A DNA stretch of 64,000 nucleotides from Synechococcus sp. 1G10. GTDB taxonomy: Bacteria; Cyanobacteriota; Cyanobacteriia; PCC-6307; Cyanobiaceae. The notes beneath the pieces were generated by a model that made no database searches, was not told the origin of the DNA, and saw only the letters and a list, made by a program, of their open reading frames with translations. The translations under genes were made by a program, and so were the position numbers. Below, piece after piece: positions 1 to 64,000 of this stretch. Numbering within the stretch: position 1 is the first letter of the stretch; every line of letters begins with the position of its first letter. Where the stretch lies: the NCBI RefSeq assembly GCF_002252625.1, contig NZ_NQKW01000003.1:62001-126000 (forward strand). The letters run 5' to 3'.

Positions 1-733
1 CAAGGGCTCTGTACAGCGCTTCGCCTAGGGCTCCGTCGGCGCCACGGGCATCTCCCACTACCCCGCTGGCGGAGAGATCGGCTGTCAGCCAAGCGGTGGG
101 GACAGCGCCCTCAAGACTCCAGCCCGCTGGCGGGGCCGGATCGGGTTGACCCTCCCGGGGCCGTTCATGCCCCACCAGTTCCGGGGCCAGATGCAGCATC
201 AGGCTCGTTTCGGCCAGTGCTGCATGCAATCCCTCGCTGCGTTCCGGCTCAGGCAGCAGTGCCGCCACCCCTGGCGGACCGCTCCAGAGGAAGCAAGGCA
301 TCACGGCCAGGCGGGGATGGGCAGCCCGCAGCTGCCGCGCCGCCACCTGCAACAGGGCGATCTGGCCGCCGTGGGCGTTGAAGAGCACCAGGCGCTGAAA
401 CCCGGCCCGGGCGAGGTCGCCCCCGACGGCCATCACCACCTGGAGCATCACCTCCGCTGGCAGGCTGAGAGTGCCTGGGAAGGCTCCGTGTTCGGGGGAA
501 AAGCCCAGCTGGAACAGAGGCAGCCGCCAGATTGGCAGATCAGCGGGCAGCTGTTCGAGTACGGCCTGCAGCACCCGTTCGGCAAAGATCGCGTCGGTGC
601 CCAGGGGCAGATGGGGGCCGTGTTGCTCCACGGCTCCGAACGGCCAGATCACCGTGCTGCCCGCTCGGGCGGCCGCCTCCCGGGCCGCCATCCAGCTGAG
701 ACCTTCCAGGGCGTGCTTGGCAGGTGCTCCCAT
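1..733 (-). CDS. Creatininase family amidohydrolase (C-terminus cut by window edge)
   Basis: The minus-strand frame is open from an ATG at 733 to base 1, giving 244 codons without a stop, so the C-terminus lies outside the window. It carries the creatininase/MftE-type metal motifs: EQHGPHLPLGTD at about residues 36-47 (Glu, His and Asp ligands), FNAHGG at about 119-123 and a later Glu in the segment ALAETS. Family members are metal-dependent hydrolases acting on cyclic amides or formamides; the substrate here cannot be read from sequence. It is divergent from the S1 protein gene, with 52 bp between the two starts. The family call is secure, the reaction is not. Confidence 0.9.
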   Translation of the reverse strand, partial: MGAPAKHALEGLSWMAAREAAARAGSTVIWPFGAVEQHGPHLPLGTDAIFAERVLQAVLEQLPADLPIWRLPLFQLGFSPEHGAFPGTLSLPAEVMLQVVMAVGGDLARAGFQRLVLFNAHGGQIALLQVAARQLRAAHPRLAVMPCFLWSGPPGVAALLPEPERSEGLHAALAETSLMLHLAPELVGHERPREGQPDPAPPAGWSLEGAVPTAWLTADLSASGVVGDARGADGALGEALYRAL

Positions 734-785
734 CCTCTCCACGGGCCGATCCTTACAGTGTGGTGCTGTCAGATCACCCTGGGCC

Positions 786-2078
786 ATGGCTGGATCGCAG
801 CGTCCCGTTCCACCCGCAGGCCCCCGCTCCAAGCCGGTGCCTCCTTCCCAGGCGGAGCCGCCGTTGCGCAAGCCTCCCCAGCTCATGTACCTCAGCCGCA
901 AGGATGAGGAGGAGGACAAGACATCGCCGGCGCCCAGCGCAGAACAGGCCGGATTGAATGCGCCGCAGGGTGCCTCGAGTGCGGCCCCACCCCGTCCGGC
1001 TTCAGCTCCCCAGGCAGGAGCAGAGCTGGCCAGCGATGACGACCGCTTCGAGATCGCGAGCCTTGAAGGCATGACCATGGCCGACCTGATGGGCGCGCCT
1101 GATGGTCCCTCCCGTCAGGCGCGCTCCAGCCGCTCTGCCGCTGGCGCCGGCTCAGGCACCACCACCTCCCGGCCGACCCGAACCGTCGATGATTTCGACT
1201 TCGATGAGGACGCCTTTCTCGCCGCCCTCGATGAGAACGAGCCTGTGGGTGCCACTGGTGATGTGGTCACCGGCACGGTGATCAGCGCTGAAAGCGATGG
1301 GGTTTATATCGACATCGGCGGCAAAGCGCCGGGCTTCATGCCCAAGGCCGAAGCCGGTCTCGGGGTGATCGGCAATCTCAAGGAACGCTTTCCAAAGGGT
1401 CAGCCCGTTGAGGTGCTGGTCACCCGCGAGCAGAACGCCGATGGCATGGTCACGATCAGCGCCCGGGCCCTGGCCCTGCGCCAGAGCTGGGAGAAGTTGA
1501 AGCAACTGGAGGCCGCCGGCAAGGTGGTGCAGGTGAAGGTGACCGGCTTCAACCGGGGCGGCGTCACCTGCGACCTGGAGGGCCTGAGGGGGTTCATTCC
1601 CCGCTCCCAGCTGCAGAACGGCGAGAACCACGAGCAGCTGGTCGGCACTTCTTTTGCCGTGGCCTTCCTGGAGGTGAATGCCGAGACCCGCAAGTTGGTG
1701 CTCTCCGAGAAGCGGGCCGCCAGTGCCTCATTGCTGGCTGATCTGGAGGTGGGTCAACTGGTGGATGGTCAGGTGGTGTCGGTCAAGCCTTATGGCTTCT
1801 TCGTGGATCTCGGTGGGGTCAGTGGTCTGCTGCACCAGTCGTCCATCACTGGCGTTCATCTGCGCGACATCCGGGAGGTCTTCAGCCAGGGGGAGCGGCT
1901 CAAGGCAATGGTCACCCAGATCGATTCCTCCCGTGGCCGGATCGCCCTCAACACTGCCCTGCTCGAGACCCAGCCAGGCGAGCTGCTCACGGCCAAGGAC
2001 ACTGTCATGGCGGAGGCTGAGGACCGGGCCAACCGGGCGCGCCTGTTGATGCGTCAACAGGAGCAGGAGGCGGGATGA
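786..2078 (+). CDS. S1 RNA-binding domain protein (cyanobacterial ribosomal protein S1 homologue)
   Basis: A 430-aa product with a Pro-rich basic N-terminus (about residues 1-35), a low-complexity acidic linker, then three S1 OB-fold repeats at about 155-225, 240-310 and 320-395. Typical S1 signatures are visible: GTVISAESDGVYIDIGGKAPG, VTGFNRGGVTCDLEGLRGFIP and VVSVKPYGFFVDLGGVSGLLH. The frame stays open upstream to 471, but that part is antisense to the creatininase gene; the ATG at 786 gives the short basic leader seen in cyanobacterial S1-type proteins. It overlaps the Tab2 homologue by 4 bp, which suggests coupled translation. Likely role: mRNA binding in translation. It is shorter than classical rpsA, so a second S1 paralogue elsewhere is probable. 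Confidence 0.9.
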   Translation: MAGSQRPVPPAGPRSKPVPPSQAEPPLRKPPQLMYLSRKDEEEDKTSPAPSAEQAGLNAPQGASSAAPPRPASAPQAGAELASDDDRFEIASLEGMTMADLMGAPDGPSRQARSSRSAAGAGSGTTTSRPTRTVDDFDFDEDAFLAALDENEPVGATGDVVTGTVISAESDGVYIDIGGKAPGFMPKAEAGLGVIGNLKERFPKGQPVEVLVTREQNADGMVTISARALALRQSWEKLKQLEAAGKVVQVKVTGFNRGGVTCDLEGLRGFIPRSQLQNGENHEQLVGTSFAVAFLEVNAETRKLVLSEKRAASASLLADLEVGQLVDGQVVSVKPYGFFVDLGGVSGLLHQSSITGVHLRDIREVFSQGERLKAMVTQIDSSRGRIALNTALLETQPGELLTAKDTVMAEAEDRANRARLLMRQQEQEAG

Positions 2079-2974
2079 GCCAGGCCGCTCCTGCAGTGCC
2101 CGACGTCCAGCTCACCCCCGACTGGGAAGTGGATTTCTTTTCCCGTCCGGTGCTTGATCCTGGCGGCAAGAAGCGATGGGATCTGCTGATCACGGCCACC
2201 CCCGCCAGTGAGGGCAACCAGCCCAGCTTTCGCTGGGCGAAGAACTGCCCGGCCAACACGGTCAACTCGGTGTGGCTCCAGGGGGCGCTCAACGAAGCGC
2301 TGGCGGCGGCAAGTGAGCAGGGAATGGGGACCCCGCGGCGGCTGCGCTGCTGGCGGGCCACGATGCGCACCATGGTGCAGCGGGCCGCCGAGTCGATTGG
2401 CCTTGAGGTGATTCCAAGCCGGCGCTGTTACGCCCTGGCCGAATGGCTGAGTGAACGGGAACGCGACGTTTATCCCGCTGAGGAGGGGTACATGGCAGGC
2501 CCCCTGGCACCGCCTCCCCTGCCGATGCGTTCGCCGCCCCTGCCCCTGCCGGAGGCGGCCAGGGGTGATTCATGGGACTGGGCTTCCCTGCCACTCGGTG
2601 CCCTGCGCGAAGCCTCAGAGTGGGAGATCGGCTTCGGAGGGTTGTTTCCCATACCCGCCGATCTTCCCGACGAACTGGTGGTCCCGGGCCTGCGCCTGTT
2701 CAGCCGCAGCCGCTCCCTGGCCATCGCCGGCTGGTTCGAAGGCCTTGAGCCTGCCCGTCTGGAGATGGAAGGAAACAATCTGGTGCTCGAAGCGGGCCTG
2801 GAAGACCGCTGGCGGCTGGCGGTCCTGGCTGAGAAGGAGGCGAACGAGGTGACTGAAGCTTTCACGGCGGCTCGCGAGGCCGCCGCTGGTCTGCAGTTCA
2901 TCGCCGTGCAGAGCGATGTGGACTCCGGGCGCTTCGATGGCTTCTGGCTCCTGCGCGACATGCCCGACTTCTGA
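2075..2974 (+). CDS. Tab2/Atab2 family RNA-binding protein
   Basis: A 299-aa protein matching the Tab2/Atab2 (DUF1092) family: a WEVDFFSRPV start segment, then KKRWDLLI, a Cys-Pro followed by VNSVWL, and a C-terminal half with FGGLFPIPADLPDELVVPGLRLFSRSRS-like composition. In plants and algae the family helps photosystem mRNA translation, especially psaB. The ATG overlaps the end of the S1 gene by 4 bp (ATGA). The pairing of an S1 protein with a Tab2 homologue points to a translation-linked operon; this role is inferred from family and context. Confidence 0.9.
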   Translation: MSQAAPAVPDVQLTPDWEVDFFSRPVLDPGGKKRWDLLITATPASEGNQPSFRWAKNCPANTVNSVWLQGALNEALAAASEQGMGTPRRLRCWRATMRTMVQRAAESIGLEVIPSRRCYALAEWLSERERDVYPAEEGYMAGPLAPPPLPMRSPPLPLPEAARGDSWDWASLPLGALREASEWEIGFGGLFPIPADLPDELVVPGLRLFSRSRSLAIAGWFEGLEPARLEMEGNNLVLEAGLEDRWRLAVLAEKEANEVTEAFTAAREAAAGLQFIAVQSDVDSGRFDGFWLLRDMPDF

Positions 2975-2986
2975 TGCCCATCGCCC

Positions 2987-3799
2987 GTGGCTGAAGCCGT
3001 CGACCCCCCCTTCGATCGCCCCGACAGGGGCTTCAACACTCTGGAAGGCTGGACCTGGGTGGGCACCTATGGCGGCTACTTTCTCCAGTGCGACCTGCTG
3101 CAGGAGTTTGAGCACGGCTTTTTCACACGGCAGTGGAGTGGTCGCGGCCCCCAGGAGCTGGCGGCCGCCATCAGTGCCGGTGTTTCGGTTCACCGCACCC
3201 GCCAGATCCACAGTTCCCGGGTGCTGGCCGCCAGTGAAGCTGCAGCTGAACCCTGGCCGGAGGGCGATGGGCTGGTCAGCGATGCTGGCGGCCAGTCGCT
3301 CTGGGCCTGCGGCGCCGACTGCACCCCCGTGCTGATCGCCGATCGGGCCAGGGGCTCGGTGGCGGCCTGTCATGCCGGCTGGCGCGGGGTGGCCACCGGC
3401 ATCCTGCCGACAGCGATCGACACCCTGGAGCGCTCGGGCAGCCAGCGCAGCGATCTGCTGGTGGCCCTGGGGCCTGCCGTGAGCGGCGAGGCCTACCAGG
3501 TGGAGTTGGATGTAGCCCTGCAGGTGGGCAGCGCCTGCTGCGCCCCTGGTGAGGATCCCGCCGAGGTCCTGGCGGAGGCCGGGGCCCTCAGGCCCGATCC
3601 TTCGCCTGGCTCCCCTGGTGATCGCTACCGCCTCGACATCCGCCTGGCTGCCAGGGCCCAGTTGCTCAAAGCAGGACTAGGTCCTGAGCAGCTGCAGCTC
3701 TGCCCCCTGTGCACGGTGGCGGAGCCGCAGCTGTTTCACTCCTGGCGCCGCGATCAGGTCAAAGCTGTGCAGTGGAGCGGCATCGTCGCCCAGGCCTGA
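2987..3799 (+). CDS. pgeF: Peptidoglycan editing factor PgeF (YfiH/DUF152, laccase-like fold)
   Basis: A 270-aa protein with the three family metal/active-site segments: HRTRQIHSS at about residue 68, ADCTPVLIAD at about 107, and CHAGWRG at about 125. E. coli YfiH removes mis-incorporated amino acids from peptidoglycan precursors, and homologues also show purine nucleoside activity. The start is a GTG 12 bp after the Tab2 stop; the nearby ATG at 2974 runs into a stop after six codons. It is the last gene of the S1-Tab2-PgeF run and converges on the FAD protein with 17 bp between stops. Confidence 0.92.
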   Translation: MAEAVDPPFDRPDRGFNTLEGWTWVGTYGGYFLQCDLLQEFEHGFFTRQWSGRGPQELAAAISAGVSVHRTRQIHSSRVLAASEAAAEPWPEGDGLVSDAGGQSLWACGADCTPVLIADRARGSVAACHAGWRGVATGILPTAIDTLERSGSQRSDLLVALGPAVSGEAYQVELDVALQVGSACCAPGEDPAEVLAEAGALRPDPSPGSPGDRYRLDIRLAARAQLLKAGLGPEQLQLCPLCTVAEPQLFHSWRRDQVKAVQWSGIVAQA

Positions 3800-3816
3800 A
3801 CCTCGCCTGGATCGAG

Positions 3817-5520
3817 TCATAACTGGTTTGGGCCCGGCACCCCCAGCAGGCTGCAGGCCACCGCTTCTGCCACCCGAATGCCATCGATGCCGGCGGAGAG
3901 GATGCCACCGGCATAACCGGCGCCCTCCCCGGCTGGGTAGAGCCCGCGGGTGTTCAGGCTCTGCAGGTCAGGGCCCCTCGGGATCCGTACCGGCGAGGAG
4001 GTACGCGTTTCGACCCCGGTAAGCAGGGCTTCGGCCATGGCGTAGCCGGGAATGGTGCGCTCGAAGGCTGGGATCGCCTCCCGCAGAGCGACGACGGCGA
4101 ACTCCGGCAGGCAGGCGCTCAGATCAGCGGGGGTGGTGCCGGGGGCGTAGGAGGGCTGGATCGATCCCGGCGGGCGGCTGACCCCATGGCCCGCCAGAAA
4201 ATCGTCGAGCCGCTGGACGGGCGCCCGATAGCTGCTGCCGCCGAGGGCAAAAGCCTTGGCTTCCCAGTGACGCTGGAAGGCAACTCCGGCCAGGGGGTCG
4301 TCTGGTCCCTGGCCGTAGGGGAGCAGATCTTCCAGCTCCAGTCCGACCACGATGCCGCTGTTGGCATTGCGCTCGTTGCGGGAGTGTTGGCTCATGCCGT
4401 TGGTGACCAGGTGGCCGGGCTCAGAGGCGGCTGCCACCACCAGCCCGCCGGGGCACATGCAGAAGCTGTACACGCTCCTGCCATCGCCGAGATGATGGAC
4501 AAGCTTGTATTCTGCTGCGCCGAGTCGCGGGTGGCCCGCGCAGGGCCCCCAGCGGGCCGCATCGATCAGCGCCTGGGGATGCTCGAGGCGCACTCCGATC
4601 GAGAAGGGTTTGGGCTCCATTCGCACCCCGCCTCTGTGGAGGCTGGCAAAGGTGTCGCGGGCGCTGTGGCCCACCGCCAGCACCACATGACGGGCCGCGT
4701 GACAGGAGCCATCGGCGAGCACAACTCCACAGACCCGTTGTCCCCCTGGGGCCGCTTCGGTCTCAAGGCACACCACCTCGCTCTGGAAGCGGATTTCGCC
4801 TCCAAGGGCCTCGATGCGGCTGCGCAGTCCCCGCACCACCGTGGCCAGCTTGAAGGTGCCGATGTGGGGGTGGTGCAGCGTCAGAATCTCGGGATTGGCC
4901 CCGCAGGCCACCAGCTCCAGCAGCACTTTTCGCCCGAGGTGACGGGGGTCCCGCACCTGGCTGTAGAGCTTGCCGTCAGAGAAGGTGCCGGCTCCACCCT
5001 CGCCGAATTGCACATTCGAATCAGGGTCGAAAGGCCGCTGGCCCCTCCAGAAGCCGAAGGTGTCGGCTGTGCGTTCCTTGATCGGCTTGCCCCGCTCCAG
5101 CAGCAGGGGCCGCAGCCCCATCTGGGCAAGCACGAGCGCGGCGAAATAGCCACAGGGCCCTGCCCCGATCACGATCGGACGCTCGGGCCGCTCTGAGGAC
5201 CCTGGTTCCAGGCGAGCCGGGAACCGATAGGTGGTGTCGGGAGACGGGCGCAGATGGGGGTCCTTCCGCCAGCGCTGCAGCAGTGCCTTGGGATCGGCCA
5301 CCTCCAGATCGAGGCTGTAGCTGAAGCGGATGGCGTCCTTGTTGCGGGCATCGACGCTGCGCCTGACCAGCTTCAGAGCCCGCAGGCTCTGGGCTGGAAG
5401 CCCAAGCCGCTTCAGCACTGCCTGGCGCAGATCGTCGTCGGTGTGATCAAGGGGGAGCTTGAGTTCGCTCAGCCGCAGCACGGTGCCTGCCTGGTCCCTG
5501 GGGAAATGTTGCTTGAGCAT
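3817..5520 (-). CDS. NAD(P)/FAD-dependent oxidoreductase, COG2509 type
   Basis: A 567-aa protein with an N-terminal alpha/beta domain (about 1-100), a dinucleotide-binding motif VIGAGPCGYFAALVLA at about 117-132, then FGEGGAGTFSDGKL and a C-terminal ATGVETRTSSPVR-like segment ending in GEGAGYAGGILSAGIDG. The layout matches the COG2509 family of uncharacterised FAD-dependent dehydrogenases. No membrane segment is seen. The physiological substrate is unknown. It has no same-strand neighbour close by, so it is probably monocistronic. Confidence 0.85.
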   Translation of the reverse strand: MLKQHFPRDQAGTVLRLSELKLPLDHTDDDLRQAVLKRLGLPAQSLRALKLVRRSVDARNKDAIRFSYSLDLEVADPKALLQRWRKDPHLRPSPDTTYRFPARLEPGSSERPERPIVIGAGPCGYFAALVLAQMGLRPLLLERGKPIKERTADTFGFWRGQRPFDPDSNVQFGEGGAGTFSDGKLYSQVRDPRHLGRKVLLELVACGANPEILTLHHPHIGTFKLATVVRGLRSRIEALGGEIRFQSEVVCLETEAAPGGQRVCGVVLADGSCHAARHVVLAVGHSARDTFASLHRGGVRMEPKPFSIGVRLEHPQALIDAARWGPCAGHPRLGAAEYKLVHHLGDGRSVYSFCMCPGGLVVAAASEPGHLVTNGMSQHSRNERNANSGIVVGLELEDLLPYGQGPDDPLAGVAFQRHWEAKAFALGGSSYRAPVQRLDDFLAGHGVSRPPGSIQPSYAPGTTPADLSACLPEFAVVALREAIPAFERTIPGYAMAEALLTGVETRTSSPVRIPRGPDLQSLNTRGLYPAGEGAGYAGGILSAGIDGIRVAEAVACSLLGVPGPNQL

Positions 5521-5602
5521 GTATTCCAGCAGCCCGCCACCACGGGCGCATCAGGGCTGTCAGGCTGGGGCCACGAATCCGTTGACATTGCGGCTGTTGT
5601 TT

Positions 5603-5737
5603 ATGGGTCTCGCCCACTGCCCGCTCTGCGTTGCCCTGGCCGTCATCAGCCTGGTACGTGGCGGCGCCCTGGGGGTGCTGCTCTTTCGGCTGTGCTTCGT
5701 TGAAAGCCAGTCACGTTGGCGCCTCAGCGCTGCCTAA
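5603..5737 (+). CDS. Possible small membrane protein (44 aa)
   Basis: An ATG at 5603 opens 44 codons with one hydrophobic stretch (about residues 8-32) and a short polar tail, lying 36 bp before the MBL gene on the same strand. No clear Shine-Dalgarno sequence precedes it. The frame also extends upstream over the start of the FAD gene, which weakens the case. I do not recognise it; it may be a chance ORF in the leader of the MBL gene. Confidence 0.2.
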   Translation: MGLAHCPLCVALAVISLVRGGALGVLLFRLCFVESQSRWRLSAA

Positions 5738-5773
5738 GTTCGAAGGTCAAACCAGCTTTCGAGCTCTGGCTCC

Positions 5774-6559
5774 ATGGCATTCCAGGCCACCTACTTCGGC
5801 GTCAACGGCTGGCTGCTTGATTTCGACGGCTGCCGCATCCTGCTCGATCCCTGGTTGACGGGACCCCTGGAGTTTCCTCCCGGCCCGTGGTTCTTCCGGG
5901 CCGAGCTCAACCAGGCCTGGTCGGTTCCCGATGGACTGGATCTGCTGTTGCTGACCCAGGGGCTCCCCGACCATTGCCATCCAGCGACCCTGGCGCTGCT
6001 GGATCCCAGTCTGCAGGTGGTGGGCTCGGCCGGAGCTGCCGCCAAAGCCTCCCAACTGGGCTTCCAGGCGGTCAAGGCCCTCGTTCCTGGGGAAATGTTT
6101 CAGTACGGCGAGCTGACGATCACCGCAAGTTCCGGGGCCCCTGTGCCCCAGGTGGAGAACGGATACTGTCTGCAGCATCCCGCCGGCAGCCTCTATGTGG
6201 AACCCCATGGCTTTCTCTCGGCTGACCTCCCGTCCCAGCCGATTGATGCGGTGATCACCCCGGTGCTCGATCTGGGCCTGCCCCTGGTGGGAGCTTTCAT
6301 CAAGGGGAAGCAGGTGCTGCCCCAGCTCCTGGAGCGCCTCCAGCCCAGGGTCGTCCTGGCCAGCACCAGTGGTGGTGACGTGAGTTACGAGGGCCTCCTG
6401 ACCCGGATCCTCTGGCAGAAGGGGACCATGGAGGAAGCAGCTGGGGTCGTGGCGGCCGGCTCCCGCTTGATCGATCCAGTGCCTGGTGTGATCTACGACC
6501 TGCAGACCGCTCAGGGAAGGATCAGCAGTTCATGTTCCACCATGAAAATGTTGCCGTAG
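5774..6559 (+). CDS. MBL-fold metallo-hydrolase-like protein
   Basis: A 261-aa protein with a metallo-beta-lactamase-like layout: a GVNGWLLDFDGCRILLDPWL start, then LLLLTQGLPDHCHPATL at about residues 55-71. The first His of the usual HxHxDH motif is Gln, while the D-H pair is kept, so metal binding may be altered. A closing segment ASTSGGDVSYEG is present. The function is unknown. The last 49 bp overlap the convergent HD-domain gene. Confidence 0.8.
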   Translation: MAFQATYFGVNGWLLDFDGCRILLDPWLTGPLEFPPGPWFFRAELNQAWSVPDGLDLLLLTQGLPDHCHPATLALLDPSLQVVGSAGAAAKASQLGFQAVKALVPGEMFQYGELTITASSGAPVPQVENGYCLQHPAGSLYVEPHGFLSADLPSQPIDAVITPVLDLGLPLVGAFIKGKQVLPQLLERLQPRVVLASTSGGDVSYEGLLTRILWQKGTMEEAAGVVAAGSRLIDPVPGVIYDLQTAQGRISSSCSTMKMLP

Positions 6560-7350
6560 AGATTGGCGAGGATATCTTTGCCCGCCTGAGTAAGCTCTAG
6601 ATATGGAATCGCATTCTTGATGTAGGGGAACACCTGGCCCCAGTAGAAGGTTGGATAGGCCTTGAGCAGCTGCCCGGGATTATCGCAGCCCAGCGCCTTG
6701 TTCACTCCCGTTTCCTCGAACTCCCAGAACAGGGCCGGAATCTTGTTTAGGTAACGGGGATCGCTGAGCTGGCCAATCAAATCAGAAGCCCGCACCAGGC
6801 CGGGCATGTGGGTGGTGCACTGGTGATCGGTGGAGGCGGGAACCGGAAAGCGGGTGAGCTCGATGTTGCTTTTGATCGTGTCGGCATCGATCAGCCCGTG
6901 GCCGCCGAATCGCTCGTCGATGAACAGCTTGCCGCGATCGATGTGGTACGGCGTGAGTGCTGCGCAGGTGGCACCTTCCTTGAGCCTCACCGATTCACCA
7001 TTGACGCCTGTGGCGTAGTGGCCATCTTTGTCGTCACGACAGACACCCTTGATGTAACCAATGTCGTGGCAGAGATGTGAAATTGTGAAATGCAGCCAGT
7101 CTTCCGGCGTGACGCCTCCCTCTCTCAGATGCTTGCCATAAAGAATATGCTGGCCCACCAGGGTGACCAGGATCGTGTGCTCGACATCGTGGTAAAGAGC
7201 ATCACCGGTGGCGATGTTTTCCAGAGCCATCGAAGCCGCCCAGGAAATGATCTCCTCGTACTCACGCTTGAGCGTGCCGTAGGAGGATCGATAGATGGCG
7301 ACCAGACGTTGCTGTACGTCGGCAATCATCAACCGTGTGGCGTTGAACAT
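6511..7350 (-). CDS. HD-domain metal-dependent phosphohydrolase
   Basis: A 279-aa protein with an HD-type motif set: HDVEHT at about residues 55-60 and HLCHDIGY at about 91-98, a spacing consistent with an HD phosphohydrolase. No sensory domain is visible. The substrate is unknown; nucleotide or cyclic-nucleotide hydrolysis would fit the fold. Its 3' end overlaps the convergent MBL gene by 49 bp. It is divergent from glutathione reductase. Confidence 0.8.
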   Translation of the reverse strand: MFNATRLMIADVQQRLVAIYRSSYGTLKREYEEIISWAASMALENIATGDALYHDVEHTILVTLVGQHILYGKHLREGGVTPEDWLHFTISHLCHDIGYIKGVCRDDKDGHYATGVNGESVRLKEGATCAALTPYHIDRGKLFIDERFGGHGLIDADTIKSNIELTRFPVPASTDHQCTTHMPGLVRASDLIGQLSDPRYLNKIPALFWEFEETGVNKALGCDNPGQLLKAYPTFYWGQVFPYIKNAIPYLELTQAGKDILANLYGNIFMVEHELLILP

Positions 7351-7413
7351 CGCGGATGGTGACGGACTGCCCGCCTGATTCTTCGCTACAAGCTTGCCAC
7401 CTTCTCAGCGGCT

Positions 7414-8928
7414 GTGAAGACTGCACGGCAACCGATCGACCATCCTGGCAGCAGTGCACCAGCTCTCACCGTGACCACCAGCGTAGATCCGCCGGCCAGC
7501 CCACAAGCCAGCCCAGAAGCCAGCTCCACCGCTGCTCACGACCGCTACGACCTGGTGGTGATCGGAGCCGGATCCGGGGGGCTGGCCGCCGCCAAACGCG
7601 CCGCCAGCCATGGGGCGAGAGTTGCCGTGATCGAGGGGGACCGGGTCGGGGGGACCTGCGTGATCCGTGGCTGTGTGCCCAAGAAGCTGCTGGTCTACGG
7701 ATCTGCGTACCAGCACCTGTTGGCCGATGCGGCCAGCTATGGCTGGAGCGTGGGACCGACCCACTGCGATCCTTCCCAGCTGCTGGCGGCGGTGCGCGCG
7801 GAGGTGGATCGCCTCAATGGTTTGCACATCGGGTTTCTCGAGCGCGCCGGGGTGGAGCTGGTGACGGGCTGGGGGCGCTTTCTCGATGACCATCACCTTG
7901 AAGTTGTCGGCCGCGATGGCAGCTCGGATGGCAGCTCGGATCGCAACGCTGATGCAAGCCGGCGCATCCTGCGCGGTGAACGCCTGCTGATCGCCACAGG
8001 GGGGCGTCCGCACCGCCCATCGATTCCTGGGGCTGAGCTGGGCTGGGTGAGTGATGACATGTTTCTGCTCGAGGGTCTGCCCCAGCGGGTGCTGATCGTG
8101 GGCGGCGGCTTCATCGCCTGCGAATTCGCCTGCATCCTGCGCGGTCTTGGGGTGGAGGTGGATCAGTTCGTGCGCGGTGATCACCTGCTGCGGGGTTTCG
8201 ACCGGGAACTGAGTGCCGCCGTGCACGAGGGCATGGAAGCCGACGGGATCACCATCCACTTCTCCCAGACCCTGACCGCCATCACCGGCAAGGCCGGTGA
8301 GCTGGTCGCAACCACCTGCCAGGGACGAGAGGAGCCCTGTGGCGGCGTGCTGCTGGCAACGGGCCGCCAACCCTTTCTGTCCGGCCTGAATCTGGCGGCG
8401 GCTGGAGTGGAGGTGGACGGCGGCCGTATCCCGGTGGATGCGACTCAACGCACCAACGTCCCTCACATCTTCGCTGTTGGGGATGTAACCGACCGCATCA
8501 ACCTGACTCCGGTGGCGGTGGATGAAGGCCGTGCTTTTGCCGACAGCGTCTACGGCGGACGAGCCCGGCAGGTGGACCACGACCTGGTGGCCAGTGCCGT
8601 GTTCAGCCAACCGGAGCTGGCCACGGTGGGCTTGAGTGAGGAAGAGGCCTTGGCCCGCTACGGCTCCGAAGGGATCCGTCTCTATCGGGCCCGCTTTCGC
8701 TCCATGGCCCAGGCCCTGCCTCAGCGCGGCCCTCGCTGCCTGCTGAAGCTGGTGGTGGAAGTGGTTTCAGGCCGGGTGCTGGGCTGCCACATGGTTGGTG
8801 ATCACGCGGCTGAGATCATCCAGATGGCGGCGATCGCGATCGGCATGGGGGCCACCAAGGCAGATTTCGATCGCACCATGGCCCTCCATCCCAGCGTGGC
8901 CGAGGAGTTCGTGACAATGCCCCAGTGA
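7414..8928 (+). CDS. gor: Glutathione-disulfide reductase
   Basis: A 504-aa class I pyridine-nucleotide disulfide oxidoreductase. It has the FAD motif VVIGAGSGGLAAA (about 48-60), the redox-active disulfide GGTCVIRGCVPKK (Cys82 and Cys87), an NAD(P) motif VGGGFIACEFA, the second FAD segment FAVGDVT and a C-terminal HPSVAEEF with the catalytic His-Glu pair. The CVIRGC spacing separates it from mercuric reductase and lipoamide dehydrogenase. The N-terminus is about 40 residues longer than usual and Pro/Ala/Ser-rich; the GTG at 7471 is an equally good start. A 12-bp in-frame tandem repeat (7915-7938) adds a DGSS duplication. It reduces GSSG in the cytosol with NADPH. Confidence 0.93.
   Translation: MKTARQPIDHPGSSAPALTVTTSVDPPASPQASPEASSTAAHDRYDLVVIGAGSGGLAAAKRAASHGARVAVIEGDRVGGTCVIRGCVPKKLLVYGSAYQHLLADAASYGWSVGPTHCDPSQLLAAVRAEVDRLNGLHIGFLERAGVELVTGWGRFLDDHHLEVVGRDGSSDGSSDRNADASRRILRGERLLIATGGRPHRPSIPGAELGWVSDDMFLLEGLPQRVLIVGGGFIACEFACILRGLGVEVDQFVRGDHLLRGFDRELSAAVHEGMEADGITIHFSQTLTAITGKAGELVATTCQGREEPCGGVLLATGRQPFLSGLNLAAAGVEVDGGRIPVDATQRTNVPHIFAVGDVTDRINLTPVAVDEGRAFADSVYGGRARQVDHDLVASAVFSQPELATVGLSEEEALARYGSEGIRLYRARFRSMAQALPQRGPRCLLKLVVEVVSGRVLGCHMVGDHAAEIIQMAAIAIGMGATKADFDRTMALHPSVAEEFVTMPQ
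7915..7938 (+). repeat. 12-bp in-frame tandem duplication in gor
   Basis: The 12-mer GATGGCAGCTCG occurs twice head to tail (7915-7926 and 7927-7938). It keeps the frame and doubles the residues DGSS in a surface-like polar stretch between the FAD and NAD(P) domains. Confidence 0.9.
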
Positions 8929-9044
8929 GCAAGGCTGGATGAGCGCGGCCTGGGGGGAAAGATCACGAAGCTGTCAGCGGATAGAGACAGCGGCAACATT
9001 GATCACCTTCTGTGGGTTAATGGAATTTCGAGTCATACGTTGCG

Positions 9045-9885
9045 ATGGCCGATCTGGTTCTGCTCATCGACCATGAACGGACAGGGCGTGAATCCCTGGC
9101 CACTCAGTTGCTGGAAGCAGGCTTCCTGGTGGCGGAGGCCAAGGATGGTCATCGAGGCCAGGCCATGGCTCTTCAGGCCAATCCGCAGCTGATCGTGATG
9201 GATCTGTTGCTGCCGGGAATCGACGGTCTCACCATTCTGCAGCGCTTGCGGCGGGATCAACGCACCAGTCACCAGTCGGACCCCGATCATGGTGCTCACG
9301 GTCCTGAGCAGCATTGATGACAAGGTGCGGGGCTTCACCTCCGGTGCTGACGACTACCTGATCAAGCCCTACGCCCCTGAGGAACTGCTGGCCCGGGTCA
9401 AGGCACTGCTTCGAGGGCGAGCCACCACACCCCAACTGGTGCGGGCACCGGATCTGCTCAGTTACGGCCCACTCACCCTGGTGCCGGAACGCTACGAAGC
9501 CCTCTGGCTTGAAACGCCAGTACGCCTGACACGCACGGAATTCGAACTACTGCACTGCCTGCTGCAGCGCCATGGTCAGGTGGTGCCCTGGGCAGTGCTC
9601 CTGCGGGAGATCTGGGGCTACGGACCCGAGAACGACGTGGAATGCATCCGCACCCACATCCGCCATCTGCGCGGGAAGCTGGAACGCGACAGCCACAGGC
9701 CCACCCTGATCAAAACGATCTATGGGATTGGCTACTGCCTGGACCTGCCCCTGGATACGGCCACGGAGGCTTACGTCAGCAAAGGACGCCTGGGACTGGT
9801 GGAGCAATCCCCCGATCAGCTCGGTTTGACCAGCGCGCCAAGCTCCCGGGGCTGGGAACGAGGAACATGCCGTCTTGAGGCCTGA
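9045..9885 (+). pseudogene. OmpR/PhoB-type response regulator, frameshifted by a 7-bp duplication
   Basis: Two frames together encode one regulator. The first (from ATG 9045) has the receiver start VLLIDHERTG and the phospho-acceptor segment MDLLLPGIDG, then runs out of frame after RLRRDQRTS. The second frame resumes with RTPIMVLTVLSS, GADDYLIKPY (conserved Lys) and a complete winged-helix domain (about residues 130-235) ending TIYGIGYCLDLP. The break coincides with a perfect tandem heptamer at 9263-9276; deleting one copy gives a single 277-aa protein. As written only a 90-aa truncated receiver is made. No sensor kinase lies nearby, so the signal is unknown. It resembles cyanobacterial regulators such as NblR/SphR in layout, but I cannot assign a name. 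Confidence 0.88.
9263..9276 (+). repeat. 7-bp perfect tandem duplication (CACCAGT x2) causing the frameshift
   Basis: CACCAGT occupies 9263-9269 and again 9270-9276. Removing either copy joins the two response-regulator frames at R-T-S-R-T-P-I-M, the expected receiver sequence. Confidence 0.95.
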
Positions 9886-9981
9886 GTAACATTCATCACA
9901 TCGATCGGTCGTTCCTGAACGTCCAGCCATGGCCAATGGCGCTTGGATGGATGCAGGATTTTTCTCCTCTCCCTGAATCCT

Positions 9982-10128
9982 GTGAACGACACCTGCCCCT
10001 GGATTGATCCCTGCCTCGAGCGTGTGGCCTGCCCGGTGATGAGCACGGCCAAATCGAGCGGAAAAGGCTGCAAAGCCAAGAAGTGCTCCAACTGGAAAGG
10101 CGGTCGCTGCCGCTGTGGCCGCGACTGA
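9982..10128 (+). CDS. Small Cys-rich protein (48 aa)
   Basis: A GTG at 9982 gives 48 codons, with an alternative upstream start at 9943 adding 13. The product has seven Cys: two in TCPWIDPC, one in VACP, and four in a basic tail GCKAKKCSNWKGGRCRCGRD. Such spacing suggests a small metal-binding or disulfide-bonded protein. No clear ribosome binding site is seen. I do not recognise a named family. It stands alone between the broken regulator and ferritin. Confidence 0.45.
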   Translation: MNDTCPWIDPCLERVACPVMSTAKSSGKGCKAKKCSNWKGGRCRCGRD

Positions 10129-10184
10129 ACTCCAGCCGTCCTGCTCCAGGGGATCTGATCCGCTGGAGCAAGACGATTTCTCAG

Positions 10185-10232
10185 GCAGAAGACTGCTGAA
10201 GCAGAAGTCAGCTCAATCAGAAGACGGCTCAG
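10185..10232 (+). repeat. Three imperfect 16-bp tandem units downstream of ferritin
   Basis: Units at 10185-10200, 10201-10216 and 10217-10232 share the pattern (G/T)CAGAAGnCnGCTnAn. They lie just after the ferritin stop codon and extend a few bases into its 3' end, between two converging genes. No hairpin plus T-run is visible. Confidence 0.6.
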
Positions 10233-10807
10233 ACTGCGGTAGGTCCAGCAGCGCCGGTGAGGGATTGGTCCAGGATCATCAGTGCGCCGAAGTCGGTGCC
10301 GCAGTGACGAACCTGGGCGAGCAGATGGGCCACTTCACTCTCGGCATCCACCTGAGTCTTGATCATGGGGTCAAGAAAGATGGAGCTGCGGTAGTCGCCG
10401 CAACGCTCAGCCAAGCTATAAAGCTGTTGCAAGGATGTCGTAACTTCTGCTTCCATCTCAAAGGCGGATATCAGTACGTCTTCGACATTTGTCCACGTCT
10501 GCCTCGGTTGGGGAAGGGCTGAGAGCTCAACCGGCTGGGATCGGGCCACCAGGTAATCAACGAACAGACCAGCATGGGCCCGTTCGCCATCGGATTCAAC
10601 CCTGGCATAGGTGGCAAACCCATTCAGTTCTCTCTGGGTGAACCAAACGGCGATTGAGAAGTAGGTATAGCTGGCCATCAATTCCATCTGCAGATGGTTG
10701 CACAGTCCCTGGTGCAATTCGGCCTCCATCTCCTGGGCCACCGGCCGTCGCGGCAGCAAGGGAACTGCATTCAGGCCGGTGACGCTTGCCGGATTGCTGA
10801 TCAACAT
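10229..10807 (-). CDS. Ferritin
   Basis: A 192-aa non-haem ferritin: a four-helix bundle with QMELMASYTYFSIAVWF (helix A Glu and Tyr), ESDGERAHAG (Glu and His of the diiron centre) and EMEAEVTTSLQQLYSLAE. It stores iron and oxidises Fe2+ in the cytosol. The start at 10807 (MLISNP) is preferred; the frame extends 27 codons further upstream with no family resemblance. It is divergent from the 100-aa ORF at 10937. FutA, FeoA/B and the porin elsewhere in the window supply iron-uptake context. Confidence 0.9.
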   Translation of the reverse strand: MLISNPASVTGLNAVPLLPRRPVAQEMEAELHQGLCNHLQMELMASYTYFSIAVWFTQRELNGFATYARVESDGERAHAGLFVDYLVARSQPVELSALPQPRQTWTNVEDVLISAFEMEAEVTTSLQQLYSLAERCGDYRSSIFLDPMIKTQVDAESEVAHLLAQVRHCGTDFGALMILDQSLTGAAGPTAV

Positions 10808-10936
10808 GGTTCCACTTCGGTTGCCCCAGTCTACAAAGGCACCCTGGCTCGCTGCCAGCGCCTGCTCGCCTGCACCCCTGACCTGCACCCGAGCCTTTAA
10901 CGTGGAAGTCTTCTCCAGCTAGATCTTTTCCTGTGC

Positions 10937-11239
10937 ATGCCTGAGGACTCGCTCGCCCATGGCAGCATGCCAACAGATCTGGTCTCACTGACCCGCTTGT
11001 GCTGGTCCCTTGGGGTGAGGAGTCGGCAGGCCCTCCAGGCCTCAAGGAGTTGCTCCAACCCGCAGTTGCGCACCAGGTTGGAGCACGATTTATTGCATTT
11101 CCGTCTGCAGAGCAACACCATCGCTCACCATGCCGAGACGGTGGCGGCGTCGCTGGATTCGCTCCATTGGGAGGTTGCGCTGCTCCGTGAAGTGGTGCGC
11201 CGCAATCAGCGTCAATTCGGGCTTTCCACGACCGGCTGA
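10937..11239 (+). CDS. Hypothetical helical protein (100 aa)
   Basis: The frame from ATG 10937 (or 10967, MPTDLVS) encodes a His- and Leu-rich product predicted mostly helical, with amphipathic segments such as RLEHDLLHFRLQSN and WEVALLREVVRRNQ. No signal peptide or known motif is seen. It lies between divergent ferritin and the sulfide:quinone reductase gene on the same strand, 132 bp upstream of the latter. The codon use looks like the neighbours. It may be real but I do not recognise it. Confidence 0.45.
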   Translation: MPEDSLAHGSMPTDLVSLTRLCWSLGVRSRQALQASRSCSNPQLRTRLEHDLLHFRLQSNTIAHHAETVAASLDSLHWEVALLREVVRRNQRQFGLSTTG

Positions 11240-11371
11240 CCCCCTTCTCTCCCCTGCGCTTCGTTCCCGCAACGATTGAAGAGACGGTGTCGAAAGGCCA
11301 TGAGAGCGCCCCCACAGCCGTTGTCGAGTGGTCCCGGCGGGCCCTAGACAGGAGAGGTGAGATCAGATGTC

Positions 11372-12676
11372 ATGAGCCCATCCAGCCCGTCGCAGCAGCA
11401 CCACCAGATCCTCATCGTCGGCGGCGGAGCGGCGGGCATCACGGTGGCCAGCCAGTTGCTTCTCGCCCGGAAAGGTCTTGACGTGGCCATTCTTGAGCCC
11501 AGCAGCGATCACTACTACCAGCCCGGCTGGACCCTCGTGGGCGGAGGGGTGATGACCCAGGAGCAGACCCGTCGTGATGAGGCCGGCCTGATCCCCGCTG
11601 GTTGCAGCTGGATCCGGGCAGCAGCCGCCAGCTTCGAGCCGGAGGCCAATCAGGTGACCACCACCGACGGGGCCACCATCAGCTACGACGCCCTGGTGGT
11701 GGCAACAGGGCTGGAGCTGCGCTGGGAGCGGATCAAGGGGCTGGAGGAGGCGCTGGGTCGCCAGGGTGTCACCAGCAACTACTCCCGGGAACACCTTCCC
11801 TACACCTGGGAGACCATCCGCCATTTTCCTGGCGGTACCGCGATCTTCACCTTTCCGGACACCCCGATCAAATGCGCCGGAGCGCCTCAGAAGATCATGT
11901 ACATGGCCGATGACATCTTCAAGGCCACCAGTGGCGTTGGGGTCAACACCAAGGTGGTGTTCGCCACCGCCGGGCCCGGCATCTTCGGTGTTCCGGTCTA
12001 TGCCCGGGTGCTGAAGAAGGTGGTGGAGGAACGGGGCATTCAGGTGCTTCTGCGCCACAACCTCAAGGAGATCAGGGCCGATGAGCAGGTAGCGGTCTTC
12101 GAGGTCAGCGACGCTGAGGGGTCAATCTCCAGAGAGGAGATTCCGTTCACGATGATCCACGCCGTGCCGCCGATGTCGGCCCCCGATGTCATTGCCCAGA
12201 GCCCGTTGGCCACCAGCGCCCCAGGTGGCTGGGTGGAGGTCGACAAGTTCAGCACCCAGCACGTCCGTTATCCCAATGTCTTCTCTCTGGGGGATGTGTC
12301 GTCGTTGCCCACCTCCAAGACCGCCGGGGCGGTGCGTGGTGAGGCACCGGTGCTCGTGGCCAATCTGCTGGCCCAGCTCGCCGGCAAGCCTCTTCAGGCC
12401 CGCTACGACGGTTACAGCGTCTGCCCGCTGATCACCGGCTACGACAAGGTCGTTATGGCCGAATTCGACTACGACCTGCAGCCCGTGAGCTCCTTCCTGA
12501 TCGACCCCACCCGCGAGCGCTGGAGCATGTGGCTGATGAAAACCAAAGGTCTGCCCTGGATTTACTGGAACAGAATGCTCAAGGGGCAACCCCATGAGAG
12601 CCGCTTCCTCAAGCCCTTCAAACCGCTGATGCAGGCCCTTGGACTCTTCTACAAGGGCGAACCGTCCGCCAGCTGA
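11372..12676 (+). CDS. sqr: Sulfide:quinone oxidoreductase, type II-like
   Basis: A 434-aa FAD protein with ILIVGGGAAGITVASQLL near the N-terminus, HYYQPGWTLVGGG, a DALVVATG segment, KCAGAPQKIMYMADD (conserved redox Cys) and NVFSLGDVSSLPTSKTAGAVR, followed by a second Cys in YSVCPLITGY and a C-terminal amphipathic region for membrane attachment. This is the type II SQR layout; it oxidises sulfide and passes electrons to the quinone pool. The ATG at 11372 has AGGAGAGGTGA upstream; a GTG at 11357 overlaps that site and is less likely. A type II NADH dehydrogenase is excluded by the Cys motif. It converges on the acyltransferase with 1 bp between them. Confidence 0.88.
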   Translation: MSPSSPSQQHHQILIVGGGAAGITVASQLLLARKGLDVAILEPSSDHYYQPGWTLVGGGVMTQEQTRRDEAGLIPAGCSWIRAAAASFEPEANQVTTTDGATISYDALVVATGLELRWERIKGLEEALGRQGVTSNYSREHLPYTWETIRHFPGGTAIFTFPDTPIKCAGAPQKIMYMADDIFKATSGVGVNTKVVFATAGPGIFGVPVYARVLKKVVEERGIQVLLRHNLKEIRADEQVAVFEVSDAEGSISREEIPFTMIHAVPPMSAPDVIAQSPLATSAPGGWVEVDKFSTQHVRYPNVFSLGDVSSLPTSKTAGAVRGEAPVLVANLLAQLAGKPLQARYDGYSVCPLITGYDKVVMAEFDYDLQPVSSFLIDPTRERWSMWLMKTKGLPWIYWNRMLKGQPHESRFLKPFKPLMQALGLFYKGEPSAS

Positions 12677-12677
12677 G

Positions 12678-13505
12678 TCAGCTGGTGCGGGCCAGTTCAT
12701 CGAGCTGGTCCTGCATCTCCAACACCACCCGCTGGTAGCAGGCCTGCACGTAGGTCCTGTCGCGGCTGGCGGCATGACCGCTGCGCTCGAAGCGGATCGG
12801 CCGGCAGACCCGGGTGTGGATCTTGGCAGGCAGGGGCAGGTTGGGCAGTGGCCCCACAGCCAGGCCCCAGGGCAGGCCGAGGTAGAGGGGAAACACCTCT
12901 GGGTCGATGCCGAATAGCCAGGGCACGCCTCGTTGATGCCAGCGCTGCATCGGTTCGTAGCAGTCCTCCAGGACGATCAGGGTGTCGTGGCTGCCCCAGG
13001 AGATCAGCGGCACGATCGGCACACCGTGCCAGAGGGCCAGCCGGATGAAGCCCGTCCGCTCCCTGAACTGGATGGTCTGGCGGAGGCGGTGCGGCCGGAA
13101 GGCATCCTGGCCGCCGCCGGGGAACACCAGCAGGCTGTCGCCTCGCTCCAGCACGGCCATGGCCCCACGCGGGAAGTAGGGAATCGCCCCGGTACGGGCA
13201 GCCAGTTGCGCCGCCTGGGGAAACACCTGCCACACCTTGGGATGGGCCAGACCGTAGACCCTTCGCTCCAGACCGATGCGCCGGAACCAGTCGAACATCA
13301 GCATCGGCAGGTCAGGGCTGGCCAGCCCGCCGTTGTGGGATCCCACCAGCAGCAATGGTCCTTCGCCAGGTATGTGCTCCCAGCCGCTGGTGCTCACCCG
13401 GAAGTAGTGGAGGTAGAGCCATTCCCAGAGCGGCATCAGGCGCTGGATCACCTCTGGATCGCGCTCGGCCCCAGGTTCATGGCCCGGCGTTGGGCCTTCA
13501 GTCAT
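12678..13505 (-). CDS. LPLAT-family acyltransferase
   Basis: A 275-aa protein of the lysophospholipid/glycerol acyltransferase superfamily: VGSHNGGLASPD holds the active-site His-Asp region, YFPRGAMAVLERGD and LLVFPGGGQDAFRP give the glycine-rich acceptor motif, and VPIVPLISWGSHD the downstream Pro motif. The spacing resembles DGAT2/hemolysin-type members more than PlsC. It probably acylates a lipid acceptor at the membrane surface. The start codon lies inside a 20-bp tandem duplication (13495-13534). Confidence 0.82.
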   Translation of the reverse strand: MTEGPTPGHEPGAERDPEVIQRLMPLWEWLYLHYFRVSTSGWEHIPGEGPLLLVGSHNGGLASPDLPMLMFDWFRRIGLERRVYGLAHPKVWQVFPQAAQLAARTGAIPYFPRGAMAVLERGDSLLVFPGGGQDAFRPHRLRQTIQFRERTGFIRLALWHGVPIVPLISWGSHDTLIVLEDCYEPMQRWHQRGVPWLFGIDPEVFPLYLGLPWGLAVGPLPNLPLPAKIHTRVCRPIRFERSGHAASRDRTYVQACYQRVVLEMQDQLDELARTS

Positions 13506-13534
13506 GGGATTGGTCCTTCAGTTGTGGGATTGGG
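13495..13534 (+). repeat. 20-bp tandem duplication over the acyltransferase start
   Basis: Bases 13495-13514 and 13515-13534 are head-to-tail copies differing at three positions. The first copy contains the start codon (CAT on the plus strand); the second copy has GTG in the same place and no start. The duplication therefore changes the translation-initiation region. Confidence 0.8.
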
Positions 13535-13643
13535 TGAGGCCACCGCGTGAGTTGTTCCCCATGACAGCGTCCATTGATCGTTCTCCGCGCCTGCGCAGCC
13601 TGGTGGCCGAGATCCTGGTGCTGACGTGATGCTGATGCGGCGG

Positions 13644-14630
13644 TTACCGCTCCACCGGAGCCAGTCCGGCGGCATCAAACACTCCTTCGAACAGCACCGA
13701 ACTCAGGTAGCGCTCCCCGGAGTCAGGCAGCACCACCACGATGGTCTTGCCGGCGAAATCCTCTTCAGCGGCCAGGCGCAGGGCCGCCACCGTGGCGGCT
13801 CCGCAGGAGATGCCCGCCAGGATCCCTTCTTCGCGCATCAACCGCCTGGCCATGGCCACGGCCTCCTGGTCGCTGACAGCCTCGACTCGATCCACGAGGT
13901 CAAGATCAAGATTGTCGGGCACGAAGCCGGCGCCGATCCCCTGAATCTTGTGGGGCCCGGGCTGGGCTGGTTCGCCGGCCTTCGCCTGCGCGATCACCGG
14001 GCTGTTCACGGGCTCCACCGCCACAGAGAGCAGCGACTGCCCACGTGTGGTCTTGAAGTAACGGCTGACCCCGGTGATGGTGCCGCCCGTACCGACCCCC
14101 GCCACCAGCACATCCACCTTGCCGTCGGTGTCGTTCCAGATTTCCGGTCCGGTGGTGTCGTGGTGGACCTGGGGATTGGCAGGGTTGGAAAACTGCTGAA
14201 GGAGTACGTATCGATCGGGATCGGAAGACGCGATCTCATGGGCCCGTCCCACCGCGCCGGTCATGCCGAGCTTGCCCTCGGTGAGCTCGAGCCTGGCGCC
14301 GTAGGCGGTGAGGAGCTTGCGGCGCTCCAGGCTCATTGATTCCGGCATCGTCAAAGTGAGCGGAATCCCCCGGGAGGCGGCCACGAAGGCCAGAGCGATG
14401 CCCGTGTTGCCGCTGGTGGGCTCGATCAGCTCCTTGCCAGCACCGAGTCGTCCATCCTTTTCTGCCTGCCAGATCATCGCGGCACCGATTCGGCATTTGA
14501 CCGAATAGGCGGGATTTCGTCCCTCGATCTTGGCGAGCACCGTGGCCCGGCTGTCACCGACAACCCGGTTCAGCTTCACCAGAGGGGTGCGGCCGATGCT
14601 CAAGCTGCTGTCAGCGAAAATCGACGCCAT
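13644..14630 (-). CDS. cysK: Cysteine synthase A (O-acetylserine sulfhydrylase)
   Basis: A 328-aa PLP enzyme with the Lys motif [11 protein letters not shown], the substrate loop [10 protein letters not shown], the phosphate-binding [10 protein letters not shown] and the C-terminal GISCGAA and PDSGERYLS segments. It makes cysteine from O-acetylserine and sulfide. The start at 14630 (MASIFADSS) matches the family; an ATG four codons upstream (14642) is also possible. The neighbouring sqr also handles sulfide, but the two are not in one operon. Confidence 0.93.
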
Positions 14631-14678
14631 CAAGGACACCATAACTCTAGGAACCCTCGCACCCTCGGGCCGCCAAGA

Positions 14679-15851
14679 TCAATTGCCAGGCTCAGCTTGC
14701 ACGCTCAATTGGCGCGAATGTTGCCAGACATGGAAGGCCAGCAGCAGCACCAGCGCCGGAACCACGAACCAGATGGTGAAGCTGCGCAGAGGTGAGGCCA
14801 GGGCCGGGATGGTGAGCGGGAGGATCTGCTCAACCAGATAAAGACCGTAAAGGCCGACCAGAAGGATTCCTTCCTTCCGGGAAATCACCCCGCCGGTCCA
14901 GAAGATGGGCAGCAGCGCCAAGGTGGTGGCCACCATGATCGGAAGATCCCGCTGGACCATCACAGGATCCACGCTCAGACCTCTCGATCCTGAGAGAAAG
15001 GCGCACCCCCCCAGGATCACCAGCTGGTTCAGCAGGTTGCTGCCCACCACATTGCCGATAGCGAGATCGGACTTGCCCTTGAGGGCCGCCATGATCGATG
15101 TGACCAGTTCCGGCATCGACGTGCCTGCCGCCACGATCGTGAGACCGATCAGGGTTTCACTGACTCCAAGGCTGAGCGCAATGGCCGTGGCACCTTTCAC
15201 CAGGATCTGGGAACCCCACACCAGCAGGCCGAGCCCGGCAGCCAGCTTCACCGACGCCGGCAGATAGCCGCCCTCCGCTTCCGAGGAATCGATGTCACCG
15301 TCACCGCCGCTGGGCCCTTCTTCCCGGGCCGTGCGCGTTTCCCAGATGGTGTTGATCACAACTCCTGTAAGCAGGGCCAGGCCCGCCTGCCAGGTGACCC
15401 TGCCTGCGGAGGCCATGCCCCAGACCGCCATCGACACTGCCAGCAGCACCGGCACGTCGCGGCGGATCAGGCGGCTGTGCACCCTCAGCGGCAAGATCAC
15501 GGCACTGATGCCGAGCACCACCAGCACATTGAAGATGTTGCTGCCCACCACGTTGCCGACCGCAATGTCGTCAGCGCCCTGCAGCGTGGAGAGAAGGCTC
15601 ACGAACAGTTCCGGGGCGCTTGTGCCCATCGCCACCACGGTGAGGCCGATCACCAGCTGAGGCACCCCCAGAAGCAGGGCCAGGGCCACCGAGCCCTGGA
15701 CGAACAGTTCTCCACCACCGAAGAGCAGGAGGATGCCCACCAGGATCTCGATCACACTCAGCAAACTGGTCTCCACGGGGACCCCGATTATGCCTTGTGA
15801 TAGCAGGGAAGGAACAGCAACCTTGGCCTCCAGCTCGAGACCGCCCTGCAC
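14679..15851 (-). CDS. Calcium/sodium antiporter, CaCA family
   Basis: A 390-aa membrane protein with two alpha-repeats: GTSAPELFVSLLS plus GNVVGSNIFNVL in the first half and GTSMPELVTSIMA plus GNVVGSNLLNQL in the second. About ten hydrophobic segments flank an acidic loop (about residues 165-190). This is the YrbG-type Na+/Ca2+ exchanger architecture. The GTG start at 15851 gives a 25-residue leader; a GTG at 15776 (METSLLSV) is a plausible true start. It probably exports Ca2+ in exchange for Na+ or H+. Confidence 0.9.
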   Translation of the reverse strand: MQGGLELEAKVAVPSLLSQGIIGVPVETSLLSVIEILVGILLLFGGGELFVQGSVALALLLGVPQLVIGLTVVAMGTSAPELFVSLLSTLQGADDIAVGNVVGSNIFNVLVVLGISAVILPLRVHSRLIRRDVPVLLAVSMAVWGMASAGRVTWQAGLALLTGVVINTIWETRTAREEGPSGGDGDIDSSEAEGGYLPASVKLAAGLGLLVWGSQILVKGATAIALSLGVSETLIGLTIVAAGTSMPELVTSIMAALKGKSDLAIGNVVGSNLLNQLVILGGCAFLSGSRGLSVDPVMVQRDLPIMVATTLALLPIFWTGGVISRKEGILLVGLYGLYLVEQILPLTIPALASPLRSFTIWFVVPALVLLLAFHVWQHSRQLSVQAEPGN

Positions 15852-15989
15852 TCATCAGCTCAAGGTCTCTGGTTGTATACGTTGTCACCAGGCTGACAGA
15901 TTGTCACATCCTGGGCCGATCATCCCAATCGCCGAGATCTGGGACATTCCTCTCTCTTAACGTCCGATTCAATCATCAGTAAGGACAGT

Positions 15990-17420
15990 GTGGCCATAGC
16001 CCGCCCGATGAGCTGGTTGAACCAGATCAATTCACAACACATCAAAGGGGATGTGTTCGGCGGTCTCACGGCAGCTGTGGTGTCCTTGCCAATGGCCCTT
16101 GCCTTCGGTGTCGCCTCCGGTGCCGGTGCAGTGTCGGGACTCTGGGGCGCAGTGCTTGTTGGTCTGTTCGCCGCACTCTTCGGCGGTACTCCCACCCTGA
16201 TCTCGGAGCCCACCGGTCCGATGACGGTGGTGATGACAGCGGTGATCGCCAGTCTGACGGCGAAGGCGGCCAGTCCTGAACAGGGACTGGCCATGGCCTT
16301 CACGGTGGTGATGATGGCCGGGGCGCTCCAGATTCTGTTCGGTTTCCTGAAGCTGGGCCGCTACATCACGCTGATGCCCTACACGGTGATTTCGGGCTTC
16401 ATGTCCGGCATCGGTTTCATCCTGATCATTCTTCAGCTCGGTCCTTTCCTCGGTCAGGCCATTCCCAAGGGGGGCGTGATGGGTACGCTCACGGCCCTGC
16501 CCCAGCTCATCCCAGCCACGCATCTGCCGGAGCTGATCCTGGCGTTGGTCACTGTCGCGATCATCTGGTTCACGCCAGCCCAGGTGAAGCGGTTCGTCCC
16601 ACCCCAGCTGTTGGCGCTCGTGGTCGGAACGCTGCTGTCGCTCTCACTGCTCCGTGGCGACGTCAGCCCGGAGGTGGAAGGGATCCGCCGCATCGGCGAC
16701 ATCCCCAGCGGATTCCCCCAACTGGTGTTGCCCCACTTCGAGCCAGGCCTGTTGCAGTTGATGGTGGTCGATGCATTTGTGCTGGGTCTGCTGGGCTGCA
16801 TCGATGCCTTGCTCACCGCTGTGGTTGCCGACAGCATCACCCGCACGGAACATAATTCCGACAAGGAGCTGATCGGCCAGGGACTGGGCAATATCGTGTC
16901 TGGCCTGTTCGGTGGCATTGCTGGTGCCGGCGCCACGATGGGCACCGTGGTGAACATTCAGACGGGAGCGAGATCCGCTCTCTCCGGCATCACCCGTGCC
17001 CTGGTTCTGATGGTGGTGATTCTGGGGGCCTCAGGTCTGGCCGCTTCGATCCCGATGGCTGTACTGGCCGGCATTGCCTTCAAGGTGGGGTTTGACATCA
17101 TCGATTGGAGCTTTCTGCGCCGGGCCCACCACGTCTCGATGAAGGGGGCATTGATCATGTACGGCGTGATCCTGCTCACCGTGCTGGTGGATCTGATCGC
17201 CGCAGTCGGTGTGGGCATCTTCGTGGCCAATATCCTCACGATCGAGAAGATGAGCACCCTTGAGACCAAATCAGTGAAGGCGATCAGCACCGCCGACGAC
17301 GACCTCAACCTGCCTGATAACGAGAAGGACCTGCTGGATCAGGGAGGCGGCAAGGTGCTGCTGTTCCAATTGATCGGTCCAATGATCTTTGGTCTGGCCA
17401 AGACAATCTCCCGTGAGTGA
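15990..17420 (+). CDS. bicA: BicA-type SulP bicarbonate transporter, truncated before its STAS domain by a frameshift
   Basis: A 476-aa SulP-family protein. The N-terminal half has the family signature segments GDVFGGLTAAVVSLPMALAFG and ISEPTGPMTVVMTA, followed by about 12 membrane segments and SIPMAVLAGIAFKVGFDIIDW. After FQLIGPMIFGLAKTISRE the frame stops at a TGA (17418-17420). The expected continuation HNAIQEC plus the STAS domain is in the next frame. A tandem GTGA pair at 17413-17420 explains the shift; without one copy the protein would be about 566 aa, normal for BicA. BicA is a Na+-dependent bicarbonate uptake system of the CO2-concentrating mechanism. The GTG start at 15990 has AAGGA 4 bp upstream; ATG 16008 is an alternative. 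Confidence 0.88.
   Translation: MAIARPMSWLNQINSQHIKGDVFGGLTAAVVSLPMALAFGVASGAGAVSGLWGAVLVGLFAALFGGTPTLISEPTGPMTVVMTAVIASLTAKAASPEQGLAMAFTVVMMAGALQILFGFLKLGRYITLMPYTVISGFMSGIGFILIILQLGPFLGQAIPKGGVMGTLTALPQLIPATHLPELILALVTVAIIWFTPAQVKRFVPPQLLALVVGTLLSLSLLRGDVSPEVEGIRRIGDIPSGFPQLVLPHFEPGLLQLMVVDAFVLGLLGCIDALLTAVVADSITRTEHNSDKELIGQGLGNIVSGLFGGIAGAGATMGTVVNIQTGARSALSGITRALVLMVVILGASGLAASIPMAVLAGIAFKVGFDIIDWSFLRRAHHVSMKGALIMYGVILLTVLVDLIAAVGVGIFVANILTIEKMSTLETKSVKAISTADDDLNLPDNEKDLLDQGGGKVLLFQLIGPMIFGLAKTISRE
17413..17420 (+). repeat. 4-bp tandem duplication (GTGA x2) splitting bicA
   Basis: GTGA at 17413-17416 is repeated at 17417-17420. Deleting one copy restores R-E-H-N-A-I-Q and joins the transporter core to the STAS domain. 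The duplication also creates a GTG start overlapping the new stop. Confidence 0.92.
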
Positions 17421-17694
17421 GCACAATGCCATCCAGGAATGTGATTCGATTGTGTTTGATCTCAGTGAGGTTTCGCATATGGGAGTCACAGCTTCTCTGG
17501 CCCTTGAGAATGCCGTCAAGGAAGCCCTGGAGAAACAGCGCAATGTTTACGTGGTGGGTGCTGAAGGCAGCACGCTGCAGCGCCTCAGGAGCCTGAAGGT
17601 GTATGGACTGCTGCCTCCCGATCATGTGGAGCTGAGCCGGGCGGAAGCCCTGACCGATGCTGTCAACTCCCTGCCCAAGATGGGCAGGGCCTGA
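17413..17694 (+). CDS. Detached STAS domain of BicA
   Basis: The frame from the GTG at 17413 reads MSEHNAIQEC and then a STAS fold: CDSIVFDLSEVSHMGVTASLA with the conserved D-L-S and a second half RNVYVVGAEGST. It is the natural C-terminus of the SulP transporter upstream, now in another frame. Because the GTG overlaps the transporter stop (GTGAGTGA), coupled re-initiation could make it as a separate 93-aa protein; that is inference. Otherwise it is untranslated. Confidence 0.75.
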   Translation: MSEHNAIQECDSIVFDLSEVSHMGVTASLALENAVKEALEKQRNVYVVGAEGSTLQRLRSLKVYGLLPPDHVELSRAEALTDAVNSLPKMGRA

Positions 17695-17727
17695 AGCCCA
17701 TCCTCAACTCACAATGAAGTTGGAAGA

Positions 17728-18327
17728 TCAGGACTGCAGCACGAAGCCCCAGGTGGTGGCCTTTACGCCAGGAAGATGGGGAAGTAGAAGATCGCCGTGG
17801 GCCATCAAGTTGATCTGACCAAGTGTCTTGTACTTATTCAGGCTCTTGGTAACGGTTACCCGGGTCAGCCCAGTCAGTTCAGCGAGAATCTGGTGGGTCA
17901 GATTCATGTCCTCCAGTGAGAGACTATGCCCTAAACTATTAACTCGACCAAACTGCGCAGCCAGCCAGCGCAACATGGTCAGCAGGCGATCATCGGCCTT
18001 GCGGATCCGGCTGATGCGCATGATTTCCATCGAGCGGCTGATCTGCCGGGTGAGAGATTCAAGGACTTCGGCATCCGTGGCCGTACGTCCCTCAAGTGAG
18101 ACAGCGGAGATCGTGCTGATTTCGTTGCGGCACTCAAAGGTTGCCTGGCTACCGAGGATGAGATCGCCGGGCCCCCATATCATCAAAGTGACCAGTTCAG
18201 CATCTTCATTCCAGGTGACCTGCCGGACATAGCCATCGCTGATCAACCAGGTCATTCCAGTCGGTATCACCGAGTTAGGCTTGAGTTGAAGGAATGGACA
18301 ATGTCCAGGGTTGGGTGGTGGCATCAC
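17728..18327 (-). CDS. Crp/Fnr-family transcriptional regulator
   Basis: A 199-aa protein with a short cNMP-binding-like beta domain (about 10-100; WGPGDLILGSQATF) and a C-terminal HTH: LSLEDMNLTHQILAELTGLTRVTVTKSLNKYKTLGQI at about 140-176, typical of the Crp/NtcA superfamily. The effector is unknown; Fe-S Cys ligands of Fnr are absent. The two first codons are both ATG. It converges on the bicA STAS end with 33 bp between stops, so direct autoregulation of bicA is possible but not shown. Confidence 0.85.
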   Translation of the reverse strand: MMPPPNPGHCPFLQLKPNSVIPTGMTWLISDGYVRQVTWNEDAELVTLMIWGPGDLILGSQATFECRNEISTISAVSLEGRTATDAEVLESLTRQISRSMEIMRISRIRKADDRLLTMLRWLAAQFGRVNSLGHSLSLEDMNLTHQILAELTGLTRVTVTKSLNKYKTLGQINLMAHGDLLLPHLPGVKATTWGFVLQS

Positions 18328-18630
18328 TGGACATCAGCACTATCGAGGGACTCATCCAAGGAACACAAAGACGGCCTGGTTGAAAGAGAACCGGCCTGGA
18401 ACAGCTGCTCGTCTGGTTGGTGGTTCGTGGTTGGGCAAACCTAGAACCGCCACATTCCCTTGGGGAGGCGGGTTCAGACAGGATCGACAATTCCCGGGAT
18501 CAGCCGCGTTAATCAGTCGAGGTTCGGCTCCAACCTCAGACACAAAAAAACCACCGGTGGCACTGGACACCGGTGGCTGAGTGGGGAACAGATGATTGGG
18601 CCGCTGGACTTGGCCGTTTGATCTAGGCGC
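18328..18630. other. Intergenic region, no gene seen
   Basis: About 300 bp between the Crp-type regulator and the small membrane protein gene. Frames here carry no recognisable protein. The only feature is the minus-strand terminator at 18544-18576; the left part is expected to hold the promoter of the Crp-type gene. Confidence 0.6.
18544..18576 (-). terminator. Rho-independent terminator after the 47-aa membrane protein gene
   Basis: A perfect 9-bp stem CCACCGGTG (18551-18559) / CACCGGTGG (18568-18576) with an 8-nt loop, followed on the minus strand by seven T (18550-18544). It lies 54 bp past the stop of the gene at 18631-18774. Confidence 0.9.
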
Positions 18631-18774
18631 TCAGCGACCTCGAGAGACCCGAACCGGGACCAGCACAGGTTGCATCATGCCGCCTCCGCCGTTGTCGTCG
18701 TCGGAATTGGTGGTGAGCCAAAAGGCCAGGCCGAACAACGCGAGAACGCTGGAGGCAAGCAGCAGTTCGGCCAT
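18631..18774 (-). CDS. Small single-pass membrane protein (47 aa)
   Basis: ATG at 18774 to TGA at 18631-18633. The product has one N-terminal hydrophobic helix (LLLASSVLALFGLAFWL, about residues 4-20), an acidic Asn/Asp/Gly stretch and a MMQPVLVPVR tail. The frame ends just before a strong minus-strand terminator, which supports it being a transcribed unit. Similar small proteins with a MQPV tail occur in picocyanobacteria; that is from memory. The function is unknown; photosystem- or NDH-associated small subunits have this shape but I cannot name one. Confidence 0.7.
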   Translation of the reverse strand: MAELLLASSVLALFGLAFWLTTNSDDDNGGGGMMQPVLVPVRVSRGR

Positions 18775-18879
18775 CGATCGGGCTCAGAGTGCCCGTAACC
18801 TAGCCAGAATTCATGTCCATGCTGTGACCGATGCTGCGGTTGGGTCGGTCCAGCCCGATGCCCGCACGCAGATGACGTG

Positions 18880-19962
18880 TCACTTCCAGCCGTTTCGCTC
18901 CATCAGGGCCACGGCCCCTCGGCTCTTGAGACCCAGTTGCTCTGCAGAGATGTTGTCAGGGCGGAAGCTGCCCATCCGCTTGAGGGTGGCGTTGTCGCCA
19001 TAACCCTTGAGTGGGTATTCGTGATTGGCTTCGGCGTAGCTGCGTCCACCGCTGGTGGACGCGAGAAACTCCAGCAGTTTCAGGGCAGCCGCAGGATTCT
19101 TGGAGGCGGTGGTCACGCCACCTCCACTGATGTTCACGTGGGCTGGATTGGGAAAGACCACCCTGACGCGCTGGGCAAGGGCCTTGTCGGCCTCGCCACT
19201 TTCGCCTGAAAGCATCCGAGCCACGTAGTAGGTGTTCACCACTCCCACGCCGCACTGACCGTTGGCCACTGCCCGCACCAGGGGAGTATCGGAGCTGAAG
19301 AAGGGCTGGGTGACATTGCTGGTCATCCCTTTGATCCAGGCTCGGGTGGAGGCTTCACCACGCTGGATGATCTGGTCGGCCACCAATGACTGGTTGTAGG
19401 GACTCTGACGGTCGCGCAAGCAGAGTTGTCCTTTCAAGGCAGGTTTGGCCAGATCGGCATAGGTGCGGATTGTTGCCGGGTTGACCCGCTTTGGGTTCAC
19501 CACCACGATCCTCACCCGGCGGGTCAGTGCATACCAGCGGCCCTTGGAATCTCGCAGGTTGGTGGGCACATCCCGGTTGAGAGCGGCCGATCTGGTGGGC
19601 CTGAACAGGCCAAGATCAGTGGCTCGGTCCAGCCGCGCGGCATCCACAAGCACCAGCACGTCGGCCTGGCTTTTGCTGCCTTCGGTGCGAAGACGTTCAA
19701 TCAGGGCATCATCTTTGCCCTCCAGAAGCCTCACCTTGATTCCTGTTTTTGCCGTGAACTGCTGGTAGAGTTGCTTATCAGTGTTGTAGTGGCGGCCCGA
19801 GTACACACCAATTTCGGTACCTTTGGACGCCTGGGCCAATTCTCCGCCCATTTCCTTGGCAGCTACCTGGGGAATGGAGTCAGCGGCCGTGATGGAGGCG
19901 GTGAGAACGAGCAGACCGGTGACAACCTGCTGGATTGGACAGAGACAGAGGAGCTTTGCCAA
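18880..19962 (-). CDS. futA: Fe(3+) ABC transporter substrate-binding protein (FutA/IdiA)
   Basis: A 360-aa periplasmic binding protein with an N-terminal signal segment (VVTGLLVLTASITAADS) and the ferric-binding signature YSGRHYNTD at about residues 54-62, plus the downstream Tyr pair NTYYVARM that supplies iron ligands. It matches FutA/IdiA. The permease (FutB) and ATPase (FutC) genes are not in the window, so it is an orphan binding protein here. The region upstream has TGGTGATAATTGG (20049-20061), a weak Fur-like sequence. Confidence 0.92.
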   Translation of the reverse strand: MAKLLCLCPIQQVVTGLLVLTASITAADSIPQVAAKEMGGELAQASKGTEIGVYSGRHYNTDKQLYQQFTAKTGIKVRLLEGKDDALIERLRTEGSKSQADVLVLVDAARLDRATDLGLFRPTRSAALNRDVPTNLRDSKGRWYALTRRVRIVVVNPKRVNPATIRTYADLAKPALKGQLCLRDRQSPYNQSLVADQIIQRGEASTRAWIKGMTSNVTQPFFSSDTPLVRAVANGQCGVGVVNTYYVARMLSGESGEADKALAQRVRVVFPNPAHVNISGGGVTTASKNPAAALKLLEFLASTSGGRSYAEANHEYPLKGYGDNATLKRMGSFRPDNISAEQLGLKSRGAVALMERNGWK

Positions 19963-20078
19963 GATTGACGGCGGAATTGAACGCCTAGACGACGCCTCAA
20001 CCGTAGAAATGACCCGATCAAAGGCCTCGATTCAATGGCACAAGGCTTGGTGATAATTGGGACCTGATCGGTTGTGAT

Positions 20079-21263
20079 TTAGGCAAATCCGCGGCCAGGG
20101 TCCTTGGCCACGCAGGCCTGAAGCTGGCGGCGCAGGCGCTGGTGATCGAGATTCTTACCGATCAGGACCAGCTGGTTCTTGCGCTCACCATTCCAGTCAG
20201 AGTCGTCGATCGAGAAGCGTTTGCCGGCCAGGTGGAACACATGGCGGCGCTCGCTTTCGTTGAACCAGAGGATGCCCTTGGCCCTGAACACCTCCATGGG
20301 GAGCTGATTGTCTAGGAAGTTCTGGAATTTGCGCAGGGCGAAGGGTCCGTCGCTGGAAAATGAGAGCGAGGTGAACCCCTCAATGGCGAGATGGTCTGCC
20401 GGATGCTCGGAGGAACCCGCTTCGTGCTCATGGCCGTGATCATGGACATTATTGTGACCATGAGCATGGCCATGGTCGTGGTTGCAGTGACCATGATCGT
20501 GGTCACAGTCACCATGGTCATGATGATCGGTTGCCTCGGTCCCAGCTGCTGCAGAGGCGGCCACGTCGCCACTGGCCACCACCCGGTCTGATTCGAACAG
20601 TCCCACACTCAGCAGTAGTGGCAGGGCCACGTCTCCCTTGACTGAGCGCAGGATGCGGGCATCTGGTTTGAGATTGCGCAGCAGGGCTTCCAGCTGCTGC
20701 AGCTTCGTCTCCGGTACCAGATCACACTTGTTGAGCATCAGGATGTCGCCGTAGATCACCTGGGCACGACCCACTTCGCTCTCAAAGCTGCTCGCTTCGA
20801 AATTCTCGGCATCGATCAAAGTGATGATCGAATCGAGACGGGTGCTGTCACGCAGCTCGCTGCCCAGGAAGGTCATCGCCACTGGCAGAGGGTCGGCCAG
20901 GCCGGTGGTTTCAACCACCAGATAATCCACGGGCTCAGGGCGCTCGAGAATCCTCTCCACTGCTTCCAGCAGCTCTCCGTTGATCGAGCAGCAAATGCAG
21001 CCGTTGCTGAGCTCCACCATGTCTTCACCGGTGGCGATGATCAGGTCGTTGTCGATGCCGATCTCACCGAACTCATTGACCAGAACGGCAGTCTTGAGGC
21101 CGCTCTGGTTGCTGAGGATGTGGTTGAGCAGGGTGGTTTTGCCGGCACCGAGGAAGCCCGTCAGGATCGTCACCGGCAAACTGGTGGGGCTTGGATCCTG
21201 GATCCCCTCCTTGGCGGGAGTGGGCGCGGGCCGAGCAGGGGCAGTGCGGGTCATCACGGGCAA
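20079..21263 (-). CDS. COG0523/CobW-family GTPase, probable zinc metallochaperone
   Basis: A 394-aa G3E GTPase with the P-loop GFLGAGKTTLLNHIL (about 37-51), switch segment NEFGEIGIDNDL, the metal motif CICCSI (CxCC), ETTGLADP and the NKCD guanine motif. Between about residues 240 and 285 lies a His/Asp-rich loop (HDHGHCNHDHGHAHGHN), then the CobW C-terminal domain. The His loop plus ZnuABC/Zur nearby argues for zinc rather than cobalt. It would pass zinc to client enzymes under limitation. The window has no cobalamin genes. Confidence 0.92.
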   Translation of the reverse strand: MPVMTRTAPARPAPTPAKEGIQDPSPTSLPVTILTGFLGAGKTTLLNHILSNQSGLKTAVLVNEFGEIGIDNDLIIATGEDMVELSNGCICCSINGELLEAVERILERPEPVDYLVVETTGLADPLPVAMTFLGSELRDSTRLDSIITLIDAENFEASSFESEVGRAQVIYGDILMLNKCDLVPETKLQQLEALLRNLKPDARILRSVKGDVALPLLLSVGLFESDRVVASGDVAASAAAGTEATDHHDHGDCDHDHGHCNHDHGHAHGHNNVHDHGHEHEAGSSEHPADHLAIEGFTSLSFSSDGPFALRKFQNFLDNQLPMEVFRAKGILWFNESERRHVFHLAGKRFSIDDSDWNGERKNQLVLIGKNLDHQRLRRQLQACVAKDPGRGFA

Positions 21264-21543
21264 GCGGGGGCGACAGTCGCCTGGTGTTGGCAGTCTGGCG
21301 CCAAGGCCGTCGCAGGGGCAGAAGAGTGGGCACCAGGCCTGGGAGGACTTGCCTCAGCGCAGTTCGGGGGGCCGTTGTCGGCTTGGTTCCGAAAACCGCT
21401 GCCCCCGCTGTTACCGCCACCCCCACCCCCGGAAACCCGGTCTGCGTCAGTGCCCTGCCGGGTGAACCAGGGCAGCTGTCCCAGCCGCTGAGAACACCAT
21501 CACCCTGCAGCGTTGCTCGTCAGACGTGGCCCAGAGGTTGGGC

Positions 21544-23184
21544 TCAGAACGAGAAGCTGGTCTTGACCAAGCCGCCCAGTTGTCGGAAGGAGCTGTCGCT
21601 GGGGGTGTCCTGGCCGAGGGGACGGCTCAGATAGAACAACGCCGGGGTGATCGAGATGTTGTCGGTGACCTGGAACTTGTACCACCACTCCCAGACGAAA
21701 TTGCCGTCATCGGGGCTGTCACCTCCGCTCAGTGCCGTGGCGAATACCGGCTGACCCACCGCCATACCCAAGGTGTTTCCTTTGATCAGCACATCGGCCC
21801 ACTCCAGACCCACCATCCACGACTGACTGACACTCAGTGCCCCGCTTCCGGGATCTGAGTCATAGGAGGTGGTGCCATATCCCCAACCGGCGCTGATCGA
21901 GGGGATCCAGCCCGACTGTTCAGGTTGCCAGTAGCCGCTGAGCCCGAATCCATTGGTGCGGCTGGAGGAGGGAACTTCGAATGCAGCTGTGGCGAATGGT
22001 GTGGCCCCTGGGATTGCCACGCCGTTCTGAATGTAGTTGTAGATAGCCGCCACGGCCCAGCGATCGCCGGCGTAGGCCAGCTGGGCGGTGCCGGTGCTCT
22101 GACTGTTGCCGTTGCCGAGTCCGCCACGGCTTGAGTCACCCAGAAATCCGGTGGCGGCCACATAGGCGGCGCTGAGACTCCAGCCGTTGCTTTGCCACCA
22201 CAGGCCCGCGCCGGGTCCGGCGTTCTTGCTGTAGTTGAGCGTACTGCCGTTAAGGAAAAAGAGATTCAGGATTGGTTCAGTGACATAGGCGCTCGGCCAG
22301 ACTGCCAGCATGTCTTCCTGGCCGAGCCGTCCGCCGATGGTGGCTGTGAAATTAGTACCGATCGGGAACTGATAATAGAGTTTGTCTATGCCGAGGGAGT
22401 CGGGGCCCGATGCTTCCTCGAAGGCAATCTCCAGTGTGGAGAGATTGCCGGTTGGCCCCGCACCGCCGAAGGCACTGGTGCCGAAGTTACCGGCCCGCAG
22501 AACTGTCCGCAGCAGATCTTTGCCAGTGAAGCTTGTGTCGAGGACCAGCTGCAGGTCGTAGTTGAAGCTGGTGGCGCCCACGTCCCGGTTGGCCGCATCC
22601 CGCAGATTGCTGGCACTGCCGCTGAAGGCATTGGTACCCACCACGAACGTGGCCAGTCCACTGAGCTTGGTGGTGGTGGAGAACTGGTTGGCCTCCAGCT
22701 CACCGACCTTGGCTTCGAGGTTGTCGACGCGGCCGCGCAGGATGGCGAGTTCCTTTTCGAACTCCATGAGCAGGCGGCGCAGCTCGTCGGTCGCCTCGGT
22801 GATCCGATCGAGGCAGGAATTGAGCCCAATGGCGGCTTCCCAGCGGCTCAGCGGCTTCTTGCCTCGGAAGGTGCCGTCGGAATAACCAGCGACGCAGCCG
22901 TAGCGCTCGATCAGGTTCGAGAGCGCCTGGTAGGCCCACTCGGTGGGCTGCAGGTCGGAGAACTGGGTGATGCTGCTGATCTGGTCCTGGCTGTTCTGAT
23001 CGGAACCGCTGGCATACCGCATGACGCCTTCGAGATTGAGCTCCGCGGCGGAGGCCGCTGCCGGATTCAGCAGCAGCAGGGTCCAGAACGTAGCGGCTGC
23101 GGGGACGGCGACCCACTTGCACGGACTCGTAGACAGGTGGGGGCTGGACATGATGCTTGGCGGGGAAGACTGGTTAGCGGTCAT
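21544..23184 (-). CDS. SLH-domain porin (iron/metal uptake porin, Som/OprB type)
   Basis: A 546-aa outer-membrane protein: signal peptide (about 25-48, AAASAAE cleavage), an SLH domain with DLQPTEWAYQALSNLIERYGC (about 75-140), a coiled coil with ELEANQF-like heptads (about 140-175), then a beta-barrel ending in Phe (LVKTSFSF). This is the cyanobacterial SLH-porin architecture. A Fur/Zur-like box lies directly before the ATG at 23184, so ATG 23151 may be the real start. Placed between the COG0523 gene and a metal-linked lipoprotein, it probably admits metal ions. Confidence 0.92.
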   Translation of the reverse strand: MTANQSSPPSIMSSPHLSTSPCKWVAVPAAATFWTLLLLNPAAASAAELNLEGVMRYASGSDQNSQDQISSITQFSDLQPTEWAYQALSNLIERYGCVAGYSDGTFRGKKPLSRWEAAIGLNSCLDRITEATDELRRLLMEFEKELAILRGRVDNLEAKVGELEANQFSTTTKLSGLATFVVGTNAFSGSASNLRDAANRDVGATSFNYDLQLVLDTSFTGKDLLRTVLRAGNFGTSAFGGAGPTGNLSTLEIAFEEASGPDSLGIDKLYYQFPIGTNFTATIGGRLGQEDMLAVWPSAYVTEPILNLFFLNGSTLNYSKNAGPGAGLWWQSNGWSLSAAYVAATGFLGDSSRGGLGNGNSQSTGTAQLAYAGDRWAVAAIYNYIQNGVAIPGATPFATAAFEVPSSSRTNGFGLSGYWQPEQSGWIPSISAGWGYGTTSYDSDPGSGALSVSQSWMVGLEWADVLIKGNTLGMAVGQPVFATALSGGDSPDDGNFVWEWWYKFQVTDNISITPALFYLSRPLGQDTPSDSSFRQLGGLVKTSFSF

Positions 23185-23185
23185 G

Positions 23186-23204
23186 AATCATAATGATAAC
23201 CATT
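23186..23204 (-). promoter_or_regulatory. Candidate Fur/Zur operator before the porin
   Basis: AATCATAATGATAACCATT (plus strand) contains a perfect 5-1-5 palindrome ATCAT-A-ATGAT (23187-23197) and resembles the Fur/Zur consensus of GATAAT repeats. It ends 2 bp from the ATG at 23184, so it would overlap the ribosome binding site if that start is used. Confidence 0.6.
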
Positions 23205-23290
23205 CGCACTTGTCATGACTTCCAGGTGCTGGCTTCCCTGAAGGGCCATTCTCATCAGTGCTGGCCAGGAGCAGAGCCTGAGATTGCCGG

Positions 23291-24088
23291 TCAGATCGAC
23301 TGGATCAGGGCCTGAACCTGGGCAGGTGTCTTGAGCGGATGAGCCGGTGGGATCGGAGCGGGCCATACCGGCAGTAAGGCCTCCAGGGCGTTCTTGACCT
23401 TGGCGTTCAGTTCGGGATCCCTGGTCTGCAGTTCCGACGCGATCTGCTGGTAGAGCTGTTTGGCATAGCGAACAAAACCGCGAGAATCCTGGTATTCAAC
23501 GGTTTCGGTGAAGCGTCCATTGGTGATCGCAGCCGCATATTCACTACCGGCTGTGTCGAGAAGCTCGCGAATCACGGCGACGACAAATACAGGGTCATGG
23601 CGTTTCAGCTCCGGAATCGCCTCGAATGCTCTGTCGATACCCTGTTGAGCATCGACAAAGGCCACCCTGGTCTGGGGAGAAGTCGGTGCCGACTGAATCA
23701 GATCCACAAGTGTGTTGAGCTGCTGCTTGAAAGGAGGCACATTTTTCTCGATCAACGCAGGCTCGAGATCTCCATAGAGCTCTTCCACTGGATGGCCGAT
23801 GTGCTGCTCGGCTGCCGGATAGTCCTTGAGTTCCATGAGTTCATCGGCTGCCAGCAGATGACCCTTCATCAACCCGAGCACAGCGGCATAACTGACGGGA
23901 TCCTCGTGACTGCTTCGACCACCTTCCCCTCCTTCGCCGCCCTCCCCAAGCCCGTGGTGGGCTCTGTCGTCCTTGGCTGCTCCATCGCCTCCGCCGCCTG
24001 AAGGGAAGGGGGAGTTCCCGCAGGCCACGGTCAGGGAAGCCGTTGTGGCCACCGCAAGAAAGAGCGAAATGGCGCGGCGATTGATCAT
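23291..24088 (-). CDS. Lipoprotein of unknown function, His-containing, in the zinc locus
   Basis: A 265-aa protein with a lipoprotein signal: hydrophobic SLFLAVATTASLTVACG with the lipobox Cys at residue 23. After it comes a Gly/Ser/Glu-rich linker with several His (DDRAHHGLGEGGEGG, RSSHEDP), then a helical domain (about 70-265) with YAAVLGLMKGHLLAADELMEL and HIGHPVEELYGDLEP. No named family recognised. The helical repeats and His content would fit a periplasmic metal-binding role next to the multicopper oxidase. ATG 24118 is an alternative start ten codons upstream. Confidence 0.8.
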   Translation of the reverse strand: MINRRAISLFLAVATTASLTVACGNSPFPSGGGGDGAAKDDRAHHGLGEGGEGGEGGRSSHEDPVSYAAVLGLMKGHLLAADELMELKDYPAAEQHIGHPVEELYGDLEPALIEKNVPPFKQQLNTLVDLIQSAPTSPQTRVAFVDAQQGIDRAFEAIPELKRHDPVFVVAVIRELLDTAGSEYAAAITNGRFTETVEYQDSRGFVRYAKQLYQQIASELQTRDPELNAKVKNALEALLPVWPAPIPPAHPLKTPAQVQALIQSI

Positions 24089-24175
24089 CAAAGCATGTTC
24101 GTCTGAGCTCAAGTGCATGGTGATGGCAAGCCGATGCTTCAGCTGATCAGAAGCGACATGCCCCGGTGATCAAAG

Positions 24176-25189
24176 TTACCGGCTCCCTGGCAGAACACGG
24201 AAGTGGCCCATACAACCACGCTCGGCGATCTGGTCCTGATGGGGATGAAACATGTACAGGCCCGGATCGCGGTAACTGAACTCCAGGATGTGGCGCTCGG
24301 CCATGCCCATCGTGATCACATCGGTGATCTCATCCGGGCGGGTGGAAAGGCCGCTGCGGAACACCTCGAAAAGGTTGGCGTGCAGGTGGAAGGTCAAAGG
24401 ACCGTCCCACTCCACCATGTTGAGAAGATAGAGGCGAATCCGTTGTCCTTGAGCAATGGTGATGGGTTGATCCCTATACACATTCGGAAGGCCATTGAAG
24501 GCGTAGAGATCGTTGCGACCTGCTCCCTTTAGGTCGTACCCCCCCATCACCAGAACCATCTCGTCGGCCGCCCGGCGTGGCACTGGGGGATCCACGATCA
24601 ACAGGCCGTAGAGCCCCTTGCTCACATGGCGCGTCACCGGTGCCACATGGCAGTGGTACGGGAAGAGACCGAAGGGTTCCGCGTCGAATTCATAGATCGT
24701 GCTGCCCCCGTGGCGCACCGGCCGGATGCCATCCATGGCCGCTGGGTGGACGCCGTGAAAATGAAGGCTGTGGGAGGTGCTGTCGTCATTGCGGAAGCGG
24801 ATGCGCAGCCGGTCTCCGGCCTGGGCGCGCAGGGTGGGGCCTGGCACCCGTCCGTTAACGGCCCAGGCTTTGAAGGTCACGGCCCGGTTGAGCTGTAACA
24901 GGGTGGTATTGGCCGTGAGATCGAATTCCCGCACCCGGCGGCCGTTCTCCCAGCGAACAGTGCCGGAGTCAAACTCCCGCAACCCTGCCAGCCCCCCTCC
25001 TCCCTCAGAGGGATCGTCGCCGGGGCGATCAGGCAGCTCAGGGTGCTCCTCGTTTTCCATCCACCCCGAGGCACCCCTTCGTTGCACCAGCAGCCCCCCC
25101 AGACCCAGACCAAAGGCAGCGGCTACAAGCGGCACCACCTGACGCCGCCTCCACAGGCGCGGCTGGGCTGGATCTGGTGGTCGTGCCAT
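24176..25189 (-). CDS. Two-domain multicopper oxidase
   Basis: A 337-aa protein with an Arg-rich N-terminus plus hydrophobic segment (about 15-37), suggesting export. Domain 1 has LHFHGVH (HxH) and YHCHVAPVTRHVSKGLYG, with the Cys and His of a type 1 copper but Leu where the axial Met is usual. Domain 2 has FHLHANLF and MFHPHQDQIAERGCMG: HxH motifs for the trinuclear site but Pro in place of the type 1 Cys. So type 1 copper is confined to domain 1, which would make it a type C two-domain oxidase. Metal-ion or phenolic oxidation is possible. It is 75 bp downstream of znuA and 87 bp upstream of the lipoprotein. Confidence 0.88.
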   Translation of the reverse strand: MARPPDPAQPRLWRRRQVVPLVAAAFGLGLGGLLVQRRGASGWMENEEHPELPDRPGDDPSEGGGGLAGLREFDSGTVRWENGRRVREFDLTANTTLLQLNRAVTFKAWAVNGRVPGPTLRAQAGDRLRIRFRNDDSTSHSLHFHGVHPAAMDGIRPVRHGGSTIYEFDAEPFGLFPYHCHVAPVTRHVSKGLYGLLIVDPPVPRRAADEMVLVMGGYDLKGAGRNDLYAFNGLPNVYRDQPITIAQGQRIRLYLLNMVEWDGPLTFHLHANLFEVFRSGLSTRPDEITDVITMGMAERHILEFSYRDPGLYMFHPHQDQIAERGCMGHFRVLPGSR

Positions 25190-25264
25190 GGCGTAGAGCG
25201 TGCTCCGTCATCCTCAGCCCGGCGTATCCCCAGGGTGATGTGACAAATGGCACCCCGCTGGGTC

Positions 25265-26341
25265 TCAGCTGATCCGCGACCAGGCCTGCACCAGGGCTTC
25301 ACCGCCTTTGCGGTCACAGCTACCCCCCCAGCCCTCCACGATCGTGCAGGTGTTGCGCACCAGGGTGGCCATCAGGCTGAGCGGGGTATCAGGCCCCATC
25401 GCCAGACCATCGGCGGCCAGTGGCACCGGGGCGATCGGCACCCCGCTGAGCTCGCTGATGCGCTGCAACGCCTTGGCAGGGGGGATCTGCTCTGCGAACA
25501 ACCGAGGCGTGGAATCGGCATTCAGAGCCTCGATCACCTTGCGGAAGCCTTCCGGCCGCAGGGCATCGCTGGTGCTGGTGGCATCCACCAGGGGCAGCTC
25601 CTTCAAGCCGTAGGCCTGAGCCAGGCTGGCAAAGGCTCGGTGGCTGCTGGCCAGAGCGGGCCAGGGCCTGGGGATTGCATCGAACTGCGCCCGGTTCCAG
25701 GCATCGAGGCTTTCGAGCTGCTCGGCCATGGCCTTTGAACGCCGCTGAATGTCCCCGGAGGCAGTGGGTTCGAGGCGGCCGAGCTGGTCGGCGATCACTG
25801 CCGCCATGGCCGCTGCCTGGCGTGGGTTGTGCCACACATGGGGGTCGTAGTCGCCGTGGTCGTGACCAGCGCCATGGTGGTCTTCAGCGCTGTGGTCATG
25901 GTGGTCTGTGGATTCGCTGCCGCTGACTGGCGTGAGCCTGAGGGGCTGGGTGACGGCCTGCTCGGAAACCGCTACAGCCCCCGGCAGACCCGAGAGGGCT
26001 GGGGTGAGGTCGAAGCCACTGATCAAAAGCAGACTTGCGTCGGTGATCTGGGCCTTCTGATCGGGTCTGAGCCGGAAGTCGTGGGGATCATCTGCCGGTT
26101 GCAGCAGACAGCTCACGGCCAGTTCGCCGCCGGCCAGCCGCTGGGTGAGATCGCAGAGCACCCCATCGGCGGCCACCACCCGGGGCTGGCCTGTGGGCGG
26201 GGTCTTGCTGGCTGAGGTTGATGTGTCCGGGCCCCGGCTGCAAGCCAGCAGGGAGAGTCCAAGGCCGGCACAGACCAGGAACAACGCCGGGTTGAGCGGG
26301 TGGCGCTGATCGGCGAGCCGGGAACCAGGGAACGGGGCCAA
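25265..26341 (-). CDS. znuA: Zinc ABC transporter substrate-binding protein
   Basis: A 358-aa cluster A-I binding protein with a lipoprotein-like signal (LFLVCAGLGLSLLACS), DPHDFRLRPDQK, a His-rich loop HHDHSAEDHHGAGHDHGDYD (about 145-164) followed by PHVWHNPRQAA, and the second half with SSHRAF and AEQIPPAKAL. The His loop is the mark of zinc-type rather than manganese-type proteins. The start is a TTG at 26341; the ATG at 26348 is out of frame. It is divergent from znuC, with a candidate Zur operator between them. Confidence 0.93.
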   Translation of the reverse strand: MAPFPGSRLADQRHPLNPALFLVCAGLGLSLLACSRGPDTSTSASKTPPTGQPRVVAADGVLCDLTQRLAGGELAVSCLLQPADDPHDFRLRPDQKAQITDASLLLISGFDLTPALSGLPGAVAVSEQAVTQPLRLTPVSGSESTDHHDHSAEDHHGAGHDHGDYDPHVWHNPRQAAAMAAVIADQLGRLEPTASGDIQRRSKAMAEQLESLDAWNRAQFDAIPRPWPALASSHRAFASLAQAYGLKELPLVDATSTSDALRPEGFRKVIEALNADSTPRLFAEQIPPAKALQRISELSGVPIAPVPLAADGLAMGPDTPLSLMATLVRNTCTIVEGWGGSCDRKGGEALVQAWSRIS

Positions 26342-26364
26342 GTCTCATCGATGTCAATATTCGA

Positions 26365-26379
26365 CGATAACAGTTCTCA
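26365..26379 (+). promoter_or_regulatory. Candidate Zur operator in the znuA/znuC intergenic region
   Basis: CGATAACAGTTCTCA is an inverted repeat, GATAAC-A-GTTCTC, with one mismatch between arms. It sits between the divergent znuA (start 26341) and znuC (start 26479), 23 bp upstream of the znuA start, and shares the GATAAC half-site with the porin box. Confidence 0.55.
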
Positions 26380-26478
26380 TTTCTGATGAGATCAGCGTTT
26401 GCCTGGCGCCGGCCTGACGGCTCCTGCGCGCCCCGGTCCTCGGTAGGTTGCGCCAACCCATCCCCAGTGCCAGTGCCG

Positions 26479-27174
26479 ATGGCCCTCGAGGTCCGCCATC
26501 TCAGCGTGCGCCGCGGCGAAGGGCTGGCCCTGGAGGACATCAGTTTTCGTTTGGAGCCCGGCACTCTCACGGCTCTGGTGGGACCCAACGGCGCTGGCAA
26601 GAGCACCCTGCTGCAGGCGATCGAGGGCCAGATCCCCCTGCTCTCCGGTGAACTGCTGCTTGACGGCGAACCGCTCACCCCCCGCCTGGCTCGGCGCCAG
26701 CTGGCCCTGATGCCCCAGCGTGGTGAGATTGCCTGGCAGTTCCCGATCAGCGTGCGTGAACTGGTGGGTCTTGGCCGGCTGGTGGCCGCCCGGCCCGGCT
26801 GCTGTGCCGTGGAGGCCGCCCTGCAGCGGGTGGGGATCGATGGCCTGGCCTCACGCCGCCTCGATCAGCTCTCCGGCGGCCAGCAGCAACGCGCCCTGCT
26901 GGCCCGCCTGCTCGTGCAGCCCGCCTCGGTGTTGCTGCTGGACGAACCCTGCGCTGCAATAGATCCCCCCTCACGCACCCAGCTGCTGCAGGTGATGGGC
27001 CAATTGAGGGATGCCGGCTTCATCCTGCTGGTGAGCAGTCACGACTGGGGCCATGATCTCGACGCCTATGACCGCGTGCTGGTGATCGACCGCCGGCTTC
27101 TGGCCGATGGCCCCCCGGCCTCGGTGCGCCATTCCCTTGGTGATTTGCGCCTGGGCAACCATCGCTGCGGCTGA
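26479..27174 (+). CDS. znuC: Zinc ABC transporter ATP-binding protein
   Basis: A 231-aa ABC ATPase: Walker A GPNGAGKST, a Q-loop around LMPQRGE, signature LSGGQQQR, Walker B VLLLDEP and switch His in SSHDWGHD. The ATG at 26479 begins the MALEVRHLSVRRGE segment; the frame extends upstream to 26386 but without ABC sequence, and no clear ribosome site is visible. It energises ZnuB. It is separated from znuB by the zur gene on the opposite strand. Confidence 0.93.
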   Translation: MALEVRHLSVRRGEGLALEDISFRLEPGTLTALVGPNGAGKSTLLQAIEGQIPLLSGELLLDGEPLTPRLARRQLALMPQRGEIAWQFPISVRELVGLGRLVAARPGCCAVEAALQRVGIDGLASRRLDQLSGGQQQRALLARLLVQPASVLLLDEPCAAIDPPSRTQLLQVMGQLRDAGFILLVSSHDWGHDLDAYDRVLVIDRRLLADGPPASVRHSLGDLRLGNHRCG

Positions 27175-27186
27175 ATGGTCGCTTCT

Positions 27187-27600
27187 TCAGGTGTCCTCAG
27201 GGGCGGATTGGCGACAACGGGAGCAGCGACCGAAATACTCCAGGGTGTGGAACAGCAGCTCAAAGCCATGGGCTGCCTCTGGTTGCGGCTGGACGCCATG
27301 CATCGGACAGTGATCAAGCGGCAGCGTCAGGCCGCAGGAGACGCAGGTGAGGTGGTGGGTGTCCCGCTCCCTGGGGGCATAGAGGGCCTCACCGCTGGGG
27401 AGGTGGCGGCAGCGGGCCAGGCCCAGGCGCTGGAGCTGGCGCAGGTGCCGATAGACCGTGGCGAGCCCGATCGGCTGGCCGTTGAGGCGCAGGCGCTGAT
27501 GCAGGTCCTGGCCGGAGAGCTCTTCGGAGCTCTCTCGCAACATCGCCAGCACACTCACCTGCTTGGCGTTCAGCTGCTGAGCGGCTGCCTCGGAATCCAT
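27187..27600 (-). CDS. zur: Fur-family regulator, probably Zur
   Basis: A 137-aa protein with a winged helix (LSGQDLHQRLRLNGQPIGLATVYRHLRQL at about 28-56) and a dimerisation domain with HHLTCVSCG and GRCSRCR, two Cys pairs for structural zinc, and a His/Asp-containing HCPMHG segment. The family includes Fur, Zur and PerR; the flanking znuC and znuB decide for Zur. It is embedded in the operon region on the opposite strand, converging on znuC and divergent from znuB, so it may share control elements with znuB. Confidence 0.9.
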   Translation of the reverse strand: MDSEAAAQQLNAKQVSVLAMLRESSEELSGQDLHQRLRLNGQPIGLATVYRHLRQLQRLGLARCRHLPSGEALYAPRERDTHHLTCVSCGLTLPLDHCPMHGVQPQPEAAHGFELLFHTLEYFGRCSRCRQSAPEDT

Positions 27601-27671
27601 CGGTGTCTGCTCGGGCCCCTGGTCGGGATCCTATGCAGACCGCTCCATTCCCTTTGCCCCGCAGCCGCCCG

Positions 27672-28466
27672 ATGAGCCCGACCTGGTGGATGCTTCCCCT
27701 GGCCCTGGCCCTGCTCAGTGGCCTGCTCTGCCCCCTGGCTGGCACCCTGCTGCTGGTGCAGGGGCGCCTGTTCCAGGCCAATCTGATCTCCCATGCGGTG
27801 CTGCCCGGCCTGGCGGTGGCCATGGCGCTGGGCATCGACCCTGGGCTGGGTGGTGTGGTGAGCGGGGTGGCCGGCGCCCTGCTGGCAGAGCGGTTCAGCC
27901 GGCCCGGCAGCTCCGGAGGTCGTGGCGATGAGGCGGTGCTGAACACGGTGCTGGCCGGATTCCTGGGACTCGGGGTCCTGCTGATCCCCTTGCTACGTAT
28001 CCGGGTGAACCTTGAAGCCGTGCTCTTCGGAGATCTGCTCGCGGCCGGACTGCCGGATCTGCTGCGCACCGGCCTGTCGCTGCTGGCGGTTCTGGCATTG
28101 CTCAGCTTTCGCTACCGCCAGCTGGTGTTTCTCGGTGTGGATCCCCTGGGGGCGGCCAGTGCCGGGCTGGCGGTGGGTCGCCTGCGCCTGCTGCTGACCC
28201 TTGTGACCGCTCTGACTGTGGTCAGTGCCATGACGGCCGTGGGGGTGGTGCTGGTGATCGCCCTGATGGGGGCGCCGGCACTGCTGGCCCTGCAGGGGGC
28301 GGTCAGCCTGCGCCAGGCCCTGATGCGGGCGGCGTTGATCGGCGCTCTGCTGGCTGGCTGCGGCTTTCTGCTCTCGATCCAGCCAGCGATCAACCTGCCG
28401 CCTGGGCCCCTGATCGGGGTGCTGAGCCTGCTGCTGCTTCCCCTGGTGCTGAAACTGCGGCGCTGA
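27672..28466 (+). CDS. znuB: Zinc ABC transporter permease
   Basis: A 264-aa integral membrane protein of the ABC-3 family with eight or so hydrophobic segments; FQANLISHAVLPGLAVAMALG and VGVVLVIALMGAPALLAL are typical. The start at 27672 (MSPTWWML) fits; ATG 27633 adds 13 codons. It imports Zn2+ across the inner membrane with ZnuA and ZnuC. Its end is 16 bp from the convergent 460-aa protein gene. Confidence 0.92.
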   Translation: MSPTWWMLPLALALLSGLLCPLAGTLLLVQGRLFQANLISHAVLPGLAVAMALGIDPGLGGVVSGVAGALLAERFSRPGSSGGRGDEAVLNTVLAGFLGLGVLLIPLLRIRVNLEAVLFGDLLAAGLPDLLRTGLSLLAVLALLSFRYRQLVFLGVDPLGAASAGLAVGRLRLLLTLVTALTVVSAMTAVGVVLVIALMGAPALLALQGAVSLRQALMRAALIGALLAGCGFLLSIQPAINLPPGPLIGVLSLLLLPLVLKLRR

Positions 28467-28482
28467 GCAACTGCATGGCCAC

Positions 28483-29865
28483 TCAGCCTGGCGGCAACCA
28501 GCTCACCTGCCGCACCGGACCCTTGAGCATGGTCAGCTCAAGGCTGGTGGCATCGATCAGGGCAGCCTGGGGTTCAGCTCTGGAGCTGCCCAGCGCAGGT
28601 GCTGGGAGTTGCAGTGGGCGCAGGGCCAGCAACAGGCGATCGGTGGTGGGGTCGTAGCTCAGCCCCGTGCCTGGCTCCAGTTCCCAGCCCACCAGCCGCT
28701 GCCGCCGTTGGCCCCCATCGCGGTTGAGGGCCAGCACGGTCAGCACGGGCCGCTCGATTCCATCCAGCAGCAGGGCCCAGACCCGATCGCCACCCCTTGA
28801 GCAGGCGCTGGCCAGCAGTGCCTCCTGGCCCAGCCAGAGGGTTTTCGGGGCCTGGGCCGGCTCCACCAGCTCCAGGGAGCGGCGGAAGTCGGGCCAGTGG
28901 CGGGTGAGCAGGGCCCGGCCCGCCATGGGGCAGAAGCTGCTGAGGTCGCGGCTGCCAGGCAGGAGCTGGCGGCGGGCCGGTCGCGGCGGCAGGGTTCTCA
29001 GGGCCAGACCATCGGCCTCGGGCACGATCATGGCTCCTCCCTGGGGCACCAGGGCGATCGGTCCACGGAGGTCGAGCTCCAGAGTCCGGCGGCTGCCGCC
29101 GCGCTCCCACAGCACCACCTCCTCCTGGGGGGGCTCAGGCCCCAGGGCCTGGGCTGCGGCCTGCACCAGCAGATCGCCACTCGCATTGCTGCTCAGGCTG
29201 GCGAACACATAGGTGTCGGTACTGAATGGCTGCAACCGACCCGCACGGGCAGAGCCCAGATCGCTGGAGCGCCTGGCCAGGTGGTTTCGCTTCAGCTCGA
29301 GTTTCCAGACCTGGTGTTCCCCCTGCTGGTTCCGGCTGACCAGGCCAAGACCCGAACCATCTCCAAGGGCCACGGACTGAGTGATTGCCGGCCACACAGG
29401 CGTCAGCGGTGTCCAGGCCCCAGTGGCTGTGAGCAGACGCACCTGCTCGCCCCCATCCACCGGAACCACGGCCAGAAGGTCGGGGCGGGGATCCCAGAAC
29501 CAACGCTGGGTAGGAAGGGACAGGCCTCGCTTGTCACGCCCGGCCAGCCGAAGCTCCAGAGGTTGTTCGATGCGAGCCCCGACGGCCGGCAACAGGAGCA
29601 GGGGGTTGCCCTCCCCCTGGATCGTGAAGGGCAGCGGCGGCTGCAGCTTGCTGTTTGTGTTGACGCTTGCAGCCTGCATCGGCCGGCTGAAGCGCAGGCT
29701 CAACGCCGCCGGCCCGGAGCTGGCGCTGGCCTGGCGCAGTTCCAGAAGGCGCGGCGGACGGTGCCAGAGAAGCTGCTGCTGCAACACCGCCACGGCGGCG
29801 GCGGCGATCAACAGCAACCTCAGGCGCTTCTGCCGACGCCACCAGCGCAAGGGGGTCGCACTCAT
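28483..29865 (-). CDS. Membrane-anchored beta-rich protein, third gene of the permease operon
   Basis: A 460-aa protein with a basic N-terminus and a single hydrophobic segment (about 14-33), then a segment resembling a bacterial Ig-like domain (AALSLRFSRPMQAASVN). The rest is composed of short beta-strand-like units such as GLGLVSRNQQGEHQVWKL, consistent with a beta-propeller. No catalytic motif is seen. It overlaps the TIGR03943 gene by 4 bp, so it is co-translated with it. I do not recognise a named family; an extracytoplasmic accessory of the permease is the natural guess. Confidence 0.75.
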   Translation of the reverse strand: MSATPLRWWRRQKRLRLLLIAAAAVAVLQQQLLWHRPPRLLELRQASASSGPAALSLRFSRPMQAASVNTNSKLQPPLPFTIQGEGNPLLLLPAVGARIEQPLELRLAGRDKRGLSLPTQRWFWDPRPDLLAVVPVDGGEQVRLLTATGAWTPLTPVWPAITQSVALGDGSGLGLVSRNQQGEHQVWKLELKRNHLARRSSDLGSARAGRLQPFSTDTYVFASLSSNASGDLLVQAAAQALGPEPPQEEVVLWERGGSRRTLELDLRGPIALVPQGGAMIVPEADGLALRTLPPRPARRQLLPGSRDLSSFCPMAGRALLTRHWPDFRRSLELVEPAQAPKTLWLGQEALLASACSRGGDRVWALLLDGIERPVLTVLALNRDGGQRRQRLVGWELEPGTGLSYDPTTDRLLLALRPLQLPAPALGSSRAEPQAALIDATSLELTMLKGPVRQVSWLPPG

Positions 29866-30596
29866 GGCTCAAGCGGCTGGCGGGGCCGGGGGATCGGCAC
29901 CACACGGCTGGCTTTGACCGCACTGCGCTGGCGGCCGCCGATGGTTTCGGTCACCATCACCCCCTCCAGCCGCAGCCACTGGTCAGTACGGGGCCGGGGC
30001 TGATCGGGGGGCCAGCGCACCGGCAGCCCCACGGGGACGGCATCCACCAGGCAGCAGCGCACCAGCAGGCGCGCCAGGTGCGGCTCCTCACCTTCGATGG
30101 GAAGGACGAAACCGCTGATGCGTACGGGATCACCTGCGTAGAGACGCGGATCCGGTTCGCTGCGCAGCAACCGGACCCAGTCGGTGAGGCTGCGCTGGGC
30201 CGGCGGGAGCACGAAGCTCAGGCCCGGTTCCTCCAGCAGGTTGGCCTGGCGATTGGCGGCCAGATAGGCAAAGGAGGGTCGGGGGGGCAGGGCCAACACG
30301 GCCAGGGCCGCGCCGATGCTCAGTAGGGAGGTCCAGCGCCCGCTCGTGCGGCTGCCATCCCGCCAGCGGCCGCTCAGCTCCACGGCGGCCAACACCAGCA
30401 GCAGGAGTCCACTGGCCCAGACGAGCGGATGGAACACGGCCCGAAGCAGCAGATCGAGCCTTTCGCTCAGGTAGCTCTGCAGCAGCGCAATGCCCCAGAG
30501 GCCCAGGGCAAGGGCCTTCAGGGGGCCCGGGGCCAGGCGCCGGAGCGTCTGGGAGCGCTGGGGCCTGGAGCTCAAAGCAGGATCAGGTTGACCCAT
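29862..30596 (-). CDS. TIGR03943 (DUF1980) family putative permease subunit
   Basis: A 244-aa protein with two or three N-terminal hydrophobic segments (about 30-85) and a C-terminal soluble domain containing RLLVRCCLVDAVPVGLPV and DQWLRLEGVM, characteristic of TIGR03943. This family is paired with DUF318/COG0701 permeases. The ATG at 30596 lies inside the end of the permease gene, overlapping it by 25 bp; the frame extends upstream into the permease gene but without relevant sequence. The substrate is unknown. Confidence 0.85.
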   Translation of the reverse strand: MGQPDPALSSRPQRSQTLRRLAPGPLKALALGLWGIALLQSYLSERLDLLLRAVFHPLVWASGLLLLVLAAVELSGRWRDGSRTSGRWTSLLSIGAALAVLALPPRPSFAYLAANRQANLLEEPGLSFVLPPAQRSLTDWVRLLRSEPDPRLYAGDPVRISGFVLPIEGEEPHLARLLVRCCLVDAVPVGLPVRWPPDQPRPRTDQWLRLEGVMVTETIGGRQRSAVKASRVVPIPRPRQPLEP

Positions 30597-31543
30597 TGAC
30601 CGATCAACAACACCACCAGGGACGCCGCCCCCGCCGTGAGCAGGATGGCGCGGGGCCGCAACAGGATGCTGAACAGCCCTACCAGCTTGAGATCCATCAC
30701 CGGCCCCAGCAGCAGGAAAGCCAGCACGGCCCCTGGGGTGACCTGGGCGGCAAAACCCAGGGCCAGAAAGGCATCCACGCTGGAGCACACCGACACCACC
30801 AGGCTGAGCAGCATCAGGCTCAGAATCGAGAGGGTGGGAGCACCGCCCACCGCGATCAGCCACTGGCGGGGCACCAGGGTCTGAACCAGGGCGGCGATGG
30901 CACAACCCATCACCAACAGCAGGGCCAGCTCCAGAAACTCGGTGCCGCCGTGGGAGAGCACCTGGCCGAGGGGGGGGCGGCGGCCCGACCTCACCACGGC
31001 TGATGCGGCGGCGCTGACCGGCGCACCGATCAGGCCACTGCGCCGCTCCAGCAGGGTCAGCTCCCCCAGGGGCTGACTCAGACGCCGCTCCTCCAGCAGG
31101 GCCGGCTGCAACAGCTGGCTGTCGGGCAGGAGCCGCAGCAGCGTTGCCAGAGCCACGGCGATCAGCACAGCCCCCAGGGGCCGTGCCGCCAGCAGCCAGG
31201 GCTGATCAGGAAAGGCGGCCCAGGTGCTGGCCAAGACGATCGGATTGAGCACCGGAGCCGCGAACAGAAACCCCAGGGCGGTGGCGATCGGCGCACCTTT
31301 CACCAGCAGATGACGGGCCATGGGCACGTTGCCGCACTCGCAGGCGGGCAGAGCAAACCCCAGGGCCGCCCCGCTCAGGGGGCCCAGCAGCGGGTGGGCA
31401 GGCAGGTCACGCACCCACTGCCCTCCCGGGCTGATCCAGCGGGCCAGGCTGGAGAGAGCCACTCCGATCAGTAAAAAGGGCATCGCTTCCACCAGCAACG
31501 CCTGGAACAGAGCCCAGGTGGTGGCCAACCGCTCCATACCCAT
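30572..31543 (-). CDS. DUF318/COG0701 permease
   Basis: A 323-aa protein with about eight membrane helices and the family's LPACECGNVPMARHL motif near residue 70, plus SVCSSVDAFLALGFA. It is first in a permease-TIGR03943-beta protein operon. The reading frame runs on to a TTG at 31618, but residues upstream of MGMERL copy part of the QueD-like protein encoded at 38984 (VNADDLLLEQWRSL, LDLRVM), so the native start is most likely ATG 31543 or 31537. The transported substrate is unknown; the zinc locus is a hint only. Confidence 0.85.
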   Translation of the reverse strand: MGMERLATTWALFQALLVEAMPFLLIGVALSSLARWISPGGQWVRDLPAHPLLGPLSGAALGFALPACECGNVPMARHLLVKGAPIATALGFLFAAPVLNPIVLASTWAAFPDQPWLLAARPLGAVLIAVALATLLRLLPDSQLLQPALLEERRLSQPLGELTLLERRSGLIGAPVSAAASAVVRSGRRPPLGQVLSHGGTEFLELALLLVMGCAIAALVQTLVPRQWLIAVGGAPTLSILSLMLLSLVVSVCSSVDAFLALGFAAQVTPGAVLAFLLLGPVMDLKLVGLFSILLRPRAILLTAGAASLVVLLIGQWVNLILL

Positions 31544-31672
31544 CACGCGCAGATCAAGGATTCTGTGATCAAGGAGCGAGCGCCACTGCTCCAGCAGCAG
31601 GTCATCAGCATTCACCAAGAAAGTTCGAACTGCCCACCCTGGAACGAGCAGGTGAAACTAAGGCTGCGGCTT
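31544..31672 (-). pseudogene. Relic of a queD-like gene upstream of the permease
   Basis: Plus-strand bases from 31579 (GCGCCACTGCTCCAGCAGC...) match the intact queD-like gene near 39197 with about 3 differences in 42 nt, and the deduced residues VNADDLLLEQW and LDLRVM match [11 protein letters not shown] and LDLRVM there. Further right, TCGAACTGCCC and GGAACGAGCAGGTGAAACT also match, after an internal deletion of roughly 70 bp. The fragment is in frame with the permease. Confidence 0.85.
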
Positions 31673-31737
31673 ACTCGCAACCTAAGAATCTAGGGCCCCA
31701 CTCGAGAATGCAGAGATAAATTGCATCATGGCCCTGC

Positions 31738-32454
31738 TCAGCGGGACGGTAGTGCCTTGAGGTCTTCTCCAGATCCCATCACAACAAGCAATTCACCTTC
31801 TTTCATGATATGAGAGGCTGGGGGGTTCACGGTCAGCTGATTCTCCGGGCCGACAGCCAGGACCGTGACGTTGTGATTCTTGCGCAGATTCAGTTCACGC
31901 AGAGACTGATCCACGAAGGATTTTGGCACACGAATCTCCTCGATGCAGTTGCGATCATCGAGTCGCAGACGTTCCAGCATGTTCGGGCGAACCAGTTCAA
32001 GTCCAAGTCGGTGCCCCTGCATCTTTGAGGGATAGACCACCCGATCGGCTCCAACTCGCTGGAGCATTTTCATGTGCAGATCACTGGTGGCACGGGAAAT
32101 CACCTGTTTCACTTTCGTCCCATCGCTGTGCTTTACGACCAGGGTGGCCGTGATGCTGGCCTCGATGGGTTCGCTGATCGCCACCACGACAGTGTCGACT
32201 TCCAGAGCCCCTGCTTCACGAAGAGCTTCCTCATCCGTGCAGTCCACAACTCTGGCCTCGATCGAGGGATCAATCAGACGCACGGCATCAATTGCACGCT
32301 GGCTGGCATCAATTGCCAGAACTGATGCACCGTTCTGAATCAGTTCGGCGCAGACTGCCGACCCGAAGCGGCCGACTCCGATCACCGCGAAGCTTCCGCA
32401 TGACGAAGGTTCCTCAAGAGCCCATTGCCACCAACCGTTGCTTGTTGCCATCAA
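31738..32454 (-). CDS. ktrA: Potassium uptake regulatory protein KtrA (TrkA family)
   Basis: A 238-aa RCK protein: an NAD-binding domain FAVIGVGRFGSAV (about 22-34) with acidic end of strand 2 VLAIDAS, and a C-terminal TrkA-C domain (about 155-235, ITxG-like segment). It forms a ring that gates KtrB. It follows ktrB by 8 bp on the same strand. The second codon is also ATG. Confidence 0.92.
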   Translation of the reverse strand: MMATSNGWWQWALEEPSSCGSFAVIGVGRFGSAVCAELIQNGASVLAIDASQRAIDAVRLIDPSIEARVVDCTDEEALREAGALEVDTVVVAISEPIEASITATLVVKHSDGTKVKQVISRATSDLHMKMLQRVGADRVVYPSKMQGHRLGLELVRPNMLERLRLDDRNCIEEIRVPKSFVDQSLRELNLRKNHNVTVLAVGPENQLTVNPPASHIMKEGELLVVMGSGEDLKALPSR

Positions 32455-32462
32455 TTCAGACC

Positions 32463-33866
32463 TCAGATGAAGACTTCTTCGCGGGGATAGCCGACCCTGG
32501 ACTGGGGTCTGCTGCCATAGAGGGCTGAGAGCAACAGCATGATGCCCAGCCGTCCAACAAACATCCCAACCATCAGCACCAACTGCCCCCAGCGATTGAG
32601 GTTAGCGGTGACGCCAACATCAAGCCCGACGGTGCCGAAGGCCGACATGCAGGTGAACAGCTTCTCAAGGAAGCTGTAGGCCTGGGCAGTGGGTTCTCCA
32701 CCCGCGGTTGGTCCAAGACCGAGCAGCAGGGTCATCAGGATCACGAACAGGCCTGATGCCAGGGCCACTCCCACGGCCTTGAGCACGATGTCCCCGGGAA
32801 TCTGGTGTCTGCGGATGATCACTTCCTTGCGTCCTTCGAGGGTGGAGCGGGTGGCACCCATCAGTACCGCGAAGGTGGTGGTTTTGATGCCGCCGCCGGT
32901 GCCGCCGGGGCTGGCACCGATGAACATCAGAACGATCATCAGCAGCAGGCCCGCATCGGAGAGCGTCTCGATCGAGAGCGGCACCGTGTTGAAGCCTGCC
33001 GTGCGGGTGGTGATCGACTGAAAAATGGTGACCTGCAGTTTTTCCCAGAGCGTGAGGGTATTGATGACCCCATCGGGCGCGAACTGTTCGGTGAACAGCA
33101 GCCCCAGGGCCCCCACCACGATCAGCAGCAGGGTGCTGCGCAGCACCAGCCGCGTATGCAGGCTCAGGCGGCGGATCCGTTGGAGCCGGAAACGTTTTTC
33201 CCAAAGGTCATTGGTAACGCGCCAGCCGATGCCCCCGGTGACGATCAGGCTACCGATCACCGCATTGACGACGGGATTGGCCTTGTAACCAACCAGGTTG
33301 TCGCTCCAGAGTCCAAAGCCAGCGTTGTTGTAGGCGCTGATGCAGTGAAACATCGCGGCCCAAAGCCTCTCGCCGTGGTTGCTGATGTCGGTGAATCCGA
33401 ACGCATACAGGATGACGGTCCCAGCAGCCATGACACAGCCGGCAGTGATCAGGATCCGATTGAAGGTCGGACCGATGCCCCCCACACCGAATTCATCAAG
33501 CGCCCGGCCCTTGTCGAGGCGCAGACGCAGACCGGATCGACCTTGAACGAAACCCTGAAGAAAGGTGGTGATCGCCATCAGGCCGAGTCCGCCGGTGATG
33601 ATCAGCCCGGCCAGGGTCACTTGCCCAAAGAAGGTGAGGTCCTTGCCAACGTCAATGATCGAGAGGCCCGTCACCGTGATCGCCGAGGTCACCGTGAACA
33701 GGGCTTGCCAAAGGCCGACATCATCGCTGGAGCAGAGGGGCGAAGCCAGCAGCACGGTTCCAACAGCAATCACCAGCGCACCGGTGATCAAAGTGAACTG
33801 GGGCACCGTGAGTCGGTGGCGCCACAGCAGCAGACGGGTCAACAGTTGATCAGGAGATCTGGACAT
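32463..33866 (-). CDS. ktrB: Potassium transporter KtrB (Trk/Ktr/HKT)
   Basis: A 467-aa membrane protein with four P-loop repeats carrying the selectivity glycine: TSAITVTGLSII, HCISAYNNAGFGLW, SITTRTAGFNTV and MSAFGTVGLDVG. These are the hallmarks of Na+-dependent K+ uptake KtrB proteins. The start is ATG 33866 (MSRSPD); the ATG at 33905 adds 13 codons. ktrA follows 8 bp later. It is divergent from the P-type ATPase. Confidence 0.93.
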   Translation of the reverse strand: MSRSPDQLLTRLLLWRHRLTVPQFTLITGALVIAVGTVLLASPLCSSDDVGLWQALFTVTSAITVTGLSIIDVGKDLTFFGQVTLAGLIITGGLGLMAITTFLQGFVQGRSGLRLRLDKGRALDEFGVGGIGPTFNRILITAGCVMAAGTVILYAFGFTDISNHGERLWAAMFHCISAYNNAGFGLWSDNLVGYKANPVVNAVIGSLIVTGGIGWRVTNDLWEKRFRLQRIRRLSLHTRLVLRSTLLLIVVGALGLLFTEQFAPDGVINTLTLWEKLQVTIFQSITTRTAGFNTVPLSIETLSDAGLLLMIVLMFIGASPGGTGGGIKTTTFAVLMGATRSTLEGRKEVIIRRHQIPGDIVLKAVGVALASGLFVILMTLLLGLGPTAGGEPTAQAYSFLEKLFTCMSAFGTVGLDVGVTANLNRWGQLVLMVGMFVGRLGIMLLLSALYGSRPQSRVGYPREEVFI

Positions 33867-34010
33867 CAGCGCTCCACGGCCGTTGTCTGCCAACCGATTG
33901 CCCAATTCGAACAGTGAGTGGGGAGATTAGTGGAGAAGGTGGTTTCGGCAAATGCGCCGCCGGAATCTGACGGCTGAGCGTAGCCTTTCAATTTCAGAAG
34001 CTTTTCCGTT

Positions 34011-36773
34011 TTGATCAGCCCTGTCGCCCCTGCCTGGCACAGCCTCGATCCACAGGCCTGCCTGCGTGAGCTTGATGCCAGCGCCGAGGGGCTGAGCACG
34101 GCACAGAGCGCCGAACGACTGGCCAGAGTTGGCCTCAACCGGCTGGAGCTGGCACCGGGCCGCAGCAACCTGCGCATCCTCTGGGATCAGCTCAGCAACG
34201 TGATGCTGATCATGCTGCTGGCCGTGGCGGCTGTGTCGGCCGCCATCGCCTTCCAGGCGCAGAAGTTCCCCAAGGATGCGATCGCCATCGTGCTGATCGT
34301 TGGCCTCAACGCCCTGCTGGGCTACATCCAGGAAAGCCGTGCCCAGAGTGCCCTGCTGGCCCTGCGCGAGATGGCCCAGCCACTGGTCACGGCGCGGCGT
34401 GACGGCCACTGGGATCGGATTTCGAGCGAACAACTCGTGCCGGGCGATCTGATCCGCCTGGAGGCGGGCGATCGGATCCCCGCGGACGCCCGCTTGGTGG
34501 ACGTCGCCGAGCTGGGACTGCGCGAGGCAGCTCTCACTGGCGAAGCAGAAGCCGTCTTCAAGAAGGCCGATCTGGTTCTGGAGGCCACCACCCCGGTGCT
34601 GGAGCGTCAGAACTGTGTCTTCCAGGGCACCGAGGTGGTGCGGGGGCGGGGCACGGCGGTGGTGACCGCCACTGGCATGGGCACCGAGCTGGGCCAGATC
34701 GCCGAGCTGATCAACACCGCCGGGGGCGAAACCACGCCGCTGCAGGAACGGCTCGATGGCCTCGCCAACGTGCTGGTGGTCTCGGCACTTGCGCTGGTGG
34801 GGCTTGTGGTGCTGGGGGGTTGGCTGCTGGGTCAGCCGTTGCTGGGCCTGCTGGAGGTGGCGCTCAGCATGGCCGTGGCGATCGTGCCGGAGGGCTTGCC
34901 CGCGGTGATCACCGTGACCCTGGCGATCGGCACCCAGCGGATGGTGCAGCGCGCTGCTCTGATCCGCCGCCTGCCGGCGGTGGAGGCCCTCGGCTCCGTC
35001 ACGGTGATCTGCACCGACAAGACCGGCACTCTCACCTTGAACCGTCAGGTGGTGGAGGAGCTGCGCTGCGGCAGTCAATCGATCGCCGTCAGCGGCCAGG
35101 GCTACGACCCCCATGGCAGCTTCACCGCCATCGAGATCCCAGCCCCCGAAGGTGCCCCAGCGGGCATCACCCCTGGAGCCAGGGATCTGCTGCTCTCGGC
35201 CGGTGTGCTCTGCAGCGATGCCGAGCTCAAGAAGGAAGAAGACGGCAGCTGGGATGTGCTGGGCGATCCCACTGAAGGAGCTCTGGTGGTGGCCGCCGGC
35301 AAGGCCAAGCTGGATGGCTTCGCCCTGCGCAGCCGCTACGAGCGCACGGCTGAGATTCCCTTCAGCTCAGAGCGCCAGCTGATGGCGGTATGGGTACAAG
35401 ACAGAGACGGCACGCTCCAGGCACCTCTCGGAGATGTGGCGACAGGCTCCAGCATGCTGGCGATCAGCAAAGGTGCTCCTGAGGTGATCATCGGCAGCTG
35501 CGACCGCTGGATCTCCGGCTCCGGTGTGGCCGCTCTGTCTGATCCGCAGAAGCAGTGGTGGGTCGACCAGGCGCGTGATCTGGCCGCTTCCGGACTGCGG
35601 GTGCTGGCCTTCGCCTGCGCCCCACACCATCACAGCCCCGAGCTTGAGCTCGACAATCTGGTGCTGCTGGGCTTGATGGCCCAGCTCGATCCGGCCCGCC
35701 CGGAAGTGGCCCAGGCCGTGGCCCGCTGCAGGGAGGCCGGCATCCGGCCGGTGATGATCACCGGCGACCATCCCCTTACCGCCCGCGCGATCGGCCAGGG
35801 CATCGGCCTCGTCGACGGAGACGCCGAGGTGGTGCTGGGACGGGAGCTCGAACAGTTCAACGACACCCAGCTGCAGCAGACCGTCAGCCGCTGCAGCGTC
35901 TATGCCCGGGTGCCGCCCGAGCAGAAGCTTCGGATCGTCAAGGCTCTGCAGGCCAATGGCCAGGTGGTGGCGATGACCGGTGATGGCGTCAACGACGCCC
36001 CGGCGCTGAAGCAGGCCCACATCGGCGTTGCGATGGGCATCACCGGCACGGAGGTGAGCAAGGAAGCCTCCGACATGGTGCTGCTCGATGACAACTTCGC
36101 CACGATCGTCAATGCCGTTGAGGAAGGGCGGCTTGTTTACGCGAACATTCGCCGCTTCGTGAAGTACATCCTCGGCAGCAACGTCGGTGAGCTAATCACG
36201 ATCGCCTCGGCCCCCCTTCTCGGCCTGGTGGGCTCACCTCTCTCCCCCCTCCAGATCCTCTGGATGAACCTGGTGACCGACGGTGTTCCTGCTCTGGCGC
36301 TGGCCCTGGAGCCTGGGGAGGAGGGTCTGATGCAGCGGCCTCCGGCTGAACCGGGCGAGTCGATCTTCGCGCGCGGGATCGGTAGTTACATCCTGCGCAT
36401 CGGTGTGGTCTTTGCTGCGATCACGATCGTGCTGATGGTTTATGCCTTCAGGTCTGGGGCCCCTTGGCAGACGATGGTGTTCACGACGCTCTGCCTGGCC
36501 CAGATGGGCCATGCCCTGGCCGCTCGCAGCGATCTGCCCCTGGTGCAGGTGAACCCGTTCTCCAACCCCTGGCTGATCGGAGCCGTTGTGCTCACCTCCG
36601 CCCTGCAGATGGCCCTGCTCTACGTGCCTGTTCTTTCCAACTTCTTCGAGACGACACCACTGAGCCTTCAGGATCTGGGGATCTGCGTGGGGTTCAGCGT
36701 CCTGTTCTTCCTCTACCTGGAGTCGGAGAAGGTCTGGCGGCTTTGGCGCCGCCGCGCCCATGCCGATGCCTGA
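34011..36773 (+). CDS. pacL: SERCA-like P-type Ca2+ ATPase
   Basis: A 920-aa P2A-type ATPase: the TGEAE loop ([12 protein letters not shown]), the M4 motif [11 protein letters not shown], phosphorylation site CTDKTGTLT, and hinge [13 protein letters not shown]5 SNVGELI and M6 [14 protein letters not shown] keep Asn, Glu, Asn and Asp residues of the SERCA calcium sites. It should export Ca2+. The only in-frame start upstream of the family region is TTG at 34011. It lies 145 bp from the divergent ktrB. The gene symbol is by length and layout similarity to cyanobacterial PacL; a Na+- or other cation-specific role is not excluded. Confidence 0.85.
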
Positions 36774-37458
36774 GCTGCTTGTCGGCACCCTGGTCCCGGC
36801 GGAAAGGTTGCAGCAGTGGGCCGAAGCCATTCTCACCCTGATCGGTGACACGGTCGAGACAAACCCGCTGCAGGGCTATGTGCTGATCGGCCTGGCGCTG
36901 CTTCTCGAGAACGTGATCCCACCGATTCCGTCGGAACTGGTGATGCCCCTGAGCGGCTTTCTGGTTCAGCAGGGCAAGCTCCAGTTCGCTCCCGTGGTGG
37001 CTTCAGCCTTGATCGGCACCGTGCTCGGCGCCTGGTTCTGGTACGGGATCGGTCGTCTTGTGAATGAGCAAAGGCTGGAGCATCTGATCGGTCGCCATGG
37101 CCGTTTCGTCGGCCTAAAGGCTGCTGATCTGGCTCTCAGCCGGCGCTGGTTTGCCCGCCATGGCGCGGCGGTGGTGTTCTGGGGCCGGCTGGTTCCAGGC
37201 ATCAGGCCCTTCGTTTCGATACCGGCCGGCATTGAACTGATGCCGCAGCGGTCGTTTCTGCTCTGGACCAGTGCCGGAAGCCTGCTCTGGATCCTGGCAC
37301 TCGTTAATGCTGGCCTCCTGCTTGGGGACAACTACCGCCAGATCCTGGTCTGGATTGCGCCCTTGACCACCCTCATGCTCCGCCTGCTGCTCGTGCTCTT
37401 CGCAGTGGCAACGATCTGGCTCGGGGTCCGTGCCCTCCAGCAAAGGACTAAGTCCTGA
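36760..37458 (+). CDS. DedA-family membrane protein
   Basis: A 232-aa protein with the DedA motifs ENVIPPIPSELVMPLSG (about 46-62), WYGIGRLV and FWGRLVPGIRPFVSIPAG (about 142-159), and four to six membrane helices. DedA proteins act as lipid (undecaprenyl phosphate/phospholipid) flippases in other bacteria. It overlaps the ATPase gene by 14 bp, so it is in the same operon. The substrate is not defined here. Confidence 0.92.
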   Translation: MPMPELLVGTLVPAERLQQWAEAILTLIGDTVETNPLQGYVLIGLALLLENVIPPIPSELVMPLSGFLVQQGKLQFAPVVASALIGTVLGAWFWYGIGRLVNEQRLEHLIGRHGRFVGLKAADLALSRRWFARHGAAVVFWGRLVPGIRPFVSIPAGIELMPQRSFLLWTSAGSLLWILALVNAGLLLGDNYRQILVWIAPLTTLMLRLLLVLFAVATIWLGVRALQQRTKS

Positions 37459-37580
37459 AGGCTTCAATCAACGCTGCCAATAAAATGGAAGCTTGATGGC
37501 CTGTCTTCAGCTATCGACGACTTATCACTGGCTAGGTGGATAGTTGCAGACTTCGTTGTGATGTCACATGCCTAGCTTGA

Positions 37581-38876
37581 TCACTTCACAACAGGAGGCA
37601 TGACAAGGATCTTGTCGACGCGCTTGCCATCCATGTCCATCACTTCGAAGCGATATCCTTCCCAGTTGAAGTGGTCGGATGCCTTGGGGATGCGCTCCAG
37701 TGCATGAATCACGAATCCAGCCATGGTGTGGTATTGCCGCTGTTCATCTGAGCCGAGCAGCTTGCTGCCGATCCGATCATCAAATTCATTGATGTCGAGG
37801 CTGCCGTCCACCAGCCAACTGCCATCCTCGCGGATCACGAATGTAGGCTCCTCCTCGTCTTCCAGCGCTGGAAGGTCGCCGACGATGCCCTCCATCAGAT
37901 CGTTGAGCGTCACGAGACCCTCCACCCCACCAAACTCATCGGTGACCAGGGCGATGTGGATGCCGGTGCGTTTGAACTGCTCCAATACCGTGAGGGACCG
38001 GATCGATTCCGCCACATAGAGCGGAGGCTGGCAAAGCGCTTCCAGATCAATAGGGTCGCTGCTCAGTTGGGCGGTGAGCAGGCTGCGCACTCTCACGATA
38101 CCGATGCAGTCATCGAGGCTGCCTCGGCCAACCGGAAAACGGGAGTGGTTTGAATCCTTAACCTCCGTGAGATTCTCATCCAGGGACGACTCCAGATCCA
38201 GCCAACTGATCTCAGTTCGGGGCGTCATCATTGTCTTGATCGTGCGATCTCCCAGCCGCAACACCCGTTGCACCATGTCGTGCTCACTTTCCTCGAAGAC
38301 ACCGGAATCGGCTCCCTGGCGGATCAGGGCCTTAATTTCCTCCTCGGTGATGTCAGGTTCAGCGGAGGGATCCACGTTCACGAGTCTCAGCAGAGCATCG
38401 GTGGAGATGCCGAGCAGGTGAACCGCCGGAGCACTGATTCGAGAGAGCGAGCGCATGGCGGGGGCGATGCGGCAGGCGATCCGCTCCGGATTGGCCAGGG
38501 CAATGCGCTTGGGCACCAACTCGCCAATCACCAGGGAGAGGTAGGTGATCAGGGCCACCACCAAAGTGACACTCAATCCTTCGCTGTAGGGCTGCAGCGG
38601 CTTGATGCCATCAAAGACAGGTCTGAGATGCTGCGCCACGGTGGCCCCGGCAACGGCACCGCTGAGGATGCCGATCAGGGTGATGCCAATCTGCACCGTC
38701 GAGAGAAAGTCGTTAGGCGATTCCGCCAGGCGAAGGGCCGCTCGAGCAGGTCGATTCCCTTTCTCGGCCAACTGCTGCAGCCGCAGCTTCCGGGCAGAAA
38801 CAACGGCGATTTCAGAGCCTGAGAAGATCCCGTTGGCGATGATCAACAACAGGATGAATAAGATCTCGAACGCCAA
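37581..38876 (-). CDS. CNNM/CorC-type transporter protein (DUF21-CBS-CorC_HlyC)
   Basis: A 431-aa protein: DUF21 membrane domain (about 1-190, GEIAVVSARKLRL-like start, IGITLIGILSGAVAG), a CBS pair (about 205-330, MVQRVLRLGDRTIKTMMTPRTEISWL), and a C-terminal CorC_HlyC domain (LVDGSLDINEFDDRIG). The family includes Mg2+ efflux proteins and was earlier called hemolysin. It has no close same-strand partner. Mg2+ or related divalent cation transport is likely but not shown. Confidence 0.9.
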   Translation of the reverse strand: MAFEILFILLLIIANGIFSGSEIAVVSARKLRLQQLAEKGNRPARAALRLAESPNDFLSTVQIGITLIGILSGAVAGATVAQHLRPVFDGIKPLQPYSEGLSVTLVVALITYLSLVIGELVPKRIALANPERIACRIAPAMRSLSRISAPAVHLLGISTDALLRLVNVDPSAEPDITEEEIKALIRQGADSGVFEESEHDMVQRVLRLGDRTIKTMMTPRTEISWLDLESSLDENLTEVKDSNHSRFPVGRGSLDDCIGIVRVRSLLTAQLSSDPIDLEALCQPPLYVAESIRSLTVLEQFKRTGIHIALVTDEFGGVEGLVTLNDLMEGIVGDLPALEDEEEPTFVIREDGSWLVDGSLDINEFDDRIGSKLLGSDEQRQYHTMAGFVIHALERIPKASDHFNWEGYRFEVMDMDGKRVDKILVMPPVVK

Positions 38877-38983
38877 GCAGAGATGAAGACCCAGTCAGAG
38901 CCTCCAATCTAGTGCTCTGATCAGGTTGTCTACTCGTTGTTGTGGTGGAACCCCAGTTGGCCCATCTGGCCGCTCCACACCCG

Positions 38984-39451
38984 TCACGGCCGCTCCAGTT
39001 CGAACCACTCGGGGGAGGCCTCGTAGCAGGCGGCGTTGCGCTCGTTCTCGCGCGCCTCCACTTTCCAGCAGCAGCTGCGGCCCTCGCCCTGGGCGAGGAG
39101 GAGCTCGTTAGCCCAGCCCCAGACCAGCTCGGCGCTGCTCTCCATCCCCACGTTGGCCATCACGCGCAGGTCTAAAGCTCCTTGATCGTGCAGCAAGCGC
39201 CACTGCTCCAGCAGCGGGTCATCGGCATTCACCAGGAAGGTGTGGTCGAACTGCCCGGCCAGCCGGGCCTCCAACTCCTTGAGGCCCGAGAAATCCACCA
39301 CGAAGCCGTTGGCATCGAGCTGGCGGGCGCGGAACCAGCAGGTGAAGCTGCGGCTGTAGCCGTGCACGAAGCGGCAGTGGCCCCGGTGCCGCCACTGGCG
39401 GTGGCAGCAGGGGTAACCGCTGAATTGTTTCGAGCAGGTGAACAGGGCCAT
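38984..39451 (-). CDS. 6-carboxytetrahydropterin/6-pyruvoyltetrahydropterin synthase family protein (QueD-like)
   Basis: A 155-aa T-fold protein with zinc ligands [12 protein letters not shown] (two His) and Cys-rich first strand [23 protein letters not shown], and the His/Glu catalytic segment [13 protein letters not shown]. It fits the QueD/PTPS superfamily; the usual Cys-His-Glu set is only partly visible, and the extra Cys/His residues ([12 protein letters not shown]) are unusual. The start ATG 39451 is preferred; ATG 39475 adds 8 codons. It is divergent from hisIE. A relic copy lies at 31544-31672. Confidence 0.85.
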
Positions 39452-39493
39452 GGCCGGGATGGGAGAGGATCGCATCAGCCGGACTCCCCTTCC

Positions 39494-40204
39494 TTGGAGG
39501 CATCATTTCAGCCCCCCAGACCGATCGCTGCCGATTCCGCCCCCTGGCTGGATCAGCTGCGCTTCGATGGGGCCGGCCTGATCCCCGCCATCGCCCAGGA
39601 CTGGCTCGATGGGGCGGTGCTGATGCTGGCCTGGATGAACCGGGAGTCGATCCAGCAGACCCTGGCCACGGGAGAAGTGCACTACTGGAGCCGCTCCCGG
39701 GCCGAGCTGTGGCATAAGGGCGCCACCAGCGGCCATCTGCAGCGCCTGAAGGGGCTCCGCTACGACTGCGACAGCGATGTACTGCTGCTGACGGTGGAGC
39801 AGGTGGGGAATGTGGCCTGCCACACGGGTACGCGCAGTTGCTTCTTCACCGCGGCTTCCGGCCAGGGGAGAACCGATCCAAGTCCTGCTGATCCACCGGC
39901 CGACGCCTGCAGCGAACTGGCGCGCCAGATCCAGGACCGCCGCGATCAGCCGGTGGAGGGGAGCTACACCAATCGCCTGCTGGAAGGGGGTGACAACTTG
40001 ATCCTCAAGAAGATCGGGGAGGAGAGCGTCGAGTTCGTGATGGCCTGCAAGGACAACGAGGCCGATGGCATCGCGGGGGAAGCGGCCGATCTGATCTTTC
40101 ATCTACAGGTTGCCCTGGCACACCACGGGGTCGACTGGCGCCGGGTGCTGGAGGTGCTCGCCGCCCGACGCGGCGCTCCGCGCCGGAGCCAAGGGCACGA
40201 ATAG
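39494..40204 (+). CDS. hisIE: Bifunctional phosphoribosyl-AMP cyclohydrolase / phosphoribosyl-ATP pyrophosphatase
   Basis: A 236-aa fusion. The N-terminal HisI domain (about 12-110) has [33 protein letters not shown] and CHTG with the zinc ligands; the C-terminal HisE domain (about 140-230) has [17 protein letters not shown] and AADLIFHL. It performs steps 2 and 3 of histidine synthesis. No in-frame ATG is near; TTG 39494 gives the expected short leader, though GGAGG overlaps that codon, so the exact start is uncertain. It ends 26 bp before the pentad-repeat gene. Confidence 0.92.
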
Positions 40205-40230
40205 GGTCACAGAACCCGAGCCAGTACCCC

Positions 40231-40587
40231 TTGCCTGCTTCGCCCGAGGACCCCTCCGTCACCTGTGGAGGCCGCCCACCGCTGATCGCCACAGGTGTAG
40301 CCCCCCTGGGGATCATCTCGATCGGCATCGTTCCCATGGGCGTGGTGGCCATTGGCGTGGTGCCGATGGGAGTGATCAGCGTCGGAGCGGTCTCGATGGG
40401 TCTCGTGTCGGCAGCGGTGGTGAACATGGGGGTGCTCACCGCAGGAGTGACCACCATGGGTGTGTGGTGGGCCGGCCTTGCGGGCCATGGGCTGGTGCAG
40501 CTGAACAAGCCGGCGTCGCCGCCAATCTCCTTGCCGGTTGACCCTGCCAGGGATCCTGTCCAGCAACATCACCAGCACTCGCCCTAA
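40231..40587 (+). CDS. Glycine-led hydrophobic pentad-repeat protein
   Basis: A 118-aa protein read from a TTG at 40231. Between residues about 22 and 90 almost every fifth residue is Gly: GVAPL GIISI GIVPM GVVAI GVVPM GVISV GAVSM GLVSA AVVNM GVLTA GVTTM GVWWA GLAGH GLVQL. The units are hydrophobic with small polar residues in position 4. The flanks are Pro/Ser/His-rich and polar. No signal peptide is evident. Pentad Gly repeats suggest a beta-solenoid or a membrane glycine-zipper stack. I do not recognise a named family. It follows hisIE by 26 bp. Confidence 0.7.
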   Translation: MPASPEDPSVTCGGRPPLIATGVAPLGIISIGIVPMGVVAIGVVPMGVISVGAVSMGLVSAAVVNMGVLTAGVTTMGVWWAGLAGHGLVQLNKPASPPISLPVDPARDPVQQHHQHSP

Positions 40588-41345
40588 GGCGGTTGCCCGA
40601 AGCGGCTGGGCTGCTGGTACAGCCAGCGCACGGTGGCGCGGTCGCGCGCAGTGAGGCTGAGCACTGGCCGGGCACCGGGCACTGCCGCCATGGCATCGGC
40701 AGGCTGATCGCTGTGGCCCCAGAGCCCGATGGCGTGGCCGAGCTCATGCAGGGCGGTGGCTTGCAGGGCTTCAAGGCGCTGATCGGGGCTCAGCAGCACG
40801 ACCACGCGGGGCTCCAGCCGCCAGGCAGCCTGGCGCTGCACCTCTACCACCTCCAGCATGGCCCGGCCATGGCTGGCACGGCGGCGGCCCTGGGCATCCA
40901 GGAGCGGCGGACGGCGCCGCTGGATCAGGATGTGAGCCTGGTCGGGGTTGCTCACCATCACCAGGGACAGCTCGGAGCCCCAGCTGGTCAGGGCGCCAGT
41001 GACTGCCTGCTGCCAGCGTTCCTCGAAACGGGAGCCGGGGCTGGACTCCCCCAGAGGCTCAACCCACACGCACCAGCGATCAAGCCGAGGCCAGCCCCAG
41101 GGCGTGGCCTCCAGCAGGTGGCGGTAGTCGAGGCCGCTGGGAGCTGGAGCTGAGGCCGCCGCAGGCTTCGCTGGGGAAGACGGTCTGACGGGAGGACGGC
41201 TGGCGCTGGCCACCGGGCAGATCTGCTGACTCTCGGGCCCCGCAGCGGAAGGGGCTGCTCCAGCAAACGGAACTGCCAGGAGGATCCCGATCACCCTCAG
41301 AACAAGCCTTTGTGGATTACGCCTGAAGGAAAAGATGGCTGGCAC
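40584..41345 (-). CDS. Exported zinc metalloprotease, metzincin type
   Basis: A 253-aa protein with an N-terminal signal-like stretch (VLRVIGILLAVPFAGAAPSA), a Pro/Ala linker (about 40-70) and a C-terminal catalytic domain containing HELGHAIGLWGHS at about residue 200, the HExxHxxGxxH zinc site of matrixin/astacin-like metzincins. A conserved Met follows in DAMAAVPG, a possible Met-turn. It is likely secreted or periplasmic. It overlaps the pentad-repeat gene end by 4 bp (convergent). Confidence 0.88.
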   Translation of the reverse strand: MPAIFSFRRNPQRLVLRVIGILLAVPFAGAAPSAAGPESQQICPVASASRPPVRPSSPAKPAAASAPAPSGLDYRHLLEATPWGWPRLDRWCVWVEPLGESSPGSRFEERWQQAVTGALTSWGSELSLVMVSNPDQAHILIQRRRPPLLDAQGRRRASHGRAMLEVVEVQRQAAWRLEPRVVVLLSPDQRLEALQATALHELGHAIGLWGHSDQPADAMAAVPGARPVLSLTARDRATVRWLYQQPSRFGQPP

Positions 41346-41354
41346 GCAGCAGCC

Positions 41355-41861
41355 TCAGCCCGGCAAGCCGACGCCGCGGGCCATCAGGGTGGCAAGCAGA
41401 GGAATGGTGGCGAAGCCCACCAGCTCGATGTTGAGAATCCAGCCCAGGCGGCTGGCCAGGGCCTGGCTGACCTTCGGCAGCTCCCCCTTGCGCAGAGGCA
41501 GGGCCCAGAGGATGTAGGTGACCGTGGGGTAGAGCGAAAGGGCCCCGACCGAGAGATATACCCCAACCTTCCACCAGAACAGGGGATTTTCGGTGTAGAA
41601 GCTGCTGCCCTGGCCGTAATGCAGCACCCGCAGAATGCCGCTCAGCAGTACCAGCAGGGCAGCGATCCCATAGACGATGTCGGTGATCACCATCGTGATG
41701 GCCACCGAACGATCCGGATCCGGTCGGATCAGGCGGCGCTCCAGGACCAGGGCCCCGAAGCAGACCATGAAACTGAGGTAATGGACATAGGCCACGGCCG
41801 CACTGGGCAGCACACCGGTGGGCAGGACCAGAGCGGCGGGCAGATGAACCAGTGCTGACAT
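41355..41861 (-). CDS. DUF2214 family membrane protein
   Basis: A 168-aa protein with four hydrophobic segments and the DUF2214 segments AYVHYLSFMVCFGALVLERRL and FWWKVGVYLSVG. The family is common in cyanobacteria, with unknown function. It ends 9 bp before the upstream boundary of the metalloprotease gene on the same strand, which may form an operon with it. Confidence 0.85.
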   Translation of the reverse strand: MSALVHLPAALVLPTGVLPSAAVAYVHYLSFMVCFGALVLERRLIRPDPDRSVAITMVITDIVYGIAALLVLLSGILRVLHYGQGSSFYTENPLFWWKVGVYLSVGALSLYPTVTYILWALPLRKGELPKVSQALASRLGWILNIELVGFATIPLLATLMARGVGLPG

Positions 41862-42072
41862 GGCCAGGGCTGTGCTCGGTTGACGCCATGACGGTAGCGA
41901 GACAGGGGAAGCACTGAGCCACCAGCCGAGCTGATGATTTCAACGGAATGTCCCGGAGCCAGAATCTGAATGAATTCCGAATACCGAAGCAAGTTGGAAG
42001 TCGGAAGCCTTTGTGATGATTTTGAACGAATTGAGTTTTTGCTCTAAATTAAATAAAGTTACGAGCAAGGTC

Positions 42073-42996
42073 ATGGCCAGTTCGTTGAGCGCCTTCCTCG
42101 GAGAGATCGGCCGCCATCAACTGCTTACCCCGTCCGAGGAGCTCACGCTCGGGCGCAAGGTACAGGCGATGATCGCACTCAACGAGCGTTGTGCTGAAGC
42201 CAGCGGCGGCGGCAAAGCCTTTGATTACAGCGATGTGGAGCGTCGCACCATCCGCTCGGGTGAGCGGGCCAAGGATCTGATGATCACTGCGAATCTGCGC
42301 CTGGTGGTGAACCTGGCCAAGCGCTATCAGGGCAAAGGCCTGGATCTGCTCGACCTGATCCAGGAAGGAAGTCTGGGGCTGGTTCGGGCCGTCGAGAAAT
42401 ACGACCCCACCCGTGGACATCGTTTCAGCACCTACGCCTACTGGTGGATCCGCCAGGGGCTGAACCGTGCGCTCTCCACCCAGAGCCGCACGATCCGCAT
42501 TCCGGTGAATGTCAACGAAAAGCTCACCAAATTGCGCGCCGCCAAGGCACGGCTGCTGCAGGCCAATGGCCTCTCTGCTTCGCCAAGGGAGCTGGCCACC
42601 AGCATGAATCTTTCTCTCACGGAGGTGGAAGACCTGTTGGGCTGCGAATTGCGCAGTGTCACGGTCAGCCTGCAGGGAGTGGTCAAATCAAAGTCGGATC
42701 CCACCGAGCTCGTGGATGTGCTGGCCAGCGATGAAATGCCACCTATGGAGCGGGCCGAGCTGGCCGAGCGCAGCGCGTCGGTGTGGCGATTGCTCGACCG
42801 TTCGAATCTCACCCCACGCGAACGCTCAGTGGTGATTCTGCGCTTCGGACTTGATGGCAGCCATGAATGGCGCACCCTGGCCGAGGTGGCCCGCCAGTTG
42901 GGCTGCAGCCGGGAGTATTGCCGCCAGGTGGTGCAGCGTGCCTTGCGCAAACTGCGTAAGGCAGGCGTCCAGAGCGGCCTCGTGGAAGTGGGCTAG
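42073..42996 (+). CDS. RpoD-like (group 2) sigma factor
   Basis: A 307-aa sigma-70 protein: LGEIGRHQLLTPSEE (region 1.2), NLRLVVNLAKRYQGKGLDLLDLIQEGSLGLVRAVEKYDPTRGHRFSTYAYWWIRQ (regions 2.1-2.4), region 3 around VPVNVNEKLTKL, and a region 4 HTH with LTPRERSVVILRFGL and LGCSREYCRQV. It lacks the long region 1.1, as in cyanobacterial group 2 factors. ATG 42073 (MASSLS) is taken; ATG 42013 would add 20 AT-rich-encoded codons. The upstream gene-free 210 bp are AT-richer, fitting a promoter. Confidence 0.92.
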   Translation: MASSLSAFLGEIGRHQLLTPSEELTLGRKVQAMIALNERCAEASGGGKAFDYSDVERRTIRSGERAKDLMITANLRLVVNLAKRYQGKGLDLLDLIQEGSLGLVRAVEKYDPTRGHRFSTYAYWWIRQGLNRALSTQSRTIRIPVNVNEKLTKLRAAKARLLQANGLSASPRELATSMNLSLTEVEDLLGCELRSVTVSLQGVVKSKSDPTELVDVLASDEMPPMERAELAERSASVWRLLDRSNLTPRERSVVILRFGLDGSHEWRTLAEVARQLGCSREYCRQVVQRALRKLRKAGVQSGLVEVG

Positions 42997-43091
42997 GGCC
43001 GGATCACCGTCCGAAATCGTCCTGAAACCGTCCTTGTCTGGTCAGAAGCAACAGATGATGATGACTGCGTCAATTGCTCCCAGAGCGAGCC

Positions 43092-43514
43092 ATGGCTCCA
43101 CTCGACGCCAGCGCCTCAGATCTCTCCGGTGGATCCTCTTTCCAGGGGGACTCAGGCGGGGCTGACCAGACCACCGTTGAAGCGGAAGTGCTTGAGAGCA
43201 CTGTCGTCGATGAAGGGCTTCTGCAGCGGCTGTTGCGCAAAGCTGGCCGTGCCATCGCCTTGCCCGCTTTGGAATGTCTGGAACTGCTGCTCGATGGCAG
43301 TACCCCGAACCAGGTGCGGCTGACGATGCTGGCGGCCCTCACCTATCTGCTGCTGCCCTTCGATCTCATCCCCGATTTCATCCCCGCGGCAGGCTTCAGC
43401 GATGATCTGGTGGCGCTCACGGCACTCCTGGGCATGACAGGGCGCCATCTCACCCCAGACATTCGCACCAGGGCACGGCGCAAGCTGGATCGCTGGTTTC
43501 CCCCCGGCCGTTGA
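43092..43514 (+). CDS. YkvA/DUF1232 family protein
   Basis: A 140-aa protein with an acidic, low-complexity N-terminus and the DUF1232 signature LTYLLLPFDLIPDFIPAAGFSDDLVALTALLG at about 80-111, a hairpin of two hydrophobic helices. The family is common and of unknown function. The next gene overlaps its stop by one base (TGATG). Confidence 0.85.
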   Translation: MAPLDASASDLSGGSSFQGDSGGADQTTVEAEVLESTVVDEGLLQRLLRKAGRAIALPALECLELLLDGSTPNQVRLTMLAALTYLLLPFDLIPDFIPAAGFSDDLVALTALLGMTGRHLTPDIRTRARRKLDRWFPPGR

Positions 43515-43876
43515 TGCCAGACCACAGCAGCTCACCAGCCAGCACGGCATCGGCCAGTGATGCATACCTGAGCGGCGACCAGTTGGAAGATCTCCAGGCC
43601 TTCCTCAAAGACTGGCTTCGTCATCAGGGACGCACCCAGGCCGATCTCCGCCGGGCTCTGCGGGCTGAGTCGATCCGGATGCCAGTTCTGCTGGAGAACC
43701 TCCAGCAGCTCCACGCCCAAGGCGGACTCAGTGCCTTGGCGGATCGCCTCTGTGGCATCGAGGAGCTCTGGCAGCAGGAGGAGGGAGAACCTGGCCGTGG
43801 GATTGCGGACGGTGATGACCCTCTCGGTCAGTTGGATCTCCTGCTTGAGGAGATCCGACAGGACAGGCGGATCTAG
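43514..43876 (+). CDS. Conserved hypothetical protein, HTH-like helical
   Basis: A 120-aa protein with a helical core LEDLQAFLKDWLRHQGRTQADLRRALRAESIRMPVLLENLQQL (about 25-70), which looks like a helix-turn-helix, then an acidic tail. The ATG at 43514 overlaps the DUF1232 gene's stop, suggesting coupling. No family name recognised. DNA binding is possible but not shown. Confidence 0.7.
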   Translation: MPDHSSSPASTASASDAYLSGDQLEDLQAFLKDWLRHQGRTQADLRRALRAESIRMPVLLENLQQLHAQGGLSALADRLCGIEELWQQEEGEPGRGIADGDDPLGQLDLLLEEIRQDRRI

Positions 43877-43915
43877 CGCCTGGAAGGCAGAGTGTCTGCA
43901 GCCACACTGCTCTCC

Positions 43916-44206
43916 ATGGCACCCATCCCAGCCAAGACTCTGGCGAGCCCAGGGCCACTGCCACCCTTTGCTGCCCCACTGGCTACGGCGGTTGTGACCC
44001 TGTTCTCGCTCGCACCCTCGGATCTGCGGGCTCAGAGTCTGCGGTACAACCTCGGCCCCGGCAGCAACGTGGGCGAACCGACCCGGGTGGAGTCCACCGA
44101 TTGCGTCACCGATCCCAAGGATGGATCGGTCACCTGTAAAACCAAGCTCAAAAACCCTTCAGGGGACAGCCCAGCCCGACCCCAGTTCGAGCCCTTTAAC
44201 AATTGA
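43916..44206 (+). CDS. Small exported protein (96 aa)
   Basis: The product begins with a hydrophobic segment (PFAAPLATAVVTLFSLAPSDLRAQS) that looks like a cleavable signal, followed by a mature part of about 50 residues with two Cys in TDCVTDPKDGSVTCKTK, likely a disulfide. ATG 43916 or GTG 43892 may start it. It overlaps psiE by 1 bp (TGATG). I do not recognise it. Confidence 0.65.
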   Translation: MAPIPAKTLASPGPLPPFAAPLATAVVTLFSLAPSDLRAQSLRYNLGPGSNVGEPTRVESTDCVTDPKDGSVTCKTKLKNPSGDSPARPQFEPFNN

Positions 44207-44697
44207 TGGCCAGATTCTCCGGCTTGTTCGATGACAAGGCGTTCCTGGCGCTTGTCGATCGTCTTGAGCGTCAACTTGCCAAGGTGCTCTCAGTTCTGCT
44301 CTGCGTGGTGCTGATTGCTGCCACCACCCAGCTGATCATTGAGGTGTGGCGCGAGTTTTTCAACCCCGATACCGGCTGGCTTGGCGACGATCTGATCCGG
44401 ATCCTCGGTGATGTGCTCACCGTGCTGATCGCCCTGGAAGTGCTGCAGAACGTCACGGCCTACCTGCGCCACCATGTGGTCCAGATCGAGCTGGTGCTGC
44501 TCACCGCCCTCACCGCTGTGGCGCGGAAGGTGATTGTGCTCCCCCCCGGCTCGGAGGACAAACCCCTTCTGCTGCTGGGCTTGGGGATCACGGTGGTGAG
44601 CCTGTCAGCGGGCTATTGGCTGGTGCGCTCCTCCACCCTGATGGAGGAGGCGACCAGAAGAAGGCGAGCCAAATTGTTCCGGGATCCGGATCAGTAG
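44206..44697 (+). CDS. PsiE-family (phosphate-starvation-inducible) membrane protein
   Basis: A 163-aa protein with four hydrophobic segments, including VLSVLLCVVLIAATTQLI and LTVLIALEVLQNVTAYLRHHVVQIELVLLTALTAVARK, the PsiE signature with conserved His pair and Glu. Function is unknown. Translation is probably coupled to the upstream small exported protein. Its last 110 bp overlap the convergent Nif11-cupin gene. Confidence 0.85.
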   Translation: MARFSGLFDDKAFLALVDRLERQLAKVLSVLLCVVLIAATTQLIIEVWREFFNPDTGWLGDDLIRILGDVLTVLIALEVLQNVTAYLRHHVVQIELVLLTALTAVARKVIVLPPGSEDKPLLLLGLGITVVSLSAGYWLVRSSTLMEEATRRRRAKLFRDPDQ

Positions 44698-45172
44698 CCA
44701 CCACCCGGTGACGGCGCCGGGGCGTGATCAGGAGGCTGTCACCCACGGCCAGATCCCGCGCTTCGGCCTCATCCTCGAAACGGAGCCTGGCGCTGCCGCG
44801 AAGCAGAAGCACCCATTCGACCTCCTGCTGGTCGTACCACTGGCCTGGAGCTGTGCAGTGGGCACAGGAGTGAATCCGCTCCAGGCGCAGGTCGGGGCTT
44901 TCCAGCAGCAGATCCAGCCGCTCCTGCCCCGCCGGCGGACAGGGGCTCTGGAGCAGGTTGTCCGCTCCGGCTCCCCCCTCCGGAGCGGGGTCCGGTTCTC
45001 CCCAGCGCTTACCGATCTCAAAGCCCTGCTCTCTGGCCAGGGCCACCACTTCGTGATGGCTGGAGCAGGCTGCAAGAGCATCCCGCAGCCTGGGCCGGGC
45101 TTCGCTCAAGGCCACGAAGGCGTTGAGCTGGCGCACTTTCTCGAGAAAGGCCTGCAGCTGCTCCTCGGCCAT
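44588..45172 (-). CDS. Nif11-like domain fused to a cupin domain
   Basis: A 194-aa protein. Residues 1-60 (MAEEQLQAFLEKVRQ, SHHEVVALAREQGFEI) match the Nif11 domain seen in cyanobacterial leader peptides of RiPP natural products. Residues about 85-165 form a cupin: RIHSCAHCTAPGQWYDQQEVEWVLLLRGSARLRFED with a Gln-Glu metal-type motif and GDSLLITPRRRHRV. The ATG at 45172 begins the Nif11 domain; the longer frame upstream is out of family. The last 110 bp are antisense to psiE. No RiPP enzyme gene is close. A nutrient or small-molecule sensor role is only a guess. Confidence 0.78.
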   Translation of the reverse strand: MAEEQLQAFLEKVRQLNAFVALSEARPRLRDALAACSSHHEVVALAREQGFEIGKRWGEPDPAPEGGAGADNLLQSPCPPAGQERLDLLLESPDLRLERIHSCAHCTAPGQWYDQQEVEWVLLLRGSARLRFEDEAEARDLAVGDSLLITPRRRHRVVATDPDPGTIWLAFFWSPPPSGWRSAPANSPLTGSPP

Positions 45173-45182
45173 GACGGATTGC

Positions 45183-45662
45183 TCAGTCCTGGAGAAGGTC
45201 CTTGACCATACGGAAGCGGCGAAAGGGCACCGAGGCGATCGTGAGCTCCTCGATCCAGTCGACGCTCCAGCCTTCCCGCTCGAACAGGGGGCGCGAGAGG
45301 AAGCTGGCTTCGGTGCGCAGCCGCTGGCTGCCGTAGCCACGGGAGAGGGCCTCCAGGGCTCGCAGCAAGCCGGTGGCATGGCCCTGGCGACTGGCCCGTC
45401 CGCGGCAGTAAAGCAGGGAAATGCGATCGACGGGCTCCAGCACCGCGAAGGCCTCGATCACCTCACCTGCGCGAGAGCAGCTGGCCAGGCCCACACCCTT
45501 CGCCAGGATCTCTTCGAACGGTGAGCTCTCCTGCACCACATCCGCCCAGGCTCTGACCTGCTCAGGGGTGTAGAGCTGCGGGGCCTGGCTGAGCACCGCG
45601 TCTAGATACACCTCACGCACCGCTTCGAGGTCCTGGGGGACGAGGGGTCGCAGGCTGTGCAT
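45183..45662 (-). CDS. GNAT-family N-acetyltransferase
   Basis: A 159-aa protein of the GNAT fold: LRPLVPQDLEAVREVYLDA (motif C), CRGRASRQGHATGLLRALEA (acetyl-CoA binding, Q/RxxGxG/A-like) and the closing LFEREGWSVDW. The substrate is unknown. It lies 10 bp before the Nif11-cupin start and may be co-transcribed with it. Confidence 0.85.
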   Translation of the reverse strand: MHSLRPLVPQDLEAVREVYLDAVLSQAPQLYTPEQVRAWADVVQESSPFEEILAKGVGLASCSRAGEVIEAFAVLEPVDRISLLYCRGRASRQGHATGLLRALEALSRGYGSQRLRTEASFLSRPLFEREGWSVDWIEELTIASVPFRRFRMVKDLLQD

Positions 45663-45828
45663 CGGCTCGCCCCTGGTTGGTTGCTCGGACGGTATCGGGG
45701 CGCCCCACCCTTTGAGACAACTTTGTTGCGGCCCCTTGGGTGTGGCTCAGTGTCGTCCAACCTGCTGCATAGCGTGGATCCAGGTTCAGCGTTTGGTCGT
45801 GCACTCACGGCGAGCGCCAGAGATCCCC

Positions 45829-46062
45829 ATGGCCGACTCACGTCCACTCAGCATCGGTGAACTGGAGGCGGGCTTTTCGGCCTACTGCCAGGCCCTCAGG
45901 CGGCTTGTGGCCGACGGACGCAGCATCGAGCGCATCGAGCGCACTCTCTGCTGGCACAACCTCAGTGCCCTGCACAGCTCACTGCCCCAGCGCTACCGCG
46001 CACCGGAGGATCTCTACCGTCGCTACCTGCGGGCCCTCGCGGCTGAAAGCACGCCAGAGTGA
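45829..46062 (+). CDS. DUF3136-like small protein, first of two paralogues
   Basis: A 77-aa protein beginning MADSRPLSIGELEAGF and continuing RIERTLCWHNLSALHSSLPQRYRAPEDLY. It shares the pattern GELEA, T-x-CW, LxxLHxxLP and YxAPxxL with the protein at 53076-53315, so the two are paralogues. I take the family as DUF3136 from memory. It is small, acidic/basic mixed and without a membrane segment. The next gene, a cytochrome c, begins 25 bp later. Confidence 0.75.
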   Translation: MADSRPLSIGELEAGFSAYCQALRRLVADGRSIERIERTLCWHNLSALHSSLPQRYRAPEDLYRRYLRALAAESTPE

Positions 46063-46087
46063 CCGTCTTGGCAAGGAGCGAGAGCGG

Positions 46088-46528
46088 GTGTCTGTGATCC
46101 AACCCTCATCGCCCAGCCATTCGACCTGGCGCCGCTGGCTGGGAATTCTGGCGCTGCTCGTTTTGCTGCTGCTGGTCTGGTGGCCCCGGCCGGTGTGGGG
46201 TGACTCCCTTGCCACTCCTGTCGTGCTCTCAGGCGAAAGCCTGTTCGCGAACCATTGCGCCGGATGCCACATCAACGGTGGCAACATCCTGCGCCGTGGC
46301 AAGACCCTGAAGCTCAAGGCCCTGGAGCGCAACGGCATCACAGGCCCGGAAGCCATCGCCGCGATCGCCTCTGCTGGCCTGGGTCAGATGTCGGGGTATG
46401 GGGAGGTGCTGGGTCCAGGGGGGTCTGAGGCGGTGGCTGACTGGGTGTGGCAACAGGCGCAGCGGAGCTGGAGCTCAGCCACCACGCCAGCCCCGAGGAT
46501 CCCGCCCGAAGTCCCTGGAGCCTCCTAA
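46088..46528 (+). CDS. Cytochrome c6-like protein
   Basis: A 146-aa c-type cytochrome with an N-terminal anchor or signal (about 16-36, LGILALLVLLLLVWWPRPVWG), haem motif CAGCH at about 57-61 and a likely axial Met in GLGQMSGYG at about 105. The segment GKTLKLKALERNGI is like cytochrome c6 (PetJ) and its relatives. The GTG start at 46088 has AAGGAG about 13 bp upstream; GTG 46094 is also possible. It should carry electrons in the lumen or periplasm. It overlaps the YciI-like gene by 4 bp at the 3' end. Confidence 0.85.
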   Translation: MSVIQPSSPSHSTWRRWLGILALLVLLLLVWWPRPVWGDSLATPVVLSGESLFANHCAGCHINGGNILRRGKTLKLKALERNGITGPEAIAAIASAGLGQMSGYGEVLGPGGSEAVADWVWQQAQRSWSSATTPAPRIPPEVPGAS

Positions 46529-46794
46529 AACGCCTGAATCCAGGGGTAGATCTCCACGCTGGTCCAGATCCCCTGGCGCCAGTAGATATCCCCCTTCACC
46601 AGGGCTTCCACTTGCTCCTGACTTTCGGCTTCATAGATGCCGAACACCCGGGTGGTGCAGGCGGTGGGCCCGAGGGTGATCAGCACCCCCTCCTGCTTCT
46701 GCAGCCGCAGTCCGGCCAGATGTTCCTCCCGACAGGGTCCTCGCCGCTCAAGCACATCGGAGCTGTAGGTGCCCCAGAGGACGAATCTGGCCAT
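46525..46794 (-). CDS. YciI-like protein
   Basis: An 89-aa protein with the YciI fold pattern: MARFVLWGTYSSDVLERRGPCREEHLA, GVLITLGP and a VKGDIYWRQGIW close. The His in EEHL is the usual conserved residue. The function is unknown. It converges on the cytochrome gene with a 4-bp overlap. Confidence 0.85.
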   Translation of the reverse strand: MARFVLWGTYSSDVLERRGPCREEHLAGLRLQKQEGVLITLGPTACTTRVFGIYEAESQEQVEALVKGDIYWRQGIWTSVEIYPWIQAF

Positions 46795-46891
46795 CGGTTG
46801 CTCCTGTAGGGGTTTATCTGGTGAGGTGGCTTAGGAATGCCCTGCTGGAGAGCTGATCCAGAACAGACACTGTGGGTCAGCTCTGGGCCTC

Positions 46892-47332
46892 TCAGCTCTT
46901 CACGCCTCGTCCCAGGAGCAGGTCACGGGCGCCGTTGACCAGCTGCATGGTGTCGTGCTCGCCGCCGCGGTCGGGGTGGTGCTCGGCAGCGGCAAGCTTC
47001 CAGGCGCGGGTCACATCGGCGGCGGTGATCCGGCCGCAACGGGGGAGGTGCAGGCGCTGGCGAGCCACGATGGCATCGAGGTCGGGATGCTTGCCCAAGG
47101 GGCCCCAGTCGGCCTTGCTCAGGCTGGGGTTCCGTTTCTTGCCGCCCTTGCCCTGGCCTTTGGCCTTGCCGGTGCTGGCTCCTGCTCCCTTGTTTGCTCC
47201 GAACCCCTGGCGAACGCGGCTGCTCGAGCGGTTGTCCTCGGCCTCGAATGGGCTCGGCTCCTGCTCAGTGGGCCGGGTGCGGGCCAGGGGTGAGACAGGC
47301 TCGCGCAGGGTCTGGGGCATCACCGTCACCAA
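46892..47332 (-). CDS. J-domain protein (DnaJ-like)
   Basis: A 146-aa protein with a basic, Gly/Lys-rich linker (about 45-70, GAGASTGKAKGQGKGGKKRN) and a C-terminal J domain containing the HPD tripeptide in AAAEHHPDRGGEHD. The J domain should stimulate an Hsp70/DnaK ATPase. The zinc-finger and G/F regions of full DnaJ are absent, so it is a type III-like J protein. The first and fifth codons are both possible starts. Confidence 0.85.
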   Translation of the reverse strand: MVTVMPQTLREPVSPLARTRPTEQEPSPFEAEDNRSSSRVRQGFGANKGAGASTGKAKGQGKGGKKRNPSLSKADWGPLGKHPDLDAIVARQRLHLPRCGRITAADVTRAWKLAAAEHHPDRGGEHDTMQLVNGARDLLLGRGVKS

Positions 47333-47574
47333 TCGTGGCTCCAGCCTGCTCCATCACCAACCGCTGGCCAAGTGGCGCTGGCTGACAACAGGAACCCGAG
47401 TGTTCATCTCCACAAAGAGACGACTGAAAGATGACTGACTGTCAAGCTTGTGAAATACACCGTTACGTTAGGCAAGGTTCCGGCTTTACCCATGGCCGCC
47501 GTCACACTTCCGATTGACAGCCTGCTGCCTCGCGGCGCTGGGGCCCAGACAGTCCAGAGAATGCTTCGCTTCCC

Positions 47575-47760
47575 ATGACCCTTCACCAAGGCCAGATGGT
47601 CAGGCTCACCAACAGCCCCGATCACACCTATCAGGTGCTCAACATCGACGCCGACGCCAGCACCTGCTGGGTGCGCCGCTGGCCGCTGCTGCGCCATGGA
47701 TCACGTCCCTTTGCCCTGCCCCTGGATCAGCTCCAGCAGCTGGACACAGCCAGCAGCTGA
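47575..47760 (+). CDS. Small hypothetical protein (61 aa)
   Basis: A 61-aa soluble product, MTLHQGQMVRLTNSPDHTYQVLNIDADASTCWVRRWPLL-like, with beta-strand-rich composition and no membrane segment. It is the first of three small plus-strand ORFs leading to feoA, 62 bp before the 38-aa ORF. The composition resembles picocyanobacterial small SH3-like hypotheticals; not named. Confidence 0.55.
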   Translation: MTLHQGQMVRLTNSPDHTYQVLNIDADASTCWVRRWPLLRHGSRPFALPLDQLQQLDTASS

Positions 47761-47810
47761 ACAATGTTCCGCGCTTGAGCTCCATACCTCCGTGCCTGAG
47801 CTCCATTCCA

Positions 47811-47815
47811 AGGAG
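47811..47815 (+). promoter_or_regulatory. Strong Shine-Dalgarno sequence before the 38-aa ORF
   Basis: AGGAG at 47811-47815, 7 bp before a GTG start at 47823. It decides the start of the ORF that lies just before feoA. Confidence 0.7.
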
Positions 47816-47822
47816 ACCCGTA

Positions 47823-47939
47823 GTGATTCCCATCCGCTTCCTGATCTGCTCCCGCCTCCTGGGCGGCACCACCCGCCTGCTTCTGCTTGGAGCGCTCACG
47901 GCCGCCCTCGGCGAACTCCTCCTGCTCTCCGGCCTCTGA
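47823..47939 (+). CDS. Small single-pass membrane protein (38 aa) preceding feoA
   Basis: GTG 47823 opens 38 codons, mostly hydrophobic (FLICSRLLGG, RLLLLGALTAALGELLLLSGL), with one membrane span and a short positive N-terminus. The Shine-Dalgarno spacing supports translation. It ends 40 bp before feoA on the same strand, so a role beside ferrous iron transport is conceivable. No family known. Confidence 0.55.
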   Translation: MIPIRFLICSRLLGGTTRLLLLGALTAALGELLLLSGL

Positions 47940-47979
47940 TCGCCGCGCTGCTTCAATCCAGACAGCCCTGAGCGAGGAC

Positions 47980-48207
47980 ATGAACCTGGCTGACGCGCCG
48001 CTGGATCAACCTCTGGAGCTGCTCAGCCTGCCCAGTCGTCCCAGCCTCGAGAGCCGCCTGCGCGCCATGGGGGTCAAGCCAGGCTGCCAGCTGATGGTGA
48101 TGCGCCGGGGACGCCCCGGAGGAATCCTGCATCTGCGCATGGGACTGCTCGATTTCATGCTGCGTCGAGCCGATGCCGCTCAGATGGGAGTGCAGCCACT
48201 CAGCTGA
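47980..48207 (+). CDS. feoA: Ferrous iron transport protein A
   Basis: A 75-aa FeoA of the SH3-like type: LSLPSRPSLESRLRAMGVKPGCQLMVMRRGRPGGILHLRMG, ending near DAAQMGVQPLS. FeoA supports FeoB. In most bacteria it is the first gene of a feoAB operon; here it is on the opposite strand to feoB, converging with an 8-bp overlap. The ATG at 47980 follows AGCGAGGAC. Confidence 0.88.
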   Translation: MNLADAPLDQPLELLSLPSRPSLESRLRAMGVKPGCQLMVMRRGRPGGILHLRMGLLDFMLRRADAAQMGVQPLS

Positions 48208-50008
48208 AGCCGAGGCGCACCCCCCCCTGGTAGAGGAGAAAAGACATCACCCAGGCCAGGCTGAACGACCACAGCAGCGACAGCCCCACGAAGCGACCGC
48301 TGCGGCTTTCCTTCAGCTGTACCGCCACCGTGGATAGGCATGGGGTATAGAGAAGGGTGAACATCATGAAACTCAGGGCCTGCAGCGGCCGGATCGCCCC
48401 CACCACCGCGGTGGCCAACCCGCTCTCACGGGTGGCATAGATCACCGCCATCGCCCCCAGCAGAATTTCCTTGGCAATAAAGCCGAAGATCAGTGAGATC
48501 GTCAGCTCCGGGTTCATGCCGATTGGACCCAGCAGTGGTTGTACCGCCCGTCCGATCTGGCCTGCAAACGATTGACCGGAGAGGTGATCGACCCCGAGGG
48601 GGAGATTGTTGAGCAACCAGATGGCGATCACTCCCAGGATGATAAAACGGCGGGTGGTGAAGAAGAAGGTCACCATTTCGCGCCAGGCGCGGCTGAGCAC
48701 CGTGCCCAGGCTGGGAGCCCGATACGGTGGCAACTCCAGGACGAACCCCCCCTCACTGGGGAACACCTGCTTGAACAGAAGGGCGGTAAGCACCGCAGCA
48801 GCGAAGCTGACCACATAGAAACCGAAGATCACCGCTCCAGCTGCCCACCTGGGCCTAGGGAAAAAGGCGCCTGCCATGAACACAAACACCGTCAGCCGAG
48901 CCTGGCAGAGGGAAAACGGAATCATCAGCATCGCCAGCCAGCGCTGGGGCCTGTCACGAATCACGCGGGTGCCCATGATCGCAGGCACGTTGCATCCGAA
49001 TCCCATGATCTGCAGCACGAAGCTGCGGCCATCAAGGCCCAGCCAATGCATCACCCCATCCATCAGGAAGGCCGAGCGGGCCAGATAGCCCGAGTCTTCA
49101 ATCAGGGCGATCATCATGTAAAAAAGAAAGATGATCGGCATGAAGCTGATCACCGTGGTGGCTCCCATCCACAGCCCTTCGCTGACCAACCGTCTGAAAA
49201 AATCCGGGAGCGCCAGGCTCTGCAGGGCCGGTTGCAACAAATTGGCCTCCAGGCCATCGAAGAGCGTGCCCAGTTGGGTCTGGATCGGTCCTCCCACGGC
49301 ATAAATCAGCTGGAAGATCGCCAGCATCACCATAAAAAAACAGAGCACCCCCAGCAGCGGGTGCAACAGCAGCTGATCCAGGCGATCCCGCTGGGGATCC
49401 GGGTTCGGTTGGTCGTGCCCTTCGATGCAGCTCGCCACCAGCCGGGCCCGCTGCGCCTCCAGCTCCGTCTCAGACAGCAGCCGGGAAGGTCCTGGCTGGA
49501 GCTGGGCATAGCCGTGGATGCACTCCAGCAACGACTCGAGTCCCCGGTCGTGGCGGGCGCTGATCACCAGCACCGGCAACCCCAGGTCCGCCGCTAGACG
49601 CTTCTCGTCGATGCGGACCCCGAAGCGCTGGGCCTCATCGCCCATATTCAGCGCCAGGATCAGGGGCAGCCCAGTGGCCTGGAGCTCCAGAGCCAGCCTC
49701 AACTGGGTGTCGGCATGGCTGGCGTTGAGCACCGCCACAGCCAGATCCGGACGGGTGGCGCTGAGAAAGCGGCGCACGATCGCCTCATCCTCACTGCTGC
49801 CGCGCAGGTCGTGGATACCAGGCAGATCGATCAGGTCGTAGGGGCGGCCGGTGGCGTCGGCAGGCAGGGAACCGCGCAGAAGCTCCACCGTGAGCCCAGG
49901 CCAGTTGGCCACGTGGGCATGGCCGCCCGTGAGCCTGTTGTACAGCGTCGACTTGCCGGTGTTGGGAAGACCCAGCAGGGCCACCTGGACCGCGGCGTCG
50001 GTGGTCAC
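48200..50008 (-). CDS. feoB: Ferrous iron transport protein B
   Basis: A 602-aa protein with an N-terminal G domain (GLPNTGKST, LIDLPGIHDL, LNMGDEAQ with the NxxD recognition, SARHDRGL) and a C-terminal domain of about nine to ten membrane helices with Gate motifs (LFYMMIALIEDSGYLARSAFLMD). It imports Fe2+. It is shorter than E. coli FeoB (773 aa) but usual for cyanobacteria. Its 3' end overlaps feoA on the other strand; its start overlaps the DUF938 gene by 4 bp. Confidence 0.95.
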   Translation of the reverse strand: MTTDAAVQVALLGLPNTGKSTLYNRLTGGHAHVANWPGLTVELLRGSLPADATGRPYDLIDLPGIHDLRGSSEDEAIVRRFLSATRPDLAVAVLNASHADTQLRLALELQATGLPLILALNMGDEAQRFGVRIDEKRLAADLGLPVLVISARHDRGLESLLECIHGYAQLQPGPSRLLSETELEAQRARLVASCIEGHDQPNPDPQRDRLDQLLLHPLLGVLCFFMVMLAIFQLIYAVGGPIQTQLGTLFDGLEANLLQPALQSLALPDFFRRLVSEGLWMGATTVISFMPIIFLFYMMIALIEDSGYLARSAFLMDGVMHWLGLDGRSFVLQIMGFGCNVPAIMGTRVIRDRPQRWLAMLMIPFSLCQARLTVFVFMAGAFFPRPRWAAGAVIFGFYVVSFAAAVLTALLFKQVFPSEGGFVLELPPYRAPSLGTVLSRAWREMVTFFFTTRRFIILGVIAIWLLNNLPLGVDHLSGQSFAGQIGRAVQPLLGPIGMNPELTISLIFGFIAKEILLGAMAVIYATRESGLATAVVGAIRPLQALSFMMFTLLYTPCLSTVAVQLKESRSGRFVGLSLLWSFSLAWVMSFLLYQGGVRLGFS

Positions 50009-50658
50009 GGCTGGGGCTCGGACTCCGCAGCCGCCACTCGGCGGAACACCAGCAGCCGGTTGTTGGCGGGCATCGGCAGATCATCGATGGCCTGCAGACC
50101 GCAGTCAGCGGCCAGGGCGGTGAGCTCCAGGGCATCGCGGACGCCCATGGCGGGATCAAGGCTGCGCAAGTGCTGATCAAAAGCGGCGTTGCTGGGGCTG
50201 GTGTGACGGCCGCCCTCGTGGAAGGGGCCGTAGAGCAGCAGCAGGCCCGAGCACCGCAAGACCCGGGCACTGCCCTCCAGCAATCTCGGAACGGCACTCC
50301 AGGGCATGATGTGAGCTATGTTGGCGCTGAAGACCGCATCGAACGGTCCATCAGGCCAGTGCGGCTGCAGCACGTCGAGTTCGACGGGAGGGAGCAGCCA
50401 GCCCAGCTGAGCGTCGGTCTGTCCCTCGAGTTGGCAGCGGCGGCGCAGATCGCTCAGGTTGATGGTCCTGTCGCTGGGTTGCCAAACCACCCGCAGATGG
50501 CGGCAGACATGGACTGCGTGCTGGCCCGTGCCGGAGCCCACCTCGAGCACCCGGTTTCCTTCAGCCAACCACTGGCTAAGGGCTGCCAGGATTGGCTCCT
50601 TGTTGCGTTCGCAGGCCTCCGAAAAGGGCAGCGCAACGCGTGATTCCTCAGGTGCCAT
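50005..50658 (-). CDS. DUF938 SAM-dependent methyltransferase-like protein
   Basis: A 217-aa protein with SAM-binding motif VLEVGSGTGQHAVH at about residues 38-51 and the DUF938 segments FDAVFSANIAHIMPW and YGPFHEGGRHTSPSNAAFD. The substrate is unknown. Its stop overlaps the feoB start by 4 bp and trpA ends 8 bp upstream of its start, so it is the middle gene of a trpA-DUF938-feoB run. Confidence 0.88.
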   Translation of the reverse strand: MAPEESRVALPFSEACERNKEPILAALSQWLAEGNRVLEVGSGTGQHAVHVCRHLRVVWQPSDRTINLSDLRRRCQLEGQTDAQLGWLLPPVELDVLQPHWPDGPFDAVFSANIAHIMPWSAVPRLLEGSARVLRCSGLLLLYGPFHEGGRHTSPSNAAFDQHLRSLDPAMGVRDALELTALAADCGLQAIDDLPMPANNRLLVFRRVAAAESEPQP

Positions 50659-50666
50659 GGCAGGCC

Positions 50667-51497
50667 TCAGGTGTCGAGGGCCCGGCGCAGGCCGGCGATG
50701 AATGCCGCGGCAGCGCGAGCCGGATCGGTGCCCTCCTGATGAGCCGCGGCCATCACCTTCACCAGAGCACTGCCCACGATCGCGCCATCGGCGCCCCAGT
50801 CACGCACCTGCCTGGCTTGCTCGGGGCCCGAAATTCCGAAACCCACCGCCACGGGTCTGGGGCCCAGGCCCTTGAGCTGTCGCACCAGGTCGCCCACCCG
50901 GCTCTCAAGACTCGTGCGCACCCCGGTCACCCCCGTCACGCTCACCAGATAGGTGAAGCCGCGACTGGCCTCAGTGATCCTCGCCATCCGCTCGGCCGGG
51001 GTGGTGGGAGCCACCAGAAGCACCAGATCGAGGCCATGGCCAGCGGCAATGGGCGAGAGACGCTCCGCCTCCTCCAGGGGTAGGTCGGGCACCACCAGCC
51101 CGGCGGCCCCGGCAGCGGCAGCTTCACGGCAAAAATTCTCGAGCCCGCGGTTCAGCAAAGGATTGGTGTAAGTGAAGAGCACCACAGGAAGCGTCAGTTC
51201 ACCCTTCAAGCTGGAGAGCATCTCCAGGACAGCCGTGGGGGTGGTGCCGGCGGCAAGGGCCCGGCTTGCGGCAGCCTGAATCACCGGCCCATCTGCCAGG
51301 GGATCGCTGTAGGGGATGCCCAGCTCGATCAGATCGCTTCCCTCAGCCTCAAGGGCCAGCAGAGTGTTGCGGGTGGTGGCCAGGTCAGGGTCCCCTGCCA
51401 TCAGAAAAGGCATCAGGGCACATCTCCCCTGCTGCCTGAGACCGGCGAATCGCCGCTGGATCGGTGTGCCTGCAAGGGTGGCGGAAGCAGCACTCAT
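50667..51497 (-). CDS. trpA: Tryptophan synthase alpha chain
   Basis: A 276-aa TIM-barrel: [33 protein letters not shown] with catalytic Glu and Asp, [29 protein letters not shown] and VGSALVK. It splits indole-3-glycerol phosphate. ATG 51497 (MSAASA) starts the family region; the frame extends upstream into the gap with no match. It is downstream of ndhL and DUF3007, a common cyanobacterial order. Confidence 0.95.
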
Positions 51498-51540
51498 CGG
51501 GGCCGTGATGCGGGGGCGGTCAGGCTCCGAGCCTATGGGG

Positions 51541-51876
51541 TCAGGCCGCGGCGTCGTCCTGCCACTGACCGATCTCGCGCAGCAGCTTTTCCTGCTCCCC
51601 AGGGCTGAGGGCATCGAATTCTTTCTGCAATTCCTCAGTGGTGAGAGCATCAAAGGCCGCGCGGTATTGGCGCCGCTGCTCCATGAAACTCATCTTTCCG
51701 GTGACTACCCGCAGCAGGTAGGAGCCCGTCCAGCCCAAAACCAGCAGGATCAGCAGGGCCTCGGCGGCGATGCCGGCTGAAAAGCCCTCGAATCCCGCCG
51801 CTTTGAAGCCCCAATAGCCGAGCCCTCCTGCCAGGAACACTCCCAGCCCGATCAGAAGTGCCTGACCACGGTTCAT
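51541..51876 (-). CDS. DUF3007 family protein
   Basis: A 111-aa protein with two hydrophobic helices (about 6-26 and 34-56) and a soluble C-terminal helix-rich tail ([27 protein letters not shown]). It matches DUF3007, which sits between ndhL and trpA in cyanobacteria. Overlap of 4 bp with ndhL. Function unknown; an NDH-1 link is suggested by context only. Confidence 0.85.
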
Positions 51877-52115
51877 TCTCCCTGACCCGCCATGCGCAGA
51901 TTCAGAAAGGGTGCGAACAGGATCAGGCCGGGAAAGAACAGAAACACCAGGCCGTAGACGGCCGTCCGCTCGATTTTGCCCATCACGGTCCAGCGCTTGT
52001 GCATCCAGGCGTAGAGCGCCAGGGGCACCACCACCAGATAGGCGCCAGCAATAACCGCATAGGCGCCCAGCACCAACAGAGTGTCGGGGGAGAGCATCCC
52101 AAGAGTCATCGTCAT
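51873..52115 (-). CDS. ndhL: NAD(P)H-quinone oxidoreductase subunit L
   Basis: An 80-aa protein with two membrane helices: [30 protein letters not shown] and [25 protein letters not shown]. This is NdhL, needed for CO2 uptake and cyclic electron flow by NDH-1. The start at 52115 (MTMTLGML) or 52097 suits the family; the frame runs up to 52166, just short of the tRNA gene. It is followed by DUF3007 and trpA. Confidence 0.88.
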
Positions 52116-52184
52116 CGAACTGAGCAACCCGGGCAGCGGCACGACCGTGAAGTCAAGGTGGCGCAAATCTAGGATCCAAACGTC

Positions 52185-52268
52185 GGGGGCATGGCGAAAT
52201 TGGTAGACGCAGCGGATTTAAAATCCGCAGACGGCGACGTTGTGGGGGTTCAAGTCCCCCTGCCCCCA
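52185..52268 (+). tRNA. trnL: tRNA-Leu (UAA)
   Basis: An 84-nt tRNA: acceptor stem GGGGGCA/TGCCCCC, anticodon stem GCGGA/TCCGC around loop TTTAAAA with anticodon TAA, a long variable arm (class II) and T-arm GGGGGTTCAAGTCCCCC. CCA is not encoded. No intron is present, although many cyanobacterial trnL(UAA) genes carry a group I intron. It is divergent from ndhL. Confidence 0.96.
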
Positions 52269-52376
52269 TCGCCACAGCGCCTTCTGGACTGGGCCCATGC
52301 CGGCGGCTGCATGTGTAATGAGCCGATTGGGATCTGCCCCACAGCGGCAATCTGAGGGTGCTCTGAGCCCCCTTGC

Positions 52377-53000
52377 TCAGGGTGCAGCAGGCAGGGCTGC
52401 TGGCTTGGCAGCTGGTTTCGCAGCGCCGGGCTGGGACGGGGCTTCGCTGGCGGGGTTGGCCAGCGGCCGGGCATTGGCGCAGAGGTTGGCCACCATCTGG
52501 TCCTCGCCTCCTATGGCAGCTGATTCGCTCAGGCTCAACGGCAGCCGCCACGACTCCCACTGGGCATCGGCGACCTGTCGGCTGATGCGCAGGCTGGGGC
52601 AGAAGACCGCCACATTCCCCGTGATCGGTGGGTCTCCGCAGCGAAAGTTGGTGGTGCGAACCCCTTTTGCGCTCAAGCGCCAGGCGGTCCAGTCGTACTG
52701 GCAGGCCCCGAAGCTGCGCCAACGGGGGGCCTTCAGCCTGCGGATCTTCTCCAGCAGCTCCCTTTCCCTCGCGGTCGGTGCATCAGCTGGCTCAGGAGCG
52801 GCCTCCACCGCCGGCGTGGCCACAGCTGGAGCTGGTGTCTCCCCTGACTCTGCTTCTGGTGGAGCCTCTTGCTGAGCCAGGGCATGACCACTGGCCAGGT
52901 CAGGGAGAGTCAGCAGCACCAAAAGCACGGCACCGATCCAGGAGGCCGCCCTGAGAGGGTGCAGCGACAACGAAAACCTGCTGGATGCTGAGAGTTTCAT
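52377..53000 (-). CDS. Hypothetical exported protein (207 aa)
   Basis: ATG 53000 gives an Arg/Ser-rich start and a hydrophobic segment (AASWIGAVLLVLLTLPDLASG), then an Ala/Pro/Glu linker, a middle domain with WRSFGACQYDWTAWRLSAKG, VRTTNFRCGDPP and VAVFCPSLRISRQ, and a low-complexity Ala/Pro tail. Four Cys may form disulfides in the periplasm. No family is recognised; a cyanobacterial-specific periplasmic protein is likely. Confidence 0.72.
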   Translation of the reverse strand: MKLSASSRFSLSLHPLRAASWIGAVLLVLLTLPDLASGHALAQQEAPPEAESGETPAPAVATPAVEAAPEPADAPTARERELLEKIRRLKAPRWRSFGACQYDWTAWRLSAKGVRTTNFRCGDPPITGNVAVFCPSLRISRQVADAQWESWRLPLSLSESAAIGGEDQMVANLCANARPLANPASEAPSQPGAAKPAAKPAALPAAP

Positions 53001-53075
53001 CCGTCGAGGGCTGAGGTCGCATCCGTCAGCCTGTAGCAGGTCGGGCAAACTGACAAGCAGGCTGTTTGACGCGGC

Positions 53076-53315
53076 CTATTTAGGGGCTTTCTTCTGCATA
53101 TGCTCACGCCGCAGCAATGTAAAGAGATAATCAGGAGCCTTGTACATGCTCGGCAGGCAATTGTGGAGCGTCTCCAGGCGACTCCAGCAAACTGTCCGTT
53201 GAATTTCCTGAGAAGTTCTCTCCTCCATGATCAACATTTTCATGGCTTTGCAATAGAGGTGGTAGTTCGCCTCAAGCTCGCCGACCGTCAGGGAGGCTGC
53301 TTCAGTCATGGCCAT
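53076..53315 (-). CDS. DUF3136-like small protein, second paralogue
   Basis: A 79-aa protein: SLTVGELEANYHLYCKAMKMLIMEERTSQEIQRTVCWSRLETLHNCLPSMYKAPDYLF. It pairs with the protein at 45829-46062 (GELEA, T-x-CW, LHxxLP, YxAPxxL). Basic C-terminus QKKAPK. First and third codons are both ATG. It is monocistronic in the window. Function unknown. Confidence 0.8.
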   Translation of the reverse strand: MAMTEAASLTVGELEANYHLYCKAMKMLIMEERTSQEIQRTVCWSRLETLHNCLPSMYKAPDYLFTLLRREHMQKKAPK

Positions 53316-53669
53316 TGAGAACCGGTTTTTCAGGGGGATTGGATCGCCTGGATCCTGGACGGGACACTGGGTCGATCAGAGCATCCGTGGGCCGAGATCG
53401 ATCCGGCATTCAGGAGCTCACGGATGCAGACCACTCTAAACCTCGGCTGGGGCTTTTCGTTCACCGGCATCTCACACTTCGCCCGTCATGCCCCCATAGG
53501 AAGCCTTACAGCGACAGTTCTGTAACTAGGCGTTGGCGGCACAAGCAACCAATGGTTGAAAGATATCGTCACCGGATTTAGCCACAATCCACTCCATTCA
53601 TGAGGGGAAATACCTAGAGATGCGGTGTTCCAGCTCCTTCGCCAGACTTGAAAGCCCGGTCAGCACAGC
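53316..53669. other. Intergenic region, no gene supported
   Basis: About 350 bp between the DUF3136 gene and PCD. Frames here are open but show no family resemblance; a 33-codon ORF at 53423 has no ribosome site and is rejected. Promoters of both divergent genes should lie here. Confidence 0.5.
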
Positions 53670-54077
53670 ATGCAAATTGGCGATGAGCGCTTCGTGCCTT
53701 GCCGCGATGGCGCCCCCACTCTCACCAGCGAGGAGCTGGAGAACCTCCTGCCCAGCCTGAGCGGTTGGCGGGTGGTTGACCACCACCATCTCCACAAGGT
53801 CTGGTCGTTTCCCGATTTTCAATCGGCACTCGACTGGCTCAACCGGGCCGGGGCGGTCTGTGAGGCGGCAGGGCACCACGCCGATTTCTGCCTGGGCTGG
53901 GGCCGCGTTGAGGCTGCGATCCGCACTCACGATGTGGATGGCATCACGCGAGCGGATGCGGATCTGGCCGCCAAGCTCGATACCATTGGCAAAAAGCAGC
54001 CCAACCCCTACGGGGGCTATGCCGCCTCCTCGCCGGGTTCGGGCTCTGGGTCGGAAACCTTGAGCTCAATGATGTAG
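53670..54077 (+). CDS. 4a-hydroxytetrahydrobiopterin dehydratase (PCD/DCoH family)
   Basis: A 135-aa protein with the PCD core: LSGWRVVDHHHLHKVWSFPDFQSALDWLNR, AAGHHADFCLGWGRVEAAIRTHDVDGITRADADLAAKLD. The usual HHPxW is here HHADF, so the key second Pro and Trp are not conserved. The C-terminus has a 20-residue Ser/Gly extension. Its last 61 bp overlap the convergent transglutaminase gene. Confidence 0.88.
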   Translation: MQIGDERFVPCRDGAPTLTSEELENLLPSLSGWRVVDHHHLHKVWSFPDFQSALDWLNRAGAVCEAAGHHADFCLGWGRVEAAIRTHDVDGITRADADLAAKLDTIGKKQPNPYGGYAASSPGSGSGSETLSSMM

Positions 54078-54913
54078 CTGAGCTGGGAGCCAACGTCGGT
54101 GCCCCGGTAGGTGCCGGTGGTGGGAGCGGCCATCAGGTGGTCGTGTGAAGCCGCCAGAGCCACGTGGCCATCGGCCACCGCCAGCCCAAGGCTGGGGTCG
54201 TAGCCGCGCCAGCCACCGCCTGGCAGGTACACCTCGGCCCAGGCGTGGAGTTCATGCTCGCTCACCTCCGGCGGGTGATGCATGGAGTAGCCGCTCACAA
54301 ACCGTGCTGCCAGACCCTGGCTGCGGCAGGCCATCACGTAGAGCATGGCGGTGTCGCGGCAGGCTCCGCAGCGGCTTGAAAGCGTGTCCTCCGGGCTGAA
54401 TGGCTCACCATCCAGGCGGCCGATGTGGTGAAAGCCGTGGTGAATTTCGTCAGCCAGCCGCATCAGAAAGTCCGGGGTGGAATGCTCCACCTCAGCGGCG
54501 ATCCCCGCCGCCCAGGCACCTACGGGAGTGGAGTCAGGTTCGCTGACCCCTGACGTGGTGGAGAGGCTGGGAGCCAGGGAGGCCGCTTCAGCGGCGGGGT
54601 AGGAGGCCGGCAGTCGTTGGGCCGGGGGGTGGGTAAGGATCCAGTCGAAGGGATTGCAACGCAGGGTCTCCACCACCGAGAGCACCTGAAGCTGCAGATG
54701 CTCTCGCTTGTCGCTGAACCAGAGCACCCGCGCGTCGGTGCCATCGGGTTCCAGGATCAGGCTGTGACCTGCAGGAGCCTCCGTCACGGTCAGTTCATGG
54801 GAGATCAATCGCTGGGTCACGTCCTGGCGTGGACTGAGCCGCACGATCATCGGCTCGAGAAAAACCGGCCGCTCATAGCTGAACCGGATGGAATGTCGTA
54901 TCTCGAACAGCAT
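54017..54913 (-). CDS. Transglutaminase-like cysteine protease-fold protein
   Basis: A 298-aa protein with the N-terminal BTLCP-type region (IRHSIRFSYERPVFLEPMIVRLSPR) and a catalytic core GACRDTAML (Cys at about 185), HAWAEVYLPG (His at about 223) and YDPSLG (Asp). The Cys-His-Asp triad is complete. Role in protein or peptide processing is likely but undefined. Convergent with PCD. Confidence 0.88.
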   Translation of the reverse strand: MLFEIRHSIRFSYERPVFLEPMIVRLSPRQDVTQRLISHELTVTEAPAGHSLILEPDGTDARVLWFSDKREHLQLQVLSVVETLRCNPFDWILTHPPAQRLPASYPAAEAASLAPSLSTTSGVSEPDSTPVGAWAAGIAAEVEHSTPDFLMRLADEIHHGFHHIGRLDGEPFSPEDTLSSRCGACRDTAMLYVMACRSQGLAARFVSGYSMHHPPEVSEHELHAWAEVYLPGGGWRGYDPSLGLAVADGHVALAASHDHLMAAPTTGTYRGTDVGSQLSYIIELKVSDPEPEPGEEAA

Positions 54914-55391
54914 GCCGATGGTTGCTTGGGCTGAAGGATTCCTCGCCTCGGTGACCGGTGTCAGTCGGAGGCGGGGGAGTGCTGACCGGATCAGCGCCGG
55001 CCGAATAAGTCCTCCCAGCTGGGAGGAGATTGGTGCTGGGTGCCTGCTGACTTGAGGTTCTTACGTTTGGCGCTGGCCTGGTTCAGGCCATGGCTGGAGG
55101 CATGCCTGATGGAGCATCCGGCGGAAGACAGTCCCGCTGGGAAAAGGTTGATGGTCATGGAGAAACAAGTGTGATCTGGTCATGGTTTCGGCACCGGTCG
55201 CTACCCGCAGGTCCTGATCGGACCGTCGTTGCGGATGGCTCTTGGAACCTGATGGCTGCCCCGGGAAGCAAAAGGGCTGGCGCGTTGCTGGGTCAGACTC
55301 TGTGCGAACTGCGCGGCTCGCCGGCTTCAGCCTGACTCAGACATCATAACCCCATGAAGCGGTCAACCGGTTGAGCGCCTGCACGCGGTCG
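54914..55391. other. Intergenic region with an 18-bp palindrome, no gene supported
   Basis: About 480 bp. A frame at 55090-55335 is open (81 codons) but resembles no family. The one marked structure is a perfect palindrome TCCTCCCAGCTGGGAGGA at 55010-55027. No terminator T-run adjoins it. Confidence 0.5.
55010..55027. repeat. 18-bp perfect palindrome
   Basis: TCCTCCCAGCTGGGAGGA is fully self-complementary. It lies in the gene-poor stretch between the transglutaminase-like gene and the GGDEF gene and could be a protein-binding site. Confidence 0.7.
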
Positions 55392-56402
55392 TTAATTCAG
55401 CAAGGAGACGATCTGGTCTCGGCCGTTGGTCTTGGCCAGCTCCAGGGCTCGCTCGGCCCGCTGCACCAGGTCGCCGAAGCTTGTGTCGTCGTGGGCGAGG
55501 GCTGACACTCCGCCGCTGATGCTCAGGTGGTAGCCGGAGCGGGAGAACACACCGCCCATCCTGCTGACAGCGTCGCGAATCCGCTCGGCAAGCTGCAGGG
55601 CCGCCTCGCTGTCCTGGCCGATCAGCAGGATCACGAATTCCTCATCACCAAGGCGGGCGATGAAATCCTGCTCACGCAGAAAACCCTTGCAAAGGTGACT
55701 GAAATCGAGCAACACCTGGTCGCCGGCAGGATGTCCCCAGCGGTTGTTGATCTGGCGAAAGTTATCAATGTCGAGGCAGATCAGGGCCATGGGATCAGCG
55801 GCGCTGCGGGCCTGCTCCATCTCCCGCTTCCCAACGCTGAACAGGGCGCCGCGATTGGAGAGCCCCGTCACGGGACAGAGGCTGGAATCGTGGCGCCATT
55901 CGATTTCGCGCATCACCACGTCGGCCAGCATTCGCAACTGCTGCTGCTGCTCGGTGCTGAACTCCCTTGGTTTCTGATCGATCACGCAGAGCGTGCCCAG
56001 GTTGTGGCCTTCTTTGGTACGCAGGGGGGCCCCGGCGTAGAAGCGGATGCCAGGCGGGGAGAGCACAAGGGGGTTACTGCTGAAGCGGTCGTCCTGGAGG
56101 GCATCGGGCACAACCATCACCTCATTGCCGGCAATGGTGTGCGCGCAGAAAGCCACTTCCCGCGGGGTCTCGCTCACCTCAAGCCCTTCGCGGGAGAGGA
56201 ACCACTGCCGGTCGTGATCCACCAGGGAGATCAGAGCGATGGGCATGTCGAAGATGGCGCTCGCCAGTTTGACGATCCGATCGAAGTGGTGATCGCCGTC
56301 ATGATCAAGCAATTGATGGCGTTGCAGTTCCCGCAGGCGCAGGCCCTCATCGGCTGGAACCGGGTAGGAGCGGGCCAACCCATCGCTTGTTGTCTGGTTC
56401 AC
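55392..56402 (-). CDS. GAF-GGDEF domain protein
   Basis: A 336-aa protein from GTG 56402 (MNQTTSDGL). Residues about 35-165 form a GAF domain (FDRIVKLASAIFDMPIALISLVDHDRQWF, EVAFCAHTIAG, LGTLCVID). Residues about 180-336 are a GGDEF domain: ALICLDIDNFRQINNRWGHPAGDQVL and RLGDEEF, where the GGDEF tetrad reads GDEEF, so cyclase activity is doubtful. The open frame runs to 56759, but those upstream residues are a sugar-dehydrogenase relic. Confidence 0.88.
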   Translation of the reverse strand: MNQTTSDGLARSYPVPADEGLRLRELQRHQLLDHDGDHHFDRIVKLASAIFDMPIALISLVDHDRQWFLSREGLEVSETPREVAFCAHTIAGNEVMVVPDALQDDRFSSNPLVLSPPGIRFYAGAPLRTKEGHNLGTLCVIDQKPREFSTEQQQQLRMLADVVMREIEWRHDSSLCPVTGLSNRGALFSVGKREMEQARSAADPMALICLDIDNFRQINNRWGHPAGDQVLLDFSHLCKGFLREQDFIARLGDEEFVILLIGQDSEAALQLAERIRDAVSRMGGVFSRSGYHLSISGGVSALAHDDTSFGDLVQRAERALELAKTNGRDQIVSLLN

Positions 56403-56498
56403 GTCGTCTGCCGCAGCCCTGGTTTCAATGTAGGCAGAGCCGATCCGCAGGGTTGCACAGGGGCCACCAGGGGTACGGCTCCAGGGTGAGCTGCTGGA

Positions 56499-56873
56499 TC
56501 CGGCTTGCTCAAGCCGGATCAGGGCTCCATCGCCGGGCCCGTCGGTGAGCACGTGCAGTTGGCCGTCGGGACCTTCACGCACATCCCTCACCCGATCCCC
56601 CACCGGCAGGCTGCTCTGGCTCAGCACCTCCTCGGACGGGCTGAGTTGGTTGCTGGCAAAGCGAGGATGCATTGCCACATCCAGCAGGCCTCCCTTACCC
56701 AGAGCCAGTACAGGCGGAAGTTCGGCGATTGGCTTTGGATCGAGCACTCCCTGGCGCACCAGGCGCAGCCGCCCAGGCCGTTCGGTGATCAGCAGGTCGC
56801 CAGTGGGCAGCCCGGGGCGACACCCAGGACCAACACGGCCAGCAGCAGCAGCTTCGTTAAGATCGCTTCAGGC
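56499..56873 (-). pseudogene. Relic of a PQQ-dependent sugar dehydrogenase, in frame with the GGDEF gene
   Basis: Minus-strand pieces match glucose/sorbosone dehydrogenases: a signal-like LTKLLLLAVLVLGVAPGC (about 56863-56807), then in another frame PTGDLLITERPGRLRLVRQGVLDP, LDVAMHPRFASNQL and finally GDRVRDVREGPDGQLHVLTDGPGDGALIRLE. The middle (some 250 residues of the family) is missing, and the signal is in a different frame. So at least two deletions have removed most of the gene, and the tail reads through into the GGDEF frame. Confidence 0.82.
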
Positions 56874-56903
56874 CATTGCGTGGGCTTGAGGTCAGTCACT
56901 GGC

Positions 56904-57536
56904 ATGGCCCAGGCGATTCCGATCACGGCAGCGATTCTGATTCTGTTCGTCCTGGCCCATGGGCTGGGCACATCCCTGGCTCTCCTGGATCCAGCTGGCT
57001 TCGAGCGCTATGCAACGGCCCTGCATCACGCCGCCTGGCTGCTGCCCCTGGAGCTCACCCTGGCCCTGGCGGGCCTGGTCCACCTGGCCCTCACCCTCCA
57101 GCGGGTGATCACCAACCGCCGAGCCCGGGGGGTGGTGCCTTACGGCCAGTGGCGTAGCCGGCGTCTTCAACCTCTGATGGCCCTGGCTGGCCGGAGCGCC
57201 CCGTTCAGCGGTGCACTGCTGCTGCTGTTCCTGGCAGTGCACCTGGGTCAGCTGCGCTGGCACAGGCCAGGCGATGGCCTGGAGCTGCAAGCCGTTCTGC
57301 TGGCGCTGGCCTCTCCCTGGGCCCTGGGGCTCTACGTCCTGGCGGGAGTGGCCCTTGGCATTCATCTGCTTCACGGCGCCGAAAGCCTGTTCCGCTCTCT
57401 GGGCTGGGTAGATGAGACCAACGCCACAGGGCTGCGCCTGGCCAGCCGTGCCCTGGCGGCCCTGATCGGCGCTGGCTTCGCCCTGCTGCCGCTGGCACTG
57501 CGGGTCACAGGCGCTCTGGCAGGGGGTGGGTTCTGA
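56904..57536 (+). CDS. sdhC: Succinate dehydrogenase/fumarate reductase cytochrome b subunit
   Basis: A 210-aa protein with five membrane helices and several conserved His (LAHGLG, LHHAAWLLPLEL, VHLGQLRWHRPG, IHLLHGAE), which fits the five-helix dihaem type of the Bacillus/epsilon-proteobacterial succinate:quinone reductases. It overlaps sdhA by 1 bp. It anchors the dehydrogenase and passes electrons to quinone. Confidence 0.85.
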   Translation: MAQAIPITAAILILFVLAHGLGTSLALLDPAGFERYATALHHAAWLLPLELTLALAGLVHLALTLQRVITNRRARGVVPYGQWRSRRLQPLMALAGRSAPFSGALLLLFLAVHLGQLRWHRPGDGLELQAVLLALASPWALGLYVLAGVALGIHLLHGAESLFRSLGWVDETNATGLRLASRALAALIGAGFALLPLALRVTGALAGGGF

Positions 57537-59446
57537 TGCGTCTCGATCCCCAGCTGCCGCAGGGCCCGGTGGCTGATGCCTGGAGCCGGTGCCGTCAGGA
57601 TTTGTCGCTGATTGCGCCGGCGAATCGGCGCCATTTCAGGGTGCTGGTGGTGGGCAGTGGCCTGGCGGGCGCATCCGCCGCCGCCAGCCTGGCTGAGCAG
57701 GGCTATCAGGTGAGGCTGATCACCTACCACGACAGCCCCAGAAGGGCCCATTCGGTGGCGGCCCAGGGGGGCATCAACGCTGCCCGCAACTATCAGAACG
57801 ACGGCGACAGCGTCGAGCGGCTGTTCCGCGACACCGTAACGGGCGGTGATTTCAGGGCGCGCGAGGCCGGCTGTCACCGACTGGCTGAGATCAGCGGTTC
57901 GATCATTGATCAGTGCGTGGCCCTGGGGGTGCCCTTCGCCCGTGAATACGGCGGAACCCTCTCCAACCGCAGCTTCGGTGGCTCCCAGGTGAGCCGCACC
58001 TTCTACGCCCGCGGTCAGACGGGCCAGCAGCTGCTCTACGCCGTGGTCCAGGCCCTGCTGCGGCAGGTGGAGGCTGGCCGGGTGGAGCTCTGCCCCCAGC
58101 GGGATCTGCTCGATCTGATCACCCTCGAGGGCGTGGCCCGCGGCGCCATCTGCCGCCACCGGCTCAGCGGTGCCCTCGAGACCCACACGGCCCATGCGGT
58201 GCTGCTGGCCAGCGGCGGCTACAGCAACGTGTTTCACCGCTCCACCAACGCAGTGCGCTCCAACGCCAGCGCCCTCTGGCGCTCCCATCGCCGCGGCGCC
58301 CTGATGGCGAACCCCTGTTTCACCCAGATTCACCCCACCTGCATTCCCAGCGGCGATCCCGACCAGAGCAAGCTCACCTTGATGAGCGAAAGCCTGCGCA
58401 ACGACGGGAGGGTCTGGCTGCCGCGGCAGCCGGGGGATCAGCGACGGCCTGATCAGGTACCGGAGGCTGAGCGGGATTACTTCCTCGAGCGGCTTTACCC
58501 CAGCTACGGGAACATGGTTCCCCGGGATGTGGCCTCCAGGCGCGCCCGCGAGCTCTGCGGGGCCGGCCATGGGGTGGGGCCGGCCGGCCGCTCGATCTAT
58601 CTGGATTTCAACGAGGCGATCGAGCGCCAGGGACGCGCCGTGATTGAAGCCCGCTACGGCAACCTTTTCTCTATGTACGAGCGCATCACCGGAGCCGACC
58701 CCTACCGGGAGCCGATGCGCATTTATCCAGCTCCTCACTACACGATGGGCGGCCTGTGGGTGGACTACCACCTGATGAGCACGATCCCGGGCCTGTTCGT
58801 GCTGGGGGAGGCGAACTTCTCCGAGCACGGCGCCAACCGGCTCGGTGCCAGCGCCCTGATGCAGGGTCTGGCCGATGGCTTGTTCATTGCCCCAGCCACC
58901 GTGCCGGCCTGGCTGGCCGAGCATCAGCACCCCGTGATCGACCCCGAACACCCCGCCTGCCGCGCGGCCTTGGAGAGCGTGCGGCAGCGCATCATCCGAC
59001 TGCGATCAACCGGTGGCAGCCAACCGGCGGAGGGGCTGCGGCGTCGACTGGGGGCCCTGCTGATCGAGAGCTGCGGCATCAGCCGCTCGGCCGCTGGTCT
59101 GCGCTCGGGGCTGGCGGAGGTGGCAGCTCTGCAGGCAAGCTTCGATCAGGACCTGCTGCTCCCCGATCCCGGCACACCCCTGGATCCAGAACTGGAGAAG
59201 GCCCTGCAGCTGGAGGATTACCTCGAGCTGGCTGACCTGATGCTGCGTGATGCCCTGGCGCGAGAGGAGTCGTGCGGGGCCCATTTCCGTGAGGAGCACC
59301 AGAGCGAGAGCGGCGAGGCCTTGCGTCGCGATGCGGAGTTCAGCCACATCGCGGCCTGGGAATGGCGGGCTGATGGACCACCGATCCGCCATCAGGAACC
59401 GCTGCACTTCAGCCTGATCAGCCCCACGGCTCGCAGTTACCGATGA
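57536..59446 (+). CDS. sdhA: Succinate dehydrogenase/fumarate reductase flavoprotein subunit
   Basis: A 636-aa flavoprotein with the dinucleotide motif VVGSGLAGASAAASLA (about 40-55), RAHSVAAQGGINAARNYQND holding the FAD-linked His, HPTCIPSG, and the C-terminal APHYTMGGLWVDYH and GEANFSEHGANRLGASALMQG substrate segments. It oxidises succinate (or reduces fumarate). Overlaps sdhC by 1 bp and sdhB by 4 bp. Confidence 0.93.
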   Translation: MRLDPQLPQGPVADAWSRCRQDLSLIAPANRRHFRVLVVGSGLAGASAAASLAEQGYQVRLITYHDSPRRAHSVAAQGGINAARNYQNDGDSVERLFRDTVTGGDFRAREAGCHRLAEISGSIIDQCVALGVPFAREYGGTLSNRSFGGSQVSRTFYARGQTGQQLLYAVVQALLRQVEAGRVELCPQRDLLDLITLEGVARGAICRHRLSGALETHTAHAVLLASGGYSNVFHRSTNAVRSNASALWRSHRRGALMANPCFTQIHPTCIPSGDPDQSKLTLMSESLRNDGRVWLPRQPGDQRRPDQVPEAERDYFLERLYPSYGNMVPRDVASRRARELCGAGHGVGPAGRSIYLDFNEAIERQGRAVIEARYGNLFSMYERITGADPYREPMRIYPAPHYTMGGLWVDYHLMSTIPGLFVLGEANFSEHGANRLGASALMQGLADGLFIAPATVPAWLAEHQHPVIDPEHPACRAALESVRQRIIRLRSTGGSQPAEGLRRRLGALLIESCGISRSAAGLRSGLAEVAALQASFDQDLLLPDPGTPLDPELEKALQLEDYLELADLMLRDALAREESCGAHFREEHQSESGEALRRDAEFSHIAAWEWRADGPPIRHQEPLHFSLISPTARSYR

Positions 59447-60189
59447 GCGGCCCTTCCAGCCTCAGCCTCACCCTTCGCATCTGGCGTCAGCGCCAGGACG
59501 AGCCGACGGGGCGCTTCCTCGACCATCACCTCACGGACCTGAGTCCGGATCTCTCCCTGCTGGAGGCCCTTGATCGCCTCAACCAGCAGCTGCTGCTGGA
59601 GGGCGAGCGGCCGGTGCACTTCGATCACGACTGCCGTGAGGGCATCTGCGGGTCCTGCGGATTCATGATCAACGGCCAGGCCCACGGGCCCCGGAGCGGC
59701 ACGACCGTTTGCCAGCTCTACCTGCGCGACTTCAGCGATGGCCAGGTTCTCACTCTCGAGCCGTGGCGTGCCCGGGCCTTCCCCCTGATCCAGGATCTGG
59801 CGGTCGATCGCTCCTCCCTCGATCGGCTGCTGATGGCCGGGGGCTATGTGTCGGTGAACATCGGCAGCGCCCCTGAGGCCAATGCCCTGCCGGTCGGCCT
59901 GGATGTGGCCGCCCAGGCCTTCGAGGCAGCCAGCTGCATCGGCTGTGGGGCCTGCGTGGCAGCCTGCCCCAATGCGTCGGCCAGCCTGTTCGTGGCGGCC
60001 AAGCTGGCCCATCTCGAGCTCCTGCCCCAGGGCCAGCCGGAAGCTCCCCGGCGCTCCAGACAGATGCGCCAACGCATGGAGACGGAGGGCTTCGGAGCCT
60101 GCGGCAACCAGCTGGAGTGCTCGGCGGTCTGCCCGAAGGAGATTCCCTCCAGCCTGATCAGCCGCATGAACCGCCAGGCCAGCGATTGA
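59443..60189 (+). CDS. sdhB: Succinate dehydrogenase/fumarate reductase iron-sulfur subunit
   Basis: A 248-aa protein with the plant-type [2Fe-2S] site CREGICGSCGFMING followed by a fourth Cys (TTVCQLY), a [4Fe-4S] site CIGCGACVAACP and a [3Fe-4S] site with Cys spacing C-x5-C-x3-CP in ACGNQLECSAVCPKEI. It transfers electrons from FAD to the quinone site. It ends the sdhCAB operon (C-A-B order). Confidence 0.93.
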   Translation: MSGPSSLSLTLRIWRQRQDEPTGRFLDHHLTDLSPDLSLLEALDRLNQQLLLEGERPVHFDHDCREGICGSCGFMINGQAHGPRSGTTVCQLYLRDFSDGQVLTLEPWRARAFPLIQDLAVDRSSLDRLLMAGGYVSVNIGSAPEANALPVGLDVAAQAFEAASCIGCGACVAACPNASASLFVAAKLAHLELLPQGQPEAPRRSRQMRQRMETEGFGACGNQLECSAVCPKEIPSSLISRMNRQASD

Positions 60190-60259
60190 GAAACCAGGGG
60201 GGTGACTGCACTCTCCGGCCGGGTATGTGGGTACGTTCAGGTGGGCCTGATCGCCCCGC

Positions 60260-61072
60260 TCAGACTGCCGCCAGGGCTTGGGTGATCACCTCGAACCTGG
60301 TCAGGTCGTGGGGGCCGAAGGAATGCAGAAACGGCACGTCGCCGGCGTCGCGGCCGCGGCCGATCAGCACCCGGCCGATTCGCGGGGTGTTGTAACGGGC
60401 ATCGAAGACGTGCCAGCCCTCCTCCAGATAGACCTCGAACCAGGCGGAGAAATCGATCGGTTCCGGCCCGGGCGGCACCCCCGTGTATCCCACGTAGCCG
60501 GTGCAGTAACGCGCCGGGACATTCAGGCTGCGGCAGAAGGCGATCGCCAGATGGGCGAAGTCGCGGCAGACGCCCTGCTCCTCCTCCAGCACCTCGAGCG
60601 CGGTCTTGGTGGGGCGGGCCTGGCCCATGTCGAAGTGGATATGGCTGTGCACCCAGTCGCAGATCGCCTGCACCTGGGGCCAGCCCGCGGGAATCTCGCC
60701 GAACAGGTCCCAGGCCGTCTGATCCAGCCGGTCGGTCTCGCAGTAGCGACTGGGGCGCAGGAACTGATAAGTCTCAGGTGGCAGGGCCTCCACTGGCACC
60801 ACACTGAGATGGGGGAGCACCGGATCGGGCATGCCGCTGCACGCCACCAGCGCCCGCTGGCTCAGCTGGGTATCCCCTGCTGGGGCCACCAGGCGACAGC
60901 ACCTATTACCGAACCCATCCACGAACTCCGTCACCGATACGGCAGGGTTCGAGACCAGCGGATCGTCGCTAACCAGATCAACCAGGCGGCTGGTGTGGGG
61001 CTGCACCATCAGCAGCAGGGGTGTGGGCTGCTGACAGGCCACCGTCAGATCGCAGCCGACCGTGATCCTCAT
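60260..61072 (-). CDS. Transglutaminase-like protein with altered His position
   Basis: A 270-aa protein with core GVCRDFAHLAIAFCRSL (Cys at about 168), DFSAWFEVYLEEGWHVFDARYNTPRIGR (Asp in FDAR). Where the other transglutaminase in the window has HAWAEVYL, this one has SAWFEVYL, so the catalytic His is absent at that position. The family region otherwise is complete. It may use another residue or have lost activity. Confidence 0.85.
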   Translation of the reverse strand: MRITVGCDLTVACQQPTPLLLMVQPHTSRLVDLVSDDPLVSNPAVSVTEFVDGFGNRCCRLVAPAGDTQLSQRALVACSGMPDPVLPHLSVVPVEALPPETYQFLRPSRYCETDRLDQTAWDLFGEIPAGWPQVQAICDWVHSHIHFDMGQARPTKTALEVLEEEQGVCRDFAHLAIAFCRSLNVPARYCTGYVGYTGVPPGPEPIDFSAWFEVYLEEGWHVFDARYNTPRIGRVLIGRGRDAGDVPFLHSFGPHDLTRFEVITQALAAV

Positions 61073-61602
61073 TGCGCTGGGGGGATACGACCCGGTCTTG
61101 AATCTGCAAGGAGTCTGGCGATGGCCCCACGGTTGCGCGAGCCGATGTCAGGAGATGCGGCCCCAGACTTTCCGGATCGGGGCCGATCGAGAGGTCCGAT
61201 GGGAACTTCTGGGGATCTTGCGGCAGCCTTGCCCATCAAGGCCCCTTGCAGACTGCCTGTAAATTCTCAGAAAAGGACTGAGACCTCAGGCAGCAGCCTG
61301 AGCGATTGAACTGAACTCCTCAAGCCGCTGGCATTAAACGGGTAAGGCAAAGTCTCACTCTGCCCCTGGTGCTGAACGTCCGTTAAGTGGCGCGTTCTGC
61401 TCATCCATCGCCAAGGCATGCGACCACCACCGCCAGATGGAGCTGCACCCCAAACAGTGCACCGCTTCTGGCCTCACACCGCCGAGCACCAGTCAGGAAC
61501 CCACATCAGCAATTGATCCCCGAACGCCGTCCACGCACCGGGCCAACGGTTGAGCGGCCGGGGGGTGGCCTGCACTGCCATGCTGGCCCAGGGGCAGGCG
61601 TC
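61073..61602. other. Leader/intergenic region before pyrF-pyrE
   Basis: About 530 bp. An open frame runs upstream of pyrF to 61387 but lacks family sequence. A 7-bp stem CTCAGGC-AGCA-GCCTGAG at 61285-61302 is present without a T-run. No other gene seen. Promoter of the pyrimidine gene is expected here. Confidence 0.5.
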
Positions 61603-63156
61603 ATGAGCTTTTTCGTCAAACTCACCGAAGCGATGGCCAGCCGCCAGTCGCTGCTCATCACCGGCTTGGATCCCAATCCGGAGATGCTGCAGACCTGGAC
61701 GCGCCACAACGCCGGCAGCGGTTCCTTTCTGGCCCAGGCCCGCCGCTGGATCAAGGCGGTGATCGAGGCCACCTCCGACAACGTCTGCGCCTACAAACCG
61801 AGTCTGGGTTTCTACCAGGCCCTGGGGCCGATCGGCCTGGAGTTGCTGCGGGAGGTGCGCGAACTGGTGCCGCTGGAGCTGCCCTTGATCCTCGATGCCA
61901 AGCACGGCGATCTCAACAGCTCCTCGGCCCTGGCCCACTACATCTTCCGCGACCTCGGCGTGGATGCGGTCACCCTCTCCCCTCTGGCGGGGCAGGACAT
62001 CGCCGCCCCCTTCCTGCTCTACCCGGACCGGGCGGTGGTGCTCACCTGTCACAGCTCGAACCCCGGCGCCCGGGTGGTGCAGCACCATCCCAACGAGGAC
62101 GACCCGCTCTTCATCACGATCGTGCGCGAAACCCAGCTCTGGGGCACCCCGGAGCACCTGTTGCTGGAGGTGGGAACGAGCGATCCGGCCGTTCTGGCGC
62201 GAGTGCGGCGGGAAGCACCAGAGCGTTTTCTGATCCTGCGCAGCCTCTGGGGCGAGGAAGAGCGGCTGGAGGCGTTGCTTCAAGCCGGTCTCAATGCTTC
62301 CGCCGATGGATTGCTGCTGCCCCTGCCCCAGCACCTGCTGGTGGAGGAGGGCATGGCTGCGGGTACCCAGGCCCTGCGCGAGCAGATCGAGACAATGCGA
62401 GCCAACTGGGATGGAGGATCGGCCGATCGCTGTGAGCTCTGGTTGCCCGCCCCCAGGGCAGCGGCGGCGTCAAGCAGCCTGCTCGATGCCAAGAGCCTTG
62501 AGCTGCAACGGCTGGAGGATCAGGACCTCGATGAGCAACGGCTCGATGAGCTGCTGGTGGATCTGTTCGACATCGGCTGCCTGCTCTTCGGTGAGTACGT
62601 GCAGGCTTCAGGTGCCGTCTTCAATTACTACATCGATCTGCGCCGGATCATCTCCGATCCGAATCTGTTTCACCGCGTGCTGCATGCCTATGCGCAGCCA
62701 CTGTCCCACCTTCAGTTCGATCGAATCGCCGGCATTCCCTATGGATCCCTGCCGACGGCCACGGGGCTGTCGCTGCAGCTGCATGTGCCTTTGATCTATC
62801 CACGCAAGGAAGTGAAAGCTCATGGGGCCCGGCGCCTGATTGAAGGGGATTTCGAAGAGGGCGAAACCGTCGTCGTCGTCGATGACATCCTGATCACAGG
62901 CGGCAGCGTGCTGGAGGGCATCGCCAAGCTGGAGTCGTCAGGGCTGAAGGTGCGCGATGTGGTGGTGTTCATCGACCACGGGGGTCAGGCTGTCTCCCGT
63001 CTGGCCGCTGAGGGCTACACCTGCCATGCGGTAGTGGGTATCGAGCGGATCACCGCTGCGCTGCGCGCCGCTGGGCGTCTCAGCCAGGACCAGGCCGACC
63101 TGCTGGCGGAGCACACAACGCCAGCCTCTGCCCCAGCCAGACCGGCCAAGGTCTGA
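61603..63156 (+). CDS. pyrF-pyrE: Bifunctional OMP decarboxylase / orotate phosphoribosyltransferase
   Basis: A 517-aa fusion. The N-terminal half (about 1-275) is a PyrF type: LLITGLDPNP, VCAYKPSLGFYQALG, LPLILDAKHGDLNSSS and TLSPLAGQDIAAPF with the Asp-Lys-Asp catalytic set. The C-terminal half (about 310-500) is PyrE: YIDLRRIISDPNLF, RIAGIPYGSLPTATGLSL and the PRPP motif VVVVDDILITGGSVLEG. These are the last two steps of UMP synthesis; the fusion is known in cyanobacteria. Confidence 0.93.
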   Translation: MSFFVKLTEAMASRQSLLITGLDPNPEMLQTWTRHNAGSGSFLAQARRWIKAVIEATSDNVCAYKPSLGFYQALGPIGLELLREVRELVPLELPLILDAKHGDLNSSSALAHYIFRDLGVDAVTLSPLAGQDIAAPFLLYPDRAVVLTCHSSNPGARVVQHHPNEDDPLFITIVRETQLWGTPEHLLLEVGTSDPAVLARVRREAPERFLILRSLWGEEERLEALLQAGLNASADGLLLPLPQHLLVEEGMAAGTQALREQIETMRANWDGGSADRCELWLPAPRAAAASSSLLDAKSLELQRLEDQDLDEQRLDELLVDLFDIGCLLFGEYVQASGAVFNYYIDLRRIISDPNLFHRVLHAYAQPLSHLQFDRIAGIPYGSLPTATGLSLQLHVPLIYPRKEVKAHGARRLIEGDFEEGETVVVVDDILITGGSVLEGIAKLESSGLKVRDVVVFIDHGGQAVSRLAAEGYTCHAVVGIERITAALRAAGRLSQDQADLLAEHTTPASAPARPAKV

Positions 63157-63191
63157 GAGCATCACCACGATGACTTGCCACTGATCAGCTG

Positions 63192-64000
63192 ATGCTCCAC
63201 CCACCAAAGTTGATCCAGCATCTGGCGGCCATTCCCTCGGGTCAGGCGAATGCCCTGGATCTCCCTATCCATGCTCAGCTGTTGTTCATCGGGATCCTGT
63301 TTATTGGAACCCTGGCCATCAGCCGCCTCTCCCCGAAAATCGGTATTCCCGCCATCCTCGGAGTTCTGTTGCTGGGCCTGTCGATCAACGTAAGCAGTCT
63401 CGACATCACCCATGCCCAGGCGGCAAACTTGCAGATGCTCGGACTGGCGCTGCTGTTGTTCTATGCCGGGCTTAAGACTGATCTGGCGGCCATCCGGGGA
63501 TTCTTCGAATACGGAATCATGCTCGCCGTTGGTGGTGTGGTGATTTCTTCATTACTGCTGGGTGGCTTGATCTGGCTTCTCGGTTTTCCCTCTGCCAGCT
63601 CTATCAGCATGGGGCGCGTGGAAGCCATTCCGCTCGGTGCGGCGATGCTGATCGCCGCCTGCCTTGGCTCCACCGACGCGGGAGCCACCTTGAGCGTGTT
63701 GCGATCGGTGCGGCGCAAGGTTCCCATGCGACTTCAGCACCTGCTGGAATTTGAATCCTCTGTGAATGATCCCTCTGCTCTGCTCTTCTATGGGCTGGTG
63801 GTTGGCATCTTTGTCAGCGCAGGTGCTGCTGCCGGGGCTTCCAGCCTGGAGAGCACGGTGCTCACCCAGGTCAAGATCTTTCTTCAGCAGATCGGCATCG
63901 GCCTGATTGTGGGCTTTGTGTTCGGTTACATGGCCCGTTTCGTGATCAATTATCTGGTGGAGGATCGCGCCCAGCTGCTTGTCGTGGCTGTGTCGATCGC
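63192..64000 (+). CDS. Na+/H+ antiporter, CPA1 family (C-terminus cut by window end)
   Basis: An ATG at 63192 opens 269 codons to the end of the window without a stop. The product has many hydrophobic helices, with LSPKIGIPAILGVLLLGL, LLFYAGLKTDL and the antiporter core GSTDAGATLSVLRSV, FESSVNDPSALLFY matching CPA1 (NhaP-type). It exchanges cytoplasmic Na+ for H+. It starts 35 bp after pyrF-pyrE. Confidence 0.88.
   Translation, partial: MLHPPKLIQHLAAIPSGQANALDLPIHAQLLFIGILFIGTLAISRLSPKIGIPAILGVLLLGLSINVSSLDITHAQAANLQMLGLALLLFYAGLKTDLAAIRGFFEYGIMLAVGGVVISSLLLGGLIWLLGFPSASSISMGRVEAIPLGAAMLIAACLGSTDAGATLSVLRSVRRKVPMRLQHLLEFESSVNDPSALLFYGLVVGIFVSAGAAAGASSLESTVLTQVKIFLQQIGIGLIVGFVFGYMARFVINYLVEDRAQLLVVAVSI

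Follow-up and report, generated by a model that had tools for sequence, protein, structure and literature searches.

The window analysed here is a 64,000-nucleotide stretch of the Synechococcus sp. 1G10 draft genome, which comprises 84 contigs and 3.34 Mb at 99.9% completeness. It carries a bicA gene that is encoded in two reading frames and lies between a divergent calcium/sodium antiporter gene upstream and a convergent gene for a Crp/Fnr-type regulator downstream (Table 1). The first chain has the SulP membrane core: its Pfam Sulfate_transp match (4.1e-96, residues 19-391) covers the whole Pfam core, and the NCBIfam BicA model NF050096 gives 786.9 bits over profile positions 1-463 of 547. 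The second, out-of-frame chain matches the same model at profile positions 463-546 of 547 (88.0 bits), has a Pfam STAS match of 2.5e-9 that begins at profile position 35 of 106, and matches chain positions 60-145 of the solved STAS structure 6ki2. The curated cut-off of NF050096 is 880 bits; the intact protein of the same-genus genome G002 scores 896.8, and the study gene does not reach the cut-off in one chain. Between positions 15750 and 17900 we found a single promoter-like match, located inside the gene, with 0.5 expected from shuffled sequences, and no terminator-like site.

Table 1. Features of the bicA locus, in window coordinates.
Feature	Position	Strand	Details
Calcium/sodium antiporter, upstream, divergent (context)	14679..15851	-	TIGR00367 251.6 bits, cut-off 179.65
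bicA, truncated: SulP membrane core and first third of STAS	15990..17420	+	GTG start, 476 aa, TGA 17418-17420
Linker and N-terminal STAS third kept on the core chain	17223..17417	+	BicA residues 412-476; strand 456-465, helix 469-475; AlphaFold2 model of G002, Pfam
Tandem duplication GTGA-GTGA	17413..17420	+	Single GTGA in all 7 intact orthologues of the genus and in the decayed gene of G005
Out-of-frame STAS remainder	17413..17694	+ (+1 frame)	93 aa from GTG 17413; Pfam, BicA model, 6ki2
Crp/Fnr-type regulator, downstream, convergent (context)	17728..18327	-	Pfam HTH_Crp_2 28.2 bits, cut-off 27

The two frames meet at a tandem GTGA-GTGA, written GTGAGTGA, which is read directly in the window sequence. 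The core frame crosses the joint as ...ATC TCC CGT GAG TGA, and the frame carrying the rest of BicA reads GTG AGT GAG CAC from 17413. When one GTGA copy is set aside the peptide ISREHNAIQEC is restored and the frame stays open to the gene end, and no lesion besides the duplication was seen in either bicA reading frame. As a string the doubled GTGA is unremarkable (262 exact tandem tetramers are present in the window, and the two strands together hold two occurrences of GTGAGTGA), and it is comparison with relatives that makes the doubling stand out. All seven intact orthologues from the same genus (G001, G002, G003, G004, G006, G007 and G008) have a single GTGA and encode BicA in a single frame 561-566 aa long. 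The eighth genus relative, G005, likewise has no extra copy, but its gene is a decayed pseudogene. Among the relatives compared, the doubled GTGA is private to the study genome. Immediately before the repeat, the study genome and G006 have the codon CGT, G001, G002, G003 and G008 have CGC, and G004, G005 and G007 have CGA; since the nearest relative, G001, has CGC, the study genome carries one silent change there as well. A preliminary description of this DNA had proposed a 4-bp duplication that ends the transporter core, places a GTG start, in frame with the remainder, over the new stop and can be removed to give back the normal protein, and each of these points is supported. Disruption of the frame relative to intact orthologues, one mark of a pseudogene, is thus present in the study bicA.

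We searched 40 genomes, the study genome included, at the DNA level, and bicA or its remains were present in all eight other members of the genus. The G005 gene (G005:C60:18262-19424) lies at the same locus, is missing about 293 and 213 bp relative to G004, and contains in-frame TAG codons and a 6-bp insertion; this sister genome has lost its bicA independently. In the best 80 of 220 relatives, which include six genus members, the core and STAS are in one frame at 78 of 80 BicA loci, the other two being cut by contig ends. No stop inside the gene was found among these 80 best matches, and a split at the study genome's cut position occurs at none of the 78 assessable loci. A family sample of 81 genomes gave 78 BicA-like matches in 61 genomes at E 1e-100 or better, with 20 of the 81 lacking a match at 1e-100. 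Of the 78 matches, the study bicA alone stops at profile position 466, the remaining 77 extending to 524 or beyond. Thirteen of the 81 genomes have a match over the curated BicA cut-off, and the study genome falls outside these 13 because of its frame break; its core chain is 88-96% identical to six genus orthologues. The two-part transporter put forward in the preliminary description therefore has no counterpart split at this place in the sets examined (78 loci from the best 80 of 220 relatives, and 77 family matches).

Two further arrangements in these sets are recorded here as observations in their own right. The BicA-like gene at G011:C1:951416-953074 has one TAA inside a match that reaches at least position 524 of the profile, and G053 carries two adjacent BicA-like genes (G053:C15:13515-16922) and a third elsewhere. 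According to PMC9477826, BicA is absent from some isolates, and the bicA of freshwater alpha-cyanobacteria was acquired from beta Synechococcus. Among the papers screened by title and opening of the abstract, none was recognised as dealing with a frameshifted or split bicA, and we make no claim that such a case is unpublished.

The cut does not separate bicA from its STAS domain, as had been described at first, but falls inside that domain. In the intact G002 protein the Pfam STAS match spans residues 455-539 and the solved STAS 6ki2 corresponds to residues 423-560, and the first chain ends at 476, so that the downstream chain amounts to about two thirds of STAS. The idea that a complete STAS domain is made as a separate chain was rejected, since by Pfam, 6ki2 and an AlphaFold2 model alike the remainder lacks the first third. 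The model was built for the intact G002 STAS region (L037:7234-7698; model residue 1 is BicA 412) from 38 sequences, with a mean pLDDT of 78.2 and residues 1-18 below 50. Its elements run helix 32-41, strand 45-54, helix 58-64, helix 66-70, strand 74-85, and so on, and in this model of G002 the break comes after residue 65, in a kink of the first long helix. The membrane chain is thus predicted to retain the first main STAS strand and half a helix, and the remainder to be without both.

Alignment of known structures to this model places the break close to a possible hinge. With VIA-align, which gives only the first and last aligned residue of each range, the alignment of 6ki2 is confined to model residues 68-150, BicA 479 onwards (54% identity and an rmsd of 1.1 over 82 residues), and the other 49 of the 50 structures listed begin to align at model residues 18-31. 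6ki2 is the BicA STAS itself and, among the structures listed, the closest in sequence to the model; Foldseek gives a longer alignment of 6ki2 to the model, at an rmsd of 14.8. Because 6ki2 aligns only from model residue 68, the segment before that point would be placed elsewhere in the crystal chain. The aligned ranges suggest exchange of this segment with a partner chain as the simplest account of the 6ki2 pattern. If such a swap is right, no more than about three residues separate the cut from a natural hinge, and the out-of-frame remainder encodes almost exactly the compact part that follows the hinge.

The coupled restart proposed in the preliminary description fared less evenly. We simulated a tandem 4-bp duplication at each position of bicA from G001, G002 and G006. 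With the new stop allowed anywhere, 615/1611, 1254/1611 and 1402/1596 positions, respectively (38 to 88%), gave a start in frame no more than 12 nt away from it. When the stop was also required to lie within 12 nt of the duplication, 55, 56 and 96 positions remained (3.4-6.0%), and the tight form seen here, with the start codon overlapping the stop or no more than 6 nt before it, arose at 31/1611, 27/1611 and 46/1596 (1.7-2.9%). The tight stop-start arrangement is uncommon, yet easily met by chance once looked for. The rarity of the tight form is what stands in favour of the proposed coupling; a nearby start as such is common in the simulation, and no Shine-Dalgarno sequence is present in the twenty bases preceding GTG 17413 (TCTGGCCAAGACAATCTCCC). 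TTG 17389 and ATG 17479 are in-frame alternative starts for the remainder. A better Shine-Dalgarno-like GAGG precedes ATG 17479, in codons common to the genus relatives, and a start there would give a still shorter piece. We did not accept the restart as proof of design, given that a start near a new stop arises at 38 to 88% of simulated positions.

Both parts of the gene carry the signature of selection until very recently. For the study genome and G001, dN/dS is 0.080 before the break and 0.152 after it; ten other pairs range from 0.074 to 0.121 before the break and from 0.099 to 0.163 after it, the latter range excluding G004-G007, a near-identical pair whose value of 0.618 comes from three changes. 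With sites at which G002 matched neither genome dropped, the study branch has 17 nonsynonymous and 43 synonymous changes and the G001 branch 8 and 34 (Fisher p 0.35). The ratio on the study branch is not different from that of G001, so no relaxation is yet detectable, as expected for a recent event. By an eye count, 9 of the 17 changes on the study branch and 1 of the 8 on the G001 branch fall at sites invariant in the other seven genomes, which is a hint of loosened selection on the study bicA. The low dN/dS and the lack of any other lesion seen indicate that bicA was under selection until very recently, and the latter also makes the duplication itself look recent.

We compared the contig that holds the window (G000:C13) with G002 over 204 kb, of which 181,754 bp aligned. 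Exact extra tandem copies of 3-20 bp number four in the study genome (6, 3, 7 and 4 bp) and five in G002 (3, 9, 6, 3 and 3 bp). Out-of-frame exact tandem copies of 2-20 bp number six in the study genome (four of 2 bp, one of 4 bp and one of 7 bp) and none in G002, with only the 4- and 7-bp ones polarised by third genomes. This one-sided excess may reflect slippage-prone mutation in the lineage, deletions in G002 or assembly errors. Window positions 46889 and 60226 are among the out-of-frame copies. The 7-bp copy, CACCAGT twice at 9263-9276, lies 8.2 kb from the GTGA site and breaks a gene for an OmpR-family response regulator (about 9045-9885, forward strand), the first chain ending at 9317. 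This regulator is intact in G001 and G002, its G002 protein consisting of a receiver and Trans_reg_C, and the extra CACCAGT copy is absent from G001, G002, G003 and G005. Apparent split genes were found in both directions, for 10 of 175 G002 genes in the study contig and 5 of 167 in reverse. Inspection of seven of the eight other study-genome splits and two of the five in G002 revealed one 2-bp tandem copy near a gene end; the rest were 1-bp indels, longer insertions or deletions, and diverged intergenic stretches. A mutator origin of the tandem duplications was considered and, as far as MutS is concerned, set aside, the MutS N-terminal domain being in an open frame in 9/9 genus genomes.

The part of BicA that binds substrate appears untouched by the break. 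The motifs EPTG, CIDALLT and GAGATMGT, mapped by hand as chain index plus 1, are shared without change by the 6ki1 chain, G002 and the study protein. The BicA HCO3-/Na+ site has been placed at Thr69, Asp258, Thr262 and Gly300-Thr302 (Synechocystis numbering) in the review PMC13249358, which also describes the BicA STAS, residues 409-564, as essential for transport and dimerisation, citing Wang 2019. PMC6497670 reports that SLC26Dg without its STAS domain was compromised in transport and kept its membrane structure and dimers; by this result some activity of the study core chain may remain. The three other SulP proteins of the study genome score 116-130 bits against the NF050096 cut-off of 880 and are not BicA, so that by these sequence scores the broken gene appears to be the genome's only canonical bicA. 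All nine genus genomes have two SbtA-type and two ChpXY genes.

Taken together, we consider it probable that the locus records a recent, private, truncating 4-bp indel in the only canonical bicA of the genome, encoding a dispensable low-affinity transporter whose function has most likely been lost. The tandem duplication shifts the bicA frame, and the predicted product is a 476-residue chain with the membrane part and substrate site intact. With STAS cut inside its first long helix, BicA would most likely be inactive or strongly impaired, and the out-of-frame remainder would at most be a low-level by-product. Retention of two SbtA-type and two ChpXY genes, together with repeated loss of bicA in the genus, would explain why the break is tolerated. 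Several observations count against such a loss: dN/dS is low and no further lesion was seen, the tight stop-start arrangement is uncommon, at 1.7-2.9% of positions, the cut falls at the apparent STAS hinge, and the SLC26Dg result leaves room for some activity. There is a modest chance that the strain has one GTGA and that the doubling arose in sequencing or assembly or belongs to a minority allele. The assembly is a draft in 84 contigs, and the study contig has six out-of-frame tandem copies against none in G002, the 4- and 7-bp ones only 8.2 kb apart and both gene-breaking; however, the site is 79.4 kb into a 217-kb contig, far from its ends, and split genes relative to G002 appear in both directions. 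Duplications of 4 and 7 bp are also not the usual homopolymer error, which counts against an artefact.

Functional readings of the doubled GTGA were weighed against this. In one, translation stops at TGA 17418-17420 and restarts at GTG 17413, and the 93-residue chain joins the tethered STAS third to give a two-chain BicA. The overlapping stop and start arise in few simulated duplications, the cut after residue 476 adjoins the point (BicA 479) from which 6ki2 aligns to the model, and the downstream frame is still conserved. Against these points, GTG 17413 has no Shine-Dalgarno, a split at the same place is found in none of the 7 intact genus orthologues, the 78 assessable loci from the best 80 of 220 relatives or the 77 other family matches, and the segment swap is read from aligned ranges only; we regard this arrangement as unlikely. 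Because the cut coincides with the apparent STAS hinge in 6ki2, assembly of two chains keeps some probability, and the chance of a working transporter put together across the swap hinge, from the membrane chain with the first STAS third and a separate 93-residue remainder, is slimmer still. Very improbable is recoding or phase variation, in which a frameshift at GAG-TGA or gain and loss of a GTGA toggles full-length BicA. A two-unit direct repeat can drop one copy by slippage, and the stop codon does not interrupt the other frame, but the joint has no homopolymer or known slippery site and no genus relative keeps the repeat. By slippery-site rules a slip from GAG to AGT would not re-pair, and two repeat units are few for phase variation.

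If loss is the right reading, low-affinity bicarbonate uptake has been lost a second time within this picocyanobacterial genus, independently and much more recently, and the organism would offer a natural setting in which to study the part that BicA plays alongside SbtA and the CO2-uptake complexes. Should the two pieces cooperate instead, an SLC26-family protein would have been divided within its regulatory domain by one natural mutational step. It would then be shown that SLC26 STAS domains can be provided in trans, and the locus would directly test whether the segment exchange suggested from 6ki2 has a function.

The closest known system is BicA1, the SulP/SLC26 Na+-HCO3- symporter of cyanobacteria (NF050096; 6ki1, 6ki2), with which the study gene shares the membrane core, the site motifs and a STAS encoded in order. 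Unlike BicA1, it is in two frames, its first chain reaches only profile position 463 of 547 and scores below the cut-off, and its STAS is not contiguous with the membrane domain, since the frame break lies inside STAS. The decayed bicA of G005 is at the same locus in the same genus and likewise no longer encodes BicA in one frame, but it has large internal deletions and several stops, whereas one 4-bp lesion was seen in the study gene. STAS-deleted SLC26Dg, as described in PMC6497670, resembles the study core chain in being a SulP core without a complete STAS; its deletion was engineered, whereas the core chain in Synechococcus sp. 1G10 keeps a STAS third.
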